The notes under the pieces: model-generated
The model's database searches: none
Seen by the model: the letters and a program-made list of their open reading frames with translations, nothing else
What the model was told of the DNA's origin: nothing
Translations under genes and position numbers: made by a program
Assembly: GCA_945902115.1 (NCBI GenBank)
Contig: CAMDLY010000004.1
Span: 1-64,000, forward strand
Direction: 5' to 3'
Source: Lishizhenia tianjinensis
GTDB lineage: Bacteria > Bacteroidota > Bacteroidia > Flavobacteriales_D > Crocinitomicaceae
DNA: 64,000 nucleotides
Shown here: positions 1-64,000 of the stretch, in pieces
How the letters are laid out: every line of letters begins with the position of its first letter
Numbering within the stretch: the first letter of the stretch is position 1

Positions 1-1163
1 GAAAAATCAGTTCGGTAGATCAGTGTATTTGTTGGGTTTTCACCAGTGGCACTGTAATAAATAGTTTTCTTATCATTGCTTAAGCTAAGGATGTCTTTTA
101 CTACGAAAGAATGATTTGTTACTTTTTTAATGGCCTCTTTTCCGTCAAAACCGATTAGGTAAATATTCATAAATCCGTCTTTTTCTGACATCCAAAGAAA
201 ATCGTTGCCGCTTCCCGTATAATAGGCAGGGTGCTCCGGTTCTACCCATTTCTCACTTTTTTCTTCATGCAATGTTTTAAGGAATTTACCCGATTTCACG
301 TCGTACACATTCAAGTTCATATGATTTTGGTCGCGATTGACTTCCGCTACGATAAGGTATTTTTCATCTGGCGTGATCGATACGTTTGTCAGGTAATCGT
401 CTGAAGCGCCCTTCGGGGAAATAAAAATTGTTTTCTTCTTCTTAATGTCATAAATACCTATCTTAGGTTGTTCAGAAAGTTGTCCTGCCATTGGGTATTT
501 AATAGAGACTAATTTACCTGGAGTCTCGTCAATATTGAGCAAAGGATAGTCGTGAACATTTGCCTCGTTTTTCTGATAAAAAGCTAAAATATTTCCTTTC
601 TCAGACCAAAATATCCCATTGGAAATACCAAATTCATTTCTAGCAATCGATTGTCCAGATACTATATTCTTGTCTCTATTTTTGGTAATTGCCTTTCCAT
701 CAAGGTAGAGATCGTTATCTATAGTATAAGCAATCTTTCCGTTTGAAGCGTGAGGTGTGGGATTTTCCGCTGCATCGGAAAGTTTGGCGATAACCTCTCC
801 TGTTTTAGTCGATACATTGAAACGAACAAAGGTTTTTCCGTCGTTCACGGTAAATTGACTCTGCGAAACCCATTTGATATCCATGAAGCCATAAAATTGT
901 GTTTTCATCACTCCGTTGAATTCTTGTATTGTAAGCAGTTCAATATCTTTCTCACTACTTACTGAAGAAGTATAAAGTGTTTGCCAATTTTTACTGAGGT
1001 ATGAATACCCATTAGTTCCCGGTATCCATTGGAAGTTATTGACGTAATCAGGACGAAAACTCCTCCATTGTTGCATTACAGCATCTTTTAACGTCAATTC
1101 TTTTTTCTGCCCATTTGCACAAAAGACACAGAGCAGGAGCGATAGGAATATGATTTTCTTCAT
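1..1163 (-). CDS. S9 family peptidase (dipeptidyl peptidase IV N-terminal beta-propeller), C-terminus beyond window edge
   Basis: Minus-strand reading from ATG at 1163: MKKIIFLSLLLCVFCANGQKKELTLKDAVMQQWRSFRPDYVNNFQWIPGTNGYSYLSKNW..., signal peptide followed by DPP-IV-like repeats; open to position 1. Confidence 0.8.
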   Translation of the reverse strand, partial: MKKIIFLSLLLCVFCANGQKKELTLKDAVMQQWRSFRPDYVNNFQWIPGTNGYSYLSKNWQTLYTSSVSSEKDIELLTIQEFNGVMKTQFYGFMDIKWVSQSQFTVNDGKTFVRFNVSTKTGEVIAKLSDAAENPTPHASNGKIAYTIDNDLYLDGKAITKNRDKNIVSGQSIARNEFGISNGIFWSEKGNILAFYQKNEANVHDYPLLNIDETPGKLVSIKYPMAGQLSEQPKIGIYDIKKKKTIFISPKGASDDYLTNVSITPDEKYLIVAEVNRDQNHMNLNVYDVKSGKFLKTLHEEKSEKWVEPEHPAYYTGSGNDFLWMSEKDGFMNIYLIGFDGKEAIKKVTNHSFVVKDILSLSNDKKTIYYSATGENPTNTLIYRTDF

Positions 1164-1295
1164 GAGTAAAATTTTGTCGAAAGTATTAAAATTTAGGCAA
1201 TGCTTATCAAACAAAAAAAAATCACGTTGAAATTCTTATTTCATTAATGTAAAGCAATAAGTTTTCGTAAATTAGAAAAAAAAAGTTTCTGGATC

Positions 1296-4247
1296 ATGAA
1301 AAGTCTTATTCTTATTGTTTTTAGCTTGTTTATTAGTTTAACGTCTTGGTCGGTAGATTTTAAATCGCACTACAATGAAAAAATATTTTTACCAAGAGGT
1401 ATCTTGGAGGCGGTGAGCTACACAAATACCCACATGAGGGAAATCGGTTTTCAAGAAATGCCATCCTGTTCGGGAATGCCTCTTCCTTACGGTATTATGG
1501 GAGTCTTCGAGAATGGTAGCGGGTACTTTAACGAAAATGGTAAAACCATAGCTGAGCTCAGCGGAATTTCAATTCAAGAACAAAAACTATCAATTGACAG
1601 CCAAATTGAGGCGTATGCGCGCGCATTCAATTTTTTAATGAATGACAAAACAGCAGGAAATGTAAAGCTGAAAACCGACCCGATAAATATTATGTATGTG
1701 CTAAAATACCTCTCGGAAATACCTGAAGACGGAATCGTTAATCAATTTGCCAAGGATGCTTTTGTTTATCAAGTATTTGATTACTTGAGCGATGTAGATT
1801 TTTCTTCGAATTACAATTTCAATCCGTACACTTTTGATCTACGAAAAATCTTTGGAGTTCAAAATCATAAAGTACTCTCGGGCGCGCGAGTGTCATTAAC
1901 TACACAGGGAGTTTTTGGCGATGAGGCAGCTTATTCTCCTATCGCAAATCACACAAAATCTGCAGATTATAATCCAGCAATTTGGAATCCAGCTGCATCA
2001 TGTAACTTCAGTTCTCGGGGAGGAACAGCAATTTCCGCTATCACTATTCATACTGTTCAAGGCAGTTATTCAGGGTGCATCTCATGGTTTCAAAATTGCA
2101 ACGCAGGAGTTTCTGCTCATTATGTTATCCGAAGTTCTGATGGCCAGGTAACGCAGATGGTTTTGGAAACTGATAAAGCGTGGCATGTAGGCTCAGAAAA
2201 TCCATATACCATAGGCTATGAGCATGAAGGATACGTTTCCGATGCAAGTTGGTATACTACAAACATGTACAATGCCTCTGCGGATCTGTCTCGCGATGTC
2301 ACGAACAGTGGTTATGGGATATCACCCTTACGAGCCTATTTTGGAGATGCTAGCTCAACAGGCAACGTTATCGGAGGATGTACTAAGATAAAAGGGCATC
2401 AGCATTATCCCAATCAAACGCATACCGATCCTGGGATTAATTGGAATTGGGAGAAGTATTATAAACTTATCAATAACAATCCAACGATAAACACAATTTC
2501 AACCGCAACTGGATCTATTTACGATACCGGTGGTCAGTTATCAAACTATTCAAATGATGAAAGGAAATTATGGCTAATTCAACCGGCTAATGCCTCTTCA
2601 ATCACACTTAATTTTACAAGTTTTAACCTTGAAAATAATTGGGACTTTATGTTTATTTACAACGGAAGCACTACAAATGCTCCGTTGATAGGTAAATACA
2701 CAGGTACAAATTCCCCGGGGTCAATAAGCTCTTCAGGCGGCAGTTTATTGGTGGAATTTCGCTCCGATTGCGCCACTGCGGCGGCTGGTTGGGAAGCGTC
2801 TTTTACTTCTGCCGTTGTTACAGTTGATAATACCCCACCAACCTCAACGATTGCCTCGGGTGCAACATGGCGCACCGCGAATTTTTCCACTCAAATAACA
2901 GATACAGATAGTCAATCGGGAGTCAACAAGGGTTTTTATGGTGTTTGTGATAAAGTGGCTACAAGTTCTTCTTGGCACAGCAATGGTTCTTTTGGTTTTG
3001 TAAACGAGGATTTTCAGGAGCAGAACTCTTATTGGACGCTTCAGACTGGCCAATTTTCAGTCAATAACGGCGTATTCGTTATGAACGATGAAACGCAAAA
3101 TAATTCAAATGCCTACCTAAATGTTACGCAAAATGCCTCCTCTGAATACTTGTTTTCGTGGGAACAAAAAATACTAACGACTCTAAGTAATCAGCGCGCA
3201 GGCATGCACTTCTTTTGCTCTGATCCCACACAACCAAATCGTGGTAATTCCTATTTTATATTTTTTAGGGATCAAGACGACGTAATTCAATTTTATGAGG
3301 TAACAAATGATGTGTTTTCTATCGTACATGAGATTCCTTACACTATCACCCCAAATACCAATTACCAAGTTAAAGTTTGGTATAAGCCCAATACTGGCTT
3401 AATGAAAGTATATGTAAACAATAGCTACCTTGGAGAATGGACAGATACGAGTCCATTGCAATCAGGAAATTCAATTTCTCTCAGAACGGGTGGATGCGAT
3501 GTACAATTTGACAATGTTAAAGTTTTTAAATCAAGGTCAATTAACGTAAACATATCCGTTGGAGTGAGCCAAGAAATGCGGTATCAGAGCGATAACACTG
3601 TTCATTCGGGTAAAATTTTGACTACGGCAATTGATAACAATGAAAATTGGTCTGTAGAATCTTCACAAGTATACCTCATTGATTGGAGCAATCCCGTTTT
3701 TGCGTTTATCAATGACGGCCAGAATGCGGATATTGATACTTCCTACAGTACTACCTTGAAAGCGAATTGGTCTTCTTCCGATATTCATTCTTCGGTTTCA
3801 TCCTATCAATGGTCATTAGGTACTACAGCTGGTTCCACAAATGTTGTGAATTGGACCAACGCGAATTTGAATACAGCCATTCAACATTTATTGACAAATC
3901 CTATATATGGTCAGGTTTATTATTTTTCTTTAAAGTCGACAAATGGAGCAGGACTTGTAAGCACCTCTAATTCTGACGGACAAAAGTTATTGCAGCAAAC
4001 TACTTCTACGGAAGAATTATTAGGAAAAATAGCAATATTCCCAAATCCTACCGCGAGTTTCATTTCTTTCTCGGGGCTTACATCTCCCATTACAATTTCA
4101 ATTTATGATGCTTCGGGAAAGATATGTGCTACACATGTTTTAACGAGTGATGGCGAACTTCCGATTAACCTAAGCGATGGTGTTTATTCAGTGATGATTT
4201 CGTCAGGAGAGGCATTTAAAGTAGAGAGAATTCTGGTTGCTAACTGA
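1296..4247 (+). CDS. Secreted N-acetylmuramoyl-L-alanine amidase (amidase_2-like) with CUB-like domain and C-terminal T9SS type A sorting domain
   Basis: Signal peptide; TIHTVQGSYSGCISWF...AHYVIRSSDGQVTQMVLETDKAWHVG...GYEHEGYV amidase core; CUB-like TGSIYDTGGQLSNYSNDERKLWLIQP; C-terminal IFPNPTASFISFSGL...GVYSVMISSGEAFKVERILVAN. Confidence 0.88.
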   Translation: MKSLILIVFSLFISLTSWSVDFKSHYNEKIFLPRGILEAVSYTNTHMREIGFQEMPSCSGMPLPYGIMGVFENGSGYFNENGKTIAELSGISIQEQKLSIDSQIEAYARAFNFLMNDKTAGNVKLKTDPINIMYVLKYLSEIPEDGIVNQFAKDAFVYQVFDYLSDVDFSSNYNFNPYTFDLRKIFGVQNHKVLSGARVSLTTQGVFGDEAAYSPIANHTKSADYNPAIWNPAASCNFSSRGGTAISAITIHTVQGSYSGCISWFQNCNAGVSAHYVIRSSDGQVTQMVLETDKAWHVGSENPYTIGYEHEGYVSDASWYTTNMYNASADLSRDVTNSGYGISPLRAYFGDASSTGNVIGGCTKIKGHQHYPNQTHTDPGINWNWEKYYKLINNNPTINTISTATGSIYDTGGQLSNYSNDERKLWLIQPANASSITLNFTSFNLENNWDFMFIYNGSTTNAPLIGKYTGTNSPGSISSSGGSLLVEFRSDCATAAAGWEASFTSAVVTVDNTPPTSTIASGATWRTANFSTQITDTDSQSGVNKGFYGVCDKVATSSSWHSNGSFGFVNEDFQEQNSYWTLQTGQFSVNNGVFVMNDETQNNSNAYLNVTQNASSEYLFSWEQKILTTLSNQRAGMHFFCSDPTQPNRGNSYFIFFRDQDDVIQFYEVTNDVFSIVHEIPYTITPNTNYQVKVWYKPNTGLMKVYVNNSYLGEWTDTSPLQSGNSISLRTGGCDVQFDNVKVFKSRSINVNISVGVSQEMRYQSDNTVHSGKILTTAIDNNENWSVESSQVYLIDWSNPVFAFINDGQNADIDTSYSTTLKANWSSSDIHSSVSSYQWSLGTTAGSTNVVNWTNANLNTAIQHLLTNPIYGQVYYFSLKSTNGAGLVSTSNSDGQKLLQQTTSTEELLGKIAIFPNPTASFISFSGLTSPITISIYDASGKICATHVLTSDGELPINLSDGVYSVMISSGEAFKVERILVAN

Positions 4248-4328
4248 CGGAATCCCAAATTGCCGAAATTTAACTGATTATTTTATGGGTAATTCTCGTT
4301 ATTTCTTTTCTTTTTAAAGAGAAAATTG

Positions 4329-4336
4329 TATCTTTG
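4329..4336 (+). promoter_or_regulatory. Bacteroidetes -7 element (TATCTTTG) upstream of rpsF
   Basis: Exact TAnnTTTG match 36 nt before the rpsF ATG. Confidence 0.55.
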
Positions 4337-4372
4337 CACCCCTAAATTTAAATTAATTAAATAATAACACTT

Positions 4373-4711
4373 ATGAATTCTTACGAAACTGTTTTCATTT
4401 TAACTCCCGTTTTGTCTGATGATCAGGCAAAGGAAGCAGTACAGAAGTTCGAAGGTGAGATTAAAGCATTTGGTGCTAAAATCAAACACACTGAGAACTG
4501 GGGTTTGCGAAAATTGGCATACCCAATCCAGAAAAAATCAACAGGATTTTATTTTCTTGTAGAGTTTGAATCGGATGGCAAAGTTGTAGCAGATTATGAA
4601 TTAATGATGAAGCGTGACGAGCGTGTTCTCAGATTCTTAACTGTAAAAATGGATGCTGACCACATTCCTTACTCCGAAAAAAGAAGAGCTAAAGCTGGAG
4701 TGACTGCCTAA
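4373..4711 (+). CDS. rpsF: 30S ribosomal protein S6
   Basis: [30 protein letters not shown]...[25 protein letters not shown]; followed by rpsR and rplI. Confidence 0.97.
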
Positions 4712-4738
4712 TTATTAACCCTAATTAAAAAAAAAGAA

Positions 4739-4999
4739 ATGTCAAACGATATCCGTTACCTAACCCCGATTAATATTGATATTAAGAAGGACAAATACTG
4801 CCGCTTCAAAAAGAGTGGAATTAAGTTCATCGATTACAAAGATCCTAACTTCCTATTGAAGTTATTGAACGAACAAGGTAAAATTCTTCCTCGTCGTATC
4901 ACCGGTACTTCTGCAAAATACCAGAAGAGAGTGAACAAGGCGATTAAAAGAGCTCGTCACTTGGCGATTTTACCATATGTAAGTGACATGTTGAAATAA
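4739..4999 (+). CDS. rpsR: 30S ribosomal protein S18
   Basis: [60 protein letters not shown]. Confidence 0.97.
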
Positions 5000-5028
5000 C
5001 AATTGTTGAACTTTTTTAAGATTTTAAA

Positions 5029-5475
5029 ATGGAAGTAATATTAAAGAAAAACGTAGATAAACTCGGTTACGCAAATGATGTGGTAACTGTTAAGCCAGGT
5101 TATGGTAGAAATTTTCTTATCCCTCAAGGATACGCGGTTTTGGCTACACCGAGCGCAAAGAAAGCACATACTGAAGTAATGCGTCAGAAGTCACACAAAG
5201 AAACGAAGTTAGTTGGTGAAGCGCAAGAATTAGCGGCTAAACTTGCTGCCTCCTCAGTGGTAATTTCCACAAAAGCGGGAGAGAACGGAAAAATATTTGG
5301 TTCAGTGAATACTGTTCAATTGGCTGATGCCTTGAGAAAAGAAGGTTTTGAAATCGACAGAAAATCCCTGCGAATTAAAGACGAGCCGATAAAAGAAACA
5401 GGAACGTTTGAAGCCGAAGCGAATTTGTTCAAAGGAGTGAAGCAACTTTTCAAATTTGAAGTAATCGGAGAATAA
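5029..5475 (+). CDS. rplI: 50S ribosomal protein L9
   Basis: MEVILKKNVDKLGYANDVVTVKPGYGRNFLIPQGYAVLAT. Confidence 0.97.
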   Translation: MEVILKKNVDKLGYANDVVTVKPGYGRNFLIPQGYAVLATPSAKKAHTEVMRQKSHKETKLVGEAQELAAKLAASSVVISTKAGENGKIFGSVNTVQLADALRKEGFEIDRKSLRIKDEPIKETGTFEAEANLFKGVKQLFKFEVIGE

Positions 5476-5495
5476 TCCTTTTACAATCCCAATAT

Positions 5496-5527
5496 AAAGG
5501 TCAGTCTTTCGGCTGGCCTTTTTTATT
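5496..5527 (+). terminator. Rho-independent terminator after rplI
   Basis: AAAGGTCAG-tctttcgg-CTGGCCTTT stem-loop followed by T-rich tract. Confidence 0.8.
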
Positions 5528-6958
5528 TTTAATCACAACATGTTTTCGCATGATAGATCTAGCCTCTTTTTGGGTGAGTTGATTTTTTTGAAATTCATGC
5601 AACAGTTGACTAGCAAGTTTCCCACTCATTTCGACGTCTACAAGTGGTTTTGGATAATTTACACCGGGTTCAAACGAATAAAATACTTGTTCCATTTCGT
5701 TTATCTTCCATGGAGAAATGATTAAATCAAGCGGTAACTCCCTTAGTTCTGGGACCCATTGTTTAATGAATTCACCACCGGGATCATGTTCTAAAGCTTG
5801 TTTAATCGGATTGTAGACACGAATGGTATGATAACCGACTGTACCGGCTTGCATCTGTATTTGGGAATAATGAATTCCTGGTTCGTAATCTGTAAACTGC
5901 TTTGCGAGGTGTATGGCTGCAGGTTGCCAAGGTTGCCATAAGTGCTGCGTCCAAAATGATATGAGCATTGCCCTCATCCTGAAATTCAAGTAACCCGTTT
6001 GGTTAACACATCGCATACAAGCATCGACCATGGGTATACCTGTTAAGCCATTTTTCCAAGCCTCAAACCACTCACTATTCAATGAATTTCTGATCTTATT
6101 ATAAGTTCTGTTTTGATTTTCAAATTCAATCCTCGGTTCGCTTTCTAACTTCTGAATAAAATGACAATGCCAATGCAATCGAGACTTGAAGTTTAGTAAT
6201 GTGCGCGCGGGTTTTTTTAATACGAGAATATCCCGTATTATTTTATGTAAAGAAATAGAACCCCATGTTAGATGAGGAGAGAGTCTGCTACAACTTGTTC
6301 TGCTTTCAAGTGGCTTAGAAATATGTCTGCTATAGTTTTTATGCCGCTTGGCTGTGAAATCTTCCCAAAGTGTTAGCGCTTTAGCTTCACCTCCCTCTTG
6401 CAGTTCTAATTCTTTTACTGGATGGGATGAAAGCTTATAACTGTCGGTTATTTCTTTTTGGAGCGAAAACGGAATTAGTTGATGTATTTCGACCTTAAAT
6501 AAAGGTTTCATCATGAAGTCATTCCACTCTTGCGTCCAATTACTGCGTTCAGCCAAGCCCCTTATGACTGCGAATTGCCTAAATTCATACCACCTTAACC
6601 CTTTTGACTGAATGAGTTTTTTGACTTTTTTATCCCGAGTAAAGGTGAAATTGTTGCCTGTTTCTTCGTGACTATATAAATTGAATGGACCATGAGTGGT
6701 TATAAAATCTTCAAATAGTTGAATGATGTCACCTTGTAGAACGTGGAGTATTTGCGTAGAATGATTTAACTTTTTACCAATATCTATGAGGCATTCATAG
6801 GCAAAGCGCCAATGACGATTGGCAAAATCTGCTTGATTAAACCATTCATTTTCAACGACAAACAATACCAATGTGGGTAATTTGCTTTGAATGGCGTGTG
6901 CAAGCGGAGCATGATCATGTAAGCGCAAATCTTTTTTCAGCCAAACAACATTATACAT
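5501..6958 (-). CDS. Cryptochrome/deoxyribodipyrimidine photolyase family protein
   Basis: [23 protein letters not shown]...; FAD-domain motifs [44 protein letters not shown]. Confidence 0.9.
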
Positions 6959-6988
6959 GTTTTAAAAACAAGCAAATTAGGTAAGTGT

Positions 6989-7948
6989 TTAAGCTCTTTT
7001 TAGCAAATAGTCTTGAACATATTCACGAATTCCTTCCTCGAGCGAATAGAATGGGATAGAATAACCAACTGATAACAATTTTGTCATGTTCGCTTCCGTA
7101 AAATATTGGTATTTATCACGAATATCTTCAGGAGTATCTACGAATTCAATTTTAGGTGTTTTGTGAAGTGCAGCGTAGGTAGCTAGCGCGAGATCCAAAA
7201 AAGTTCTTGCCTTCCCGCTACCGAGGTTATAAATTCCAGAGGGAGGTTTATGGTGCATTAGGAATAAGCAAACATTCGCTACATCTTTTACATAAACGAA
7301 ATCTCTTAATTGTCCGCCATCTGTATAATTTGGATTGTGAGATTTAAATAATTTCATTTCACCATTGACTTGAATTTGGCTGAAAGCATGGAAAACGACA
7401 CTGGCCATTCTACCTTTATGGTATTCATTGGGTCCAAAAACATTAAAAAACTTTAGTCCTGCCCAAAATGGAGGTACTTTGTCTTGATGAATTACCCATT
7501 TATCGAATTCATTTTTAGACTCTCCATAAGGATTCAAGGGTTGTAGGGATTCAATGATATTTTCATCGTCGTCATAGCCAAAATCCCCATTACCATAGGT
7601 TGCGGCACTACTCGCATACACCAGAGGAATATTTTTCTCTGCACAAATCTTCCAAATGGCTTTAGAATAACTTAAGTTTAATTCCTCTAGGACATCCCAA
7701 TTAAATTCTGTGGTATCTGTTCTCGCACCCAAGTGAAACACAACGTCTATCAATTCATCGGTTTGTTCCAACCAAGAAATGAACTCCTTTCGATCTATTT
7801 TTTGGCAAGATTGGAGGTGGTTGTGGTTGCTTTGTTTAGCTTCATTACTGAAATCGTCAACTAAAATTAACTTTTGATAGCCGTGAGCGTTAAGTTCTTC
7901 ACATAAAAAACTGGCAATGAATCCTGCAGCACCTGTTACAACGATCAT
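6989..7948 (-). CDS. hldD: ADP-glyceromanno-heptose 6-epimerase
   Basis: MIVVTGAAGFIASFLCEELN... SDR fold; FFNVFGPNEYHKGRMASVVFHAF...DGGQLRDFVYVKDV. Confidence 0.88.
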   Translation of the reverse strand: MIVVTGAAGFIASFLCEELNAHGYQKLILVDDFSNEAKQSNHNHLQSCQKIDRKEFISWLEQTDELIDVVFHLGARTDTTEFNWDVLEELNLSYSKAIWKICAEKNIPLVYASSAATYGNGDFGYDDDENIIESLQPLNPYGESKNEFDKWVIHQDKVPPFWAGLKFFNVFGPNEYHKGRMASVVFHAFSQIQVNGEMKLFKSHNPNYTDGGQLRDFVYVKDVANVCLFLMHHKPPSGIYNLGSGKARTFLDLALATYAALHKTPKIEFVDTPEDIRDKYQYFTEANMTKLLSVGYSIPFYSLEEGIREYVQDYLLKRA

Positions 7949-7958
7949 TGATTTAATT

Positions 7959-8573
7959 TTAAAATAAACCGTTTATTTCAGCATCTATAGCATTTATGAT
8001 TTTTCCTAAATCTTCTTGACTTTCAGGAAAACGGTTATTGTCAACGTCAATAATGAGAAGTTTACCTTTGTCATAAGTAGAAACCCAAGCTTCGTATCGT
8101 TCATTCAGACGTTTTAAGTAATCCAAACGAATACTTTCTTCGTAGTCTCTGCCGCGTTGTTGAATCTGACTTACGAGAGTAGGTACACTCGCTCTTAAAT
8201 AAATGAGTAAGTCTGGGGCAGACACAAAAGAATCCATTAAGTTGAAAAGGGAGAAATAGTTCTCAAAATCTCGTGTGGTCATTAAGCCCATAGAATGGAG
8301 ATTTGGAGCAAAGATGAAAGCATCTTCATATATCGTTCTGTCCTGAATAACTGTGTGATCGGTTTTCTTTATCTCTTGAATTTGCGTAAACCTACTGTTG
8401 AGGTAATATATTTGTAAGTTGAAAGACCATCTTTGCATATCGTCATAGAAGTCATTCAAATAAGGGTTTTGATCAACATCTTCATAATGAGTTTCCCAAC
8501 CATAGTGTTTAGATAATAAGTTTGTCAAAGTCGTCTTCCCAGAACCAATATTTCCCGCAACAGCTACATGCAT
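7959..8573 (-). CDS. Deoxynucleoside kinase
   Basis: MHVAVAGNIGSGKTTLTNLLSKHYGW...DRTIYEDAFIFA; P-loop and dNK motifs. Confidence 0.9.
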   Translation of the reverse strand: MHVAVAGNIGSGKTTLTNLLSKHYGWETHYEDVDQNPYLNDFYDDMQRWSFNLQIYYLNSRFTQIQEIKKTDHTVIQDRTIYEDAFIFAPNLHSMGLMTTRDFENYFSLFNLMDSFVSAPDLLIYLRASVPTLVSQIQQRGRDYEESIRLDYLKRLNERYEAWVSTYDKGKLLIIDVDNNRFPESQEDLGKIINAIDAEINGLF

Positions 8574-8640
8574 AATTATACAGTTTTATACTGCGAAAAT
8601 AGTGATTTTAGCCCCTGTAAGTGCACATGTTAGTAACTTT

Positions 8641-9435
8641 TTAAGCTAATCTATAAACGAAAAGTTTATTTCCTTTTTTGAAGAAAAAGTATCCATTGGA
8701 TAATGAAATATTTTCGGCATTTGGCACGGGATTTTCACCAATTCCTTGTTCTTTGGAAGAAATATTCATGACAAAGAATACATCTTCTCGGAATTCAAAA
8801 AAAGTATCCTTGCTTATGAACGCAGTTGAACTTAAGGGTAATTCTATTTTCTCTAAATAATTTAGGTTTAAGTCAAAGGCAAAAGAACTTTTCCCATCGC
8901 TAATCCATAACTGCTCGTTGTCCTCCTTTAAATAAGTTGTGTTACCTGAAAACCCTACCAAACCTGCAATATTTCTTAGTTGTTGATTGATAACTTTCTT
9001 GTCTGTATCCAGTTGGAACAGTGTAGAATTCACTCTATCATACAACCAGACTGCATTTGCTCTGCTTGAAGAGGCTATACACGTCGCGTTTGATATGCCA
9101 AAATCATCCAAGGAGATGCATGCCGAAATGGGTGTTATTGTATTATCGAAGATACATATTTGTTGTTGTTCTTCAGAAAAGGAGATGATTTTTTGGGCAC
9201 TGTTAAAGACCAGTTGATTAATTTCTCCTTGTGATTTTATTGCCTGTGAGTAAGTTAATTTCCCTAAAGAATCTAGTTTACTGACCTTGTTCCCTTCTAG
9301 GATATAAATATTACCCACCGGATCTACAAACCAATGATCTATTGGCTTGGTAAGGTTAATTTCTCGCTGAAATATGAATTGTGCATAAATCGGAGTAAGG
9401 GCGATGGTAAGAAGTAGTAAAAGGATTTTTTTCAT
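8641..9435 (-). CDS. Hypothetical secreted protein, possible beta-propeller
   Basis: Signal peptide MKKILLLLLTIALTPIYAQ; repeated WLYDRVNSTLFQLDTD-like strands. Confidence 0.6.
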   Translation of the reverse strand: MKKILLLLLTIALTPIYAQFIFQREINLTKPIDHWFVDPVGNIYILEGNKVSKLDSLGKLTYSQAIKSQGEINQLVFNSAQKIISFSEEQQQICIFDNTITPISACISLDDFGISNATCIASSSRANAVWLYDRVNSTLFQLDTDKKVINQQLRNIAGLVGFSGNTTYLKEDNEQLWISDGKSSFAFDLNLNYLEKIELPLSSTAFISKDTFFEFREDVFFVMNISSKEQGIGENPVPNAENISLSNGYFFFKKGNKLFVYRLA

Positions 9436-10940
9436 TATCGCTCAAGTGTCAAAAGTTGTTCCACTAATTCTCTTCCCTCTGTTAATCGGGGAATTTTATG
9501 TTGACCACCCAAACGTTGGTGATTTTTCAACCAATGATGAAAAGTACCTTTGGGTAAGTAATGAAATTTGGGTTTTCCAATATTTAGGTTTTCGAATCTT
9601 TTGGCTTCGTAGTCTACATTTTCAATTTTTAATTGTCGGTCTATTGCTTCCTCAAATTCTTTGATGTTGTTGGGAAGGGTTTCGAATTCTATAAACCATT
9701 CGTGGCCCCCTACGGATGAGTTTTCTGAAAAATAAGGAGCTATCGTATAGTCTGTAATGTGGAAGGGTATAGATGCATTAACTTTTTCTATCGTTTTCTC
9801 CACCTGATAAATGAGTACTTTTTCGCCAAACGCATTGAGGTATTGAGTAGTGCGTCCAGTTACGATGAATCGATAAGGCTTTTCCGATGTAAAGCGAATG
9901 GTGTCTCCAATGATGTATCGCCAAATACCTGCTGATGTAGAAATAACCAATGCATAGTCAGTATTTAAACTAATCTCTTCCAGCGATAATACATTTGTTG
10001 AATTGACCCCATTAAAATGAGTCATGGGAATAAATTCAAAGTAGACATCAGATTGCGTCATGAGTAATAAATCACTGGCATCTAAGCGATCTTGCATGCC
10101 AAAATACCCTTCAGAAGAGTTGTATGATTCCACGAAATTGATTTTTTTACCGATTAATTCATCAAATGTTTTTCGGTAAGGACCAAAGTTCATTCCTCCA
10201 TGTATATATAATTCTAAATTCGGCCAAACTTCTGCTATAGTTTTCTTACCGCTTGTTTCTAGAATCTTTTTAAGTAGAAGGGATGTCCAGCTCGGCATTC
10301 CTGCTATAATACATACATTTTCCTCAACCACGGCTTTGGCCATTTGGTCTAGTTTGACCTCCCAATTGCCTTGTAAGGCGATTTCTTTTGCAGGTGTTCT
10401 TCTCATTTCCGTCCACCAAGGAAGATGATTGATGATGATTGCTGATAAATCGCCAATAAATACTCCACTGTCCTCTTTTTGTATTTCCCCGCTACCACCT
10501 ACGATTAGGTGTTTCGCATTGAATAGTTTCCTATTTGGCAAATTTGCATAATATTGCGCCAAAAGATCTTTCCCGTTGGCATAATGATTTTCTTCAAGTG
10601 ATTGGAGTGTTACTGGAATAAGCTTTTTACGGTTTGTAGTTGTTCCTGAGGATTGTGCAAACCATTTTGTTTCACCCGGCCATAAAATATTTTCCTCCCC
10701 GCTCATTGCCCGCTCAATGTATGGCTTAAGGGTACCATAATCCTGCAAAGGAATGGAGGATAAACTACTTATTTGGTCACCCTTAACAGCTTGCAAGTCT
10801 TTATAAAAAAATGATTGTTGCAATTGGTACTGAAGGTATTCGTATACACTGCGTTGAGCAGCAATAGGATTGTCACGGTAAAAATTCACTCGACTCATTC
10901 GTTTACCGATGAACCAAGCAAAAACGGCATTGAAAGCCAT
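9435..10940 (-). CDS. GH3 auxin-responsive promoter family protein (acyl-adenylate/acyl-acid amido synthetase-like)
   Basis: AQSSGTTTNRKKLIPVT; YNSSEGYFGMQ; WRYIIGDTIRFTS; LNAFGEKVLIYQVEKTI. Confidence 0.87.
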   Translation of the reverse strand: MAFNAVFAWFIGKRMSRVNFYRDNPIAAQRSVYEYLQYQLQQSFFYKDLQAVKGDQISSLSSIPLQDYGTLKPYIERAMSGEENILWPGETKWFAQSSGTTTNRKKLIPVTLQSLEENHYANGKDLLAQYYANLPNRKLFNAKHLIVGGSGEIQKEDSGVFIGDLSAIIINHLPWWTEMRRTPAKEIALQGNWEVKLDQMAKAVVEENVCIIAGMPSWTSLLLKKILETSGKKTIAEVWPNLELYIHGGMNFGPYRKTFDELIGKKINFVESYNSSEGYFGMQDRLDASDLLLMTQSDVYFEFIPMTHFNGVNSTNVLSLEEISLNTDYALVISTSAGIWRYIIGDTIRFTSEKPYRFIVTGRTTQYLNAFGEKVLIYQVEKTIEKVNASIPFHITDYTIAPYFSENSSVGGHEWFIEFETLPNNIKEFEEAIDRQLKIENVDYEAKRFENLNIGKPKFHYLPKGTFHHWLKNHQRLGGQHKIPRLTEGRELVEQLLTLER

Positions 10941-10952
10941 AAAAAATATGTT

Positions 10953-11075
10953 TTATCCCCAGATAAGGATATAAATAATGATACCCAATAAGGCCAACGT
11001 GTATAACGTACCTAACGCTACTGTTGATCCTTCGAAAAAAGTATCCTTATTTTTACCGTTTGAATTACCTCCCAT
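10953..11075 (-). CDS. Putative small single-pass membrane protein (40 aa)
   Basis: MGGNSNGKNKDTFFEGSTVALGTLYTLALLGIIIYILIWG*; preceded by TAACTTTG -7 element; not in the supplied ORF track (below its size cutoff). Confidence 0.6.
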   Translation of the reverse strand: MGGNSNGKNKDTFFEGSTVALGTLYTLALLGIIIYILIWG

Positions 11076-11092
11076 GATTAATATAATTTAAG

Positions 11093-11100
11093 CAAAGTTA
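11093..11100 (-). promoter_or_regulatory. Bacteroidetes -7 element (TAACTTTG) upstream of the small membrane protein ORF
   Basis: Exact TAnnTTTG match on minus strand, 17 nt before the ATG. Confidence 0.45.
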
Positions 11101-11149
11101 AAAAGATATTTTCCTCAAAAATAGAAAACGAAATTTTTTAGCATTTTAT

Positions 11150-11854
11150 TTAATCTCTTCCTCCTAATATTCTGAGTAAGGATAAAAATAAGTTTATAAA
11201 TAAAATATATAGTTGCAAACCTCCGATTAAGGACAGTTTTTGCATTTGTTCTCCTGATAGGCCCTGCTGAGAGAGCACCTTTAATTGTTGCATTTGATAT
11301 GCGGTTAATCCAGTGAAAACAAAAACTCCAATGCACGATATGATAAAGTCCATTTCTCCGCTATGAATAAACATATTAACCACCGAGGCTATAATCATTC
11401 CTATGAGAACCATATACAACAAGCTCCCGAATTTAGTTAAGTCTATTTTTGTGGTGTACCCCAAGAAGGCCATTCCACCGAATGCTCCCGCGCTAACAAA
11501 GAAGGTTCGGATGATATCTCCCATTTCATAGGCAATAAAAATGGTAGACAGACTGAGACCCATTAAAACAGAGTATGCAACAAATAACAAGGTCAAAACT
11601 CCTATTGAAAATTTCTCTACACCCCATTGTATGGCGATAGCTATTAGAAAAGGAGAAAATATAACCGCATAAAAAGTAAATGAAATATCACCATCTGCAG
11701 TCATAAAAAGTTTGGAAAAATATTCCAAATTCGTTCCTACTAAATAAGCTAGAATACCTGAAATACCCAATGCTCCGAACATATAGGTGTAGACACTCCT
11801 GAAGAAAACTCTTGAGGTATCTGCAGCGTAAGAATTGTTTTTGTAATCATTCAT
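11150..11854 (-). CDS. Bax inhibitor-1/YccA family membrane protein
   Basis: FFRSVYTYMFGALGISGILAYLVG...; seven hydrophobic segments; FTGLTAYQMQQLKVLS...LQLYILFINLFLSLLRILGGRD. Confidence 0.92.
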   Translation of the reverse strand: MNDYKNNSYAADTSRVFFRSVYTYMFGALGISGILAYLVGTNLEYFSKLFMTADGDISFTFYAVIFSPFLIAIAIQWGVEKFSIGVLTLLFVAYSVLMGLSLSTIFIAYEMGDIIRTFFVSAGAFGGMAFLGYTTKIDLTKFGSLLYMVLIGMIIASVVNMFIHSGEMDFIISCIGVFVFTGLTAYQMQQLKVLSQQGLSGEQMQKLSLIGGLQLYILFINLFLSLLRILGGRD

Positions 11855-11972
11855 AACTGGAGTAATTTGGTTTATACTAAATTAATAAATTCTTTTCTTG
11901 ATAATCTTATTATGTCGCAATTTTCTGTGAAAATCTCTTAATTTAACTTGTCAATTTTTATCCGAAATATTT

Positions 11973-12404
11973 CTAGAAAGGTTGTTTCCCGCCATAGTAC
12001 TCTACGTAGTTATTTTCTGTTTCTTCCAATTTTATTTTGGCAAGTTCTCCTCCTGCTTCCTTGACCGGTTCTTCCAAAATATTCCATATGACGATAGCCA
12101 CATTTTCCGTTGATGCCATAATATCGTTTAGAATAGGAACATCAAGATTTAGGTTTTTATGATCTAGGGCTTCGATAACTAAATCTTTCACTAGTTTGGA
12201 TAGCGTTTTCAAGTTCATTACAAATCCCGTATCTGCATGGGGTGTTCCTTTCACAGTTACCCAAAGTGTAAAGTTATGGCCATGCCAATTTTTATTGGCA
12301 CATTTCCCAAATATCTCCTCATTTTTTTGCTCTGACCAATCTGCTTTATATAGCTTATGTGCGGCATTAAAGGTTTCCCTTCTCGTTATATAAATTGGTT
12401 TCAT
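11973..12404 (-). CDS. 6-pyruvoyl-tetrahydropterin synthase/QueD family protein
   Basis: FNAAHKL...GKCANKNWHGHNFTLWVTVKG...LDHKNLN...LEETENNYVEYYG. Confidence 0.9.
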   Translation of the reverse strand: MKPIYITRRETFNAAHKLYKADWSEQKNEEIFGKCANKNWHGHNFTLWVTVKGTPHADTGFVMNLKTLSKLVKDLVIEALDHKNLNLDVPILNDIMASTENVAIVIWNILEEPVKEAGGELAKIKLEETENNYVEYYGGKQPF

Positions 12405-12416
12405 TCTACTCTATTT

Positions 12417-13718
12417 TTAAACTTTTGAACAGGCAACGTATCCTTCACTATCTATTTTTTGAAGCAATACCAGGACAATGGTATTTACTAAGTTTGAGTC
12501 ATAAGCATGTTTCACTTTGATGTAGTTGTCGGTGAATCCATACATCCATCCGTTATGTTCTTCTTGTTCGAACAGCACTTGTCGCTCCGTGTGTAGGTGA
12601 GATTCGTAAAAGTGACGTTTTTTTCTATCGGAAAGCATGTGCAACTGCTTGCTGCGCTCTCGACGTACTTCCATGGGCACGCGTTCTCCTAATTTTGGCG
12701 CGCCAGTATTTGCTCTTTCAGAATAGGTGAAAACGTGCAAGTAACTGACATCCAATTCACTTAAAAAGTTTACGGTATCCATAAAATCCTCTTGAGTTTC
12801 CCCGGGAAAACCAACGATTACGTCAACGCCGATGCATGCATCATTATTAGCGGTCTTTATTGCTTCAACGCGTTCTCTGTAAAGAGAGTTATCGTATTTT
12901 CGGCGCATAAGTTTCAATAAACGATCTGAACCAGACTGCAAAGGAATATGAAAATGCGGCATGAAAAGATTTGCCTTTGTAAGGCAAAACTGAATAATAT
13001 CGTCCGAAAGTAAATTTGGTTCAATAGAGGAAATTCTGAAACGGGAAATCCCCGTTAGGTGATCAAGTTCTTTTATCAGACTAAAAAAATTCTCTTCTGA
13101 ACCTTGCCCAAAATCTCCAATATTCACACCCGTCAGTACAACCTCTTTGACGTCTGTGCGCTCAATTTTTTTGGCTTCCAGAATAGTTTTTTCAATGCTA
13201 GAATTTCTACTTTTTCCCCTCGCTAGAGGTATGGTGCAAAACGTACAGAAATAATCGCAGCCATCTTGTATTTTTAAAAATGATCGCGTTCGGTCGCCAA
13301 TCGAGTAAGATGGAATAAAATCAACAACATGCTTAATGTTTCCCTGCGCAATGAGAACTTTCTCGCTAGTATCGTGCTGATCAATATAATTTAGAATATC
13401 GAATTTTTCATTTGCTCCTAAGACCAAATTCACCCCATTTATTTCTCCAATTTCCTCAGGCTTAAGTTGTGCGTAGCAACCCACAACAGCAACAAAAGAT
13501 TCGGGATTAATCTTCTTCGCCCTTTTCACCAATTGCTTACACTTTTTATCTGCGTTCTCAGTGACTGAGCAAGTGTTTATTACATAAATGTCTGGTGAGT
13601 CCTCAAAGTCTACTTTTGCAATTCCCGCATCCTCGAACAATCTTGAAATCGTTGAAGTTTCGGAGAAATTCAATTTGCACCCGAGGGTATAAAAAGCAAC
13701 TTTTTTGAATTGATTCAT
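12417..13718 (-). CDS. mtaB: tRNA t6A37 methylthiotransferase MtaB
   Basis: Start reassigned to MNQFKKVAFYTLGCKLNFSETS; radical-SAM CDYFCTFCTIPLARGKSR; SNVIVGFPGET-like region. Confidence 0.9.
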   Translation of the reverse strand: MNQFKKVAFYTLGCKLNFSETSTISRLFEDAGIAKVDFEDSPDIYVINTCSVTENADKKCKQLVKRAKKINPESFVAVVGCYAQLKPEEIGEINGVNLVLGANEKFDILNYIDQHDTSEKVLIAQGNIKHVVDFIPSYSIGDRTRSFLKIQDGCDYFCTFCTIPLARGKSRNSSIEKTILEAKKIERTDVKEVVLTGVNIGDFGQGSEENFFSLIKELDHLTGISRFRISSIEPNLLSDDIIQFCLTKANLFMPHFHIPLQSGSDRLLKLMRRKYDNSLYRERVEAIKTANNDACIGVDVIVGFPGETQEDFMDTVNFLSELDVSYLHVFTYSERANTGAPKLGERVPMEVRRERSKQLHMLSDRKKRHFYESHLHTERQVLFEQEEHNGWMYGFTDNYIKVKHAYDSNLVNTIVLVLLQKIDSEGYVACSKV

Positions 13719-13791
13719 AATTTGTGTAAAGGTACATAGTTCCAATGTTATCTCAAACTTTAAACGTAACTTCGACTTACAGATAAGCAAG

Positions 13792-14532
13792 ATGAGTAAA
13801 TTATGGTTCAGTATTTTTGACTTTTCTTTTCAATATAAAGGGCAGGAGCCAGGTTTTATCGACCAAGAGTTTGATTGGACGAAAGACTTCAAACAGAACT
13901 TTTTGAGTATCAAGTATGAACTATCCGAATACTTAAAAATTGCTGAACCTGAGGCCTATTTCAATACATCGATGGTCAATAAAGAGAATTATTGGAAAAC
14001 CATATCCTTGAAATGGTGGGGAATTGAATTTAGCAAAAGACAACAATATTTCCCCACAACTTCGAAATTATTGGCAAAATATCCACAATTGATCTCTTTA
14101 TCTTTCAATCAATTAGAACCTAAGGGTGAAATAAAGCCGCATTGCGGCGATACCAATGCCATCTATCGCTGTCACATGGGGATTGAAGTTCCGGAAGGAT
14201 TACCTTCAACAGGGTTTAGGGTAGAGGAAGAATGGCGTGAGTGGAAAGAAGGCGAATGGTTAGTATTTATGGATGCTTACAAACACGAGTCAATCAATCA
14301 AAGTGATCAAAAAAGAATTATTTTGGTGGTAGATTTTTTACGTCCGGAATACTTATCTCGCAAGCCTAGAGTGACATCTACGGTGCTAACATCACTCTTT
14401 CTTCAAAAACGTTCTGAAAAGTTTACAGTATTGAAATCGACGCCAATATGGTTGATAAAAACCCTAGTCATATGCCTCAGACCATTTGCTTTTTTAGCGG
14501 TAAAATGGGTGAATTTTTTTCGCGTTTATTGA
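13792..14532 (+). CDS. Aspartyl/asparaginyl beta-hydroxylase family protein
   Basis: EIKPHCGDTNAIYRCHMGIEVPEG...WKEGEWLVFMDAYKHESINQSDQKRIILVVDFLRPEY; both His of the AspH-type iron site appear present. Confidence 0.88.
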   Translation: MSKLWFSIFDFSFQYKGQEPGFIDQEFDWTKDFKQNFLSIKYELSEYLKIAEPEAYFNTSMVNKENYWKTISLKWWGIEFSKRQQYFPTTSKLLAKYPQLISLSFNQLEPKGEIKPHCGDTNAIYRCHMGIEVPEGLPSTGFRVEEEWREWKEGEWLVFMDAYKHESINQSDQKRIILVVDFLRPEYLSRKPRVTSTVLTSLFLQKRSEKFTVLKSTPIWLIKTLVICLRPFAFLAVKWVNFFRVY

Positions 14533-14544
14533 TGGTGTAATGAC

Positions 14545-15597
14545 TCAAACAGGGGCTATATTTTTTCTACTTTTCTTGATTTTTAATTTCACGAAGAACG
14601 GCAACATATAATAAAGTTTTAAAAGCCAGTTTCTGTAGCATTTAGCAAGTATGAGGTAATAGCAAGCTTTAAAGGAAAATGTGTTTCCTGTTAAAACAGT
14701 ATTTAGCTCGTAGCCAAAATAAGTCAATTCCTTTTTGCAAATACGTTCGATATCTCTGATTTCTTGTTCCGTGAGTTCCTGTTTAAATTGGCCAATTTGC
14801 TTCGTAGAGGTTCGCTGACTTAATCCACTATGAAATTTCAGCAAGTGCTCAACGAACGTCGGGTCTAATTTTGATTTTTGTTGCTCGATAAAGTTTAAAT
14901 ATTTACCCTCTGTTTCCATCATTTGTTCTTGGAATGGGACATCTACCCAATGGCATATTTGTCGTAAAGTGTCTTCTGTTTCTTGCATAAAATCTTCGTA
15001 ACGGATACACTTTATTTGATTTTTAGGAAGAAGTGTAATCCTTCTGTACGTTTCTTTCCATAAAGCTGCGAGAAACATCGGGTGTTGATTCCAATTAAGT
15101 TTTCTGTTTCGCTTAGAAACAATGTTGTCTCTGACATCACGAACCAGGATGATAAATCGTGCATTTGGAAAAATGGTCAAGAGCATCGGTATATGAAAAA
15201 AATACTTGATCTGTTTGTCTATAATGACATCTACAGTAGCCTTGTCTTTTCCGTCGATGAAATGTAAGTAAGTTAACTTTACCAAACGACTCCAGTTCAA
15301 TACGGACAAATGCATTTTTAGCGAGTTGGTAAATTCTTTGCGATCAGAGAAATATAAATCAGTATTTTTTTCAGCCATCATGAAAAATTCATCTACATAG
15401 CTATCGATATCTGATTCAGTCCAAGATATTTTATTTCTATACTTTTTATAAAAATAAAGAGCAAATGGTTCCTCTGAAGGACACAATATTCTATTGTTTA
15501 AATTCAGCATTAAACTAAGTAATGAACTACCTGTCCTCTCCGTACATAATACGAAGTGAATATTTATTCCGTCAAGTTGTTCTGAGTTGTAAGTCAT
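14545..15597 (-). CDS. Sulfotransferase family protein (copy 1)
   Basis: VLCTERTGSSLLSLMLN (5'-PSB) and FIILVRDVRDNIVSKRNRK (3'-PB). Confidence 0.85.
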   Translation of the reverse strand: MTYNSEQLDGINIHFVLCTERTGSSLLSLMLNLNNRILCPSEEPFALYFYKKYRNKISWTESDIDSYVDEFFMMAEKNTDLYFSDRKEFTNSLKMHLSVLNWSRLVKLTYLHFIDGKDKATVDVIIDKQIKYFFHIPMLLTIFPNARFIILVRDVRDNIVSKRNRKLNWNQHPMFLAALWKETYRRITLLPKNQIKCIRYEDFMQETEDTLRQICHWVDVPFQEQMMETEGKYLNFIEQQKSKLDPTFVEHLLKFHSGLSQRTSTKQIGQFKQELTEQEIRDIERICKKELTYFGYELNTVLTGNTFSFKACYYLILAKCYRNWLLKLYYMLPFFVKLKIKKSRKNIAPV

Positions 15598-15601
15598 TAA
15601 A

Positions 15602-16642
15602 TTAGTTTCTATTATGTCTTACTTTATTTACAAACCGCTCAAATCTTTTTACTTTAAACGATATAGGTAAATAATAGGTTAATTGGTCTTTTAGGTATGA
15701 AAATAATACCTTAAATCTGGTCGATAAAAGTATGAATTTAGTAAACAATGGGATCTTTTGATGTATGGTTTCCGGCAAATATCCGCAAGCACTTGCTTCA
15801 CGTTGACATGTAAAGTCTGCTAATTCTATTTCTGCACTTGTAAGGCTCTCCTTCCATTTTTCAACTCTGTCCTTAAAAATAGGTTTTGCTAGATCTTCAT
15901 ATTTTTTCTGAGCGCGTGCTGAATCACTTGTTTGTGAATCAGACTTGTATTCGAGGTATGCCGATCGTTCTTGTTCTTTAAGATCTTCTGAGGTGTTGGG
16001 TTTGATGCCTAAAAATTGAAAAACAGTATCGAGTTGTTCCTTTGGAGCATTGATCAAGTCCTCATATCGCAGAATTTTTACTCTATCTGGATATTTTTCT
16101 TTGAAGCGCAATGCTAGCTTGGTAAAAAGAGACCAACGAATAGCATTGAACATAACAGAAGGAGGTAGTAAATGCACGCTTTCCTTACGAGATAAAATAT
16201 TTGCTCTATAATCTCTCACCATCAAAATATATTTCGCCTCCGGTTGCAGCTTTTGTATAGATTTTAAGAAAAGTGTGTTAGATGGGTTTTTATCTATAAT
16301 ATAGTTATGCTTTTTATCGGGAAATGCCACTTGTCTATAACAAGAGTAGATATTTTCACAAAGTGCTGAATAAGTTCCTTCAAATCCTCTTTCTAATAAC
16401 GTATGAGGTATATCATATTCAAAACCAACAGGTGGTTGTAAGCGATGGAATGCTTCGTTGAAACGTTGAATCAATTGGATGTCATGAGGGGAAAAATATG
16501 TTTTTTTAGCATAAGCATGGTAAAAGAAAACACTGAAGTAATTTTCAGGTGGAGTCAATATTTCACGATGGGACCCAAGGATAGACATCAGTAGGGAAGT
16601 ACCGGATCTTCCAATGCCGATGATATAGTGTACTTGACTCAT
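15602..16642 (-). CDS. Sulfotransferase family protein (copy 2)
   Basis: YIIGIGRSGTSLLMSILGSH and YILMVRDYRANILSRKES. Confidence 0.87.
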   Translation of the reverse strand: MSQVHYIIGIGRSGTSLLMSILGSHREILTPPENYFSVFFYHAYAKKTYFSPHDIQLIQRFNEAFHRLQPPVGFEYDIPHTLLERGFEGTYSALCENIYSCYRQVAFPDKKHNYIIDKNPSNTLFLKSIQKLQPEAKYILMVRDYRANILSRKESVHLLPPSVMFNAIRWSLFTKLALRFKEKYPDRVKILRYEDLINAPKEQLDTVFQFLGIKPNTSEDLKEQERSAYLEYKSDSQTSDSARAQKKYEDLAKPIFKDRVEKWKESLTSAEIELADFTCQREASACGYLPETIHQKIPLFTKFILLSTRFKVLFSYLKDQLTYYLPISFKVKRFERFVNKVRHNRN

Positions 16643-17697
16643 GTCGTGAAGTTATGCTGTTTATTGTATTTTGCTCTTTTTATCACGTGCAAATAGTGAT
16701 GTAATTTGAGAGACTTCAATGCAAAAAAAATATCTACCCTCCATTTAATAGGAAAAAAAGTAAGTGTGAAATATATTTTTTTTAACGTCGATAATTGAGT
16801 TTTGGGATGGTAGTCTAATTTTAACCCCATTTTCCCACATACAAATTCAATTTTTTCGAGTTGAGTCTTTGTTAAAGAGTTCTGCCAACTTCCTATGGCA
16901 TTGACGTGAATGGGCTCAGTGAGATCTTGAATTTTTTTTAATATTCGCTGGTCAATTTGCTCCTTTTGGGAATATGCCCTTACTTTTTCGATGATATTAT
17001 CTCTGTAGGAAATACAACCAGGATCGAAGGGTACATTAAAGAAATTTGACAGTCTCTCCATTTCCTTTGTTGGTTCTGCAACGAAATCTTCGTAGCGAAG
17101 TAAAAAACTCTTATCTGGATGAGAAGTTTGCCAGTTTAGACAAACAGTCGCATATTTTCGCCATGCGTAGGCGAAGAATACAACGGATTTATTTTCTTTG
17201 AAAGCATGTTGACTTTTTAGATTCGAAGCAATAAATCCCCTGTAGTCTCTTAAGCAAATGCAATATTTTGCTTCGGGGAATATATCAGATAGTTCGCTAA
17301 GATAGAAGGAGTATAAATTATTTTTATCGAAAATTGCATGCGTTTCTTCTGCTAGTTTTTTATGAAGATTGAGATGTATCGATTTAGAAAATGATGCATA
17401 ATCTTTGAATTTATAGTCTCTAAGCGTGTTTGAAATATCTTGTGTATCGAAATAATTTAAGGGGTTGGAAACACTTTCTTTTACTTTGTCAAAATATCGC
17501 AAAACGTTTTTTGAGTCTACAGTTCCTGAATTTCTGTTAAATTTCTTTCGAAAATATAGCACATGTTTCACCTCCGGAGTAGCAGCTATTCCTTTGCTGT
17601 GGTTTAAGAGCATCATTAATAATGTAGTACCACTTCTTCCTGAACCGATGATGAAATGAATGGGTAGTTTAGATAAATCAATCTCATTATCCTTCAT
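16639..17697 (-). CDS. Sulfotransferase family protein (copy 3)
   Basis: FIIGSGRSGTTLLMMLLNHS and YCICLRDYRGFIASNLKS; 4-nt ATGA overlap with copy 2. Confidence 0.87.
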   Translation of the reverse strand: MKDNEIDLSKLPIHFIIGSGRSGTTLLMMLLNHSKGIAATPEVKHVLYFRKKFNRNSGTVDSKNVLRYFDKVKESVSNPLNYFDTQDISNTLRDYKFKDYASFSKSIHLNLHKKLAEETHAIFDKNNLYSFYLSELSDIFPEAKYCICLRDYRGFIASNLKSQHAFKENKSVVFFAYAWRKYATVCLNWQTSHPDKSFLLRYEDFVAEPTKEMERLSNFFNVPFDPGCISYRDNIIEKVRAYSQKEQIDQRILKKIQDLTEPIHVNAIGSWQNSLTKTQLEKIEFVCGKMGLKLDYHPKTQLSTLKKIYFTLTFFPIKWRVDIFFALKSLKLHHYLHVIKRAKYNKQHNFTT

Positions 17698-17699
17698 GA

Positions 17700-20168
17700 T
17701 TAGATCTCCCCATTAATTACTTTCTGTTTGAATTTCTTAAGGTTATCAAGTTCGCGATTCAATAAATTCAGTCTATTTTCCTCCTCCTCAGATCGTTGAG
17801 CCTTAAGTCGTAGGTTTTCTTTTTCCTTTTTGAAGGATTGAACTCCTTTTTGAAAAAACTCCAAAGCTTTATCCCTGTTCTTGAGATTTAAATGCGCATT
17901 ACCGATTTGAATATATTGAGATCCGTGTTGCTCATTTGGAAATTTTTTAATGAATTTTTCTTGAATAGAAATTAACCATTGGTATTCGTTCAGTAAAATG
18001 GCAAATTTTTCCTCTATGGTATAAATATTTTTATCCTTTTCGGATAGATCATGAGTTTTGGAAAATGATGCTTTTGCTGAATCAATATATTGTTGTTTCA
18101 ATGAACTGATAATTGGTCTTAATTTTTCCTTGGAAATATTATTTTTGACCACGAGTTGCTCAAATAAGTCCAAATTAAATTGAGAAATACCGTTGATTAT
18201 GCCTTGTGGATTTACTTGGATAAACTTTGATACGTTTTCACTCATAACATTCAAAAACGCAGAATTCTTTAACGTTTCAGACAAGGAGCTTAAGTTTTTT
18301 GCATTGGTGACGATCTGGAATCCCAATTGATCCCTAGAAAAGTTTTTTGAGAATTCACGAATATTCAATTCAAATTGTTTGGTGATGGCAAAAGTTTTGT
18401 ACAACTCATTCTGCTTATATAGTGATACAAATTGTTTATACAATGCTTTGTCCAAATCAGCGGTGGAGTCACTACCTCCAATTATTTTTTCTAACTCAAA
18501 TAATCCTTCTGCCATCTTTGCGTATGAATTTGCGCAATTGAGCATTCCTTCTTTATACTTTGGGTTTACATGAACTGAATGCTTGAATAAATCCAAGGCT
18601 TCTAGATAATCAAAATAGAAGGTATAAAGTAAAACTCCACGATTATTTAGATTGGATTCATAGTCTTTAAAAATAGCGAGCGATTGCTCATAGTAAAGCA
18701 ACGATGAGTCTACCTTTTGCATGAGTACGTCAAATGAAGCGTCCCCATTTTTTTGTATGGCCATGGCCTCGAGTTGATATTCTGAGGCGATCATTGAATT
18801 TGCTTTAGCTGAATTCGGTACGTGTGCGATATCGTTCAAGTACAATGATTTTTTCGAGTTCCAATCACTATTTCGATTTAATGTGTAAAATAAGCTCGGT
18901 AGTATTACTAAAAACAGGGGAAGTAATAACTGACTGTTCAAGGTACCTTTTACAAAAGATTCTTTTTTCCACAAATAGAGTAGGTAGGCGATTACAATGC
19001 AGAAACCAATAGAGGCAGAAAACACGAATCGTTCCGCAAAAATACCAGCGGCAGGGAAGAGTAAATTTGCCGCGCCACCAATGCCAAATAAAAAGAATAG
19101 AATCCCGAATGCATACAATTTTTTATCAAAAAATCCCTTGAAAGCTAGTGACAAGAGTAAAATCATGAGTGCTATTCCAAGGTAACATTGCCAATCTTGA
19201 AAATCAACTATTGGCGTTGCCCCATATCCATAGAAATAAGACAGCGGGTATGGGAAAATCAGTTTCTCTACATACAAATAGTTTGAATAAAAATACATAG
19301 GTATTCTTTCCTGAAAACCAAACTCATGGAGTGGGTTTTCCACGATACTGTATTTTCTCACTGCACTGTCGTCAAGATTCATCACCGCATTTTTACTGAC
19401 GTTAAAGGATACTTTAATCAGCAGAAAAAGCGAGAGAGTCAACAGTAATTCTTTCCATTTAAATTCCCGAAAGAAATAAAGCATTAATGGAATAATTACC
19501 AAAAAGGGGAGATTAGTTTTTTTGCTGAGTAGAGATAACACCAAAAATAAGGCAGCCAATACCAGGTATTTAATTTTATTATTGTCCTTCCAGTTAAATG
19601 TTGAAAGAGCTGCTAGTAGGGCGAATATCAAGCTCAATAGTTCATCCCTGTTCTTTATATTATTTACTACCTCCGAGTGTATAGGGTGTATCATAAACAG
19701 TATAACAATGACGGCAGCAAGCGTAGATGATTTTTGTTGAAACAACACCATTAGAAGCTGAAATAATAAAATACCTATAACTGCATACAAGGAAACATTA
19801 ATAAAATGGGATATATGCGGACGATTTTCACTTTTCTTGAAGAGTGTCCATTCAATTGCAAAAGAGTAAATCGAAACTGGTCGGTATTCATAATTTTGTT
19901 TACCATCCACGAATGAATGAGTGGTGAAAATCTTTCCAAGACCTGTAATACCGAGCTCACTCAGAGCGTTTGGTTGGCGGTCCGTTGTAGTAACCAACTC
20001 ATCATCTAATGAATAGCCATTTTTTATAGAATTACCATAAAAAATAAATGCTATTGCGATACACACCCAGATCATTGTCTTACTCGTGAAAAAATCTCCT
20101 GACGCAACTTTACCCAATGTGCTCTGGGGTTTCGGGTATGAAGTTTTTTTTGGAATTTGTTTAGACAA
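17700..20168 (-). CDS. TMTC-like GT-C membrane glycosyltransferase with C-terminal TPR region
   Basis: NGYSLDDELVTTTD...NYEYRPVSIYSFAIEWTLF...HPIHSEVVNNIKNRDELLS...FAERFVFSASIGFCIVIAYLL; multiple TM segments followed by TPR/helical repeats. Confidence 0.78.
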   Translation of the reverse strand: MSKQIPKKTSYPKPQSTLGKVASGDFFTSKTMIWVCIAIAFIFYGNSIKNGYSLDDELVTTTDRQPNALSELGITGLGKIFTTHSFVDGKQNYEYRPVSIYSFAIEWTLFKKSENRPHISHFINVSLYAVIGILLFQLLMVLFQQKSSTLAAVIVILFMIHPIHSEVVNNIKNRDELLSLIFALLAALSTFNWKDNNKIKYLVLAALFLVLSLLSKKTNLPFLVIIPLMLYFFREFKWKELLLTLSLFLLIKVSFNVSKNAVMNLDDSAVRKYSIVENPLHEFGFQERIPMYFYSNYLYVEKLIFPYPLSYFYGYGATPIVDFQDWQCYLGIALMILLLSLAFKGFFDKKLYAFGILFFLFGIGGAANLLFPAAGIFAERFVFSASIGFCIVIAYLLYLWKKESFVKGTLNSQLLLPLFLVILPSLFYTLNRNSDWNSKKSLYLNDIAHVPNSAKANSMIASEYQLEAMAIQKNGDASFDVLMQKVDSSLLYYEQSLAIFKDYESNLNNRGVLLYTFYFDYLEALDLFKHSVHVNPKYKEGMLNCANSYAKMAEGLFELEKIIGGSDSTADLDKALYKQFVSLYKQNELYKTFAITKQFELNIREFSKNFSRDQLGFQIVTNAKNLSSLSETLKNSAFLNVMSENVSKFIQVNPQGIINGISQFNLDLFEQLVVKNNISKEKLRPIISSLKQQYIDSAKASFSKTHDLSEKDKNIYTIEEKFAILLNEYQWLISIQEKFIKKFPNEQHGSQYIQIGNAHLNLKNRDKALEFFQKGVQSFKKEKENLRLKAQRSEEEENRLNLLNRELDNLKKFKQKVINGEI

Positions 20169-20193
20169 AGGGCTAGTTTTTAACTAAGTTAAT

Positions 20194-20772
20194 TCATTTT
20201 TTACAAATCATAAACAACTCTGCCTCTTGTCTTGGTTTAATTGAATTTATACAATCACCCATATAAATACTCGAAAATTGTCCCTTAAAATAAGTTATGT
20301 ACTCATCTCTGTTTCCGCCGAAGGGAGGTCCACCCTCAAATTCTCGATTAAACAAAACACCTATGACCTTGCCTCCAGCGCGCAATAATGAGGAAGCTTT
20401 TTTCGCATAGCTTGATCTAAGGTCAGGGTTTATTGCACAAAAAAAGGTTTGTTCAACAATTAGATCGAAAGTCATAGATAAATCGAAAAAATCGGCGTGT
20501 AGGAAATATTGAGTATCAACGCCTGAATTTCTTGCCGCCAATTGCTTTAGAGGAATTTTAGAAATATCTACCACAAAAACATTGGTAAACCCTTTACTCC
20601 ACAAATATTCTGCCTCATGGCCATTGCCGCATCCAGGAATCAAAATGCGCACATTTTTATCGGTAAGTTGATCGAAGTATTCTTTCAAAGGGGTAGATAC
20701 GCCCCCAACATCCCATCCGGTTTGATCATTGAGATACCTGTTCGACCAATATTCTTCCGTCAAATGGGACAT
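20194..20772 (-). CDS. TPMT-like class I SAM-dependent methyltransferase
   Basis: YWSNRYLNDQTGWDVGGVSTPLKEYF; ILIPGCGNGHEAEYLWSKGF; VVDISKIPLKQL. Confidence 0.88.
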   Translation of the reverse strand: MSHLTEEYWSNRYLNDQTGWDVGGVSTPLKEYFDQLTDKNVRILIPGCGNGHEAEYLWSKGFTNVFVVDISKIPLKQLAARNSGVDTQYFLHADFFDLSMTFDLIVEQTFFCAINPDLRSSYAKKASSLLRAGGKVIGVLFNREFEGGPPFGGNRDEYITYFKGQFSSIYMGDCINSIKPRQEAELFMICKK

Positions 20773-20774
20773 AG

Positions 20775-21140
20775 CTAACTCAGTTTTAGTCGGTTTTCGA
20801 CATAGTTATAGAGCATTTTCCTTTTCTGGATTTCTGTTCTGAAATACTTTTCGCGTTTTTTTTCTTGGTACTTTTTTCTATATGATCCCAAAGAAAGAAC
20901 ATTGACTAATTTAGCAACAATTCCCATTTTGACAGTGAATCCGAGGTCTATCTCGTGCAATCCGGTAATTTCACTATCAATTTCTGGGCTTAGAGATAAG
21001 GTAAGAATAGTTTGCTCCACAGACGTGGCGATTTGACAATAATTATTCAGATAGTCTTGGTCAATCTTTTCAGATTTAAGCATTCTACTTGTCTGATAGT
21101 TGAGGTCAATAAAGTGTTGATTTAATTCGTTTAGGGTCAT
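20775..21140 (-). CDS. Hypothetical protein
   Basis: 121-aa ORF abutting bioA and the methyltransferase, same strand. Confidence 0.55.
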   Translation of the reverse strand: MTLNELNQHFIDLNYQTSRMLKSEKIDQDYLNNYCQIATSVEQTILTLSLSPEIDSEITGLHEIDLGFTVKMGIVAKLVNVLSLGSYRKKYQEKKREKYFRTEIQKRKMLYNYVENRLKLS

Positions 21141-22405
21141 AATAAGACTAAAAATTGACGGATTTTTTCAAAAATATGTCGTTGTTCTTTTTCGGTAAGG
21201 CAATAAGGAGGATTGATAAAAATGACGTTTCCGAGTGGTCGAAGTAATAAACCATTTTTGATAAAGTAATTGTAAGCTTCCTGTTTGAACGTAGCGAAAT
21301 AACCTTCTTCCGATCCCTTTATTTCGATAGCTAAAATTGTTCCCAACACCCTCACTTGAATAGGGAAGTTGTCAGACTTTAGTTCTTCCGCAAAAACGGA
21401 ATTAAGGTTTGAAATTCTAGAAATATTTTCCCAGGTTTCTTCCTTTTCAAAAATATCCAAACTGGCACACGCTGCAGCACATGCCAAAGGATTTCCTGTG
21501 AAGGAATGCCCATGAAGCAATGCTTTATGTTTTTCATCGTGCCAAAATACCTCATGTATTTTCGTTGTAGTAACGGTTAATCCCAAGGGCAAAACACCCC
21601 CTGTTAAACCTTTGGATAAGCAAATAATATCTGGTTGTTGCTTGATGTGATCTAAGGCAAACATTTTACCCGTTCTTCCCCAACCGGTCATTACCTCGTC
21701 GAAAATTACCAGCACCTCATAGGAATGGGCTATTTGAACCAATTGATCAAGAAAGTAACTGCTATACATCCTCATGCCGGCAGAACCTTGAATCAAGGGT
21801 TCTAGAATCAAAACCGCAAAATCACCTTGACTCATTCGTTCGTCAGCAATTTCTAGCAGGCGCATTTCATTCTTTTCTTCTGGAAAATCTATGAAGTCAA
21901 CCGAAAAAAAATAGTCTTCGAAGGGGACATTAAAATAATCACGCTCACCTGCTGACATTGCACCAAACGTGTCTCCATGATATGCTCCCCGCATGGCTAG
22001 GATTCTTTTTTTATGAATTCCTTGGTTGTGCCAATATTGAATAGCCATTTTTAAGGCTATCTCTACAGCTGTTGAACCGTTATCTGAGAAAAAGACCTTC
22101 TCCAATGTGCTTGGGAGTAATGATGCCACCCGATGCGCAAGTTCTATGGCTTTATGATGAGTAGCTCCTGCAAAAATTACATGATCTACTTTTTCAAATT
22201 GTTTATGGATGGCTTGTTGAATGTGCGGGTTACCATGACCGTGTATATTCACCCACCAAGATGAATTGCAGTCAAGGAGAGTTTTTCCACCCTCCAAATA
22301 AAGTGTCGCTTCCTTGGCTGCTTCAACAATAAATGGAAGCGGTTCGGTCTTTTCTTGTGTAAACGGATGCCACACATGCTTTCTATCCAATTCACTCCAA
22401 TCCAT
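21137..22405 (-). CDS. bioA: Adenosylmethionine-8-amino-7-oxononanoate aminotransferase
   Basis: MDWSELDRKHVWHPFTQ...SSWWVNIHGHGNPHI...FDEVMTGWGRTGKMFA...LSKGLTGG; start reassigned to the internal ATG. Confidence 0.93.
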   Translation of the reverse strand: MDWSELDRKHVWHPFTQEKTEPLPFIVEAAKEATLYLEGGKTLLDCNSSWWVNIHGHGNPHIQQAIHKQFEKVDHVIFAGATHHKAIELAHRVASLLPSTLEKVFFSDNGSTAVEIALKMAIQYWHNQGIHKKRILAMRGAYHGDTFGAMSAGERDYFNVPFEDYFFSVDFIDFPEEKNEMRLLEIADERMSQGDFAVLILEPLIQGSAGMRMYSSYFLDQLVQIAHSYEVLVIFDEVMTGWGRTGKMFALDHIKQQPDIICLSKGLTGGVLPLGLTVTTTKIHEVFWHDEKHKALLHGHSFTGNPLACAAACASLDIFEKEETWENISRISNLNSVFAEELKSDNFPIQVRVLGTILAIEIKGSEEGYFATFKQEAYNYFIKNGLLLRPLGNVIFINPPYCLTEKEQRHIFEKIRQFLVLL

Positions 22406-23036
22406 GTGCAAATTTAGTTCGAATTTCTTCTCCATAACTCTCACAATACCTTAAAATAGCGTCATCGGTTAGTGACTCGAAATGAGGAATTCTTGCGAGT
22501 AAAGGAATTTCTGAAATTCTTAAGATGATTTCTTCAGTTTCAGGTAATGAATTACCGACGAATACGATACCTGTAATTGGTATATTTCGCTGTCTTAGCG
22601 CATTAATTGATAGTAATGTGTGATTGATGCTACCAAGGTAATGTCGAGAAACCAAGACCGTTGGCACTTCGAAATAGGCCACTAAATCAATTATACAGTC
22701 TCCTCTTTGATTAATGGGGACAAGCAATCCGCCGGCACCTTCAATAATTAAATTCCGTTCAGTATGTGGTATCTTGAAATCAGTTAATTCAACAGATATT
22801 CCGTCAAAAGATGCTGCCGCATGCGGAGAAAGGGGTTTTGAAAACAAGTACCGCTCTGAAAAAACTTGAAAAGGTAATTGTTGTATCGTGGCTACCTTCT
22901 CTGAATCTAGATCATGCAATTCACCGGATTGCATAGGTTTCCAATAGTCCGCATACAACACGCGACAAAGAATTTTGCTTACGAGCGTTTTTCCGACGTC
23001 CGTTCCTATTCCCGAAATAAAAAATTTAGTTCCCAT
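22392..23036 (-). CDS. bioD: Dethiobiotin synthase
   Basis: MGTKFFISGIGTDVGKTLVSKIL...YWKPMQSG...IIEGAGGLLVPIN. Confidence 0.92.
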   Translation of the reverse strand: MGTKFFISGIGTDVGKTLVSKILCRVLYADYWKPMQSGELHDLDSEKVATIQQLPFQVFSERYLFSKPLSPHAAASFDGISVELTDFKIPHTERNLIIEGAGGLLVPINQRGDCIIDLVAYFEVPTVLVSRHYLGSINHTLLSINALRQRNIPITGIVFVGNSLPETEEIILRISEIPLLARIPHFESLTDDAILRYCESYGEEIRTKFAHGLE

Positions 23037-23799
23037 TAGATTTGCAAAAATACGCAAGGAATTCCCTATTTCCATCTCCACCAAGAATGGGAGATTCAAT
23101 ATAATCTAAGAATTGTAATTGATTTTGACTGGCCGAATTCTTTATGTTTTCAATGGTTTCTGTGTAGAGTGCTTTTTTTATAACGATGCCATTTTTATTG
23201 AGGTTTTCTTTACCCACCTCAAATTGTGGCTTTATGAGTAATATTACGCGTGCATCGTCCTTAAGGAATGGATGTAAAAAAGGTAAGACTTTGGTAAGTG
23301 AAATAAATGAAACATCAACCGCCATGATATCTGCTTCTTGCGTTATCGTTTTTGAGGTCAGCTGGCGAACATGCGTTTTTTCAATATTGGTGATTTTTTT
23401 TTCACTCGTTAATTTGGGATGCATCTGTCCGTGACCAACATCTACGGCAAATATTTTTGAGGCCCCGTGATGCAACAACACTTCCGTAAACCCACCTGTA
23501 GACGCACCAATATCAAGGCATACTTTGTCCGTAACATCAATTTGCCATTTTTCCAAGGCTGCTAGTAGTTTTAGAGCACCTTTAGAGACCCAAGGAATCT
23601 CCTCTTGGATAAGTTGAATAAGGACATCTTCTGTGAATTTTTTGCCAGTTTTTGTGACTAGAATCCCATCTACCATTACACCATATGTTGTAATTACTTG
23701 TTCTGCTCTGGTGCGCGTTGACACCAAGCCTCGCTCAACAAGTAGTTTATCTAGTCTAATCAACTTAAGGTTTGAATTTGTAAAGTATTCTTTTCTCAA
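23026..23799 (-). CDS. tlyA: TlyA family rRNA (cytidine-2'-O)-methyltransferase (start uncertain)
   Basis: S4 domain RLDKLLVERGLVSTRTRAEQVI; CLDIGASTGGFTEVLLHHGA; ORF start overlaps upstream CDS so the true start is probably downstream. Confidence 0.9.
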   Translation of the reverse strand: MRKEYFTNSNLKLIRLDKLLVERGLVSTRTRAEQVITTYGVMVDGILVTKTGKKFTEDVLIQLIQEEIPWVSKGALKLLAALEKWQIDVTDKVCLDIGASTGGFTEVLLHHGASKIFAVDVGHGQMHPKLTSEKKITNIEKTHVRQLTSKTITQEADIMAVDVSFISLTKVLPFLHPFLKDDARVILLIKPQFEVGKENLNKNGIVIKKALYTETIENIKNSASQNQLQFLDYIESPILGGDGNREFLAYFCKSNGN

Positions 23800-24214
23800 A
23801 CCCCTTCAGGTTTAGGTATATTTCGCTCTCTGAGACCGTGTAAGCGAAATCACGGATATCGAATGAAAGTTTTTCGGTGATAAGTTGTCTACAATCGTCG
23901 CCCTTTCCTAAATGAACTAAAACTATTGATCGAATTGGCGGTAAAGATTTAGCAATCATCGGACTACCTATTAACTTGAATTCGTGAGTCTCGCAACCGC
24001 CGCTGTAGGATACTTCTAATGTTAAGTTATTTCCTTCAATCGATGCGTTTAATATATTGATACTATCACCTACTTCATTTATATCTCCGAGTACAGCTTT
24101 TTTATCAGCTTTCAGCTCATTGGTATTTATTATTTGCTGGTCTTTTTTTCTGTTTTTCATGGTTTTACACGCTAAAGTAGAACTTAAAAGCATGAGTGTA
24201 ATTAGTATTTTCAT
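23765..24214 (-). CDS. Putative lipoprotein, paralog of 24253..24732
   Basis: Lipobox-like LLSSTLACK; shared motif NASIEGNNLTLEVSYSGGC...DDCRQL...EIYLNLKGFEKRILYKF. Confidence 0.65.
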   Translation of the reverse strand: MKILITLMLLSSTLACKTMKNRKKDQQIINTNELKADKKAVLGDINEVGDSINILNASIEGNNLTLEVSYSGGCETHEFKLIGSPMIAKSLPPIRSIVLVHLGKGDDCRQLITEKLSFDIRDFAYTVSESEIYLNLKGFEKRILYKFKP

Positions 24215-24252
24215 GGCTCAATTTTATTATGTCAGACAAAGATAGTACCAAT

Positions 24253-24732
24253 TCATTTATTTCTTGGAGCTGAGGTGCCGATATAGTGGTAAGTTAACTT
24301 CGTCTTCCACCCTTGCAAGTTAAGATCAATTACGTCGTTAGGTGTTTTGGCATAACACAACTCACTAAGATTAATGATTTGCGTACTGTATTCCAATGAC
24401 TTGCATGCATCATCACTAGGGGTGATTATTAGCTTTACTTGTCTCTTGGGTGGATAAACGCTCGCGTCTGAAAGTGTTCCGTAAAACTCAAATTTATCAT
24501 TTCCGCTGCAAGAAGCCTGATACTCAAAAGAAAGGTATAGAAAATTTCCATCCAGCGACGCATCTGTAATTCTGTAATTAGAAGTCGCAGGGAAAGATTC
24601 TGTAATTTGTCCCATAAGCGTTGCTTTTTCCATTTTTTTTCCCGAAAGAAGTTCAGCGTTCATATTTCTATTCGAGGCACAAGAAACGAGAAGCACCAAA
24701 GAAAACACTAAGAATATCGGATAATTGTACAT
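24253..24732 (-). CDS. Putative lipoprotein, paralog of 23765..24214
   Basis: Lipobox-like LVLLVSCAS; DASLDGNFLYLSFEYQASC...DDACKSL...VIDLNLQGWKTKLTYHY. Confidence 0.65.
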   Translation of the reverse strand: MYNYPIFLVFSLVLLVSCASNRNMNAELLSGKKMEKATLMGQITESFPATSNYRITDASLDGNFLYLSFEYQASCSGNDKFEFYGTLSDASVYPPKRQVKLIITPSDDACKSLEYSTQIINLSELCYAKTPNDVIDLNLQGWKTKLTYHYIGTSAPRNK

Positions 24733-24733
24733 T

Positions 24734-24767
24734 TTGTCGAAGGTTTAACGAAAGTATGGTATTTTTG
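24734..24767 (+). promoter_or_regulatory. Bacteroidetes promoter (TTG-N23-TATTTTTG) for rimO
   Basis: TTG at 24734-24736 and exact TAnnTTTG at 24760-24767. Confidence 0.55.
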
Positions 24768-24769
24768 CC

Positions 24770-26086
24770 ATGGAAATGAAAACCAAAACGAAAAAAAAAA
24801 ATAAAGTTAACGTTGTTACCTTGGGGTGCTCTAAAAACGTTTTCGATTCTGAAGTATTGATGGCTCAATTGAAGGCTAATCAATTTGATGTATCACATGA
24901 GTCCTCGGATGACGATGCTGAAATTGTGATAATAAATACCTGCGGATTCATAGATAATGCCAAACAAGAGTCTATCGATACTATTGTACGTTTCGCAGAA
25001 GCAAAGGCCGAAGGTTTAGTCGATAAGGTGTATGTCACAGGTTGTCTATCAGAGCGTTACCGGGAAGATTTAGAGAAAGAAATTCCGGAGGTGGATGCTT
25101 TTTTTGGTACTCGTGAACTCCCGCGTTTATTGAAAACGCTAAAAGCTGATTATAAACATGAATTAGTAGGGGAACGGATTCTCACTACACCCAATCACTA
25201 CGCTTATTTTAAAATTGCGGAGGGTTGTGATAGACCTTGTTCGTTTTGTGCAATTCCAATCATGAGAGGAAAACATGTATCCACTCCCATCGAGGATTTA
25301 GTTAAACATGCATCGAATTTAGCTGCAAATGGGGTAAAGGAACTGATTTTGATCGCACAGGATTTAACTTTTTATGGAATAGATATTTACAAGAGAAGAG
25401 CCCTTGCAGAATTGTTACAAAGACTCTCAGATGTAGAAGGAATCTCATGGATTAGGTTGCATTATGCATTTCCTGCAGGTTTCCCAATGGATGTGTTAGA
25501 CGTAATGAACGAAAGAGATAATATCTGTAAATACTTGGATATGCCACTTCAACACGGTTCTACAAAAATTTTACAAGCAATGAGACGCGGTATTACGAGA
25601 GAAAAGACAGAAGAGTTGGTGAATGCAATCAGGCAAAAGGTTCCGAATATCGCGTTAAGAACAACCTTAATTGCAGGATATCCTGGAGAGACTCAAGCAG
25701 ATTTTCAGGAAATGTATGACTGGGTGGAACGTTCTAAATTCGATCGATTGGGAATATTTACTTATTCTCACGAGGAAAACACTTATGCCCATCAATTTAA
25801 AGACGATGTTTCAAAGAAGATAAAACAGCAACGCGCCGATTCCATCATGGAACTACAATCAGGGATTAGTTACTCGTTGAATCAGTTAAAAGTGGGCAAT
25901 TCATACAAGGTACTTTTCGATAGGGCAGAAGGGGAGTATTTTATAGGAAGAACAGAATTTGATTCACCTGAAGTAGACAATGAGGTATTGGTGAAAAAGT
26001 CTGAAGGATATGTTCGTTTGGGAGATTTTTCTGAGGTAGAAATAACGAGTGCTGATCATTACGATTTGTACGGTACGCTGATGTGA
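24770..26086 (+). CDS. rimO: Ribosomal protein S12 methylthiotransferase RimO
   Basis: VNVVTLGCSKNVFDSEVLMAQL; CDRPCSFCAIPIMRGKHVS; C-terminal TRAM. Confidence 0.95.
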   Translation: MEMKTKTKKKNKVNVVTLGCSKNVFDSEVLMAQLKANQFDVSHESSDDDAEIVIINTCGFIDNAKQESIDTIVRFAEAKAEGLVDKVYVTGCLSERYREDLEKEIPEVDAFFGTRELPRLLKTLKADYKHELVGERILTTPNHYAYFKIAEGCDRPCSFCAIPIMRGKHVSTPIEDLVKHASNLAANGVKELILIAQDLTFYGIDIYKRRALAELLQRLSDVEGISWIRLHYAFPAGFPMDVLDVMNERDNICKYLDMPLQHGSTKILQAMRRGITREKTEELVNAIRQKVPNIALRTTLIAGYPGETQADFQEMYDWVERSKFDRLGIFTYSHEENTYAHQFKDDVSKKIKQQRADSIMELQSGISYSLNQLKVGNSYKVLFDRAEGEYFIGRTEFDSPEVDNEVLVKKSEGYVRLGDFSEVEITSADHYDLYGTLM

Positions 26087-26649
26087 TGAAATCCGCTGTT
26101 GGTATGTTCTTTATGAGTTGCTTATTGTTCTTTAGAGGAAATTCGCAAGATATTCCAAGCACAGTTCAATCGAACTATATTTATGGTTTACCGACCGATA
26201 TCGGAAAATTTTTTTTTATTTCACAGGGTTATAAGGGTTGGTTCTCACACAAAAAACAATATGCTCTTGATTTCAAGTTAAAGGAGGGGAGTTCGGTCTT
26301 TGCCGCAAGAGAGGGTATTGTTTTTAAAGTTGCCGCGCACAATACGGAAGGTGGCATGAGTAAAAAGTACTTATCTAAAGGAAATTATATTATTATTCGT
26401 CACTTGGATGGCACCTATGCAGCGTATTGGCATTTGAAACATAATGGCGTCAGCGTTGAAATAGGCCAAGAGGTATCGCGGGGTGATAAAATTGGAGAGT
26501 CAGGAAACACTGGTTACTCAACATCTGCTCACCTTCATTTCGAGGTCTACTACTTCAACGAAAAAGGCAATCAGGTAACATTTCCAACTGTTTTTCAAAC
26601 ATCAAAAGGTACTAAAAAGTTAAGAGCATACAGGTTTTACCGGAGATGA
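26083..26649 (+). CDS. M23 family metallopeptidase (secreted)
   Basis: EGSSVFAAREGIVFKV...GTYAAYWHLKHNGV...GESGNTGYSTSAHLHFEVYYF; ATGA overlap with rimO. Confidence 0.87.
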   Translation: MMKSAVGMFFMSCLLFFRGNSQDIPSTVQSNYIYGLPTDIGKFFFISQGYKGWFSHKKQYALDFKLKEGSSVFAAREGIVFKVAAHNTEGGMSKKYLSKGNYIIIRHLDGTYAAYWHLKHNGVSVEIGQEVSRGDKIGESGNTGYSTSAHLHFEVYYFNEKGNQVTFPTVFQTSKGTKKLRAYRFYRR

Positions 26650-26749
26650 AGCCTTAAATTCGTCAGCTAATATGTGAAGAATTCTCTGGTGACGCCTTTC
26701 GATTTTTATGTTCACATGAATCAATTGATTATCTTCGCTCAAAAAAAGG

Positions 26750-27886
26750 ATGCGCGCCTATCTCGACAATGCAGCGACTACACCTATGGCTCCTGAAGTA
26801 ATGGAGGCAATGTATGAAATAATGAAAACAGATTTTGGCAATCCTTCCTCGACGCATTACTTTGGTCGTAGTGCAAAAGCACTCATTGAAAATGCGAGAA
26901 GAACTGTAGCAAAACACTTAAATTGTTCTCCGGCGGAAATAATATTTATGTCTGGTGGCACGGAAGCAGATAATATGGCCATACATACTGCTGTATTTGA
27001 CTTGGGTGTTGAACGTATTATTACATCTACCATTGAGCACCACGCTGTTGGACATACTGTGGAAGTATTGAAAGCGAATAAAGATGTTCATGTTGATTAT
27101 GTGCGCGTCAATAACAAAGGGCAAGTCGATTTAGAAAATTTAGAAGCCTTACTTCAGGAAAATAAAAAAACACTAGTAACGTTAATGCATGCCAATAACG
27201 AAATTTCAACCTTGTTACCCTTGAGTCGTGTTTCAGCCATGTGCAGAAAGTATGGAGCTTATTTCCATTCTGACAGTGTTCAGACAATTGGGCATTATAC
27301 TTTTGATTTACAAGCGTTGGACATAGACTTTTTAGCGTGTGCGGCGCACAAGTTTCATGGTCCGAAAGGCGTAGGGTTCCTATATGCCAATCGCAAAACT
27401 AAAGCGGAAGCCTTCATTCATGGTGGTTCTCAAGAAAGGGGATTAAGGGGCGGTACTGAAAATGTAATCGGTATTGTTGGGTTAGCGAAAGCTATGGACT
27501 TAGCCTATCTTAAAATTGAAGAACATCAGCAGCACGTTCAGTCACTCAAAGATTACATGATTTCCTCGCTTGAAAAGTTATTCCCAGATGTTTCATTTCA
27601 TGGCGAAACTGATTCATCTACCTCTCTTTATACCGTATTGAATGTGAGCTTACCATCCACACCTAAGTCGGGCATGCTTCTTTTTACATTAGATTTAAAA
27701 GGCGTTTCGGTTAGTGGAGGCAGTGCATGCACTTCTGGAGCAAGTACAGGCTCACATGTGCTAACTGGAATTGGTGCCGACATGTCACGCCCAAACGTGC
27801 GATTTTCATTTTCTAGATTTACGACGAAGGAGGAAGTGCAGTTTGCGCTAGATCAATTGGCATCTGTTTATCACCAAAATTTGTGA
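26750..27886 (+). CDS. Cysteine desulfurase (NifS/IscS family)
   Basis: MRAYLDNAATTPMAPEVMEAM...GGTEADNMAIH...DSVQTIGH...AAHKFHGPKGVGFLY...SGGSACTSGASTGSHV. Confidence 0.93.
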   Translation: MRAYLDNAATTPMAPEVMEAMYEIMKTDFGNPSSTHYFGRSAKALIENARRTVAKHLNCSPAEIIFMSGGTEADNMAIHTAVFDLGVERIITSTIEHHAVGHTVEVLKANKDVHVDYVRVNNKGQVDLENLEALLQENKKTLVTLMHANNEISTLLPLSRVSAMCRKYGAYFHSDSVQTIGHYTFDLQALDIDFLACAAHKFHGPKGVGFLYANRKTKAEAFIHGGSQERGLRGGTENVIGIVGLAKAMDLAYLKIEEHQQHVQSLKDYMISSLEKLFPDVSFHGETDSSTSLYTVLNVSLPSTPKSGMLLFTLDLKGVSVSGGSACTSGASTGSHVLTGIGADMSRPNVRFSFSRFTTKEEVQFALDQLASVYHQNL

Positions 27887-27897
27887 TTGCACAACCC

Positions 27898-29007
27898 ATG
27901 AGGATTTTGTTTTTAACTTCCGCTCATTCATCTATCGACGATAGAATATTATACCACCAAGCGCTTTCGCTTGCTAATGGGCATCAAGTTTGTATTTACT
28001 CTACCTTCTCAGGGAAAACAGAAAATATCGAGGGTGTTGAAGTGGTCTACGATAACACACAATTTTTAAATAGAAAGTCAAAAATTAGAGCTTTTACTGC
28101 TTTTTGTGAATCTATTGTCCCCGATGTTGTTATTTGTTCAGAACCGCTACCTATTTTGGGAGCTTATCGCTATAAAAGAAATAATTCGGCATCTAGCCTA
28201 CGCATATTGTACGATGTAACAGAGTTTTATCCCTCCAAGAAGAATTTACAAGGAATTTCAGGCTTTAAGAAGGTTCTAAAAACAATTGCCTTCGTTTGGT
28301 TGAATAAAAAAGCTGCTGCAAAGGCAGATGGATTTATTTTTGGAGAGTATTTTAAAGCACTCTTTTATAAGTCGCATTTTAAGCGAAAACCTTATTTGGA
28401 GTTACCATATTATCAAGATCTTTCCTATTATCCTATCGGAAAATCACTACCAAATATTTTTACCATAGGTTATTCGGGAAAGTTTTCGGAGGAAAAAGGT
28501 ATTATGCGCTTTGCAGAAGTATTGCATCTTTTCTCTCAGCGATATGATATCAAGAATTGGCAAGTTAAAATGATTGGTTGGTTTGAGAGTGAAGCGATTG
28601 AAAAAGAGTTTATGAAACGCACGCAAGGCCTCCCTGTTGAAATTGTAGATAATTTACCTTTTAAAAAATTTTGCCAAACCTTGTCAGAATTCTCTGTTTT
28701 TTTGGACTTGAGAGATACCGATCCTGAAAACAATTTATGTGTTCCAATAAAGTTATTTTCTTACGCCTCTGCAGGGAGACCAATTATATATTCTGCTCTC
28801 CAAGCGATAGAAAGTACCTATCCTCAGAAAAGCTTCATTACGAGCAAAAGAATTGATGATCTTCGAGGAGTCGTTGAGCAACTTTCATTGTATATCGAAA
28901 ACCAGGGTGAACTTGAGAAGGCATGTAAAGCAGCATCAGAATTTGCTGAAGGTCACCAATGGGATACAATAAAAGCAGATTTCATTCGCTTTGTAACCAA
29001 CGAATGA
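27898..29007 (+). CDS. Glycosyltransferase (GT4-like)
   Basis: MRILFLTSAHSSIDDRILYHQALSLANGHQVCIYS; FTIGYSGKFSEEKGIMRFAEVL; start reassigned to internal ATG. Confidence 0.78.
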   Translation: MRILFLTSAHSSIDDRILYHQALSLANGHQVCIYSTFSGKTENIEGVEVVYDNTQFLNRKSKIRAFTAFCESIVPDVVICSEPLPILGAYRYKRNNSASSLRILYDVTEFYPSKKNLQGISGFKKVLKTIAFVWLNKKAAAKADGFIFGEYFKALFYKSHFKRKPYLELPYYQDLSYYPIGKSLPNIFTIGYSGKFSEEKGIMRFAEVLHLFSQRYDIKNWQVKMIGWFESEAIEKEFMKRTQGLPVEIVDNLPFKKFCQTLSEFSVFLDLRDTDPENNLCVPIKLFSYASAGRPIIYSALQAIESTYPQKSFITSKRIDDLRGVVEQLSLYIENQGELEKACKAASEFAEGHQWDTIKADFIRFVTNE

Positions 29008-30188
29008 AAGATTCACGCGATTTACTTTCAACACTTTTCACCAAGTCTTTTGGCCTGATTTCATCCTTTGGTCTCGTTGTGATTTCAACTTTTTTGTTGG
29101 GGGCAGAAGGACGAGGGTTCATATCCTTAACCATTACAGATGCCGCGTTGATAGCTATTTTTTCGAATGTTATATCCGGAAGTTCAGCAATGTATTACTT
29201 GAATAAATTTGGTGAAGAAAAGGTATTTTATTCCGCGCTTTTTTGGATTATAGGAATTTCATTTATTGGTGCTTGTCTAGTTAACTTTTTACATCCGACC
29301 CATTTTTGGTTGCTACTCTCTCTCTCAATTATTTTATCTACTCATTCCCTAATATTTAACCAGTTATTTGCCAATCAGAATTTTATGAAAGGGAATTTAC
29401 TCACACTTCTCGTGCAAGTGCTCTTTTTTCTAGTGCTTTTAGCGCTTTGGTGGATGAATTATCCCATTGATTGGATCACGTATTTTGAGATACAAATGGT
29501 GATATGGTCGCTTACAACCTTGTTCTTTTTAAAACCTTTAAAGTTTGCCCTCCTCAAAAAAAATGAATTGCGAGCTATGTTGAACTACGGTTTTAGAAAT
29601 GAGTTGAGTTATCTGCTTCAGTTTATTAGCTATCGATTGAGTTATTTTTTTATTTTTTATAAGCTTGGAATAGAAGCACTTGGAGTCTTTGGCGTAATGG
29701 TTATTTTGGCTGAATCAGTATGGGTGATAAGTAGGAGTTTTTCTTCGGTTTCTTTTTCAAAGCAGCTTCAAGACGAAGGAGAGAGTAATTCTATTCGTCG
29801 CACCAATCAATACGCTTGGTACACTTTTGGTCTTACCGCGGGTGCAATACTTGCCTTGCTAATTTTACCAGACGAATGGTACATAGCGATTTTCTCGAAA
29901 GAATTTTCTGAGTTAAAAACAATTTTAATCGTTGTATCTCCGGGAATTTTGTTGGTTGCAATTTCAACTATTTTTGGGCATTATTTTGCCGCGAAAAACA
30001 GGCAAGGAATTCTCTTATTTAAATCTTTTATTGGCGTTTTGGTAACGGTCGCATTGACTCCTCTCTTTATCTCATTATATGGCATTTGGGGAGCAGCACT
30101 TGCGATGAGTATCTCCTACATTACCAGTTCTGTGGTATTGATTATAGCCTATTTAAGGCGCATTTATATGTTGCCAAAAACTATTTAA
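29004..30188 (+). CDS. Polysaccharide biosynthesis (Wzx/MVF-like) membrane protein
   Basis: Multiple TM segments; TKSFGLISSFGLVVISTFLLGAEGRGF; ATGA overlap with the glycosyltransferase. Confidence 0.75.
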   Translation: MKDSRDLLSTLFTKSFGLISSFGLVVISTFLLGAEGRGFISLTITDAALIAIFSNVISGSSAMYYLNKFGEEKVFYSALFWIIGISFIGACLVNFLHPTHFWLLLSLSIILSTHSLIFNQLFANQNFMKGNLLTLLVQVLFFLVLLALWWMNYPIDWITYFEIQMVIWSLTTLFFLKPLKFALLKKNELRAMLNYGFRNELSYLLQFISYRLSYFFIFYKLGIEALGVFGVMVILAESVWVISRSFSSVSFSKQLQDEGESNSIRRTNQYAWYTFGLTAGAILALLILPDEWYIAIFSKEFSELKTILIVVSPGILLVAISTIFGHYFAAKNRQGILLFKSFIGVLVTVALTPLFISLYGIWGAALAMSISYITSSVVLIIAYLRRIYMLPKTI

Positions 30189-30663
30189 AAGAGTACTTTT
30201 TCTGTAGAATATAACTTACAATAACCACTAGACAACTCGATATAACATTACTTATAGATGGGTATATTTCCAGTATGTCGATTAGGAACTTGAGAAGAGA
30301 CCAACTGACAATACTCGAGATTATTGAACTTACGCCATATCGAAATAGTTGAATCCTGCCTTTAAGTTCACTTTCTGTAAATACAACGAACTTCATTAAA
30401 AGAAATCCTATACTAAAACTAATAACAAAACAAAGCATGGCACTCGCTGTGTAGGCGCTCAAGGTGATATTACTATTGATAAAAATTACTGATAACTGGA
30501 AATTTTGCTTCAAAAATAAAAACTGGTAAAACAGGAAAAACAGTACCCAGCTCAGCACTAAATTTCCCCCGCCACATGCGGCATACATAAAAGTTCTTTT
30601 ATCCATAAATCGTGAGCACAATGGATAAAAAAATAAAATGAAATTGGTGAGAAGATTTTTCAT
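30181..30663 (-). CDS. GtrA family membrane protein
   Basis: FMYAACGGGNLVLSWVLFFLFYQF...RYGVSSIISSIVSWSLLKFLID...VVIVSYILQKKYSFK. Confidence 0.78.
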   Translation of the reverse strand: MKNLLTNFILFFYPLCSRFMDKRTFMYAACGGGNLVLSWVLFFLFYQFLFLKQNFQLSVIFINSNITLSAYTASAMLCFVISFSIGFLLMKFVVFTESELKGRIQLFRYGVSSIISSIVSWSLLKFLIDILEIYPSISNVISSCLVVIVSYILQKKYSFK

Positions 30664-31445
30664 GCGTTAAATGCTATTTCATATCCCGAATGCCTTCTAA
30701 TATTTAGTACGTTTTTTTCATCCAAGTATAGGTATTGGCCTCTTATACCGGTTAAAACACCTTCAATATTCGGTTGACTATCAAATGTTAGTGAGTTCAC
30801 GAGCTCAGGGTAAATAAGCACAGGATAATTAATGTGGGTAATATCGTCATTCTCTACCCAAAAATTCGCAAGGTCACTAGGCATCTGATCGTGAGCTTGC
30901 CATTTTTCCTCTGATAAGTCTACCTCTTCTCCCGTAGTATTGAGTAACATCTTTCGCCAATTAGTCTTATCCGTGTATAATTCTTTCATGGCCACTTCTA
31001 GCATGCCGGCTTGGTATCTATTCTGTGTTTCAGCAAGGATTATGGCTGCTGCCGCTCCTTGATCTATCCATCTGGTGGGAACTTGTGTCTTGCGTGTCAC
31101 CCCAACTTTTACGACATCCGTGAGCGCAAGGTAAACGATGTGGGGCTGTAAATGATGAGTTGTTTCGTACACCAAATCCCTTCCTTCTCCCAAATGAGCA
31201 CGACATAATTCAGGGCGTAAAATACACGGACTAGCTTCTGGAGCTGACTGAAAACAGGTGAAACAAAATCCCTCCCCAAAACTTTTCTTTGTATGTTTCT
31301 GGCATTTTACACATTCTATAATACCCGTCCAAGAAAGTTTAATTTTCTTTCCTAGAAGATCGTTCAAAAGGAAGGCATCTGTATCCTTACCAAGAACATA
31401 AGAGACAGGAGAGTCAAGTGATGTTTTAAGTTTGGAGAGAATCAT
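30660..31445 (-). CDS. DUF2797-family protein
   Basis: Zn-ribbon-like CVKCQKHTKKSFGEGFCFTCFQSAPEASPCILRPELCRAHLG; VYLALTDVVKVGVTRKTQVPTRWIDQGA. Confidence 0.82.
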   Translation of the reverse strand: MILSKLKTSLDSPVSYVLGKDTDAFLLNDLLGKKIKLSWTGIIECVKCQKHTKKSFGEGFCFTCFQSAPEASPCILRPELCRAHLGEGRDLVYETTHHLQPHIVYLALTDVVKVGVTRKTQVPTRWIDQGAAAAIILAETQNRYQAGMLEVAMKELYTDKTNWRKMLLNTTGEEVDLSEEKWQAHDQMPSDLANFWVENDDITHINYPVLIYPELVNSLTFDSQPNIEGVLTGIRGQYLYLDEKNVLNIRRHSGYEIAFNA

Positions 31446-31789
31446 TTTTCGGGTAAAATGTTCATCTTTTCAGCAAAATGATAGCAATAGTCACGGAGGT
31501 CCTCAGAGATTAAGTGTTCGCCTGTTGCTTTTTCAAATGTATCAGCCATTGTCAAAAGGCTTTGATGAAAAAATTGCTTCATTTCATCAATGGTCATATC
31601 TTTTGTCCATAAGTCTATTTTCATGGTGTTTTTTTCTTTTTTATCCCAAATGGACAATAAAAAAGCCGCTGCTTCTGCATCTTTAATGCCTCCATCTGTT
31701 GCACTCCATCTCATATTTAGGGGCAATTGATTGTCGTTGAGATCAATTTGAATGGATATATCTGAGGATTTGACTACTTTGTCTTCCAT
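31442..31789 (-). CDS. gldC: Gliding motility protein GldC
   Basis: LPLNMRWSATDGGIKDAEAAAFLLSIWD...LRIDLWTKDM-like IDLWTKDMTIDEMKQFFHQSLLTMADTFEKAT. Confidence 0.92.
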   Translation of the reverse strand: MEDKVVKSSDISIQIDLNDNQLPLNMRWSATDGGIKDAEAAAFLLSIWDKKEKNTMKIDLWTKDMTIDEMKQFFHQSLLTMADTFEKATGEHLISEDLRDYCYHFAEKMNILPEK

Positions 31790-31796
31790 GGTGTTA

Positions 31797-32900
31797 TCAG
31801 GGTTTATAGGATTTGTATATTTCTTCTGCCGATGTCGCCATCAATTTATCTAAGCCGAAATTTTCAGAGGCCATATCTTGCATAAATTCCTGAACCATTC
31901 GGAATCCGATAAATTTTCCGATTCTATCAGGACTATCATTTTTATCATCCTTCGCTAAATTGGGAGTAAAGGGCCCTTCTGAGAATAGACCCATAATTGT
32001 TTTATCATTGGACTGAAACAAGAGCTCATTTTCAACGAGGTATGCCCATATTGCCTTTTCTTCATTTTTTGCCCACTCTTTTTTCGACGGGCTATATCTA
32101 AGAATACAATCTTCACTCATAGTAGGAAATGCAGCATTCAAGAAGTACAATATTTTACCAAAGCGAACCGCCTCATGAATCACATCTGCTTGCTCGTCTT
32201 TTTTTCTCGGAAAAAAGGATTGTTCAAGCCAGGCCTCGACAATATCTCTTTTTAAAAATTCTTTTCTATAACCATTGACTGTCCAATTGTGGATGTATTC
32301 ATTTAAGGGGTTTGTCTGCAGTAAAGCTAGATTTCCACCTATATATTTTTCTTGCTGCACGATAATAACTTTCTCCTTGGGAATTACGAATGCGCCAATG
32401 GGAATATCAGAAGGCTGATTATTTAAAATGGCATTCACACAAAAACAGGAATTCACAAATACTATTTTATTGGGGGGCGTAATTCCCGGAACATGTGCTT
32501 TCAAGCGTTTAAAAGCATCCGTAATATCTTGTTTGAATAATTTATCAATTTTTAATGTCAGAATTCCATTTTCAAGTTGCTTGATGTCGTCGTAGGCATA
32601 AAACTCTTTAACTTTTCTTGTGAAAACAGAATCTACATCTAAGTCGATACCTATACAACCGCCCATTAAATAGTCAAGCACCTCGGAATTATTTTTTTTG
32701 TAGGTATCGCGCAGAGCTAATAATTCTCGGGAATCACTTTGCTTCAGTTGGCTATTTAAATCAACAAAGGTAAGGTCCATCTGAACTTCGGAAATGTTAA
32801 TATCGAAGGGGTTATGGGTTTTTTTAAGTAGGAAATAAAGGACTACGCTGGATGCAATGAGAACCAAAATTACGCCAGCAATCCATGTTATTCGTTTCAA
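31797..32900 (-). CDS. gldB: Gliding motility lipoprotein GldB-related protein
   Basis: Position next to gldC; VQMDLTFVDLNSQL...DYLMGGCIGIDLDVDSVFTRKVKEFYAYDDI...EKYIGGNLALLQ. Confidence 0.85.
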   Translation of the reverse strand: MKRITWIAGVILVLIASSVVLYFLLKKTHNPFDINISEVQMDLTFVDLNSQLKQSDSRELLALRDTYKKNNSEVLDYLMGGCIGIDLDVDSVFTRKVKEFYAYDDIKQLENGILTLKIDKLFKQDITDAFKRLKAHVPGITPPNKIVFVNSCFCVNAILNNQPSDIPIGAFVIPKEKVIIVQQEKYIGGNLALLQTNPLNEYIHNWTVNGYRKEFLKRDIVEAWLEQSFFPRKKDEQADVIHEAVRFGKILYFLNAAFPTMSEDCILRYSPSKKEWAKNEEKAIWAYLVENELLFQSNDKTIMGLFSEGPFTPNLAKDDKNDSPDRIGKFIGFRMVQEFMQDMASENFGLDKLMATSAEEIYKSYKP

Positions 32901-32934
32901 GACTTTTCTTATTTTTGTAAAAATAATTAATTCT

Positions 32935-33744
32935 ATGAATTCAATCAGAAATTATATGGTGAGTGCACTATTATTGTGTATCGCCTATTACTCGTCCGCT
33001 CAAAAGGCTGAAGGTAAGTCTACGCAAGCTGGTTTAACTGCCAATTTTGGAGTTAACATGATTTCACCAGGTTTAATCAAGAAATTTGATAAAGACGGTT
33101 TAAATTCCAATATAGGAATTGGCTTGATAATCAATACTTCATTCAAAGGCGCTCCCAACTTAGGGTTGTCTACGGGAATTGAATTTGATTTTGATGGGGC
33201 TAAATTTCAAACGAAAGATTCAATTTTTTACGATTATTTCTCTAACGAAATTCTAACCAATGCCAATTCAGGGGATAAAGAGGGTACTTTTTATTTGCAA
33301 AGCAGAAATCAGAAGACGATTTATGCAACTGTGCCGTTGATGATGATTTTCAGAACTCAATACATTGGTGACTTTAGGTATTTCGGAAAATTTGGATTAA
33401 GAAATTCTTTCTTACTTCAAAATCTAGTGAATGACGAAGGTGTTGAAGTTCTCGGCCTTAATCAGTTTATAGCAGGAGTCGAAAATTTGAAATACGAAAA
33501 TCCCGGAGAAGTTTTTATCTATAAAGGATCAGTAGGTATCTCAGGAGGTGCAGAATGGAAATTTATTGAGTCAACAAGTTTAGTGGCAGAGTTTGGCTAT
33601 TATTATGGGTTCACCCCGCTGTATAGCGATAGAAAAGATGTCAATAAGACTTTGTATGAAATAAACTCTGTTGGTGAGAAAGTCTATTTATCAAATAAGG
33701 CAACTCAAAATCAATTTGTGTTTAAATTGAGTTTATTATTTTAG
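32935..33744 (+). CDS. PorT-family/outer membrane beta-barrel protein
   Basis: Signal peptide MNSIRNYMVSALLLCIAYYSSAQ; barrel-like strands ending in FVFKLSLLF; start reassigned to internal ATG. Confidence 0.72.
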   Translation: MNSIRNYMVSALLLCIAYYSSAQKAEGKSTQAGLTANFGVNMISPGLIKKFDKDGLNSNIGIGLIINTSFKGAPNLGLSTGIEFDFDGAKFQTKDSIFYDYFSNEILTNANSGDKEGTFYLQSRNQKTIYATVPLMMIFRTQYIGDFRYFGKFGLRNSFLLQNLVNDEGVEVLGLNQFIAGVENLKYENPGEVFIYKGSVGISGGAEWKFIESTSLVAEFGYYYGFTPLYSDRKDVNKTLYEINSVGEKVYLSNKATQNQFVFKLSLLF

Positions 33745-33746
33745 AA

Positions 33747-34523
33747 TTGAATTCTATTCACGAATATATTGTTTCCTGGCTCAACCAGTATTCTAGTCAA
33801 TCACAGACCAACGGCTTCGTAGTAGGTGTGTCCGGGGGTGTGGACTCAGCTTTGACAGCCAGTTTGTGTGCAGCAACCGCAAAGAAAGTGATTCTGCTGA
33901 ACATGCCTATTCGCCAAACTCAATCAGAGTTTGAACGAGCGACTAAACAAATAAATATTTTAGCAAAAACCTATGACAATGTTTCCGCTTTAGAAATTGA
34001 CTTAACGACTGCATTTGATCAATTTAATCAGACGATGCCAAAATACGTACAAGAGAATTTTCTCGCTATGGCAAACTCTCGGTCTCGCTTACGTATGACC
34101 ACTTTATATGCTGTTGCACAAGCCAATCGATGTTTAGTTGTTGGTACAGGAAATAAAGTAGAAGATTTTGGAATTGGATTTTACACCAAATATGGGGACG
34201 GTGGAGTAGACATTAGTCCGATTGCTGATCTAACTAAAACAGAAGTATTCAGGTTGGCGAAAGCTATTGGTGTTATCAGTGAAATTTTGGAGGCAAGGCC
34301 TACCGATGGGTTGTGGGCGGATGGAAGATCCGATGAGGACCAGATCGGAGCCACATATCACGAGTTAGAGTGGGCAATGGAGCATAAAGGCGATGCCTTA
34401 AACTTATCTATCAGACAACAAGAGGTTATCGCGATTTACCAGAAACTGAATAGCCTCAACCAGCATAAAATGATACCAATACCAGTTTGTCAAATACCTT
34501 CCTCACTGAAAAGTGAATTGTAA
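33747..34523 (+). CDS. nadE: NAD+ synthase (TTG start)
   Basis: FVVGVSGGVDSALTASL; VGTGNKVEDFGIGFYTKYGDGGVDISPIADLTKTEVF. Confidence 0.93.
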   Translation: MNSIHEYIVSWLNQYSSQSQTNGFVVGVSGGVDSALTASLCAATAKKVILLNMPIRQTQSEFERATKQINILAKTYDNVSALEIDLTTAFDQFNQTMPKYVQENFLAMANSRSRLRMTTLYAVAQANRCLVVGTGNKVEDFGIGFYTKYGDGGVDISPIADLTKTEVFRLAKAIGVISEILEARPTDGLWADGRSDEDQIGATYHELEWAMEHKGDALNLSIRQQEVIAIYQKLNSLNQHKMIPIPVCQIPSSLKSEL

Positions 34524-36613
34524 TGCCTAAATATAGTTGGATTTTTGTTTTTATTGTTTCAATTCCTTATTGCTTTTCTCAAGAGTTTACTTGCGGATGT
34601 GGGCAACTGAAAAAGGAAAATTATTCTCTTGCATTTAAAACTTTCTCAAAAAAGACAAAAAATCAATTTTTAAGAGATGCTGGTTTAGCGAGTTATTACT
34701 TCTCGAGAGAGCAATATGCTGAGGCATATATTTCATCGATAAAAGCTTCAACTAAATGGGCGTTGCAGTCTAAGTACATTCTAGATGAGGCGAAAAAATG
34801 TCAATTAGACTCTCTGCGTTTGCGTGAAATCACAACACTTTCTGCGAGTTACCAATTTGAAAAATTGCTTCAATATCCTACTGCCGAAGGCTTGATTAAT
34901 TTTATTCAACACTTTGATGCATTTCCACAAATGGAGCAGGCTGTAAATGCTAGAGATAGTTTTCTGCTTTATCTAGCAATAGATAAGAAAAAGTCATCGT
35001 CCGTGAGAGAGTTTATTTCAACTTATCCTGAGAGCAAATATCGAGTGAAAGCAGGAGAAGTTTTATGTGAGTTTGAATACAAAGAATCGGTAACAGAAGA
35101 ATCAATTGAAAATTTGGAAGCATTTCTCTTGAATTACCCCTTAAATTGTAAGGTGGAGCAGGTACATTTTACGTTATACAGTTTGTATGCAGAAAAAAAA
35201 GATATTTCAGCACTATCGAGTTACATCTCAAAATATCCCAATCAATCATGGGTGAACCAGGCATGGAGGTTATTATATGAATTGTATGTTGGAGAATGGA
35301 ATCAAGAGAAAATTACTTCATTTCGAAAGGATTACCCAAATTATCCGTTTTTAGAGGAATTAACAAGAGACCTAGAACTTCTGAATGAGGAGCTTTATCC
35401 GTTTCTTATGAATAATCAATACGGGTACATGAATGCCAAGGGAAAAGTAATTATTCTTCCAGAATACTCCGAAGCTGGATTCTTTAAAAACGGGGTTGCT
35501 GTTGTGCAACAAAATGATGTGTACGGAGCAATAAACAAACGAAATCAATTCGTTATTCCTCTCAAACATGAGACACTGTATGACTTTAATCAGGAAGAGG
35601 CGATTGTAGGTGATTCTTCATCTTATGGCATTATTGGAAAATCGGGAAATATATTGGTCCCCATTAACTATCTAGAAATTCGGCAAATCAATCCGGTAGT
35701 CTATATTTTTCAGGATTCTTTGGGATACAGATTCTACAATCAAAAGGGCAACCTACTCAAAGAGGATGTTTATCAAGATGTCTCTGAATTACCCGGTGGG
35801 CTTTTGCGATGCCGAAAAAATAATTTAGTCGGAGTTTTGGATAATAAGTTAAGTGAAGTTCTGCCTTACCAATTCGAGGAAGTTGAACAAGTCAACGATA
35901 CGTTATTTATTGTTAAGTCCACTGGATTGTTTGGATTGTATGGTCTGAAGGGTAAATTTTTAATCCCATGTATTTACGAACGTTTGAAGGTTGTGGACAT
36001 AGCAAAATCACTTATTCTCATAAAAAAAGGAAAAGAAATTTACTTACTAAAATTCAACGGTACGAAGCATTTTAATTTTGCCTTTGAGTATTCAGCTAGA
36101 CTGTTTGACTTATTTTCGTTTTATCAAAACCTAGCGGTATTTTCGAAAAAAGGCAAATACGGTTTAATCGATGTTACGGGGAATGTAGTCTTGAAGCCTA
36201 CTTTCGAAGACATGGGTAAATCGGGATTGTTGATACCGTTTAAACAGAATGCCCTTTGGGGATTACTCGAAAAAGAAAAAGTAAAAATAGCTGCAGAATA
36301 TGACGCTTGTATTCCCTTAGAAAAAGGATTTCTTTTGCTAGAAAAATCAGGTAAACAGGGTATTATTGATCGCAACGGGAAATGGATAGTACCTTGCGAA
36401 TACAATTCGATTAAATGGGTCAGTCAAGGATACTTCATTCTTGAATATAACGGATTGTTGGGTATTGCAAATGAGGATGGTACAATACTTGTAAAAAACT
36501 CTTTCGCAAAGGTGAAGATTCTAAGCAATAACTTGATTCTTTTGCAAAATACAAATGAAATGCGTTACTTTATTCCGAGTAAAGCATTATGGATTAGCGC
36601 ACAAAATGATTAA
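34523..36613 (+). CDS. WG repeat-containing protein
   Basis: Repeats such as YGYMNAKGKVIILPEYSEAGFFKNGVAVVQ, KYGLIDVTGNVVLKPTFEDM, KQGIIDRNGKWIVPCEYNSI. Confidence 0.85.
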   Translation: MPKYSWIFVFIVSIPYCFSQEFTCGCGQLKKENYSLAFKTFSKKTKNQFLRDAGLASYYFSREQYAEAYISSIKASTKWALQSKYILDEAKKCQLDSLRLREITTLSASYQFEKLLQYPTAEGLINFIQHFDAFPQMEQAVNARDSFLLYLAIDKKKSSSVREFISTYPESKYRVKAGEVLCEFEYKESVTEESIENLEAFLLNYPLNCKVEQVHFTLYSLYAEKKDISALSSYISKYPNQSWVNQAWRLLYELYVGEWNQEKITSFRKDYPNYPFLEELTRDLELLNEELYPFLMNNQYGYMNAKGKVIILPEYSEAGFFKNGVAVVQQNDVYGAINKRNQFVIPLKHETLYDFNQEEAIVGDSSSYGIIGKSGNILVPINYLEIRQINPVVYIFQDSLGYRFYNQKGNLLKEDVYQDVSELPGGLLRCRKNNLVGVLDNKLSEVLPYQFEEVEQVNDTLFIVKSTGLFGLYGLKGKFLIPCIYERLKVVDIAKSLILIKKGKEIYLLKFNGTKHFNFAFEYSARLFDLFSFYQNLAVFSKKGKYGLIDVTGNVVLKPTFEDMGKSGLLIPFKQNALWGLLEKEKVKIAAEYDACIPLEKGFLLLEKSGKQGIIDRNGKWIVPCEYNSIKWVSQGYFILEYNGLLGIANEDGTILVKNSFAKVKILSNNLILLQNTNEMRYFIPSKALWISAQND

Positions 36614-37376
36614 ATTATCCAACAAACCAGATTACTTTTATTTAGCCATAGCGCTGACATTGACCACTCTTGTCATAAGCGCGGTTGTTACTCAAATCGA
36701 TGTTTTTAAGGCAGAAAAAAAAATTACGCGGTTTGAAGAGGGTATGGTGATGGAAAATGAGCAATTGGAGGAGTTGAATTTTGAAAAGCTCGAAGTATCA
36801 AATGCGGGTGGGGGAGAAATTAAAAATGTTATCTCTGACGCTAACGATAAACGCATGAGTTCTTACGATAAATGGTCTCAAGATATTAGCGAAGCCGGTG
36901 CTGGTAATCCCGAGGAAAAGGCTAAAGAATTCGAGGAACAATTGTGGAAAGATGCAGCCGGTAACGAGCAGCGTAAAATCCTTGAGGAACAGCATAAAAA
37001 TAAAGATAACAACACCAATAAAAAGACACAAACGAACGTAAATAAATCTGCTCTAGGTGGTTCAGAAAATCAATACGCTGGGAATGTGATGGTGCGATTC
37101 AGCCTAACAGGACGTACAGCGTTTAATGCAAACAATTGGTATGTTCGAAACCCAGGATATACTTGCGGTAGAGGCTCAGGAGTGGTGGTGGTTAATGTTG
37201 TTGTCGGTAAGGATGGAAAAGTTATTAGAGTTGCTGTTGACAATGCACAATCCACAGGAAATGCATGTATGAAGGAGCAAGCACAAAAGTATGCATCAAT
37301 AAGTAGATTTAGTATTTCTTCCACAGCTTCGGACAGCCAAACAGGCTATATACGCTACGAATTTGTTTCACAATAA
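36606..37376 (+). CDS. TonB-like energy-transducer family/hypothetical inner membrane protein
   Basis: N-terminal TM anchor; C-terminal GSGVVVVNVVVGKDGKVIRVAVDNAQSTGNACMKEQA; start reassigned to internal ATG. Confidence 0.6.
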   Translation: MIKLSNKPDYFYLAIALTLTTLVISAVVTQIDVFKAEKKITRFEEGMVMENEQLEELNFEKLEVSNAGGGEIKNVISDANDKRMSSYDKWSQDISEAGAGNPEEKAKEFEEQLWKDAAGNEQRKILEEQHKNKDNNTNKKTQTNVNKSALGGSENQYAGNVMVRFSLTGRTAFNANNWYVRNPGYTCGRGSGVVVVNVVVGKDGKVIRVAVDNAQSTGNACMKEQAQKYASISRFSISSTASDSQTGYIRYEFVSQ

Positions 37377-37434
37377 GTAGTTGATTAAAAAATAATCACG
37401 AAAAAGATTAAAATATAATTTTCTTTTGTAAGTT

Positions 37435-37455
37435 TGTTTCATATTGACAGAAACA
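37435..37455. promoter_or_regulatory. Candidate autoregulatory operator: inverted repeat TGTTTC-N9-GAAACA
   Basis: Perfect 6-bp arms; overlaps end of TAAGTTTG -7 element (37429-37436) and start codon at 37455. Confidence 0.45.
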
Positions 37456-38255
37456 TGATCGGACAAAATCTAAAAGCATTAAGAAAAAGGAAAGGACAAT
37501 CCCAAGAGGAGGTTGCCGTTGCCGTAGGAACCAATCGCTCAACCTATAGCGGTTATGAAAATGGCGTCGCCTCTCCCGGAATTGAAGGTCTTGTCTCTTT
37601 CGGTACATACTACGATGTTTCGATTGATGCCCTTCTAAAAACTGATTTCGCCTCTTTTAAAGAACAGGATTGGGTGCAATTTGAAAGCGCTTGGAAACGT
37701 GAAGCAAAAGGAACTACGTTGAGAGTATTAACGGCGCTTGTGGATAACGAAAATTGTGAAGTAATTGAAATGATCCCTCAAAAAGCTAGGGCTGGATACA
37801 CTAGTGGGTATGCAGATATTTCCTTTTTCAAGGATTTACCTACTATGCAGTTACCGTTTTTATCTAAAGAAAGAAAATATAGGGCATTTCAGATAGAAGG
37901 AGATTCCATGCTTCCTGTGCCTTCTGGATCGTACATAGTCGGTGGTTTCGTGCAAGATTGGACAAGTATAAAATCAGGAACAGCTTGTATTGTACTGACT
38001 AAAAATGATGGGATTGTATTCAAGATTGTGTTCAATGAATTATCAGAAAATAAATGTCTTCTGCTTGTTTCCTCCAACCCTGTTTACGAACCATTTCAGG
38101 TAAAGATTGAGGATGTGTTAGAGATTTGGAAGTTTGAAACACTTATCTCAAAAGACCTCCCAGAAGGAGGAATGGAGAGCGAAGATCTTGTACAAGGGAT
38201 CAAAAATATTCAAAAAGATGTCCGTGTTATTTTGAATAAATTGTCAAAAGCTTAA
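37455..38255 (+). CDS. XRE family transcriptional regulator with C-terminal S24/LexA-like peptidase domain
   Basis: MIGQNLKALRKRKGQSQEEVAVAVGTNRSTYSGYENG HTH; RAFQIEGDSMLPVPSGSYIVGG and GIVFKIVF (Ser/Lys). Confidence 0.88.
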   Translation: MIGQNLKALRKRKGQSQEEVAVAVGTNRSTYSGYENGVASPGIEGLVSFGTYYDVSIDALLKTDFASFKEQDWVQFESAWKREAKGTTLRVLTALVDNENCEVIEMIPQKARAGYTSGYADISFFKDLPTMQLPFLSKERKYRAFQIEGDSMLPVPSGSYIVGGFVQDWTSIKSGTACIVLTKNDGIVFKIVFNELSENKCLLLVSSNPVYEPFQVKIEDVLEIWKFETLISKDLPEGGMESEDLVQGIKNIQKDVRVILNKLSKA

Positions 38256-38285
38256 TTAAGCGTTCTGTGTTCCGTTGTTTCAACT

Positions 38286-38293
38286 TATCTTTG
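38286..38293 (+). promoter_or_regulatory. Bacteroidetes -7 element (TATCTTTG) upstream of thrS
   Basis: Exact TAnnTTTG match 14 nt before ATG at 38307. Confidence 0.5.
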
Positions 38294-38306
38294 CAAAAAA
38301 AAGTTG

Positions 38307-40241
38307 ATGATACAAATTACGTTTCCTGATGGTAATTTTCGCACATATGAGAAAGGAGTAAATTCAATTGATATTGCAAAAAGTATTTCCGAAGGCCTAG
38401 CGCGCAATGTTCTAGCCGCAAAGGTGAATGGGAAAGTCCAAGATGCAACCCTTGCTATTCAAGAAGATGCAAGTCTTCAGTTATTGACTTGGAATGATGA
38501 AGAGGGGAAATCGACTATGTGGCATTCTTCTGCCCATTTGATGGCGGAGGCCCTTGAGTTTCATTTTCCTGAAATCAAATTAGCGATTGGCCCCCCTGTA
38601 ACCAATGGTTTCTACTACGATATAGATTTTGAAAATTATTCCATTAAGGAAGAAGATTTGCCGAAAATTGAGGCCAAAATACTTGAGTTAGCTAGAGAAA
38701 AGAATTCCTTTATACGAAAAGAAATTTCGAAACCTGAGGCTATAGATTATTTCACGAAAAAAAATGATCCCTACAAATTAGAGTTATTGCAAGATTTAGA
38801 GGACGGTAGTATCACATTTTATACTCAAGGGAATTTTACTGATTTATGCCGCGGTCCACATATTCCTGACACAGGATTTGTGAAGGCTGTAAAATTAACG
38901 GCAATTGCCGGGGCTTACTGGCGTGGAGATCAAAATAATAAGCAATTAACAAGAATTTATGGCATTACTTTTCCAAAGCAAGCCGAATTAACGGAATACC
39001 TTGAGAAGGTCGAAGAGGCAAAAAAACGTGATCACCGAAAACTGGGTAAAGAATTAGAATTATTCACGTTTTCTCAAAAAGTAGGGCAGGGCCTTCCGCT
39101 CTGGCTTCCAAAGGGTGCCGAACTTCGTGAACGACTAGAGAATTTTCTAAAGAAAGCTCAACGCAAAGCCGGATATCAACAGGTAATTACCCCTCACATA
39201 GGTAACAAAGAGCTGTATGTGACTTCGGGGCATTATGAAAAATATGGTGCTGATTCTTTTCAACCAATAAGAACACCCGATCCTAACGAAGAGTTTTACT
39301 TGAAGCCGATGAATTGTCCGCATCATTGTGAGATTTTCAAATCTAAGCCAAGAAGTTACAAAGAGCTTCCAACGCGTTTTGCCGAGTTTGGCACCGTTTA
39401 TCGCTATGAACAGTCCGGAGAATTGCATGGCTTGACAAGAGTGCGAGGGTTTACACAAGACGATGCGCATATTTTCTGTACGCAGGAGCAAGTAAAAGAT
39501 GAGTTCAAAAATGTTATCGATATCGTACTTTATGTGCTCAAGACGCTAAATTTTGAGAATTTCAAGGCACAAATATCCTTGCGTGACCCCGATAATAAGT
39601 CTAAATATATTGGTAGTGATGAAAATTGGCACAAGGCAGAACAGGCCATCATCGAAGCTGCTGAAGAAAAGGGCCTTCCAACGTTTGTGGCATATGGTGA
39701 AGCGGCCTTTTATGGGCCTAAATTAGATTTTATGGTCCAGGATGCACTCGGTAGGGAGTGGCAACTGGGAACCATTCAAGTAGATTACAACTTACCTGAA
39801 CGCTTTGAGCTTGAGTATATTGGAGCTGATAACCAAAAGCATAGACCGGTCATGATTCACCGTGCTCCTTTCGGATCCATGGAGCGCTTTGTGGCCGTGC
39901 TGTTGGAGCATTGTGCTGGAGACTTTCCTTTGTGGTTGTCTTCAGAGCAATTTGCTGTGCTACCTATATCAGAGAAATTCAACGATTACGCTCAAAAAGT
40001 TTCAGATTTACTAAATAATTCCGATATTCGCGGACTTGTAGACGTTCGAAATGAAAAGGTCGGTAAGAAAATACGCGACGCGGAGTTATCCAAAATTCCT
40101 TTTATGCTTATTGTAGGTGAAAAAGAGGCAGAAGAAAACAAAGTGTCAGTAAGAAAAAGAGGAGCAGGAGATATTGGAATGATGGAAGTTGACAAATTCA
40201 TTGAAGTAGTAATAGAAGCAATAAACGAGGAATTAAAGTAA
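38307..40241 (+). CDS. thrS: Threonyl-tRNA synthetase
   Basis: TGS domain; [44 protein letters not shown]. Confidence 0.97.
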
Positions 40242-40254
40242 CATAAAAAACTGA

Positions 40255-40800
40255 ATGAGAAAAAACCCAAGACAGTTTGTAAGACGCGTAGAAGAAGCAC
40301 AACATAAAATCAATGAGAAAATAACAGCTCATGAAGTGCGAATTGTTTTTGATGGTAAAGAGCCTGAGGTTATGTCTACGGCGAAAGCCATTGCTCTAGC
40401 AGAGGAGGAAGAATTGGATTTAGTGGAGATATCTCCTAATGCCACTCCTCCGGTTTGTAAAATAATGGATTACAAGAAATTTCTTTACAACCAGAAAAGA
40501 AAACAAAAAGAGCTGAAGGCAAAGCAAAGTAAGGTCGTGGTGAAAGAAATTCGTTTTGGACCAAATACAGACGATCATGATTTCAATTTCAAATTGGCAC
40601 ATGCCAGGAAATTTTTAGAGGAAGGATCGAAAGTGAAAGCCTACGTGTTTTTTAGGGGCCGGACGATCGTATTTAAAGATAGGGGAGAAATTTTACTTCT
40701 AAAATTCGCCCAAGAATTGGCAGATTGTGGAGCTGTAGAGCAATTACCAAAATTAGAAGGAAAGAAGATGATTGTAATGATCAATTCGAAAAAGAAATAA
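40255..40800 (+). CDS. infC: Translation initiation factor IF-3
   Basis: [75 protein letters not shown]. Confidence 0.97.
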
Positions 40801-40841
40801 AGAAGCTGATATAGAAATGTTTAACTCAAAAAAAAGTAGAA

Positions 40842-41039
40842 ATGCCTAAAATGAAAACAAAATCCAGTGCCAAAAAGAGATTTACGGTAACTGGTAGTGG
40901 CAAAATAAAACGCAAGCATGCGTTTAAAAGTCACATTTTAACAAAAAAGGCTACTAAGCGTAAGCGTAATTTAACGCATGCAGGATTGGTTCACGATGCT
41001 GACATGTCTAACGTTAAGTTACAACTTTGCATGAAGTAG
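40842..41039 (+). CDS. rpmI: 50S ribosomal protein L35
   Basis: [44 protein letters not shown]. Confidence 0.97.
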
Positions 41040-41124
41040 CAAGGTTTATTCATTGTTTAACCCGGTAACGAGTAGATAAGCCAACTGAGAAAGTGTTGCA
41101 CTCCTTATCAAAAAACTTAAAATT

Positions 41125-41472
41125 ATGCCAAGATCAGTAAATCACGTTGCGTCAAGAGCAAAAAGAAAAAACTTGATGAAACTAGCCAAAGGTTACTTTG
41201 GTAGAAGAAAAAATGTCTGGACGGTAGCGAAAAATGCTATCGAAAAAGGTTTGGTTTATGCCTACATAGGACGTAAACAAAAGAAAAGAAATTTCCGATC
41301 GCTGTGGATTACGCGTATAAACGCTGGAGCCCGTCAGTATGGAATGAGTTATTCGCAATTTATGGGTGCTCTTCACAAAAGTGGTATTGAATTAAACAGG
41401 AAAGCCTTGGCCGATTTGGCGATGAATCATCCTGATGCGTTCAAAGCTGTTGTGGAAGTAGTAAAAAAATAA
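41125..41472 (+). CDS. rplT: 50S ribosomal protein L20
   Basis: [67 protein letters not shown]. Confidence 0.97.
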
Positions 41473-41492
41473 ATATTAACATATATCGGCAC

Positions 41493-41525
41493 AAAAAAAG
41501 TCACCAGTAATGGTGACTTTTTTTA
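41493..41525 (+). terminator. Rho-independent terminator after rplT
   Basis: AAAAAGTCACCA-gtaa-TGGTGACTTTTT hairpin with T tract. Confidence 0.85.
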
Positions 41526-41561
41526 GTTTAAAGAGAAATTTCCTGCATCGACATTCACGTA

Positions 41562-42770
41562 TTATATTTCTTTAGGAAAAGGATCTCGGAAGCCTTTATT
41601 ACTGGCAGCATATATAGACTTCTCTCGCTCATTTAGTAAACATTCCTCCAGTTCTGAAATCATTTTTTCTTTCTCAAGGTCTTGACCGATAAAAACAAAC
41701 TCATTCATTCTATCTCCCCATTTTTTATCCCATTTACTCTCAATATATTCCTGATTATCTGCGAATGATTGGTAATTAGTTCTTTCCTTGTAGGACATGC
41801 TTGCCCACCAAACACCCGCTTTTTCGACACGCGAGGAACCTCCGGCTTGGCTGAAATTGATTGCATCATTTGGTCTAGAGGCTATCCAAAATAGTCCTTT
41901 CGAACGTATTACACCACTTGGGTAATCGTCGTTCAAGTACTTCCAAAAACGTTCTGGATGAAAAGGTTTTTGGCTTCGGAATACAAATGATGAAATACCG
42001 TACTCTTCAGTTTCTGGTGTGTGTTCACCACCTTCTAATTCTTTTTGCCAACCTGCGGAAATTTGCGCCTCTTCAAAATCAAAAAGTTTCGTATTCAAAA
42101 TTTCTTTGGGGTCCACCTTGCTAAATTGTGATGTTATAATTTTAGCGCCAGGATTTAATTTTTGAATTGAGGCTTTTAAAATACCTACAGTTTCGCTGTC
42201 AACTAAATCCGTTTTATTCAAAATGATGACATTCGCAAACTCAATTTGATCAGTAAGTAGGTTTACAATTGTTCTATAATCCCCCTCCAAATCACTAAGA
42301 TTTCGGTCTATTAACATTTCGTTGGTGCCAAAGTCCTTAAAAAAATTGAAACAGTCTACCACTGTCACCATGGTGTCTATGTAACTGAACTTGGATAGAT
42401 CTATACCATTTTCTTCATCTACGAAACTAAAGGTTTGAGCTACAGGAACCGGCTCACTGATACCCGTGCTTTCAATGAGTAAATAGTCGAATCATCTTTC
42501 ATTCGCTAATTTTTCCACTTCAATCATTAAATCTTCGCGTAGCGTACAACAGATACAACCGTTGCTCATTTCTACTAATTTTTCTTCCGTTCGCGATAAA
42601 TTATTTTGCTCGTTCACCAGACGTGCATCCACGTTGACCTCGCTCATGTCATTTACAATTACAGCAACCTTAAGGCCTTCTTTGTTATTTAAGATTTGGT
42701 TCAATAAGGTCGTTTTTCCTGTTCTTAAAAAACCGCTTAATACGGTCACGGGTAGTTTTTTAATTGTCAT
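41562..42770 (-). pseudogene. COG0523/CobW-family GTPase (metal chaperone-like) interrupted by an in-frame TGA at 42492-42494
   Basis: ORFs 42492..42785 and 41562..42371 are in the same frame; reading through TGA gives ...[65 protein letters not shown] motif retained. Confidence 0.85.
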
Positions 42771-42958
42771 ACTTGTTTTAACCATTGAATAATATTCGTT
42801 AAGTGTTGCTCTCCATATAGCGCAACGAATTTCTGAGTTTCTTGGTGCTTACTGTCTTGGTAAACAGTTAGGCGTTGAGCGGCAAATTCCTTGGTAAGAT
42901 TTATCCTACATTCATTGACGATACAATTTGTCCATTCGCTAAGTGTTGTTGGAATCAT
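42767..42958 (-). CDS. Hypothetical 63-aa protein, translationally coupled to the CobW-family gene
   Basis: Short ORF; stop overlaps next ATG (ATGA at 42767-42770); promoter and dyad immediately upstream. Confidence 0.55.
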
Positions 42959-42972
42959 ATTTCAGTCTTTAA

Positions 42973-42987
42973 TGCAACTCAGTTGCA
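42973..42987. promoter_or_regulatory. Perfect 15-bp dyad TGCAACT-C-AGTTGCA, candidate repressor operator (Zur/FUR-family?)
   Basis: Perfect inverted repeat overlapping the promoter -7 element. Confidence 0.6.
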
Positions 42988-43016
42988 AAAATATAAAATT
43001 TTTGATGGCTTGTCAA
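42986..43016 (-). promoter_or_regulatory. Bacteroidetes promoter TTG-N20-TATTTTTG
   Basis: TTG (43014-43016) and exact TAnnTTTG (42986-42993) on minus strand with 20-nt spacer. Confidence 0.65.
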
Positions 43017-43519
43017 AAATATTTCCGCATATTTTCATCCTATAAGGGCTAATAAGAATACTTTTTTTACTCTCAGAAAGAATTATGTGACGACATAATA
43101 AAATAAATTATTGAGAAACTTTCATTGATGCGCGCTCATAGTAAAGTGGCATGGTATATTAAGTCTTGAATAATTTTCTTAACGATATTAAAAAATGACC
43201 ATGAATAAATCTTGCAGGCACGTTTACACTTTAGTCTTGTAGCGTTGATTAATCTAATTATTCAAAGAAAGAATAAATTCCGAAAACAGCAATAGAATGA
43301 ATACGAAATCCCGAGAATTCTAAAACATTTCCTAATTTTTCTATGAGTTTGTCGATGCGATAACCTTTTATTGAATTAGGTAATATTTATGCGCATAATT
43401 TGCTCGATAATTATCATTTTTTTATTAATAAAAATACGTTAATGTAAGATTTTTTTATCAAGAAATAAATACTTGAATAATTTATTTATATCTTCATATC
43501 CTAACTTAATAATATTGAT

Positions 43520-43786
43520 ATGAAAAAAGTGATTTTTATGTGTGCAGTGTCGTCTGCACTTTTGTTTTCTGCATGTAAAAGATTGGGTGATAGAGGTTCT
43601 AAGAAGGATACTTCGAAGGAACTATCGAAAGATGCTAAAGGTGGAGAAGAATCTAAAAACGGCGTATCTAATGAGAATGATCAAAAGATGGGACCTGAAA
43701 ACTATAATCCTAAGGAAAGTAATCCTGGAAGAAATGAAATGCCTGATGGAAATGAAATGCCTGATGGAAATGAAATGCCTGATTAA
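43520..43786 (+). CDS. Small lipoprotein with C-terminal GNEMPD repeats
   Basis: MKKVIFMCAVSSALLFSACKRLG lipobox; tandem 18-bp repeat at the C-terminus. Confidence 0.65.
   Translation: MKKVIFMCAVSSALLFSACKRLGDRGSKKDTSKELSKDAKGGEESKNGVSNENDQKMGPENYNPKESNPGRNEMPDGNEMPDGNEMPD
43733..43783 (+). repeat. 18-bp tandem repeat (aatgaaatgcctgatgga), about 2.8 copies
   Basis: Exact repeat units read directly; encodes NEMPDG. Confidence 0.9.
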
Positions 43787-43800
43787 AAAAATAGTTGTAA

Positions 43801-43829
43801 ATAAAAGGGAGGCACTGTCTCCCTTTTAT
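43801..43829 (+). terminator. Terminator hairpin
   Basis: Perfect 11-bp stem ATAAAAGGGAG-gcactgt-CTCCCTTTTAT. Confidence 0.75.
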
Positions 43830-44255
43830 TATACATCAACAATTTGTATAACAAAGGAAATAAGCGAGTTATAGCAGCTGAAAACGGTGGATTCTTGATA
43901 TGCGGTGGTATCTTGTTTGAGGTTATCGATATTGTAAGCCCAACCTAACCCATTACGGCTTAGCTGGTAAGTCCGTAAAACGAAGAAAGCATGTATTTGA
44001 AAAACTTATGGTTAAACCCTTTGAGGAAGCATAGCTTTTGTTTCCTTGGTAGATTAGTGTGGCTTTAGATTTATGAAAAAAATGATGATAGCACCATACA
44101 ATGCCGCTGTCTTTAAAAAAGAGGCCGTAGCACTAAAGAATGATTGTAAGGATTTTAAAAACCAAGATTTCAAAGATTATCAATAACCAATGCCGGCGCA
44201 TTTAAATCTATTACAGGACTTAAATAATTTTCTTAGTTTTACAAAAAAATAATCT

Positions 44256-44648
44256 ATGAATAAATTAATTTATGTTTTTGCTATTGCAGGTGTGATTACG
44301 CTACAATCTTGTGGCGGTGATGAGTCTGAAGATTCAAAGAAAGATGATAAGCCGAAAACAGCTTGTGACTGCTTTGAGGTATATGGCAAGGAAACTGGAA
44401 AATTTGCAGAAATGTCAGACGCTGATTTTACCAAGAATGCACAAGCGTTTCAAGATTTAGGCATCCGTATGGAAAAAGATTCACTTTGCAACAAAATGGT
44501 GATTGAAGAGCAAAAGAAGTATAAGACCGGCGAAGAATTTGAAAAAGCATGTTCATCATTTAAAATGTTTATGGAAAACATGAATAAGGTCCAAATGCGT
44601 ATGATGCAAAATATGACTACCGTAGACGCAACATCTGAGGAGTTATAA
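44256..44648 (+). CDS. Putative lipoprotein
   Basis: MNKLIYVFAIAGVITLQSCGGDE lipobox; charged helical C-terminal region. Confidence 0.65.
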   Translation: MNKLIYVFAIAGVITLQSCGGDESEDSKKDDKPKTACDCFEVYGKETGKFAEMSDADFTKNAQAFQDLGIRMEKDSLCNKMVIEEQKKYKTGEEFEKACSSFKMFMENMNKVQMRMMQNMTTVDATSEEL

Positions 44649-44816
44649 TAATTTCGGAATTAAAGTTTAATGATAGGGGCTTTCTGAAAAGAATGCCCTT
44701 TTTTTGTTAGAAAAATACAGCCGTATTTCAACGTAGAAAGGAACTCATTGGAGTGAATTTTATGCTTTAGAGTGTTTCAAGTTTTCCTAACTATCTACTT
44801 TATTTTCACGAACAAA

Positions 44817-45953
44817 CTACCCTTTGGTGATAGTTATTTCAGTTATTTCAGGATAAATTCCGACACGACCTGGAAAACCTAAATACCCAAATCCCCGATT
44901 TACGTAAAGGTATTGTTTGCCTTCTTTGTATAATCCTGCCCACTTTTTGTAACGGAGCGATACGGGACTCCATTTTATGCCAAAGCGTTCAATGCCAAAT
45001 TGCATTCCATGGGTATGTCCGGATAAGGTAAGGTCAATATCGGTTCCCACTACTTGCATATCAAAGTGACTGGGATCGTGAGAGAGCAATATTTTCAGCG
45101 CAGTATCTGGCACGCCATTCAGGGTATGCTGCAATTTTCCACTTTGACGAAAAGGAGCCCTTCCCCAATTTTCTACGCCCAATAGCCAAATGCCTTTTTC
45201 TAACTGAACGGATTCGTTGAGTAATGGCGTAAATCCTATTTCGCGGTGTTTGGCTATCAATCGCTCCATGTTTTCTGTTTTGAGCGCATCTTGCTCCCAA
45301 CTCACATAATCGCCATAGTCGTGGTTGCCTAGGATGCTGAATTTTCCTTTCTTGGCCTCTATCCGTTGAAAAATTGGCTCCCATCCATCCATTTCTGAGG
45401 CGGTGTTGTTTACGAGGTCTCCTGTAAAAAATACATAATCGGCCTTTAAGGCATTGATCATATCAATCGCTTTATTGACTTTACCGTGATTATCAAAAAA
45501 ACTTCCGACATGAATATCGCTGATTTGTACAATCTTGAGGGGGTCGAGTTCATCAGGGAAATGTGGGAATGAAAGCGCGACACGGTGTATTTTCCAGTTC
45601 CACCTGCCGTAAAATATTCCTATTAAGATCCCTAAAAAGAGTAGGACAGCCAATACCCAACCGAGTAGTTTGAATAATTCATTACCTGTCGCTTGAAACA
45701 AGAGTCCAGGGATCAAATATAACGAGGCGGGCACACTAAATAAAATAAATCCTCCAAAGGCTGAAAATCCTCTTTTGTAATCGTTGTGTTTGCGCTGCCT
45801 GAAAAAATATATTAGCATAAAAAAGCTAGCGCAGGACCCCGAGAGCTGAATAAATCCTACAGACTGAATGAGTAATGATGGGTCAGAAAAAAAAGAATAG
45901 GAAAACAATACCTGTGAGAAAATGATCAGCCCAAATACTAAAAGAAAAATCAT
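44817..45953 (-). CDS. Metallophosphoesterase (YkuE-like)
   Basis: KIVQISDIHVGSF...YVFFTGDLVNN...SILGNHDYGDY...LLSHDPSHFD...LTLSGHTHGMQ. Confidence 0.9.
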   Translation of the reverse strand: MIFLLVFGLIIFSQVLFSYSFFSDPSLLIQSVGFIQLSGSCASFFMLIYFFRQRKHNDYKRGFSAFGGFILFSVPASLYLIPGLLFQATGNELFKLLGWVLAVLLFLGILIGIFYGRWNWKIHRVALSFPHFPDELDPLKIVQISDIHVGSFFDNHGKVNKAIDMINALKADYVFFTGDLVNNTASEMDGWEPIFQRIEAKKGKFSILGNHDYGDYVSWEQDALKTENMERLIAKHREIGFTPLLNESVQLEKGIWLLGVENWGRAPFRQSGKLQHTLNGVPDTALKILLSHDPSHFDMQVVGTDIDLTLSGHTHGMQFGIERFGIKWSPVSLRYKKWAGLYKEGKQYLYVNRGFGYLGFPGRVGIYPEITEITITKG

Positions 45954-46140
45954 ATTCTGTTTTTATTAACGCAGCGTATTCCGATTATCGAACAAGTTGT
46001 TTAGGTTCTTGTTCCGAAAATCGTGCGAAAATAACCCTTTTTTGTTTCGTAAATATTCTTAATACTATCCTCGATCCTTAAAATTTGAAATTTACAACTC
46101 CTGAAATATATGCTCTACTTTTCAGTCAACGCTTTAAAAT

Positions 46141-46174
46141 AAAAAAGTCCGCCTCATACGAAGTGGACTCTTTT
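46141..46174 (-). terminator. Terminator hairpin downstream of tRNA-Lys
   Basis: Plus strand AAAAAAGTCCGCCTC-atac-GAAGTGGACTCTTTT, stem with one mismatch and one wobble. Confidence 0.65.
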
Positions 46175-46176
46175 GG

Positions 46177-46249
46177 TGATCCCGCTGGGATTCGAACCCA
46201 GGGCCCATACATTAAAAGTGTATTGCTCTACCAGCTGAGCTACAGGATC
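46177..46249 (-). tRNA. tRNA-Lys (anticodon TTT)
   Basis: GATCCTGTAGCTCAGCTGGTAGAGCAATACACTTTTAATGTATGGGCCCTGGGTTCGAATCCCAGCGGGATCA folds as a cloverleaf; anticodon loop CTTTTAA. Confidence 0.95.
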
Positions 46250-46363
46250 GCTGAATTAAGGTCGCAAAGATAGTTTATTAATTTTGTTAAATCAAAGTAA
46301 ATTTTATGTTTTTTTGTTCCACGATTTGGTAATTATGAAAACCAGAAAAGGGAGTATATTCAG

Positions 46364-46873
46364 ATGAAACACGAGCAGGTATTCTTGATAGGCATGATGG
46401 GCATTGGTAAAACCACTGTTGGTCAGTTGCTTGCGCAAAAAATGAATCGGCTTTTTATTGATAGCGATATATATATCGAAGAGACGACAGGTATGTCCGT
46501 GTCACAGATTTTTTCGAGTCTTGGTGAAGCCTACTTCAGGAATCTAGAAAACATATTTTTGAATAGCCTTCCCCACTATCAGCACAAATTGGTGATCGCT
46601 TGCGGTGGGGGCTTACCGACCTTGCCAAACGCCCTGGAACGGATGAAAAAAAACGGCACCCTCATTTTTCTCGATGGCGACCCCCGTGTGCTATTTTCTA
46701 GAATTCAGCAAAATGGGGAGCGTCCACTCTTAAGCAACGAGGAAGCATTTGTAACACTTTACAAAGAGAGGTTGATCTTCTACCATCAAGCCGACATACG
46801 AATTGATATTTCTCATACCCCCGAGGAAACAGCTACTGCGCTATACTTGCGTTTACAAGAGCTTTGGTCTTAA
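46364..46873 (+). CDS. aroK: Shikimate kinase
   Basis: VFLIGMMGIGKTTVGQLLAQKMNRLFIDSDIYIE...ACGGGLPT...NGERPLL. Confidence 0.92.
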   Translation: MKHEQVFLIGMMGIGKTTVGQLLAQKMNRLFIDSDIYIEETTGMSVSQIFSSLGEAYFRNLENIFLNSLPHYQHKLVIACGGGLPTLPNALERMKKNGTLIFLDGDPRVLFSRIQQNGERPLLSNEEAFVTLYKERLIFYHQADIRIDISHTPEETATALYLRLQELWS

Positions 46874-49627
46874 GAAGCGAGCAGTTTCGTTATCCTCGAT
46901 TTTACAAAGCTCTTCTGGAGTTCCACTGAATAATACTTCACCTCCTTTGTCGCCACCCTCGGGGCCAATATCGATGATGTAGTCGGCAGACTTGATGACC
47001 TCCACGTTGTGTTCAATCACCAAGATAGAATGACCTTTGTTTATCAGGGCATTGAGCGAAACGAGCAACTTGTCGATATCGTAGAAGTGCAGTCCAGTTG
47101 TGGGCTCGTCGAATATGAACAACGTATGCGGTGCTTGCGTGCCTCTCGCCAAGAAAGAAGCCAATTTCACGCGCTGCGCTTCACCTCCCGACATGGTACT
47201 CGAGGATTGTCCCAATTTAAGGTAGCCGAGGCCAACATCCACCAAAGGCTGAATTTTATCAACTATTTTTAATTCCAAACGCTCCGGCTGTTCCTGGAAA
47301 AAAGTGAGGGCATCTTCTAGGGTGGTTTCCAATAAATCGTGAATAGACTTCCCTCGATAGGTGACTTCCAAGGTCTCTGCCTTGTACCTTTTTCCTTTAC
47401 ACACGTCGCACGTGAGGTGCACGTCCGCCATGAATTGCATACTCACCGTGGTAGTACCTTCGCCTTCACACATTTCACACCTTCCTCCTTCAACGTTGAA
47501 GCTGAAAAATCCGGGTTTATATCCGCGCAATTTGGCAAGGGGCTGTCGTGCATACAATTCCCGAATTTCATCGAAGGCCTTCACATAGGTAACGGGGTTG
47601 CTTCTAGACGATTTCCCAATAGGGTTTTGATCGATGAATTCTACCGCCTCAATGCTTTTGACATCACCGGAAAGTTTATTGAATTTCCCCATGGCATCTC
47701 CTCCTAGCCCAAGTTCTCTTTTCAGTGCAGGATATAATATATCTCGAATCAAGGTAGACTTTCCGGAGCCAGATACCCCAGTGATACACACTAAACTCCG
47801 CAAAGGAATGGTGACCGATACATTTTTTAAGTTGTATTGACGCGCCCCTTCAATATGTAAGACATCTTTGCCGCTGCGTCTTTTGGCGGGCAGGGCTATT
47901 TTATTGTTGTTATTCAAGTACTGACTCGTAATGCTTTCTCGGTTGGCCATCAGCTCTTGAAAGTTACCTTGAAAAACAATATTTCCACCATGTATCCCTG
48001 CTTTCGGCCCAATATCAAGAATTTCGTCTGCAGCTCGCATAATTTCTTCCTCGTGCTCGACAATTAATACTGTATTTCCAAGCGATTTCAGTCGTTTAAT
48101 TACCTCTATAAGGCGTTCGGTGTCTTTGGGATGTAAACCGATAGAAGGTTCATCCAACACATAGATAGACCCCACCAAACTCGATCCCAAGGAGGTAGCA
48201 AGATTTATGCGTTGGGATTCTCCACCGGAAAGTGTGTTTGCTCCGCGATTCAAGGTTAAATACCCCAAGCCAACATCACGCAGAAAAGTAAGCCTAGAGG
48301 TGATTTCTGGTAGAATACGCTTTACAATCTGACTTTCGTTCTCAGTCAACTGAAGCGAGTTTAAAAAATCTAAAGACGCTGTTACAGGCATCAAAACTAA
48401 ATCTTGTATGCTTTTGTCGTTGATTTTCACATAGGCGGCATCGCCTCTCAACCGCGTACCCTTGCATTCTGGGCAGAGTGTTTTTCCCCTGTAACGAGAA
48501 AGCAATACCCGATACTGTATTTTATATGTCTGGCTCTCCAAAAATTTGAAGAAAGGCCTAATTCCGGTGATATAGGCATTCCCGTTCCAAAGGATATCCA
48601 ATTGTTTTTCAGACAAGTCCTTGTATGCTCGATGGATTGGGAAGTCAAATTTCTTCGAATGGACAATCAACTCTTGTAAATATTCGCCCATCGTTTCTCC
48701 TTTCCATGCAGCTATTGCTCCTTCGTAGACACTCAAGGAGGTGTCAGGAACTACGAGTCCCTCGTCAATTCCTAGGATCATTCCATACCCCTCACAGGAT
48801 TTGCAGGCGCCATAAGGATTGTTGAAAGCGAAAAAGTGAGGTTGAGGTTCTTGAAATTTCATTCCATCCAACTCAAAACGGTTGTTGAACCATTCGATGT
48901 TTCCACTCTCCACATGCAGTACTCCGCATTCCCCCATACCTTCTGATAAAGCCAAAGAAATAGAATCTGTGTAGCGGCTGAGGTTGCTCTCTTCCTCAAA
49001 ATTTACAACAATACGGTCGGTCACTAAATATACTTCGTCTTTCGAATGGACTTCTTTCAGTGCTGTAATTAATATAAATTCTTTATTTAGATAAACTCTA
49101 TTAAATCCTTGATTTTGATATAGTTTAATTCTTTCTAATTTACTTATTTTGGAACTATCGGCAACGGCTGACAACAAGGCAAATCTGCTACCTTCGGGCG
49201 ATTTTTTCAATACAGCTAGCACATCTTCTACGGAATGTTTTTTTACTTCATTTCCCGATATAGGAGAATATGTTATACCAATTCTCGCATAAAGAAGTTT
49301 AAGGTAATCGTAAATTTCAGTCGTTGTACCCACCGTTGAACGTGGATTTGTTGAAATGACTTTTTGCTGTATGGCAATGGAGGGAGCTACTCCTTTTATA
49401 TAATCCACATCGGGTTTATCGAGTTTTCCCAAAAATTGCCGCGCATAACTCGACATACTTTCAATAAATCTCCGCTGTCCTTCTGCATAAATAGTATCGA
49501 AAGCCAAGCTCGTTTTTCCGGATCCGGAAACGCCTGTAATCACGGTGATTTTTCCGTGAGGAATGCGTACATCAATATTTTTCAAATTGTGTACGCGAAC
49601 TCCTTTTATATCGATATGTGTATTCAC
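46853..49627 (-). CDS. uvrA: Excinuclease ABC subunit A
   Basis: GVRVHNLKNIDVRIPHGKITVITGVSGSGKTSLAFDTIYAEGQRRFIES; two ABC ATPase halves. Confidence 0.97.
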   Translation of the reverse strand: MNTHIDIKGVRVHNLKNIDVRIPHGKITVITGVSGSGKTSLAFDTIYAEGQRRFIESMSSYARQFLGKLDKPDVDYIKGVAPSIAIQQKVISTNPRSTVGTTTEIYDYLKLLYARIGITYSPISGNEVKKHSVEDVLAVLKKSPEGSRFALLSAVADSSKISKLERIKLYQNQGFNRVYLNKEFILITALKEVHSKDEVYLVTDRIVVNFEEESNLSRYTDSISLALSEGMGECGVLHVESGNIEWFNNRFELDGMKFQEPQPHFFAFNNPYGACKSCEGYGMILGIDEGLVVPDTSLSVYEGAIAAWKGETMGEYLQELIVHSKKFDFPIHRAYKDLSEKQLDILWNGNAYITGIRPFFKFLESQTYKIQYRVLLSRYRGKTLCPECKGTRLRGDAAYVKINDKSIQDLVLMPVTASLDFLNSLQLTENESQIVKRILPEITSRLTFLRDVGLGYLTLNRGANTLSGGESQRINLATSLGSSLVGSIYVLDEPSIGLHPKDTERLIEVIKRLKSLGNTVLIVEHEEEIMRAADEILDIGPKAGIHGGNIVFQGNFQELMANRESITSQYLNNNNKIALPAKRRSGKDVLHIEGARQYNLKNVSVTIPLRSLVCITGVSGSGKSTLIRDILYPALKRELGLGGDAMGKFNKLSGDVKSIEAVEFIDQNPIGKSSRSNPVTYVKAFDEIRELYARQPLAKLRGYKPGFFSFNVEGGRCEMCEGEGTTTVSMQFMADVHLTCDVCKGKRYKAETLEVTYRGKSIHDLLETTLEDALTFFQEQPERLELKIVDKIQPLVDVGLGYLKLGQSSSTMSGGEAQRVKLASFLARGTQAPHTLFIFDEPTTGLHFYDIDKLLVSLNALINKGHSILVIEHNVEVIKSADYIIDIGPEGGDKGGEVLFSGTPEELCKIEDNETARFLRPKLL

Positions 49628-49714
49628 AGCGTAAATTTAACGTTTCAACAGGGCTCCTTGTTGAGATCATGGATAAATTCTCAATAAAATGTCTAAATTT
49701 AGCTCAAATAAAAG

Positions 49715-51349
49715 TTGAGCTACATGATGCAGTCATTATTCAGAAAGAAACAAGTTGATGCCGTGCAGTCTGATCACGGAGAACATGGGGCTGGGTTAAA
49801 CAAGGTATTGAATGTTCGCGATCTCACTTTTTTTGGGGTAGCAGCAATTATTGGTGGCGGAACCTTTAGTGCCATTGGAAATGCATGTGCGGCGGGAGGG
49901 CCAGGAGTGGTGTTTCTTTACATTGTTTGCGGAATAGCCTGTGGGTTTACCGCCCTTTGCTATGCGGAATTTGCTTCTCGCGTTCCTGTTTCTGGATCTG
50001 CCTACACCTATGCATACGTCTCATTTGGGGAATTATTTGCTTGGATTATCGGTTGGGCCTTGATCATGGAGTATTCCATAGGTAACATATACATCGCATT
50101 TTCATGGAGTGGGTATTTCACCAACTTGGTACCGGGCATTCCCGAATGGCTTACCATAAACTACCTTTCTGCTAAAGAGTTGGGAAGTCCCGAGGCAATC
50201 GCCGCCTGGACGAATGCACCAAGCATCGGGAGTTTGAAGATAATATTCGATTTGCCAGCAGTTGTAATTAACATTTTGATCACGGCGGTTGTGTATGTAG
50301 GTACGAAGGAAACAAAGAATTTCAGCAACGCTATGGTGTACATCAAACTCGCCGTAATTCTCCTCGTTATTATGGTAGGGTTATTTTATATTGATATGAA
50401 TAACTGGGAGCCTTTTATGCCGAACGGTTTTGAAGGTGTAATGGGTGGTGTATCCGCGGTGTTCTTTGCCTATGTGGGTTTTGACGCTGTTTCAACATTG
50501 GCCGAAGAAAGTAAAAACCCTCAACGCGACTTGCCACGAGGTATGATGTATTCCTTGATTATCTGCACGGTCATTTATATTGTCTTGGCCTTGGTGCTTA
50601 CGGGAATGGTTTCCTACCAACTGCTTGGGGTTGACGATCCGTTGGCCGAAATATTTAAAATCAAAGGAATTAAGTGGATGATGTGGATCGTCTCAATAGC
50701 TGCAGTGATTGCTATGACCAGTGTGCTTTTAGTTTTTCAAATGGGACAACCGCGAATTTGGATGACTATGAGTCGAGATGGATTGATGCCACAACGATTT
50801 GGAAAAGTGAATCCACGATATCAAACTCCTGGTTTTGCTACCATAGTGACAGGCTTCGTAGTTGGGGTGCCCTTATTCTTTACCAATGAAAAGTTTATTT
50901 TAGATTTCACCAGTATTGGCACTATTTTCGCCTTTATATTAGTTTGTGGCGGAGTATTAGTGCTGCCTAAAAAGGAAAAAGAGGCAGGTAAATTCCACCT
51001 TCCTTACATCAACAGTAAGTATATATTTCCTGCGACAGCCCTTTTTGTTTTCGGTTTTCTTATTTTTCAATACCCGGAATATTTTAAAAGTCAATTCCAA
51101 GTGAGCGGTGAGAACATAGAGACGGCTTTACCCATGCTGGTATTCTTTGCCGTTTGTGCTATCATGATGGTTTTATCGTTCGTGAAAGAATATTCCCTAA
51201 TACCTGTATTAGGTTTGGTCTCGTGCTGTTACCTGCTGTCAGGTATGGCGTGGACGAATTGGAAATGGTTTTTTGTGTGGATGGTTATTGGACTTGTCGT
51301 TTACTTTTCATATGGTTACCGAAAAAGCAAATTGGCAACGAAAGTTTAA
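49715..51349 (+). CDS. APC family amino acid permease
   Basis: GVAAIIGGGTFSAIGNACAAGGPGVVFLYIVCGIACGFTALCYAEFASRVPVSGSAYTYAYVSFGE. Confidence 0.92.
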   Translation: MSYMMQSLFRKKQVDAVQSDHGEHGAGLNKVLNVRDLTFFGVAAIIGGGTFSAIGNACAAGGPGVVFLYIVCGIACGFTALCYAEFASRVPVSGSAYTYAYVSFGELFAWIIGWALIMEYSIGNIYIAFSWSGYFTNLVPGIPEWLTINYLSAKELGSPEAIAAWTNAPSIGSLKIIFDLPAVVINILITAVVYVGTKETKNFSNAMVYIKLAVILLVIMVGLFYIDMNNWEPFMPNGFEGVMGGVSAVFFAYVGFDAVSTLAEESKNPQRDLPRGMMYSLIICTVIYIVLALVLTGMVSYQLLGVDDPLAEIFKIKGIKWMMWIVSIAAVIAMTSVLLVFQMGQPRIWMTMSRDGLMPQRFGKVNPRYQTPGFATIVTGFVVGVPLFFTNEKFILDFTSIGTIFAFILVCGGVLVLPKKEKEAGKFHLPYINSKYIFPATALFVFGFLIFQYPEYFKSQFQVSGENIETALPMLVFFAVCAIMMVLSFVKEYSLIPVLGLVSCCYLLSGMAWTNWKWFFVWMVIGLVVYFSYGYRKSKLATKV

Positions 51350-51360
51350 GTTATCTGATG

Positions 51361-51939
51361 TTAATATCCTAAGGATTTTTCAATTCCCCCGATCAAGGTG
51401 TGAATAACCTTGATGTGTATCTCTTGAGCGCGATCGGCATAAGTTGAATGGGGAGCCCTGATTTCTAAGTCGGCAATTTTGGCAAGCATACCGCCATCTT
51501 TACCTGTGAGAACCACCGTTTTTATACCCATTTCTTTGGCTTTTTCCACTGCTTTAATCACATTTTTTGAATTTCCTGAGGTGGAGATACCTAATAGAAT
51601 ATCTCCCTCTTTACCTATAGCTTCTATAAAACGAGAAAAAACAACGTCATACCCGTAGTCATTGGCAACGCAGCTGAGGTGGGAAGGATCTGATATCGAA
51701 ATTGCCGCGATAGAAGGTCTATCGTTTCGGTACCTTCCGCTGAGTTCTTCCGCAAAGTGCATGGCATCGCTCATAGAGCCGCCATTGCCGCAACTTATGA
51801 TTTTATTTCCGTTAAGAACACTTTCAGTCATCCAAGTAATCGCCCAATCGATTTCAGTAAATTGATTCGATGAGATAAATGAATGCAACACCTCCAAAGA
51901 TTCCCTTAATTGGGCTTTAATAAATTCTTCGTTTTTCAT
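51361..51939 (-). CDS. gmhA: D-sedoheptulose 7-phosphate isomerase (SIS domain)
   Basis: ISCGNGGSMSDAMHFAEELSGRYRNDRPSIAAIS...LLGISTSGNSKNVIKAVEKAKEMG. Confidence 0.88.
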   Translation of the reverse strand: MKNEEFIKAQLRESLEVLHSFISSNQFTEIDWAITWMTESVLNGNKIISCGNGGSMSDAMHFAEELSGRYRNDRPSIAAISISDPSHLSCVANDYGYDVVFSRFIEAIGKEGDILLGISTSGNSKNVIKAVEKAKEMGIKTVVLTGKDGGMLAKIADLEIRAPHSTYADRAQEIHIKVIHTLIGGIEKSLGY

Positions 51940-51961
51940 TGGCTCAAAGATATGAAATAAA

Positions 51962-51990
51962 AAAAGGTTGCCGAAATCGACAACCTTTTC
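51962..51990 (-). terminator. Terminator hairpin after HU gene
   Basis: Minus strand AAAAGGTTGTCG-attt-CGGCAACCTTTTTT. Confidence 0.75.
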
Positions 51991-52006
51991 AATGGCGAAC
52001 TTATTA

Positions 52007-52279
52007 TTAGTTTACGCTTGAAGAAAGCTCAGATCCAGCCTTGAATCTTACACTTTTCTTAGCAGCAATTTTAATAACTGCTCCAGTTTTCGGGTTACGA
52101 CCGTTACGTGCTTGTCTGTTAGTAATGTCAAAAGAACCAAATCCTACTAAAGAAATTTTGTCTCCTTTTTTCAATGCTGCTGTAGAAGCTCCTACAAATG
52201 CATCCAATGCTCTTTTAGAATCTGCTTTAGATAATCCAGACTCAGCTGCGATCGCATCAATTAATTCTGCTTTGTTCAT
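52007..52279 (-). CDS. HU family DNA-binding protein
   Basis: MNKAELIDAIAAESGLSKADSKRALDAFVGAS...ISLVGFGSFDITNRQARNGRNPKTGAVIKIAAKKSVRFKAG; start reassigned. Confidence 0.95.
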   Translation of the reverse strand: MNKAELIDAIAAESGLSKADSKRALDAFVGASTAALKKGDKISLVGFGSFDITNRQARNGRNPKTGAVIKIAAKKSVRFKAGSELSSSVN

Positions 52280-52514
52280 AATTTGTTGTTTAAATAAGTT
52301 AATAAAACTGTTATCGCAACAAATATATTGGAATATCAATGCGTGGTACTTGATTTGAAGTAAAAAACCACTAAAATGTTGAAAAAATGCCCATATTGTT
52401 AATAAACCTCTCTAAAACATAGCTCAGTCAAGGGTTTCACGGAGAATATTGGCTTTCAGGCGCATCAAACTTTTTTTATGTCGAGTTGTTCTCAAATCAA
52501 ATAACTTTGTTAAC

Positions 52515-53987
52515 ATGAGGGCTGTGGTAATTGGTTCAGGAATTGGAGGTTTAGCATCCGCGCTACGTTTAAGAAAAGCGGGTATAGACGTACTTGTGAT
52601 TGAAGCAAACGAATTTAGTGGAGGAAAAATTAATTCAAAATGGATCGGCGACTATCGTTTCGATATGGGGCCTTCAATTTTTACCGAGCCGGAACTTATG
52701 GATGAATTGGTGCAGTTGTTTGATCAGGAATCATTTCCTCACAGAAAACTCGCTGAATCTTGCCGCTATTTTTATTCCGACGGTTTTTCAGCTACCTTAC
52801 CGGTAGGGAAGAACGCGTTGATAGATGTTCTAGTAAATAACTTTGGTGAATCACCAAAAACTGTATATCGCTACCTCGAGAGGATGAAGAAAAACTACGA
52901 GGCTGTAAAACCTGTCTTCATAGAGGTAAGCTTACACCGAATTAAACACCTTGTTAATGCGGGATTGATGAATGCTATAGCGCGAATTCCTCAATATGGA
53001 ATTTCCTCCTCTATGCATTCTGTGAACAAAAGCGTATTTAAGAATCCGAAAACGGTGCAACTTTTGGATCGTTTTGCCACCTATAACGGGAGCTCCCCCT
53101 ATAAGTCTCCCGGAATGCTAAATATTATCTCACATTTGGAACTGAATAAAGGTCCAGCAATGCCCGTTGGCGGAATGGTACAAATTACACAAGTTGCCTT
53201 TGAAGGTTGCAAAAAGCTAGGTGTTGAATTTATTCTCGGAGAGAAAGTCAATGAGATTCATTCACTTGAAGGAAAAGTAACAGGCGTATCAACAGCAAAA
53301 GGAACATACGATGCTGATATTGTGGTGAGTAACATGGACGTTCATTTCACCTACGAACGACTGATGCCAACGGTAAAGGCCCCTCAAAAAATTCTGAATC
53401 AGGAAAAATCAACTTCAGCAATCGTTTTTTATTGGGGTATTCGAAAAAAAGTAGAGCAACTCGGCGTGCACAATATTTTGTTCGCTGAAAATTACGAAAA
53501 AGAATTTTCCTGCCTTTTCGAATCCAAGACCATGTCGGACGACCCAACAATTTACATTCACATCACTTCGAAGCTTGAGAGTCAAGATGCACCCCCTGAT
53601 TGCGAGAATTGGTTTGTTATGGTAAATGCACCTATCAACGAAGGACAAGATTGGGATGAGTTCGTAGTAAGGACACGCTCAAACTTGATCCAGCGCATCC
53701 AAAATACTCTCCAATTCTCTGTTGAGGACTACTTGGAAGTCGAAGAATACTTCGATCCAAGAAAAATTGAAGAGACCTATTTTGGAAAACAAGGGTCAAT
53801 TTATGGTAATTCGAGTAATTCTGCTTTTGCTGCTTTTTACAGACATCCAAATTTCTCAAAAACAATAAAGGGCCTTTATTTTGCTGGGGTTACCGTGCAT
53901 CCTGGTGGAGGGATACCGCTAGCGTTGAACAGCGCGAAGATTATAGAACGCTGTGTCAAAGAAGACTATGGCTTAGTGAATAGATAA
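52515..53987 (+). CDS. Phytoene desaturase family FAD-dependent oxidoreductase (CrtI-like)
   Basis: MRAVVIGSGIGGLASALRLRKAGIDVLVIEANEFSGGKI...YFAGVTVHPGGGIPLALNSAKI. Confidence 0.88.
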   Translation: MRAVVIGSGIGGLASALRLRKAGIDVLVIEANEFSGGKINSKWIGDYRFDMGPSIFTEPELMDELVQLFDQESFPHRKLAESCRYFYSDGFSATLPVGKNALIDVLVNNFGESPKTVYRYLERMKKNYEAVKPVFIEVSLHRIKHLVNAGLMNAIARIPQYGISSSMHSVNKSVFKNPKTVQLLDRFATYNGSSPYKSPGMLNIISHLELNKGPAMPVGGMVQITQVAFEGCKKLGVEFILGEKVNEIHSLEGKVTGVSTAKGTYDADIVVSNMDVHFTYERLMPTVKAPQKILNQEKSTSAIVFYWGIRKKVEQLGVHNILFAENYEKEFSCLFESKTMSDDPTIYIHITSKLESQDAPPDCENWFVMVNAPINEGQDWDEFVVRTRSNLIQRIQNTLQFSVEDYLEVEEYFDPRKIEETYFGKQGSIYGNSSNSAFAAFYRHPNFSKTIKGLYFAGVTVHPGGGIPLALNSAKIIERCVKEDYGLVNR

Positions 53988-55118
53988 AACCTGAACCTCT
54001 CGCATTACTTTCTGCGCCTTTTCACGAACTTCTTCTAAAGAATCACCTGTGACTGTTATGTGTCCCATTTTTCTGAACGATTTCGTTACCTGTTTTCCGT
54101 ACAGATGTGGATAAACACCTGGAATACGCATCACGTCCTCCAGACCTTTATACAACACAGGACCTTCATGTCCTTTTTCACCAACAAGATTTATCATAGC
54201 ACCAGCTCTTGTCTGAGTGGTATCTCCAAGAGGTAAATTTAGAATAGCGCGAAGATGTTGTTCAAATTGACTTACACGACAACATTCAATGGTATGATGC
54301 CCCGAGTTATGCGGTCTAGGTGCAATTTCATTGATCAACAAGGTATCATCTTCCGTTAGAAAAAACTCAACAGCAAGAAGTCCTACCATATCTAGTTTTT
54401 CTATGACAGATCGTGCTATTTTGATGGCCTCCTGTTCCACACTCGGCCTGACATCAGCAGGAGAGAATAAAAAGGATACTAAATTTGCTTCTGGGTCAAA
54501 TTCACATTCTACCAATGGGAAAACAGCTATTTCACCGTGTTTATTTCTTGCCACGATAGAGGATAACTCTTTTTTGAAAGGAACCAATTGTTCTATGATG
54601 GATGGGCCATTGAATGTGGTTTCAAGATCTGCACTGGTTCGAATGATATTCACTCCCTTACCATCATATCCTCCTGTTCTTAGTTTATGCACGAAAGGAA
54701 TCTTCTGACCCTTAGCTTCTTTTATATCAACTATGCAATCAAAAGGAGCAGTAGGTAGCCCTTGATCTAAATAAAACTGTTTTTGTAAACCTTTATCTTT
54801 TATTACCTCCAGAACTTCTGGTTGAGGGTAAACTTTTTTGCCGATGGCTTGAAGTGCTTTCAATGCCTCTATGTTAACATTTTCAATTTCTACGGTGATA
54901 ACATCTTTATCAGCACCAAATTGCATAACAGTTTCGTAGTCTGTTAAGCTTCCACAGGTGAACGAGTGAGCGATTTCCGCACAAGGAGCATTTGGATCAG
55001 GATCTAAACAATGAATATGAACATCATAGCTGATAGCAGATTGGATCATCATTCTACCTAATTGGCCGCCACCCAGAACTCCGAGTTTTATATCGTTACC
55101 GTACCATCTGTGTCCCAT
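53973..55118 (-). CDS. purK: 5-(carboxyamino)imidazole ribonucleotide synthase
   Basis: KLGVLGGGQLGRMMIQSAISYDVHIHCLDPDPNAPC; VEFFLTEDDTLLINEIAPRPHNSGHHTIE. Confidence 0.93.
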   Translation of the reverse strand: MGHRWYGNDIKLGVLGGGQLGRMMIQSAISYDVHIHCLDPDPNAPCAEIAHSFTCGSLTDYETVMQFGADKDVITVEIENVNIEALKALQAIGKKVYPQPEVLEVIKDKGLQKQFYLDQGLPTAPFDCIVDIKEAKGQKIPFVHKLRTGGYDGKGVNIIRTSADLETTFNGPSIIEQLVPFKKELSSIVARNKHGEIAVFPLVECEFDPEANLVSFLFSPADVRPSVEQEAIKIARSVIEKLDMVGLLAVEFFLTEDDTLLINEIAPRPHNSGHHTIECCRVSQFEQHLRAILNLPLGDTTQTRAGAMINLVGEKGHEGPVLYKGLEDVMRIPGVYPHLYGKQVTKSFRKMGHITVTGDSLEEVREKAQKVMREVQVLSIH

Positions 55119-55168
55119 GAAGCAAATATACGTCAAAAGTCAAGTTGCATTTCAATCACTTAAACCAT

Positions 55169-55198
55169 TTGATTAAATTTCGGAAAATTGTACCTTTG
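55169..55198 (+). promoter_or_regulatory. Bacteroidetes promoter TTG-N19-TACCTTTG for hpt
   Basis: TTG 55169-55171 and TACCTTTG 55191-55198, 9 nt before ATG 55208. Confidence 0.65.
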
Positions 55199-55207
55199 TC
55201 GTCCCCA

Positions 55208-55750
55208 ATGGAAAAAGTAGTTGCCATACATGATAAAAAGTTTTCATTATATATTGATGAACCGACTATCCAGCGTAGGATAAATGAATTGTCTCACACT
55301 CTAGAAAAAGATTACCGTAACAAGGATCTCCTATTGATATGTATTCTTAATGGTGCCTTTATGTTCGCTGCAGATTTAGCTAAGGCAATTGAAGGTGACA
55401 TAGAAGTTTCTTTTGTGAAAGTGAGTTCATATGTCGGAACGGAAAGCACTGGTAAGGTAGATGAACTCATCGGATTAACTGCTGATCTTAAAGGAAAACA
55501 TGTTTTAATTATTGAAGATATAGTTGATACAGGTCTCACTATTGATAAGGTGATATTTCTTTTACAAGATAAAAAACCGGAGAACATTGAGATTTGTACA
55601 TTGTTATACAAACCTGAGGCTTTTGTAGGAAAACACCTACCTAAGTACGTAGGTTTTGACATTCCCAATAAATTTGTAGTCGGATACGGATTAGATTATA
55701 ACGAACTAGGAAGAAATTTAAAAGAAATTTATCAATTAAAACCAGAATAA
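55208..55750 (+). CDS. hpt: Hypoxanthine phosphoribosyltransferase
   Basis: LICILNGAFMFAADLAKAI; VLIIEDIVDTGLTIDKVI; start reassigned based on promoter position. Confidence 0.92.
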   Translation: MEKVVAIHDKKFSLYIDEPTIQRRINELSHTLEKDYRNKDLLLICILNGAFMFAADLAKAIEGDIEVSFVKVSSYVGTESTGKVDELIGLTADLKGKHVLIIEDIVDTGLTIDKVIFLLQDKKPENIEICTLLYKPEAFVGKHLPKYVGFDIPNKFVVGYGLDYNELGRNLKEIYQLKPE

Positions 55751-55751
55751 G

Positions 55752-56327
55752 ATGTTAAATATTGTGCTATTTGGTCCTCCAGGGGCAGGTAAAGGAACAC
55801 AATCCGAGCGTTTGATAGAAAAATATAACTTAGTACACCTTTCAACGGGTGATATATTTCGTGCGAATATAAAAGGAGAAACAGAACTTGGTAAGTTGGC
55901 TAAAAGTTTTATGGATCAAGGTAAATTAGTACCGGATTCAGTTACAATTGACATGTTGCGTTCAGAAGTGTTAAAGCAATCTACTCCAAATGGATTTATT
56001 TTCGACGGATTTCCTCGTACGAATGCGCAAGCTGCAGCTTTGGATGAATTCCTATTAACGATTGATTCATCTATTTTGCTAATGTTGGCGCTAGAGGTAG
56101 AAGAGAATGAGTTGAAAACAAGATTATTGAAACGAGCAGGGGTAAGTGGTAGAGCCGATGATGCAGACCCTGTAATTATTGAGAATAGAATTCGTGTCTA
56201 CAACAACGAAACTGCACCGGTGAAAGATTATTATAAACAACAAGGTAAATTTGTATCTATCGACGGTATTGGAACCATCGATGATATTACCCAGCGACTT
56301 TTCTCAGTCATTGATGAGAAAAACTAA
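55752..56327 (+). CDS. adk: Adenylate kinase
   Basis: [47 protein letters not shown]. Confidence 0.97.
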
Positions 56328-56347
56328 AAAGAAAGGATAATCCTCTT

Positions 56348-57349
56348 ATGGCTTCTGACAATTTTGTCGACTATGTAAAAATCCACTGTACTTCAGGTAA
56401 TGGAGGAGCTGGTTCTACGCACTTCCGTAGAGAAAAATACATCCCCAAAGGTGGTCCCGATGGTGGAGATGGCGGCAGAGGAGGACACGTCATTGTAAAA
56501 GGGAATAAGCAATTGTGGACCCTATTACACCTCAAATTCCATAAGCACATAAAAGCAGGGCATGGAGCCCACGGTGGGGGGAATCTCAAAACAGGTTCTC
56601 AAGGTGAGGATACTTACATCGAAGTACCGCTGGGTACTCTAGCAAAGGATGGAGAGACGGGAGAAGTGCTTTTCGAAATTACCGAAGACGGGGAGGAAAA
56701 AATTATCCAACGAGGAGGAAGGGGAGGTTTAGGAAATAATCAATTTAAATCTCCAACAAACCAAACCCCTCGGTATGCACAACCTGGTGAGTCCAGCTTG
56801 GAAGGTTGGAAAATTTTGGAGTTGAAACTTCTCGCGGATGTAGGTTTGGTAGGATTTCCTAACGCAGGAAAAAGTACCTTACTTTCGGTGATTTCATCGG
56901 CTAAGCCAGAAATAGGCGATTACCCCTTTACCACCGTTAGACCAAATCTTGGAATGGTTTTTTACAGAGATTTCCGCTCTTTTATCATGGCTGATATTCC
57001 TGGGATTATTGAAGGTGCGCATGCCGGGAAAGGTTTAGGTCTTCGATTTTTGCGCCACATAGAGCGAAATTCACTATTGCTTTTTATGATTCCTGCAGAC
57101 TCTGATGACATCGGAAAAGAATATAAGATCTTGTTAAACGAGTTGAAATTATTTAACCCTGAATTACTACATAAAGAACGAATTTTAGCGATTACGAAAT
57201 CTGATATGTTAGATGAGGAACTCATGAATTCATTGAAAAAAGAGTTGCCAAAAATCCCATCTATCTTCATTTCCTCCGTTGCTCAAATGGGCCTTGTGGA
57301 ATTGAAAGACTTAATTTGGAAACACCTCAACGCAGATGGAATGGCTTGA
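56348..57349 (+). CDS. obgE: GTPase Obg
   Basis: [56 protein letters not shown]. Confidence 0.97.
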
Positions 57350-57914
57350 GAAATTAGATCGAGACATTGTATTAGCTATAAACGGGATGCATCAGCCCTG
57401 GCTGGATGAGATTATGTGGCTGGCGAGTGATAGGTTAATTTTTATACCCCTTTATGTATTCCTATTATATGGTATTTGGCGAAAGACTAATGCGCTCTTT
57501 GCTTGTAAGTTTTTAATAATTGCCTTGCTGACAGTTTTTGTTGTTGACCAATTGAGTGTTTACGCATTCAAAGAAGTATTTCAACGATATAGGCCCTCTC
57601 ACCACGAAGAATTATCAAAACAATTACATTTTTACCAAACATCAGATGGTGAAGAATATCGTGGGGGTAAATATGGATTCGTTTCCTCCCATGCCGCCAA
57701 TATGCTAGCACTATTGACTCTTACGCTACCTGTATTCCGAGATTCGCAAAGATGGGTTAATGGATTACTGATTGGAATTGTATTGATGGTCTTATTTAGT
57801 AGGATTTACCTAGGCGTTCACTACTTAAGCGATATTGTTGTTGGTGGGTTGTTGGGTTATATCGGGGCATTTTTAACCAATAAATACATCTTGCAAAAAT
57901 GGGCGAATATATGA
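57336..57914 (+). CDS. PAP2 family phosphatase
   Basis: [11 protein letters not shown]...[12 protein letters not shown]...[20 protein letters not shown]. Confidence 0.9.
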
Positions 57915-58273
57915 ATTGGATGTGGGTTTTTCTAGGTGGGGGTATCGGCAGTTTAATGCGTTTTGGAATAGGTAAAGTCAATATACTGAAAATAGAACAC
58001 TTTCCACTAGGTACTTTACTCGCAAATATTCTGGCGTCAGCAATTTTAGGAATTGTTGTTTGCCTAAATATTAAGTTTGGAAAATATGATTGGTATTGGC
58101 CTTTCTTTGCTGTTGGTGTGTGTGGTGGATTTTCCACATTTAGCACTTTTTCCATGGAGAATATACAATTACTGCAACAAGGTAATTATGCGTTTTTGGT
58201 TATAAATGTGTTGGTTTCTTTACTACTCACGGGCCTTGTTTTTTATTTTCTTGCAAAATCCTCTTTGTCGTAG
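57899..58273 (+). CDS. crcB: Fluoride exporter CrcB
   Basis: FLGGGIGSLMRFGIGK...GTLLANILASAILGI...GVCGGFSTFSTFSMENIQLL. Confidence 0.92.
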   Translation: MGEYMNWMWVFLGGGIGSLMRFGIGKVNILKIEHFPLGTLLANILASAILGIVVCLNIKFGKYDWYWPFFAVGVCGGFSTFSTFSMENIQLLQQGNYAFLVINVLVSLLLTGLVFYFLAKSSLS

Positions 58274-60207
58274 ATTATTGCACCATGTTTTAAACTTTTC
58301 GGGTGCTCAATCCAAGGCATATAGATACTGTTACCGTCGCTTTTATGGGTGGCTGAATATTGAATTGGGATATTTTTTCTATTCCACCGAATGACTTTCT
58401 CATCTTCTTTGGTTTGCCAAGTTATTGTATCGTTCCCCAGTATGAAACTTCCATTAAGTCCTTTAATAGCGTGCCACTCGATATTTCCTGGATAACATTT
58501 TGTATAGGCATCTAACATAAATTTTGCTTTCGATATTTCTTGAGGTCTTGTATCCACGAAGCAATGTATTTGTTCCCCATTTTTAAGTGCGAAGGTTAAT
58601 TTTGAATGGTTAAAAATTACTAGGTGATGAGAAGACATATTATCGAAACGTAGTAGCACAATCCAACTCAGCAGAATAGCAAATAATAAACTACTGAACA
58701 TCCAAACTCTGCTAAATGGGACATAGAGAATAAGAAAGTAGGCGCTCAATGTAAGTAATGGAACGATGAAAAATGGAAAATGAAATCCGTATGCTACTGC
58801 TCCAGGAAGACCTTCTATCCAATGCAATGATACTAAACTAAGCCATAGTGAAACAAACAAAATAAAGGCATTTAGTTGACCAACTAACGGAATTTTCCAA
58901 GTAATAAATAAGGTAATTCCAGCTCCCAATATGACTCCTGACAGAACTAAAAGAATTAAATTGCTAAGGATGAAATAATTTGGAAATTGATGAAAATAAT
59001 ACAACATAAGAGGTATTGTCATCACTTGCGCAGCAAATCCTATGGAGGTTCCTTTCCAGAAAAAATCCAATACACGGTTTCGAGGAGTAAACCATGATGC
59101 TATCTGTTCATAGGTGAGGTAAATTCCAATCATCGCCAGATAGCTCAATTGAAATCCAATGTCATATAAGAAGAGAGGCTCTAAAATCAACAATACCAAT
59201 GCAGAAAAAAAAAGTATATTGATTGGGCGATAATTGTTTCCTGATAATTGCGCTATTGCCAACATACTGAAAGTGAAAACCGCTCGTATGACACTCGGCG
59301 AAAAACCCGTTAATATAGCATATATCCATAATAACAATACGATGAATAAGGTGGCATTTTTCCGAGAAATAAACCGATAAAAAAATGATGCTATATAGAG
59401 CAGTATTTGTAATATGAGTGCTATATGCATCCCTGAGACAGCCAATACATGCATGGCACCTGTTGAGGAAAAGGCGGATTTCGTTTCTTGATTGAGTAGT
59501 GATTTATCGCCTAAAATTAGCGCTTGAGCCAACGCGAGTTCCTGCCCTGAGAGATACTCTTTAATTACATCGGATAAATACGTGTGTAAATTCAGTATTT
59601 TTTGATCGAAAGAAGAGGGGGCATCGTAATCTATCCACTTTAAGTCTTGCGCATGAATAAACGTAGAGTATAGTACGCCTTTATTCCTCCAAAATTGTTC
59701 TTGATTAAATTCTCCTGGATTTCCTTTATTTTCTATTTCATGCAAATAACTAGTGGCAATTAATCGATCTCCTATTTTGAAAGAGGAGGAAGAATCAATG
59801 TAAAACATCACCTTTTCTTGCACGTTTATTGGTTCGTCGTTAGCTTGTATTTGATGGATTAATCCAATGCCACGTGTGGAATTAGCTGAAGATTCTTCGA
59901 GTTCCTCAATACTAAATTCAATTGTCACAGGAGTGTTTGAAAAAGATAATGCCGAATTTGATTTTCCCTCTGAGAGGTGAATGCTCCAATAGCCAAGCGA
60001 AATCAACATGCAAGGAATAGTGAGTTTGGATATAAAATCACCTAAGTAATCTCTAAAATTCCAATCAAACAGAACAAATAGTAGTGTTAGCAAACTTGAG
60101 ATTAAAGCATATTCCCAATGGAAATAATTCGTACCGAGGAACAGTCCAATACAATAGTAAGTAGTAAGGAATACAAAAGGGTTTCTGTAAAAACTAAAAT
60201 TAAGCAT
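58243..60207 (-). CDS. ComEC/Rec2 family competence protein
   Basis: LALAQALILGDKSLLNQETKSAFSSTGAMHVLAVSGMHIALIL; GFSPSVIRAVFTFSMLAIAQL. Confidence 0.92.
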   Translation of the reverse strand: MLNFSFYRNPFVFLTTYYCIGLFLGTNYFHWEYALISSLLTLLFVLFDWNFRDYLGDFISKLTIPCMLISLGYWSIHLSEGKSNSALSFSNTPVTIEFSIEELEESSANSTRGIGLIHQIQANDEPINVQEKVMFYIDSSSSFKIGDRLIATSYLHEIENKGNPGEFNQEQFWRNKGVLYSTFIHAQDLKWIDYDAPSSFDQKILNLHTYLSDVIKEYLSGQELALAQALILGDKSLLNQETKSAFSSTGAMHVLAVSGMHIALILQILLYIASFFYRFISRKNATLFIVLLLWIYAILTGFSPSVIRAVFTFSMLAIAQLSGNNYRPINILFFSALVLLILEPLFLYDIGFQLSYLAMIGIYLTYEQIASWFTPRNRVLDFFWKGTSIGFAAQVMTIPLMLYYFHQFPNYFILSNLILLVLSGVILGAGITLFITWKIPLVGQLNAFILFVSLWLSLVSLHWIEGLPGAVAYGFHFPFFIVPLLTLSAYFLILYVPFSRVWMFSSLLFAILLSWIVLLRFDNMSSHHLVIFNHSKLTFALKNGEQIHCFVDTRPQEISKAKFMLDAYTKCYPGNIEWHAIKGLNGSFILGNDTITWQTKEDEKVIRWNRKNIPIQYSATHKSDGNSIYMPWIEHPKSLKHGAIIYDKEDFARK

Positions 60208-60212
60208 ACCAA

Positions 60213-62084
60213 TTATGACGATACTGTGACATATCCTCTGCCGTTATAACGAATAATTTCTTCTGTTAACAATTTTCGAAGTACTAAATTTATCGATTCC
60301 TCATCACTAGAAAAATATTCACAAAGATCAAAAATAGTTTTTTCATTTTTGAGAAACTCAAGAACTGTATCATCTTTCAAGGATATTGCTCCTTTTATAC
60401 AATTATTACAGATGCCGCATGGATGGCTATTCTGACCGAAATATTCTAGGACAATTTGTGATCTACAAATTGGGCTATCTAGAAAGTTATTCATGGCGTT
60501 CAGACGCTCCTCCGCTTGTTTCTTTCTCTCCTTGTAAATAGCATGTGGTAAAGAAAAATCTTTATCTGTACAACGTTCTCTCAGGAAAGTAATCATAGGT
60601 AAATCACTGTTCCATTTAATTTCCACCACGCCGAAGCGTACAAGAGCCGCCAATAAATTAATAACTTCCTTTTTTGACTTTTTGAGTTTTTTAGCGATAT
60701 CATCCTCTCTTATTTCTTGAAAATTTTCAAAAATATTGCTATTCATCCTGCTCAGCAAGCTAAGTATTTCTTGAAAGTTTGGATGTTGAATTTGAAAGTT
60801 GTAAACCTGCAAGTGATCTATGGTAACCATTAGTTTAGTGGGGGAGTGGAAGCCCTCACTAAAACTGAAATACCCTGCAGTTTCTAAAATTTTTATGGAG
60901 TTATATACAGTTATATAATCTAGTTCGTAAGCCTGACATATCTGTTTTAAATCTATCGGATAAGTTTCGTTCAGCGCAGATCCTATTGCAATTCTCAAAT
61001 AATTACATATAGCTACGTAACTGTGTAGGACTTTTTCTTTCAGTGGGAATTTTGTCTCTAATTGAGAAATGAATTCAGCAGTTTCTTTCCCAGTGATCAA
61101 GGCTATAGCCTGCGAAGTTTTCCCATCTCTTCCCGCTCTTCCCGCCTCTTGAAAATAGGCCTCCAATGAATTAGGAACTTCGTAGTGCAGCACAAATCTA
61201 ACATTCGCCTTGTCGATACCCATTCCGAATGCATTGGTAGCAACCATTACTGTTATACTCTCAGATAGCCAATTATTTAACATAGTTGCTCGTTCATCCC
61301 CCCCCATACCCCCATGATAAATACCACACGATACATTGTGGGCGATCAACTTTTTAGCTACCTCTTTTACACTTTTTCTGGTTTGACAATAAATTATACC
61401 TACAGATTTATGGTGTTTACAAAATGATAATAGGTACTCCAATTTATTTGAAACCTTGAATACGTTATAACTCAGATTTTCACGGAGGAAAGAAGCCTCG
61501 TGCAGTCTCACATTTTTTAAATCCAGTTTTTCGATAATATCCAACTGAACATTTTTGGTGGCAGTTGCTGTTAACGCCATCATTGGAATATTGGGTTTTA
61601 GTTTCCTCAACTCGAAAATAGAAAAGTAGGATGGACGAAAATCATGCCCCCATTCAGAAATACAATGTGCTTCGTCCACAACTATTAATCCCACATTCAT
61701 TTGCTTGAATCGCCCAATGAACAAAGGTGTCCTGATTCGTTCTGGGGAGGTGTATAAAAAATCAAAACCACCAAATTTTACATTATCAAGAGCGATATCA
61801 ATTTCCCGTGAAGACATTGCTGATGTTATAGCAATTGCTTTTATCCCATTTTTAAGTAAGTTTTGAACTTGATCTTGCATCAAGGCGATTAGAGGTGAAA
61901 TGACTAAAGTGATGCCTTCTCTTGCTATCCCTGGAACTTGAAAACAAATTGATTTCCCACCCCCTGTCGGCAACAATGCCAAAACATCATGGCCGTTGAT
62001 TACATCGTCCACAATTTCCTCTTGTTGAGGACGAAAGGAGGTAAATCCCCAATATTTTTTTAATATTTCTTTGCTTGAGTTCAC
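60213..62084 (-). CDS. recQ: ATP-dependent DNA helicase RecQ family
   Basis: LALLPTGGGKSICFQVPGI; VVDEAHCISEWGHDFRPSY; VRFVLHYEVPNSLEAYFQEAGRAGRDG. Confidence 0.94.
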   Translation of the reverse strand: MNSSKEILKKYWGFTSFRPQQEEIVDDVINGHDVLALLPTGGGKSICFQVPGIAREGITLVISPLIALMQDQVQNLLKNGIKAIAITSAMSSREIDIALDNVKFGGFDFLYTSPERIRTPLFIGRFKQMNVGLIVVDEAHCISEWGHDFRPSYFSIFELRKLKPNIPMMALTATATKNVQLDIIEKLDLKNVRLHEASFLRENLSYNVFKVSNKLEYLLSFCKHHKSVGIIYCQTRKSVKEVAKKLIAHNVSCGIYHGGMGGDERATMLNNWLSESITVMVATNAFGMGIDKANVRFVLHYEVPNSLEAYFQEAGRAGRDGKTSQAIALITGKETAEFISQLETKFPLKEKVLHSYVAICNYLRIAIGSALNETYPIDLKQICQAYELDYITVYNSIKILETAGYFSFSEGFHSPTKLMVTIDHLQVYNFQIQHPNFQEILSLLSRMNSNIFENFQEIREDDIAKKLKKSKKEVINLLAALVRFGVVEIKWNSDLPMITFLRERCTDKDFSLPHAIYKERKKQAEERLNAMNNFLDSPICRSQIVLEYFGQNSHPCGICNNCIKGAISLKDDTVLEFLKNEKTIFDLCEYFSSDEESINLVLRKLLTEEIIRYNGRGYVTVSS

Positions 62085-62188
62085 TTTCTTATTGTGCTAA
62101 CAAAGATAAGATAATGAGGAATGCGGATAAAATAATTAAGTTAAACTCAAGATTAAAATGTATATTCGCGAGTAATAAATAACAATTA

Positions 62189-63259
62189 ATGTCAACGTCA
62201 GCACTCTCTTTTGCAGTTAAAAAAGTTGAAGAATCACGCATTCATCAAATAGATTGGGATAATTTAGCATTTGGAAAAAGTTTCTCTGATCACATGTTTA
62301 TGATGGAATACGCGCAAGGTGAGTGGAAGCAAGCCCGAATCGTTCCATTTGAACCAATACCTATGCATCCTGCCATGTCAGCAATTCATTATGGGCAATC
62401 CATTTTCGAAGGCTTGAAGGCATATCGTGGTAAAAATGGTAAGATAGCTATTTTTAGGCCCGACATGAATGCTAAGAGGTTTGCAGAATCGGCGAATAGA
62501 ATGTGCATGCCCACTGTGCCTGAAGATATATTCTTGGAGGCCATACGACAGTTAGTGAGTTTAGATCAAAATTGGGTTATTGAGAGTCCAGGTTATTCTT
62601 TATATATTCGACCATTTTTATTTGCAACAGATGAATTTGTAGGTATTAAGCCTGCGGAGACATACAAATTTATGATTATCACATCTCCAGTAGGGGCATA
62701 TTACTCGGAACCCGTTCGTGTTAAAATTGAAGAGTATTACACACGTGCTGCTTCCGGTGGGGTTGGTAGGGCAAAGGCTGCAGGGAATTATGGATCGTCC
62801 TTGTACCCTGCGAAAATAGCTCAAAATCAAGGGTTTCATCAATTAATTTGGACTGATGCTGTTGAACATAAATATATTGAGGAGTCTGGCACCATGAACA
62901 TTGTATTTCAATTAAATGGTAAGTTAGTAACTCCCTCTGAAGATTCAGACACAATATTAAGAGGAGTCACCAAAAGATCTATCATCGAAATAGCTCAAAT
63001 TTGGGGTATTGAGGTAGAAGAGAGAAAAGTTTCTGTTGAGGAAATTGTTACCGCAGCGAGATCAGGGTTATTAGAGGATGCGTTTGGTGCGGGCACTGCT
63101 GCCACGATTGCACAAATAGCGAAAATTGGTTATAGAGATGAAATATTTGAACTACCACCAATTGAAAGTAGAACAATATCCAACAGAATAAAAGATTATA
63201 TGAATGCCCTAAAGTATCAGGAAATTGATGACGAAATGGGGTGGAATTTCTTGATCTGA
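62189..63259 (+). CDS. ilvE: Branched-chain amino acid aminotransferase
   Basis: AMSAIHYGQSIFEGLKAYRGKNGKIAIFRPDMNAKRFAESANRM; GVGRAKAAGNYGSSLYPAKIA. Confidence 0.95.
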   Translation: MSTSALSFAVKKVEESRIHQIDWDNLAFGKSFSDHMFMMEYAQGEWKQARIVPFEPIPMHPAMSAIHYGQSIFEGLKAYRGKNGKIAIFRPDMNAKRFAESANRMCMPTVPEDIFLEAIRQLVSLDQNWVIESPGYSLYIRPFLFATDEFVGIKPAETYKFMIITSPVGAYYSEPVRVKIEEYYTRAASGGVGRAKAAGNYGSSLYPAKIAQNQGFHQLIWTDAVEHKYIEESGTMNIVFQLNGKLVTPSEDSDTILRGVTKRSIIEIAQIWGIEVEERKVSVEEIVTAARSGLLEDAFGAGTAATIAQIAKIGYRDEIFELPPIESRTISNRIKDYMNALKYQEIDDEMGWNFLI

Positions 63260-63295
63260 TTTATGGATAAGATAGACAATTAGCATCCTTAAGTT

Positions 63296-64000
63296 ATGCG
63301 TCTAATTCAGCTCATCGTTCTGGTATTATTTTATACGTCAATTTTTGGACAGGTATTGAAAGTCGAGGTTAGAGATGCTAAAACGGGAGATCCAGTCCAA
63401 AATGTTTCAGTAGTTGCTTATTCCGAGACTTACGACTCTAACGTAACCTTTATGACAAATGGTCGTGGAATAGTTATTTTAGGTAAAAAAATCAGCAGTT
63501 TACATGATTCTGTTATTGTAATTAGAGAATTAAGTAAGTATAGGAATTTGGAATTTTCTCATCCAATCTATCAAAATCAAAAAAAAGATATCGCTAATAT
63601 TTATGCGAGTAGTGGCCTGGATACAATTCTGCTGAATATTTTTCTTCAACCGATAAAACAACGAGAACTGAGAGAGGTTCGCTTAAGCGCCCCAGGTAAA
63701 GTGGATACGGTATATGGCTCCCAAAAATTGGGCGTATTAGATTTTGAAATATTTTCTGGTGGAAATATATTGTTACTTCTTTACCCGAGGACAAAAGATA
63801 AGGCCACCGAGATTTCATACTATAGAGATACGTCCATTGTTAATAGTCTAACGTTGAGTTCACCCATAAATCAGTTAGTTAGAGATTACCGAGGGAATGT
63901 TCATGCTGTTGGTGTTGATTTTGTTCACGGTATTCAATTGGTTGACGATTCTATTCAAACTGCTCAGGTTCCATTAGAATACTATGTTAAGTATTTAGCA
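63296..64000 (+). CDS. Secreted protein with carboxypeptidase-regulatory-like N-terminal region, truncated by window end
   Basis: MRLIQLIVLVLFYTSIFGQVLKVEVRDAKTGDPVQNVSVVAYSETYDSNVTFMTNGRGIVILG...; open to position 64000. Confidence 0.65.
   Translation, partial: MRLIQLIVLVLFYTSIFGQVLKVEVRDAKTGDPVQNVSVVAYSETYDSNVTFMTNGRGIVILGKKISSLHDSVIVIRELSKYRNLEFSHPIYQNQKKDIANIYASSGLDTILLNIFLQPIKQRELREVRLSAPGKVDTVYGSQKLGVLDFEIFSGGNILLLLYPRTKDKATEISYYRDTSIVNSLTLSSPINQLVRDYRGNVHAVGVDFVHGIQLVDDSIQTAQVPLEYYVKYLA

Follow-up and report, generated by a model that had tools for sequence, protein, structure and literature searches.

The ZigA-like gene at 41562-42785 probably once encoded a Zur-regulated zinc-metallochaperone GTPase of COG0523 and has only very recently become a pseudogene. 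On the sequence evidence we put the probability of this reading at about 0.78. It represents gene decay of an ordinary kind in a Bacteroidota bacterium from the environment; the genetic code is not being read in a new way. The lesions were few, a stop codon plus a missense substitution of an invariant residue, and the substitution could predate or postdate the stop. The features below belong to the window, which is the whole stretch of 64,000 nucleotides that was analysed.

41562..42785, minus strand: ZigA-like COG0523/CobW GTPase gene, interrupted, with PF02492 and PF07683; ZigA is the best NCBIfam model.
42492..42494, minus strand: in-frame TGA, at a position that is Arg or Lys in all 86 intact relatives.
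42708..42734, minus strand: Walker A region GFLRTGKTT, in which an invariant Gly has become Arg; most relatives have GFLGAGKTT.
42768..42958, minus strand: conserved ORF of 63 amino acids; in other Bacteroidota its relatives are found next to zigA or zur.
42973..42987, no strand assigned: palindrome TGCAACTGAGTTGCA, a Zur-type operator; the 2.5-Mb assembly has no other exact TGCAACNNNGTTGCA.

The minus-strand frame was open from 42785 to 41562 apart from the TGA at 42494-42492. The start codon of the GTPase was likely the ATG at 42770, which overlapped the stop codon of the upstream small ORF (ATGA); a second in-frame ATG was located at 42785. The Pfam cobW profile (PF02492) was covered at positions 1-80 by the upstream piece and at positions 84-179 by the downstream piece, in which CobW_C (PF07683) followed. 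Since the profile was split by the TGA yet nearly continuous, with CobW_C next, this meant one gene and not two. It was thus confirmed that a COG0523/CobW gene was split by a single in-frame TGA, as the first-pass annotation had claimed from the letters and their open reading frames, with both flanks open in one frame. About 97 codons preceded the TGA, which separated the CxCC metal-binding motif, intact upstream of it (GCICC), from the remainder of the G domain. The residues directly after the TGA were FDY, and the first start codon past it was the ATG at 42371, 40 codons downstream. The cobW nucleotide-binding domain on both sides of the TGA, CobW_C and the CxCC motif all placed the gene in COG0523. 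The Gly at the fourth Walker A position (GxLGxGKT) was lost, with the general GxxxxGKT still there, and the frame was interrupted. We therefore read the gene as a COG0523 member by descent, as a pseudogene. It was named ZigA-like because its score of 551.7 bits was below the curated cut-off of 600 bits for the ZigA equivalog (NF038288), and the intact orthologue in G051, a genome of the same genus, likewise scored 554.9 bits.

Both lesions were compared with 86 intact relatives, nearly all Bacteroidota, in an alignment. The stop position was occupied by Arg in 75 relatives and by Lys in 11, and by nothing else. Where a charged or small residue had been expected, the site thus proved to take Arg or Lys only. 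A CGN codon was found at the site in 60 of the 86, so that a C-to-T transition was a reasonable inference, even though the three nearest relatives differed from the window gene also at the codon just before the TGA. The fourth Walker A residue was Gly in 86/86 relatives and Arg in the window gene, and the oddity noticed at GFLRTGKTT was thereby borne out. Among the aligned sequences, the window gene was the sole carrier of the stop and the sole carrier of the Gly-to-Arg change. It had been suggested that orthologues be aligned for signs of two normal independent genes; none of the 86 relatives was split, and none had a stop at the TGA position. The stretch between the TGA and the ATG at 42371 was conserved at the protein level. 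Identity to the window gene was 85% for UKL13-3, 84% for G051 and 80% for a Sphingobacteriia MAG, and the tree placed the window gene beside G051 and UKL13-3 with support of 100/83.

The remainder of the gene was almost unscarred. Among 137 nearly invariant columns (conserved at 97% or more), the window gene deviated at one, the Walker A Gly, and all 83 of those after the TGA were intact. This contradicted an old pseudogene, in agreement with the first-pass annotation. One change in about 323 nonsynonymous sites of these columns corresponded to about 0.003 neutral substitutions per site, with an upper 95% value of about 0.015, which capped any neutral decay at some 1.5% substitutions per site. 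Calculation of dN/dS had also been proposed. The dN values to G051 and UKL13-3 were about 0.10-0.11, and the pairwise ratio was mostly undefined because dS was saturated. A dN of this size with saturated dS indicated purifying selection until recently. The ratio of nonsynonymous to synonymous changes was 37:51 on the window branch vs 15:54 on the two sister branches (Fisher p of about 0.01), which fits some relaxation, although saturated synonymous sites and the longer branch may partly explain the excess. Taken together, the conserved columns and the dN values suggested that, on this scale, the inactivation happened very recently, unless it is not fixed or not real. Hypermutation of the G-to-A/C-to-T class, suspected from changes near both lesions, was unsupported because this class was a minority of the window-branch changes (13 vs 29 in the opposite direction).

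Over 1.45 Mb of the genome, a scan for ORFs that lie in one frame and are separated by a single stop gave 19 candidates, the window gene included. Most of the others were either adjacent genes whose start codon came no more than a few codons from the stop, or antisense images of long ORFs; the candidate L232:5301-6005 was assigned to neither class. Three features came together in the window gene alone: the stop is followed by 40 codons that lack a start, no other long ORF covers it, and a single family profile spans it. Apart from L232:5301-6005, no second comparable split gene was confirmed in the 1.45 Mb, and a genome-wide habit of stop-split genes was rejected. A pair within the window at 4361-4999, considered as a second split, consisted of two normal neighbours, which read from their sequence as rpsF and rpsR. 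TGA terminated 130 of 612 long ORFs (300 codons or more). The genome gave 33 tRNA matches, typed by ARAGORN, which included Trp-CCA and no UGA-reading tRNA with a UCA anticodon; several expected tRNAs were absent from the draft, and this list is incomplete. The search for tRNA-Sec gave no match at the cut-off of 47 bits. The best hit, at 44.8 bits, was itself a tRNA-Ser, and the next two were a tRNA-Ser and a tRNA-Leu. The TGA usage, the tRNA-Sec search and the tRNA inventory gave no support to selenocysteine, stop reassignment or a suppressor tRNA.

Of the three options offered by the first-pass annotation, a recent pseudogene was the best supported, a sequencing or assembly error was its main rival, and programmed readthrough was without support. 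The stop could be a consensus or assembly error, or an allele of a minority strain, so that the gene works in the living population. We considered this unlikely, though worth serious attention: the assembly is a draft of 2.5 Mb in 105 contigs, the remainder of the gene is almost perfectly conserved, and a single-base artefact would give exactly such a picture. However, an artefact of this kind would have to coincide with an independent change, elsewhere in the gene, of the invariant Walker A Gly. The lack of another confirmed stop-split gene in the 1.45 Mb speaks against a high substitution-error rate, and the ratings of the assembly were 99.94% for completeness and 0.96% for contamination. 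Programmed or leaky UGA readthrough, which would make some full-length GTPase from the intact and conserved downstream frame, was judged very improbable. The relatives never carry a stop at that position, TGA is in regular use as a terminator, the tRNAs found, an incomplete set, include Trp-CCA and no UCA anticodon, and the product would still have the Walker A change. It would be similarly surprising if UGA leakiness gave a low, regulated level of a full-length metallochaperone impaired in GTP binding in this lineage.

The remaining explanations fared worse. The two ORFs could be independent genes, one for a short N-terminal protein and the other for a protein initiated at the ATG at 42371, each kept for its own function. 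In keeping with this, both ORFs are present, and RV0106 of Mycobacterium tuberculosis is a known COG0523-like protein without GTPase motifs (PMC2770081). We regarded this as extremely unlikely, since the first start leaves out 40 codons of sequence that is conserved as protein, and no relative is split. That the TGA encodes selenocysteine was next to incredible. Selenoproteins related to CobW do exist (NF041053) and carry a UxxC motif (PMC9312934, PMC13188914), but the relatives have Arg or Lys and never Cys at the TGA position, no UxxC is formed by the residues that follow, and the upstream CICC is intact. Neither a tRNA-Sec nor Sec at the redox Cys position was found, and the window gene resembled NF041053 in superfamily and in having a TGA within the gene.

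The window gene was compared with known systems. Its subgroup of COG0523 has a role in zinc homeostasis (PMC2770081). The window gene is like ZigA (NF038288) in full-length match to the model, CxCC, G domain, CobW_C and upstream Zur-type operator; it is unlike ZigA in its lower score, the stop in frame and the Walker A change. E. coli YjiA (PDB 1nij, 4ixm) is of the same fold family, with its GFLGAGKTT P-loop and CICC aligned, but it has an intact Walker A and no stop. RV0106 is also a COG0523 relative and has lost GTPase motifs; it is described as expressed and Zur-repressed (PMC2770081), whereas in the window gene a stop cuts the frame short.

The palindrome at 42973-42987 was the same in form as the boxes preceding the GTPase genes of relatives. 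A Zur-like gene was intact elsewhere in the genome (G000:C44:15619), with a one-mismatch box in front, and its product was 56% identical to the Zur-like protein of UKL13-3. This operator and this gene suggested that the interrupted gene belongs to a Zur regulon. Low zinc would relieve Zur, the small protein would be made, and translation of the GTPase would halt after about 97 codons. Since the TGA lies between CxCC and the remainder of the G domain, normal translation yields a fragment that keeps the altered P-loop and CxCC but has lost CobW_C and most of the GTPase. No working GTPase would be made, and Zur derepression would thus give an intact 63-aa protein and no working chaperone. The genome held no further COG0523 gene to compensate; its other PF02492 matches reached at most 35 bits, compared with 183 bits for the window gene. 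The loss would be tolerable because the gene appears dispensable, as a match of any kind was found in only 6 of the 86 genomes of the genus. It appears that this genome was sampled early in the loss of its single COG0523 gene, at a stage when the intact Zur-like regulator gene, the operator and the operon partner remain. The significance beyond this lineage is little.

Full-length orthologues within the genus were found only in G051, G016 and G066, and the latter two lay in a distant clade of the tree. A block of about 1.36 kb around the gene was 78% identical in G051, and positions 30001-56000 of the window gave no match to the G051 neighbourhood outside it. The surroundings of the block differed in G051 and UKL13-3. 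From this sporadic occurrence and the isolated block, the gene probably moved or was repeatedly lost. Close ZigA-like copies were also present in L067, L076 and L043, contigs filed under Nostoc, Planktophila and Thalassobius, which may reflect transfer or binning contamination. In G016 (C1:1240811) and G066 (C80:37192), the only exact Zur box precedes not the ZigA-like GTPase but the zur gene, next to a MerC-like ORF.

The analysis also brought to attention the conserved 63-aa ORF, which lies beside zigA and zur genes of Bacteroidota and is in neither Pfam nor NCBIfam, where no family scored above cut-off. Its product is possibly an unnamed small protein of the Zur regulon. Relatives of about 60-80 aa were found in L011, L026, L029, L044, L046, L054, L058, L066, L089, L095 and L115, with the pattern W..CI...C.I.L...F...R......ET..F...YG..H, and in several Bacteroidota the ORF was upstream of zigA or near zur. 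The ATGA overlap with the GTPase start was found in G051 too. In UKL13-3, the Zur-like gene was divergent from the small ORF, a MerC-like gene, a third gene and the GTPase. At about 2900-3150 of L011 (G051), the Zur box next to the intact GTPase operon was overlapped by a possible remnant of a Zur-like gene, starting with MQQCC; another Fur-family gene of G051 at C28:14678 had its own box about 370 bases upstream. On the plus strand of the window, 43520-43786 encoded a putative lipoprotein of 88 amino acids, whose C-terminal end consisted of three tandem copies of GNEMPD.
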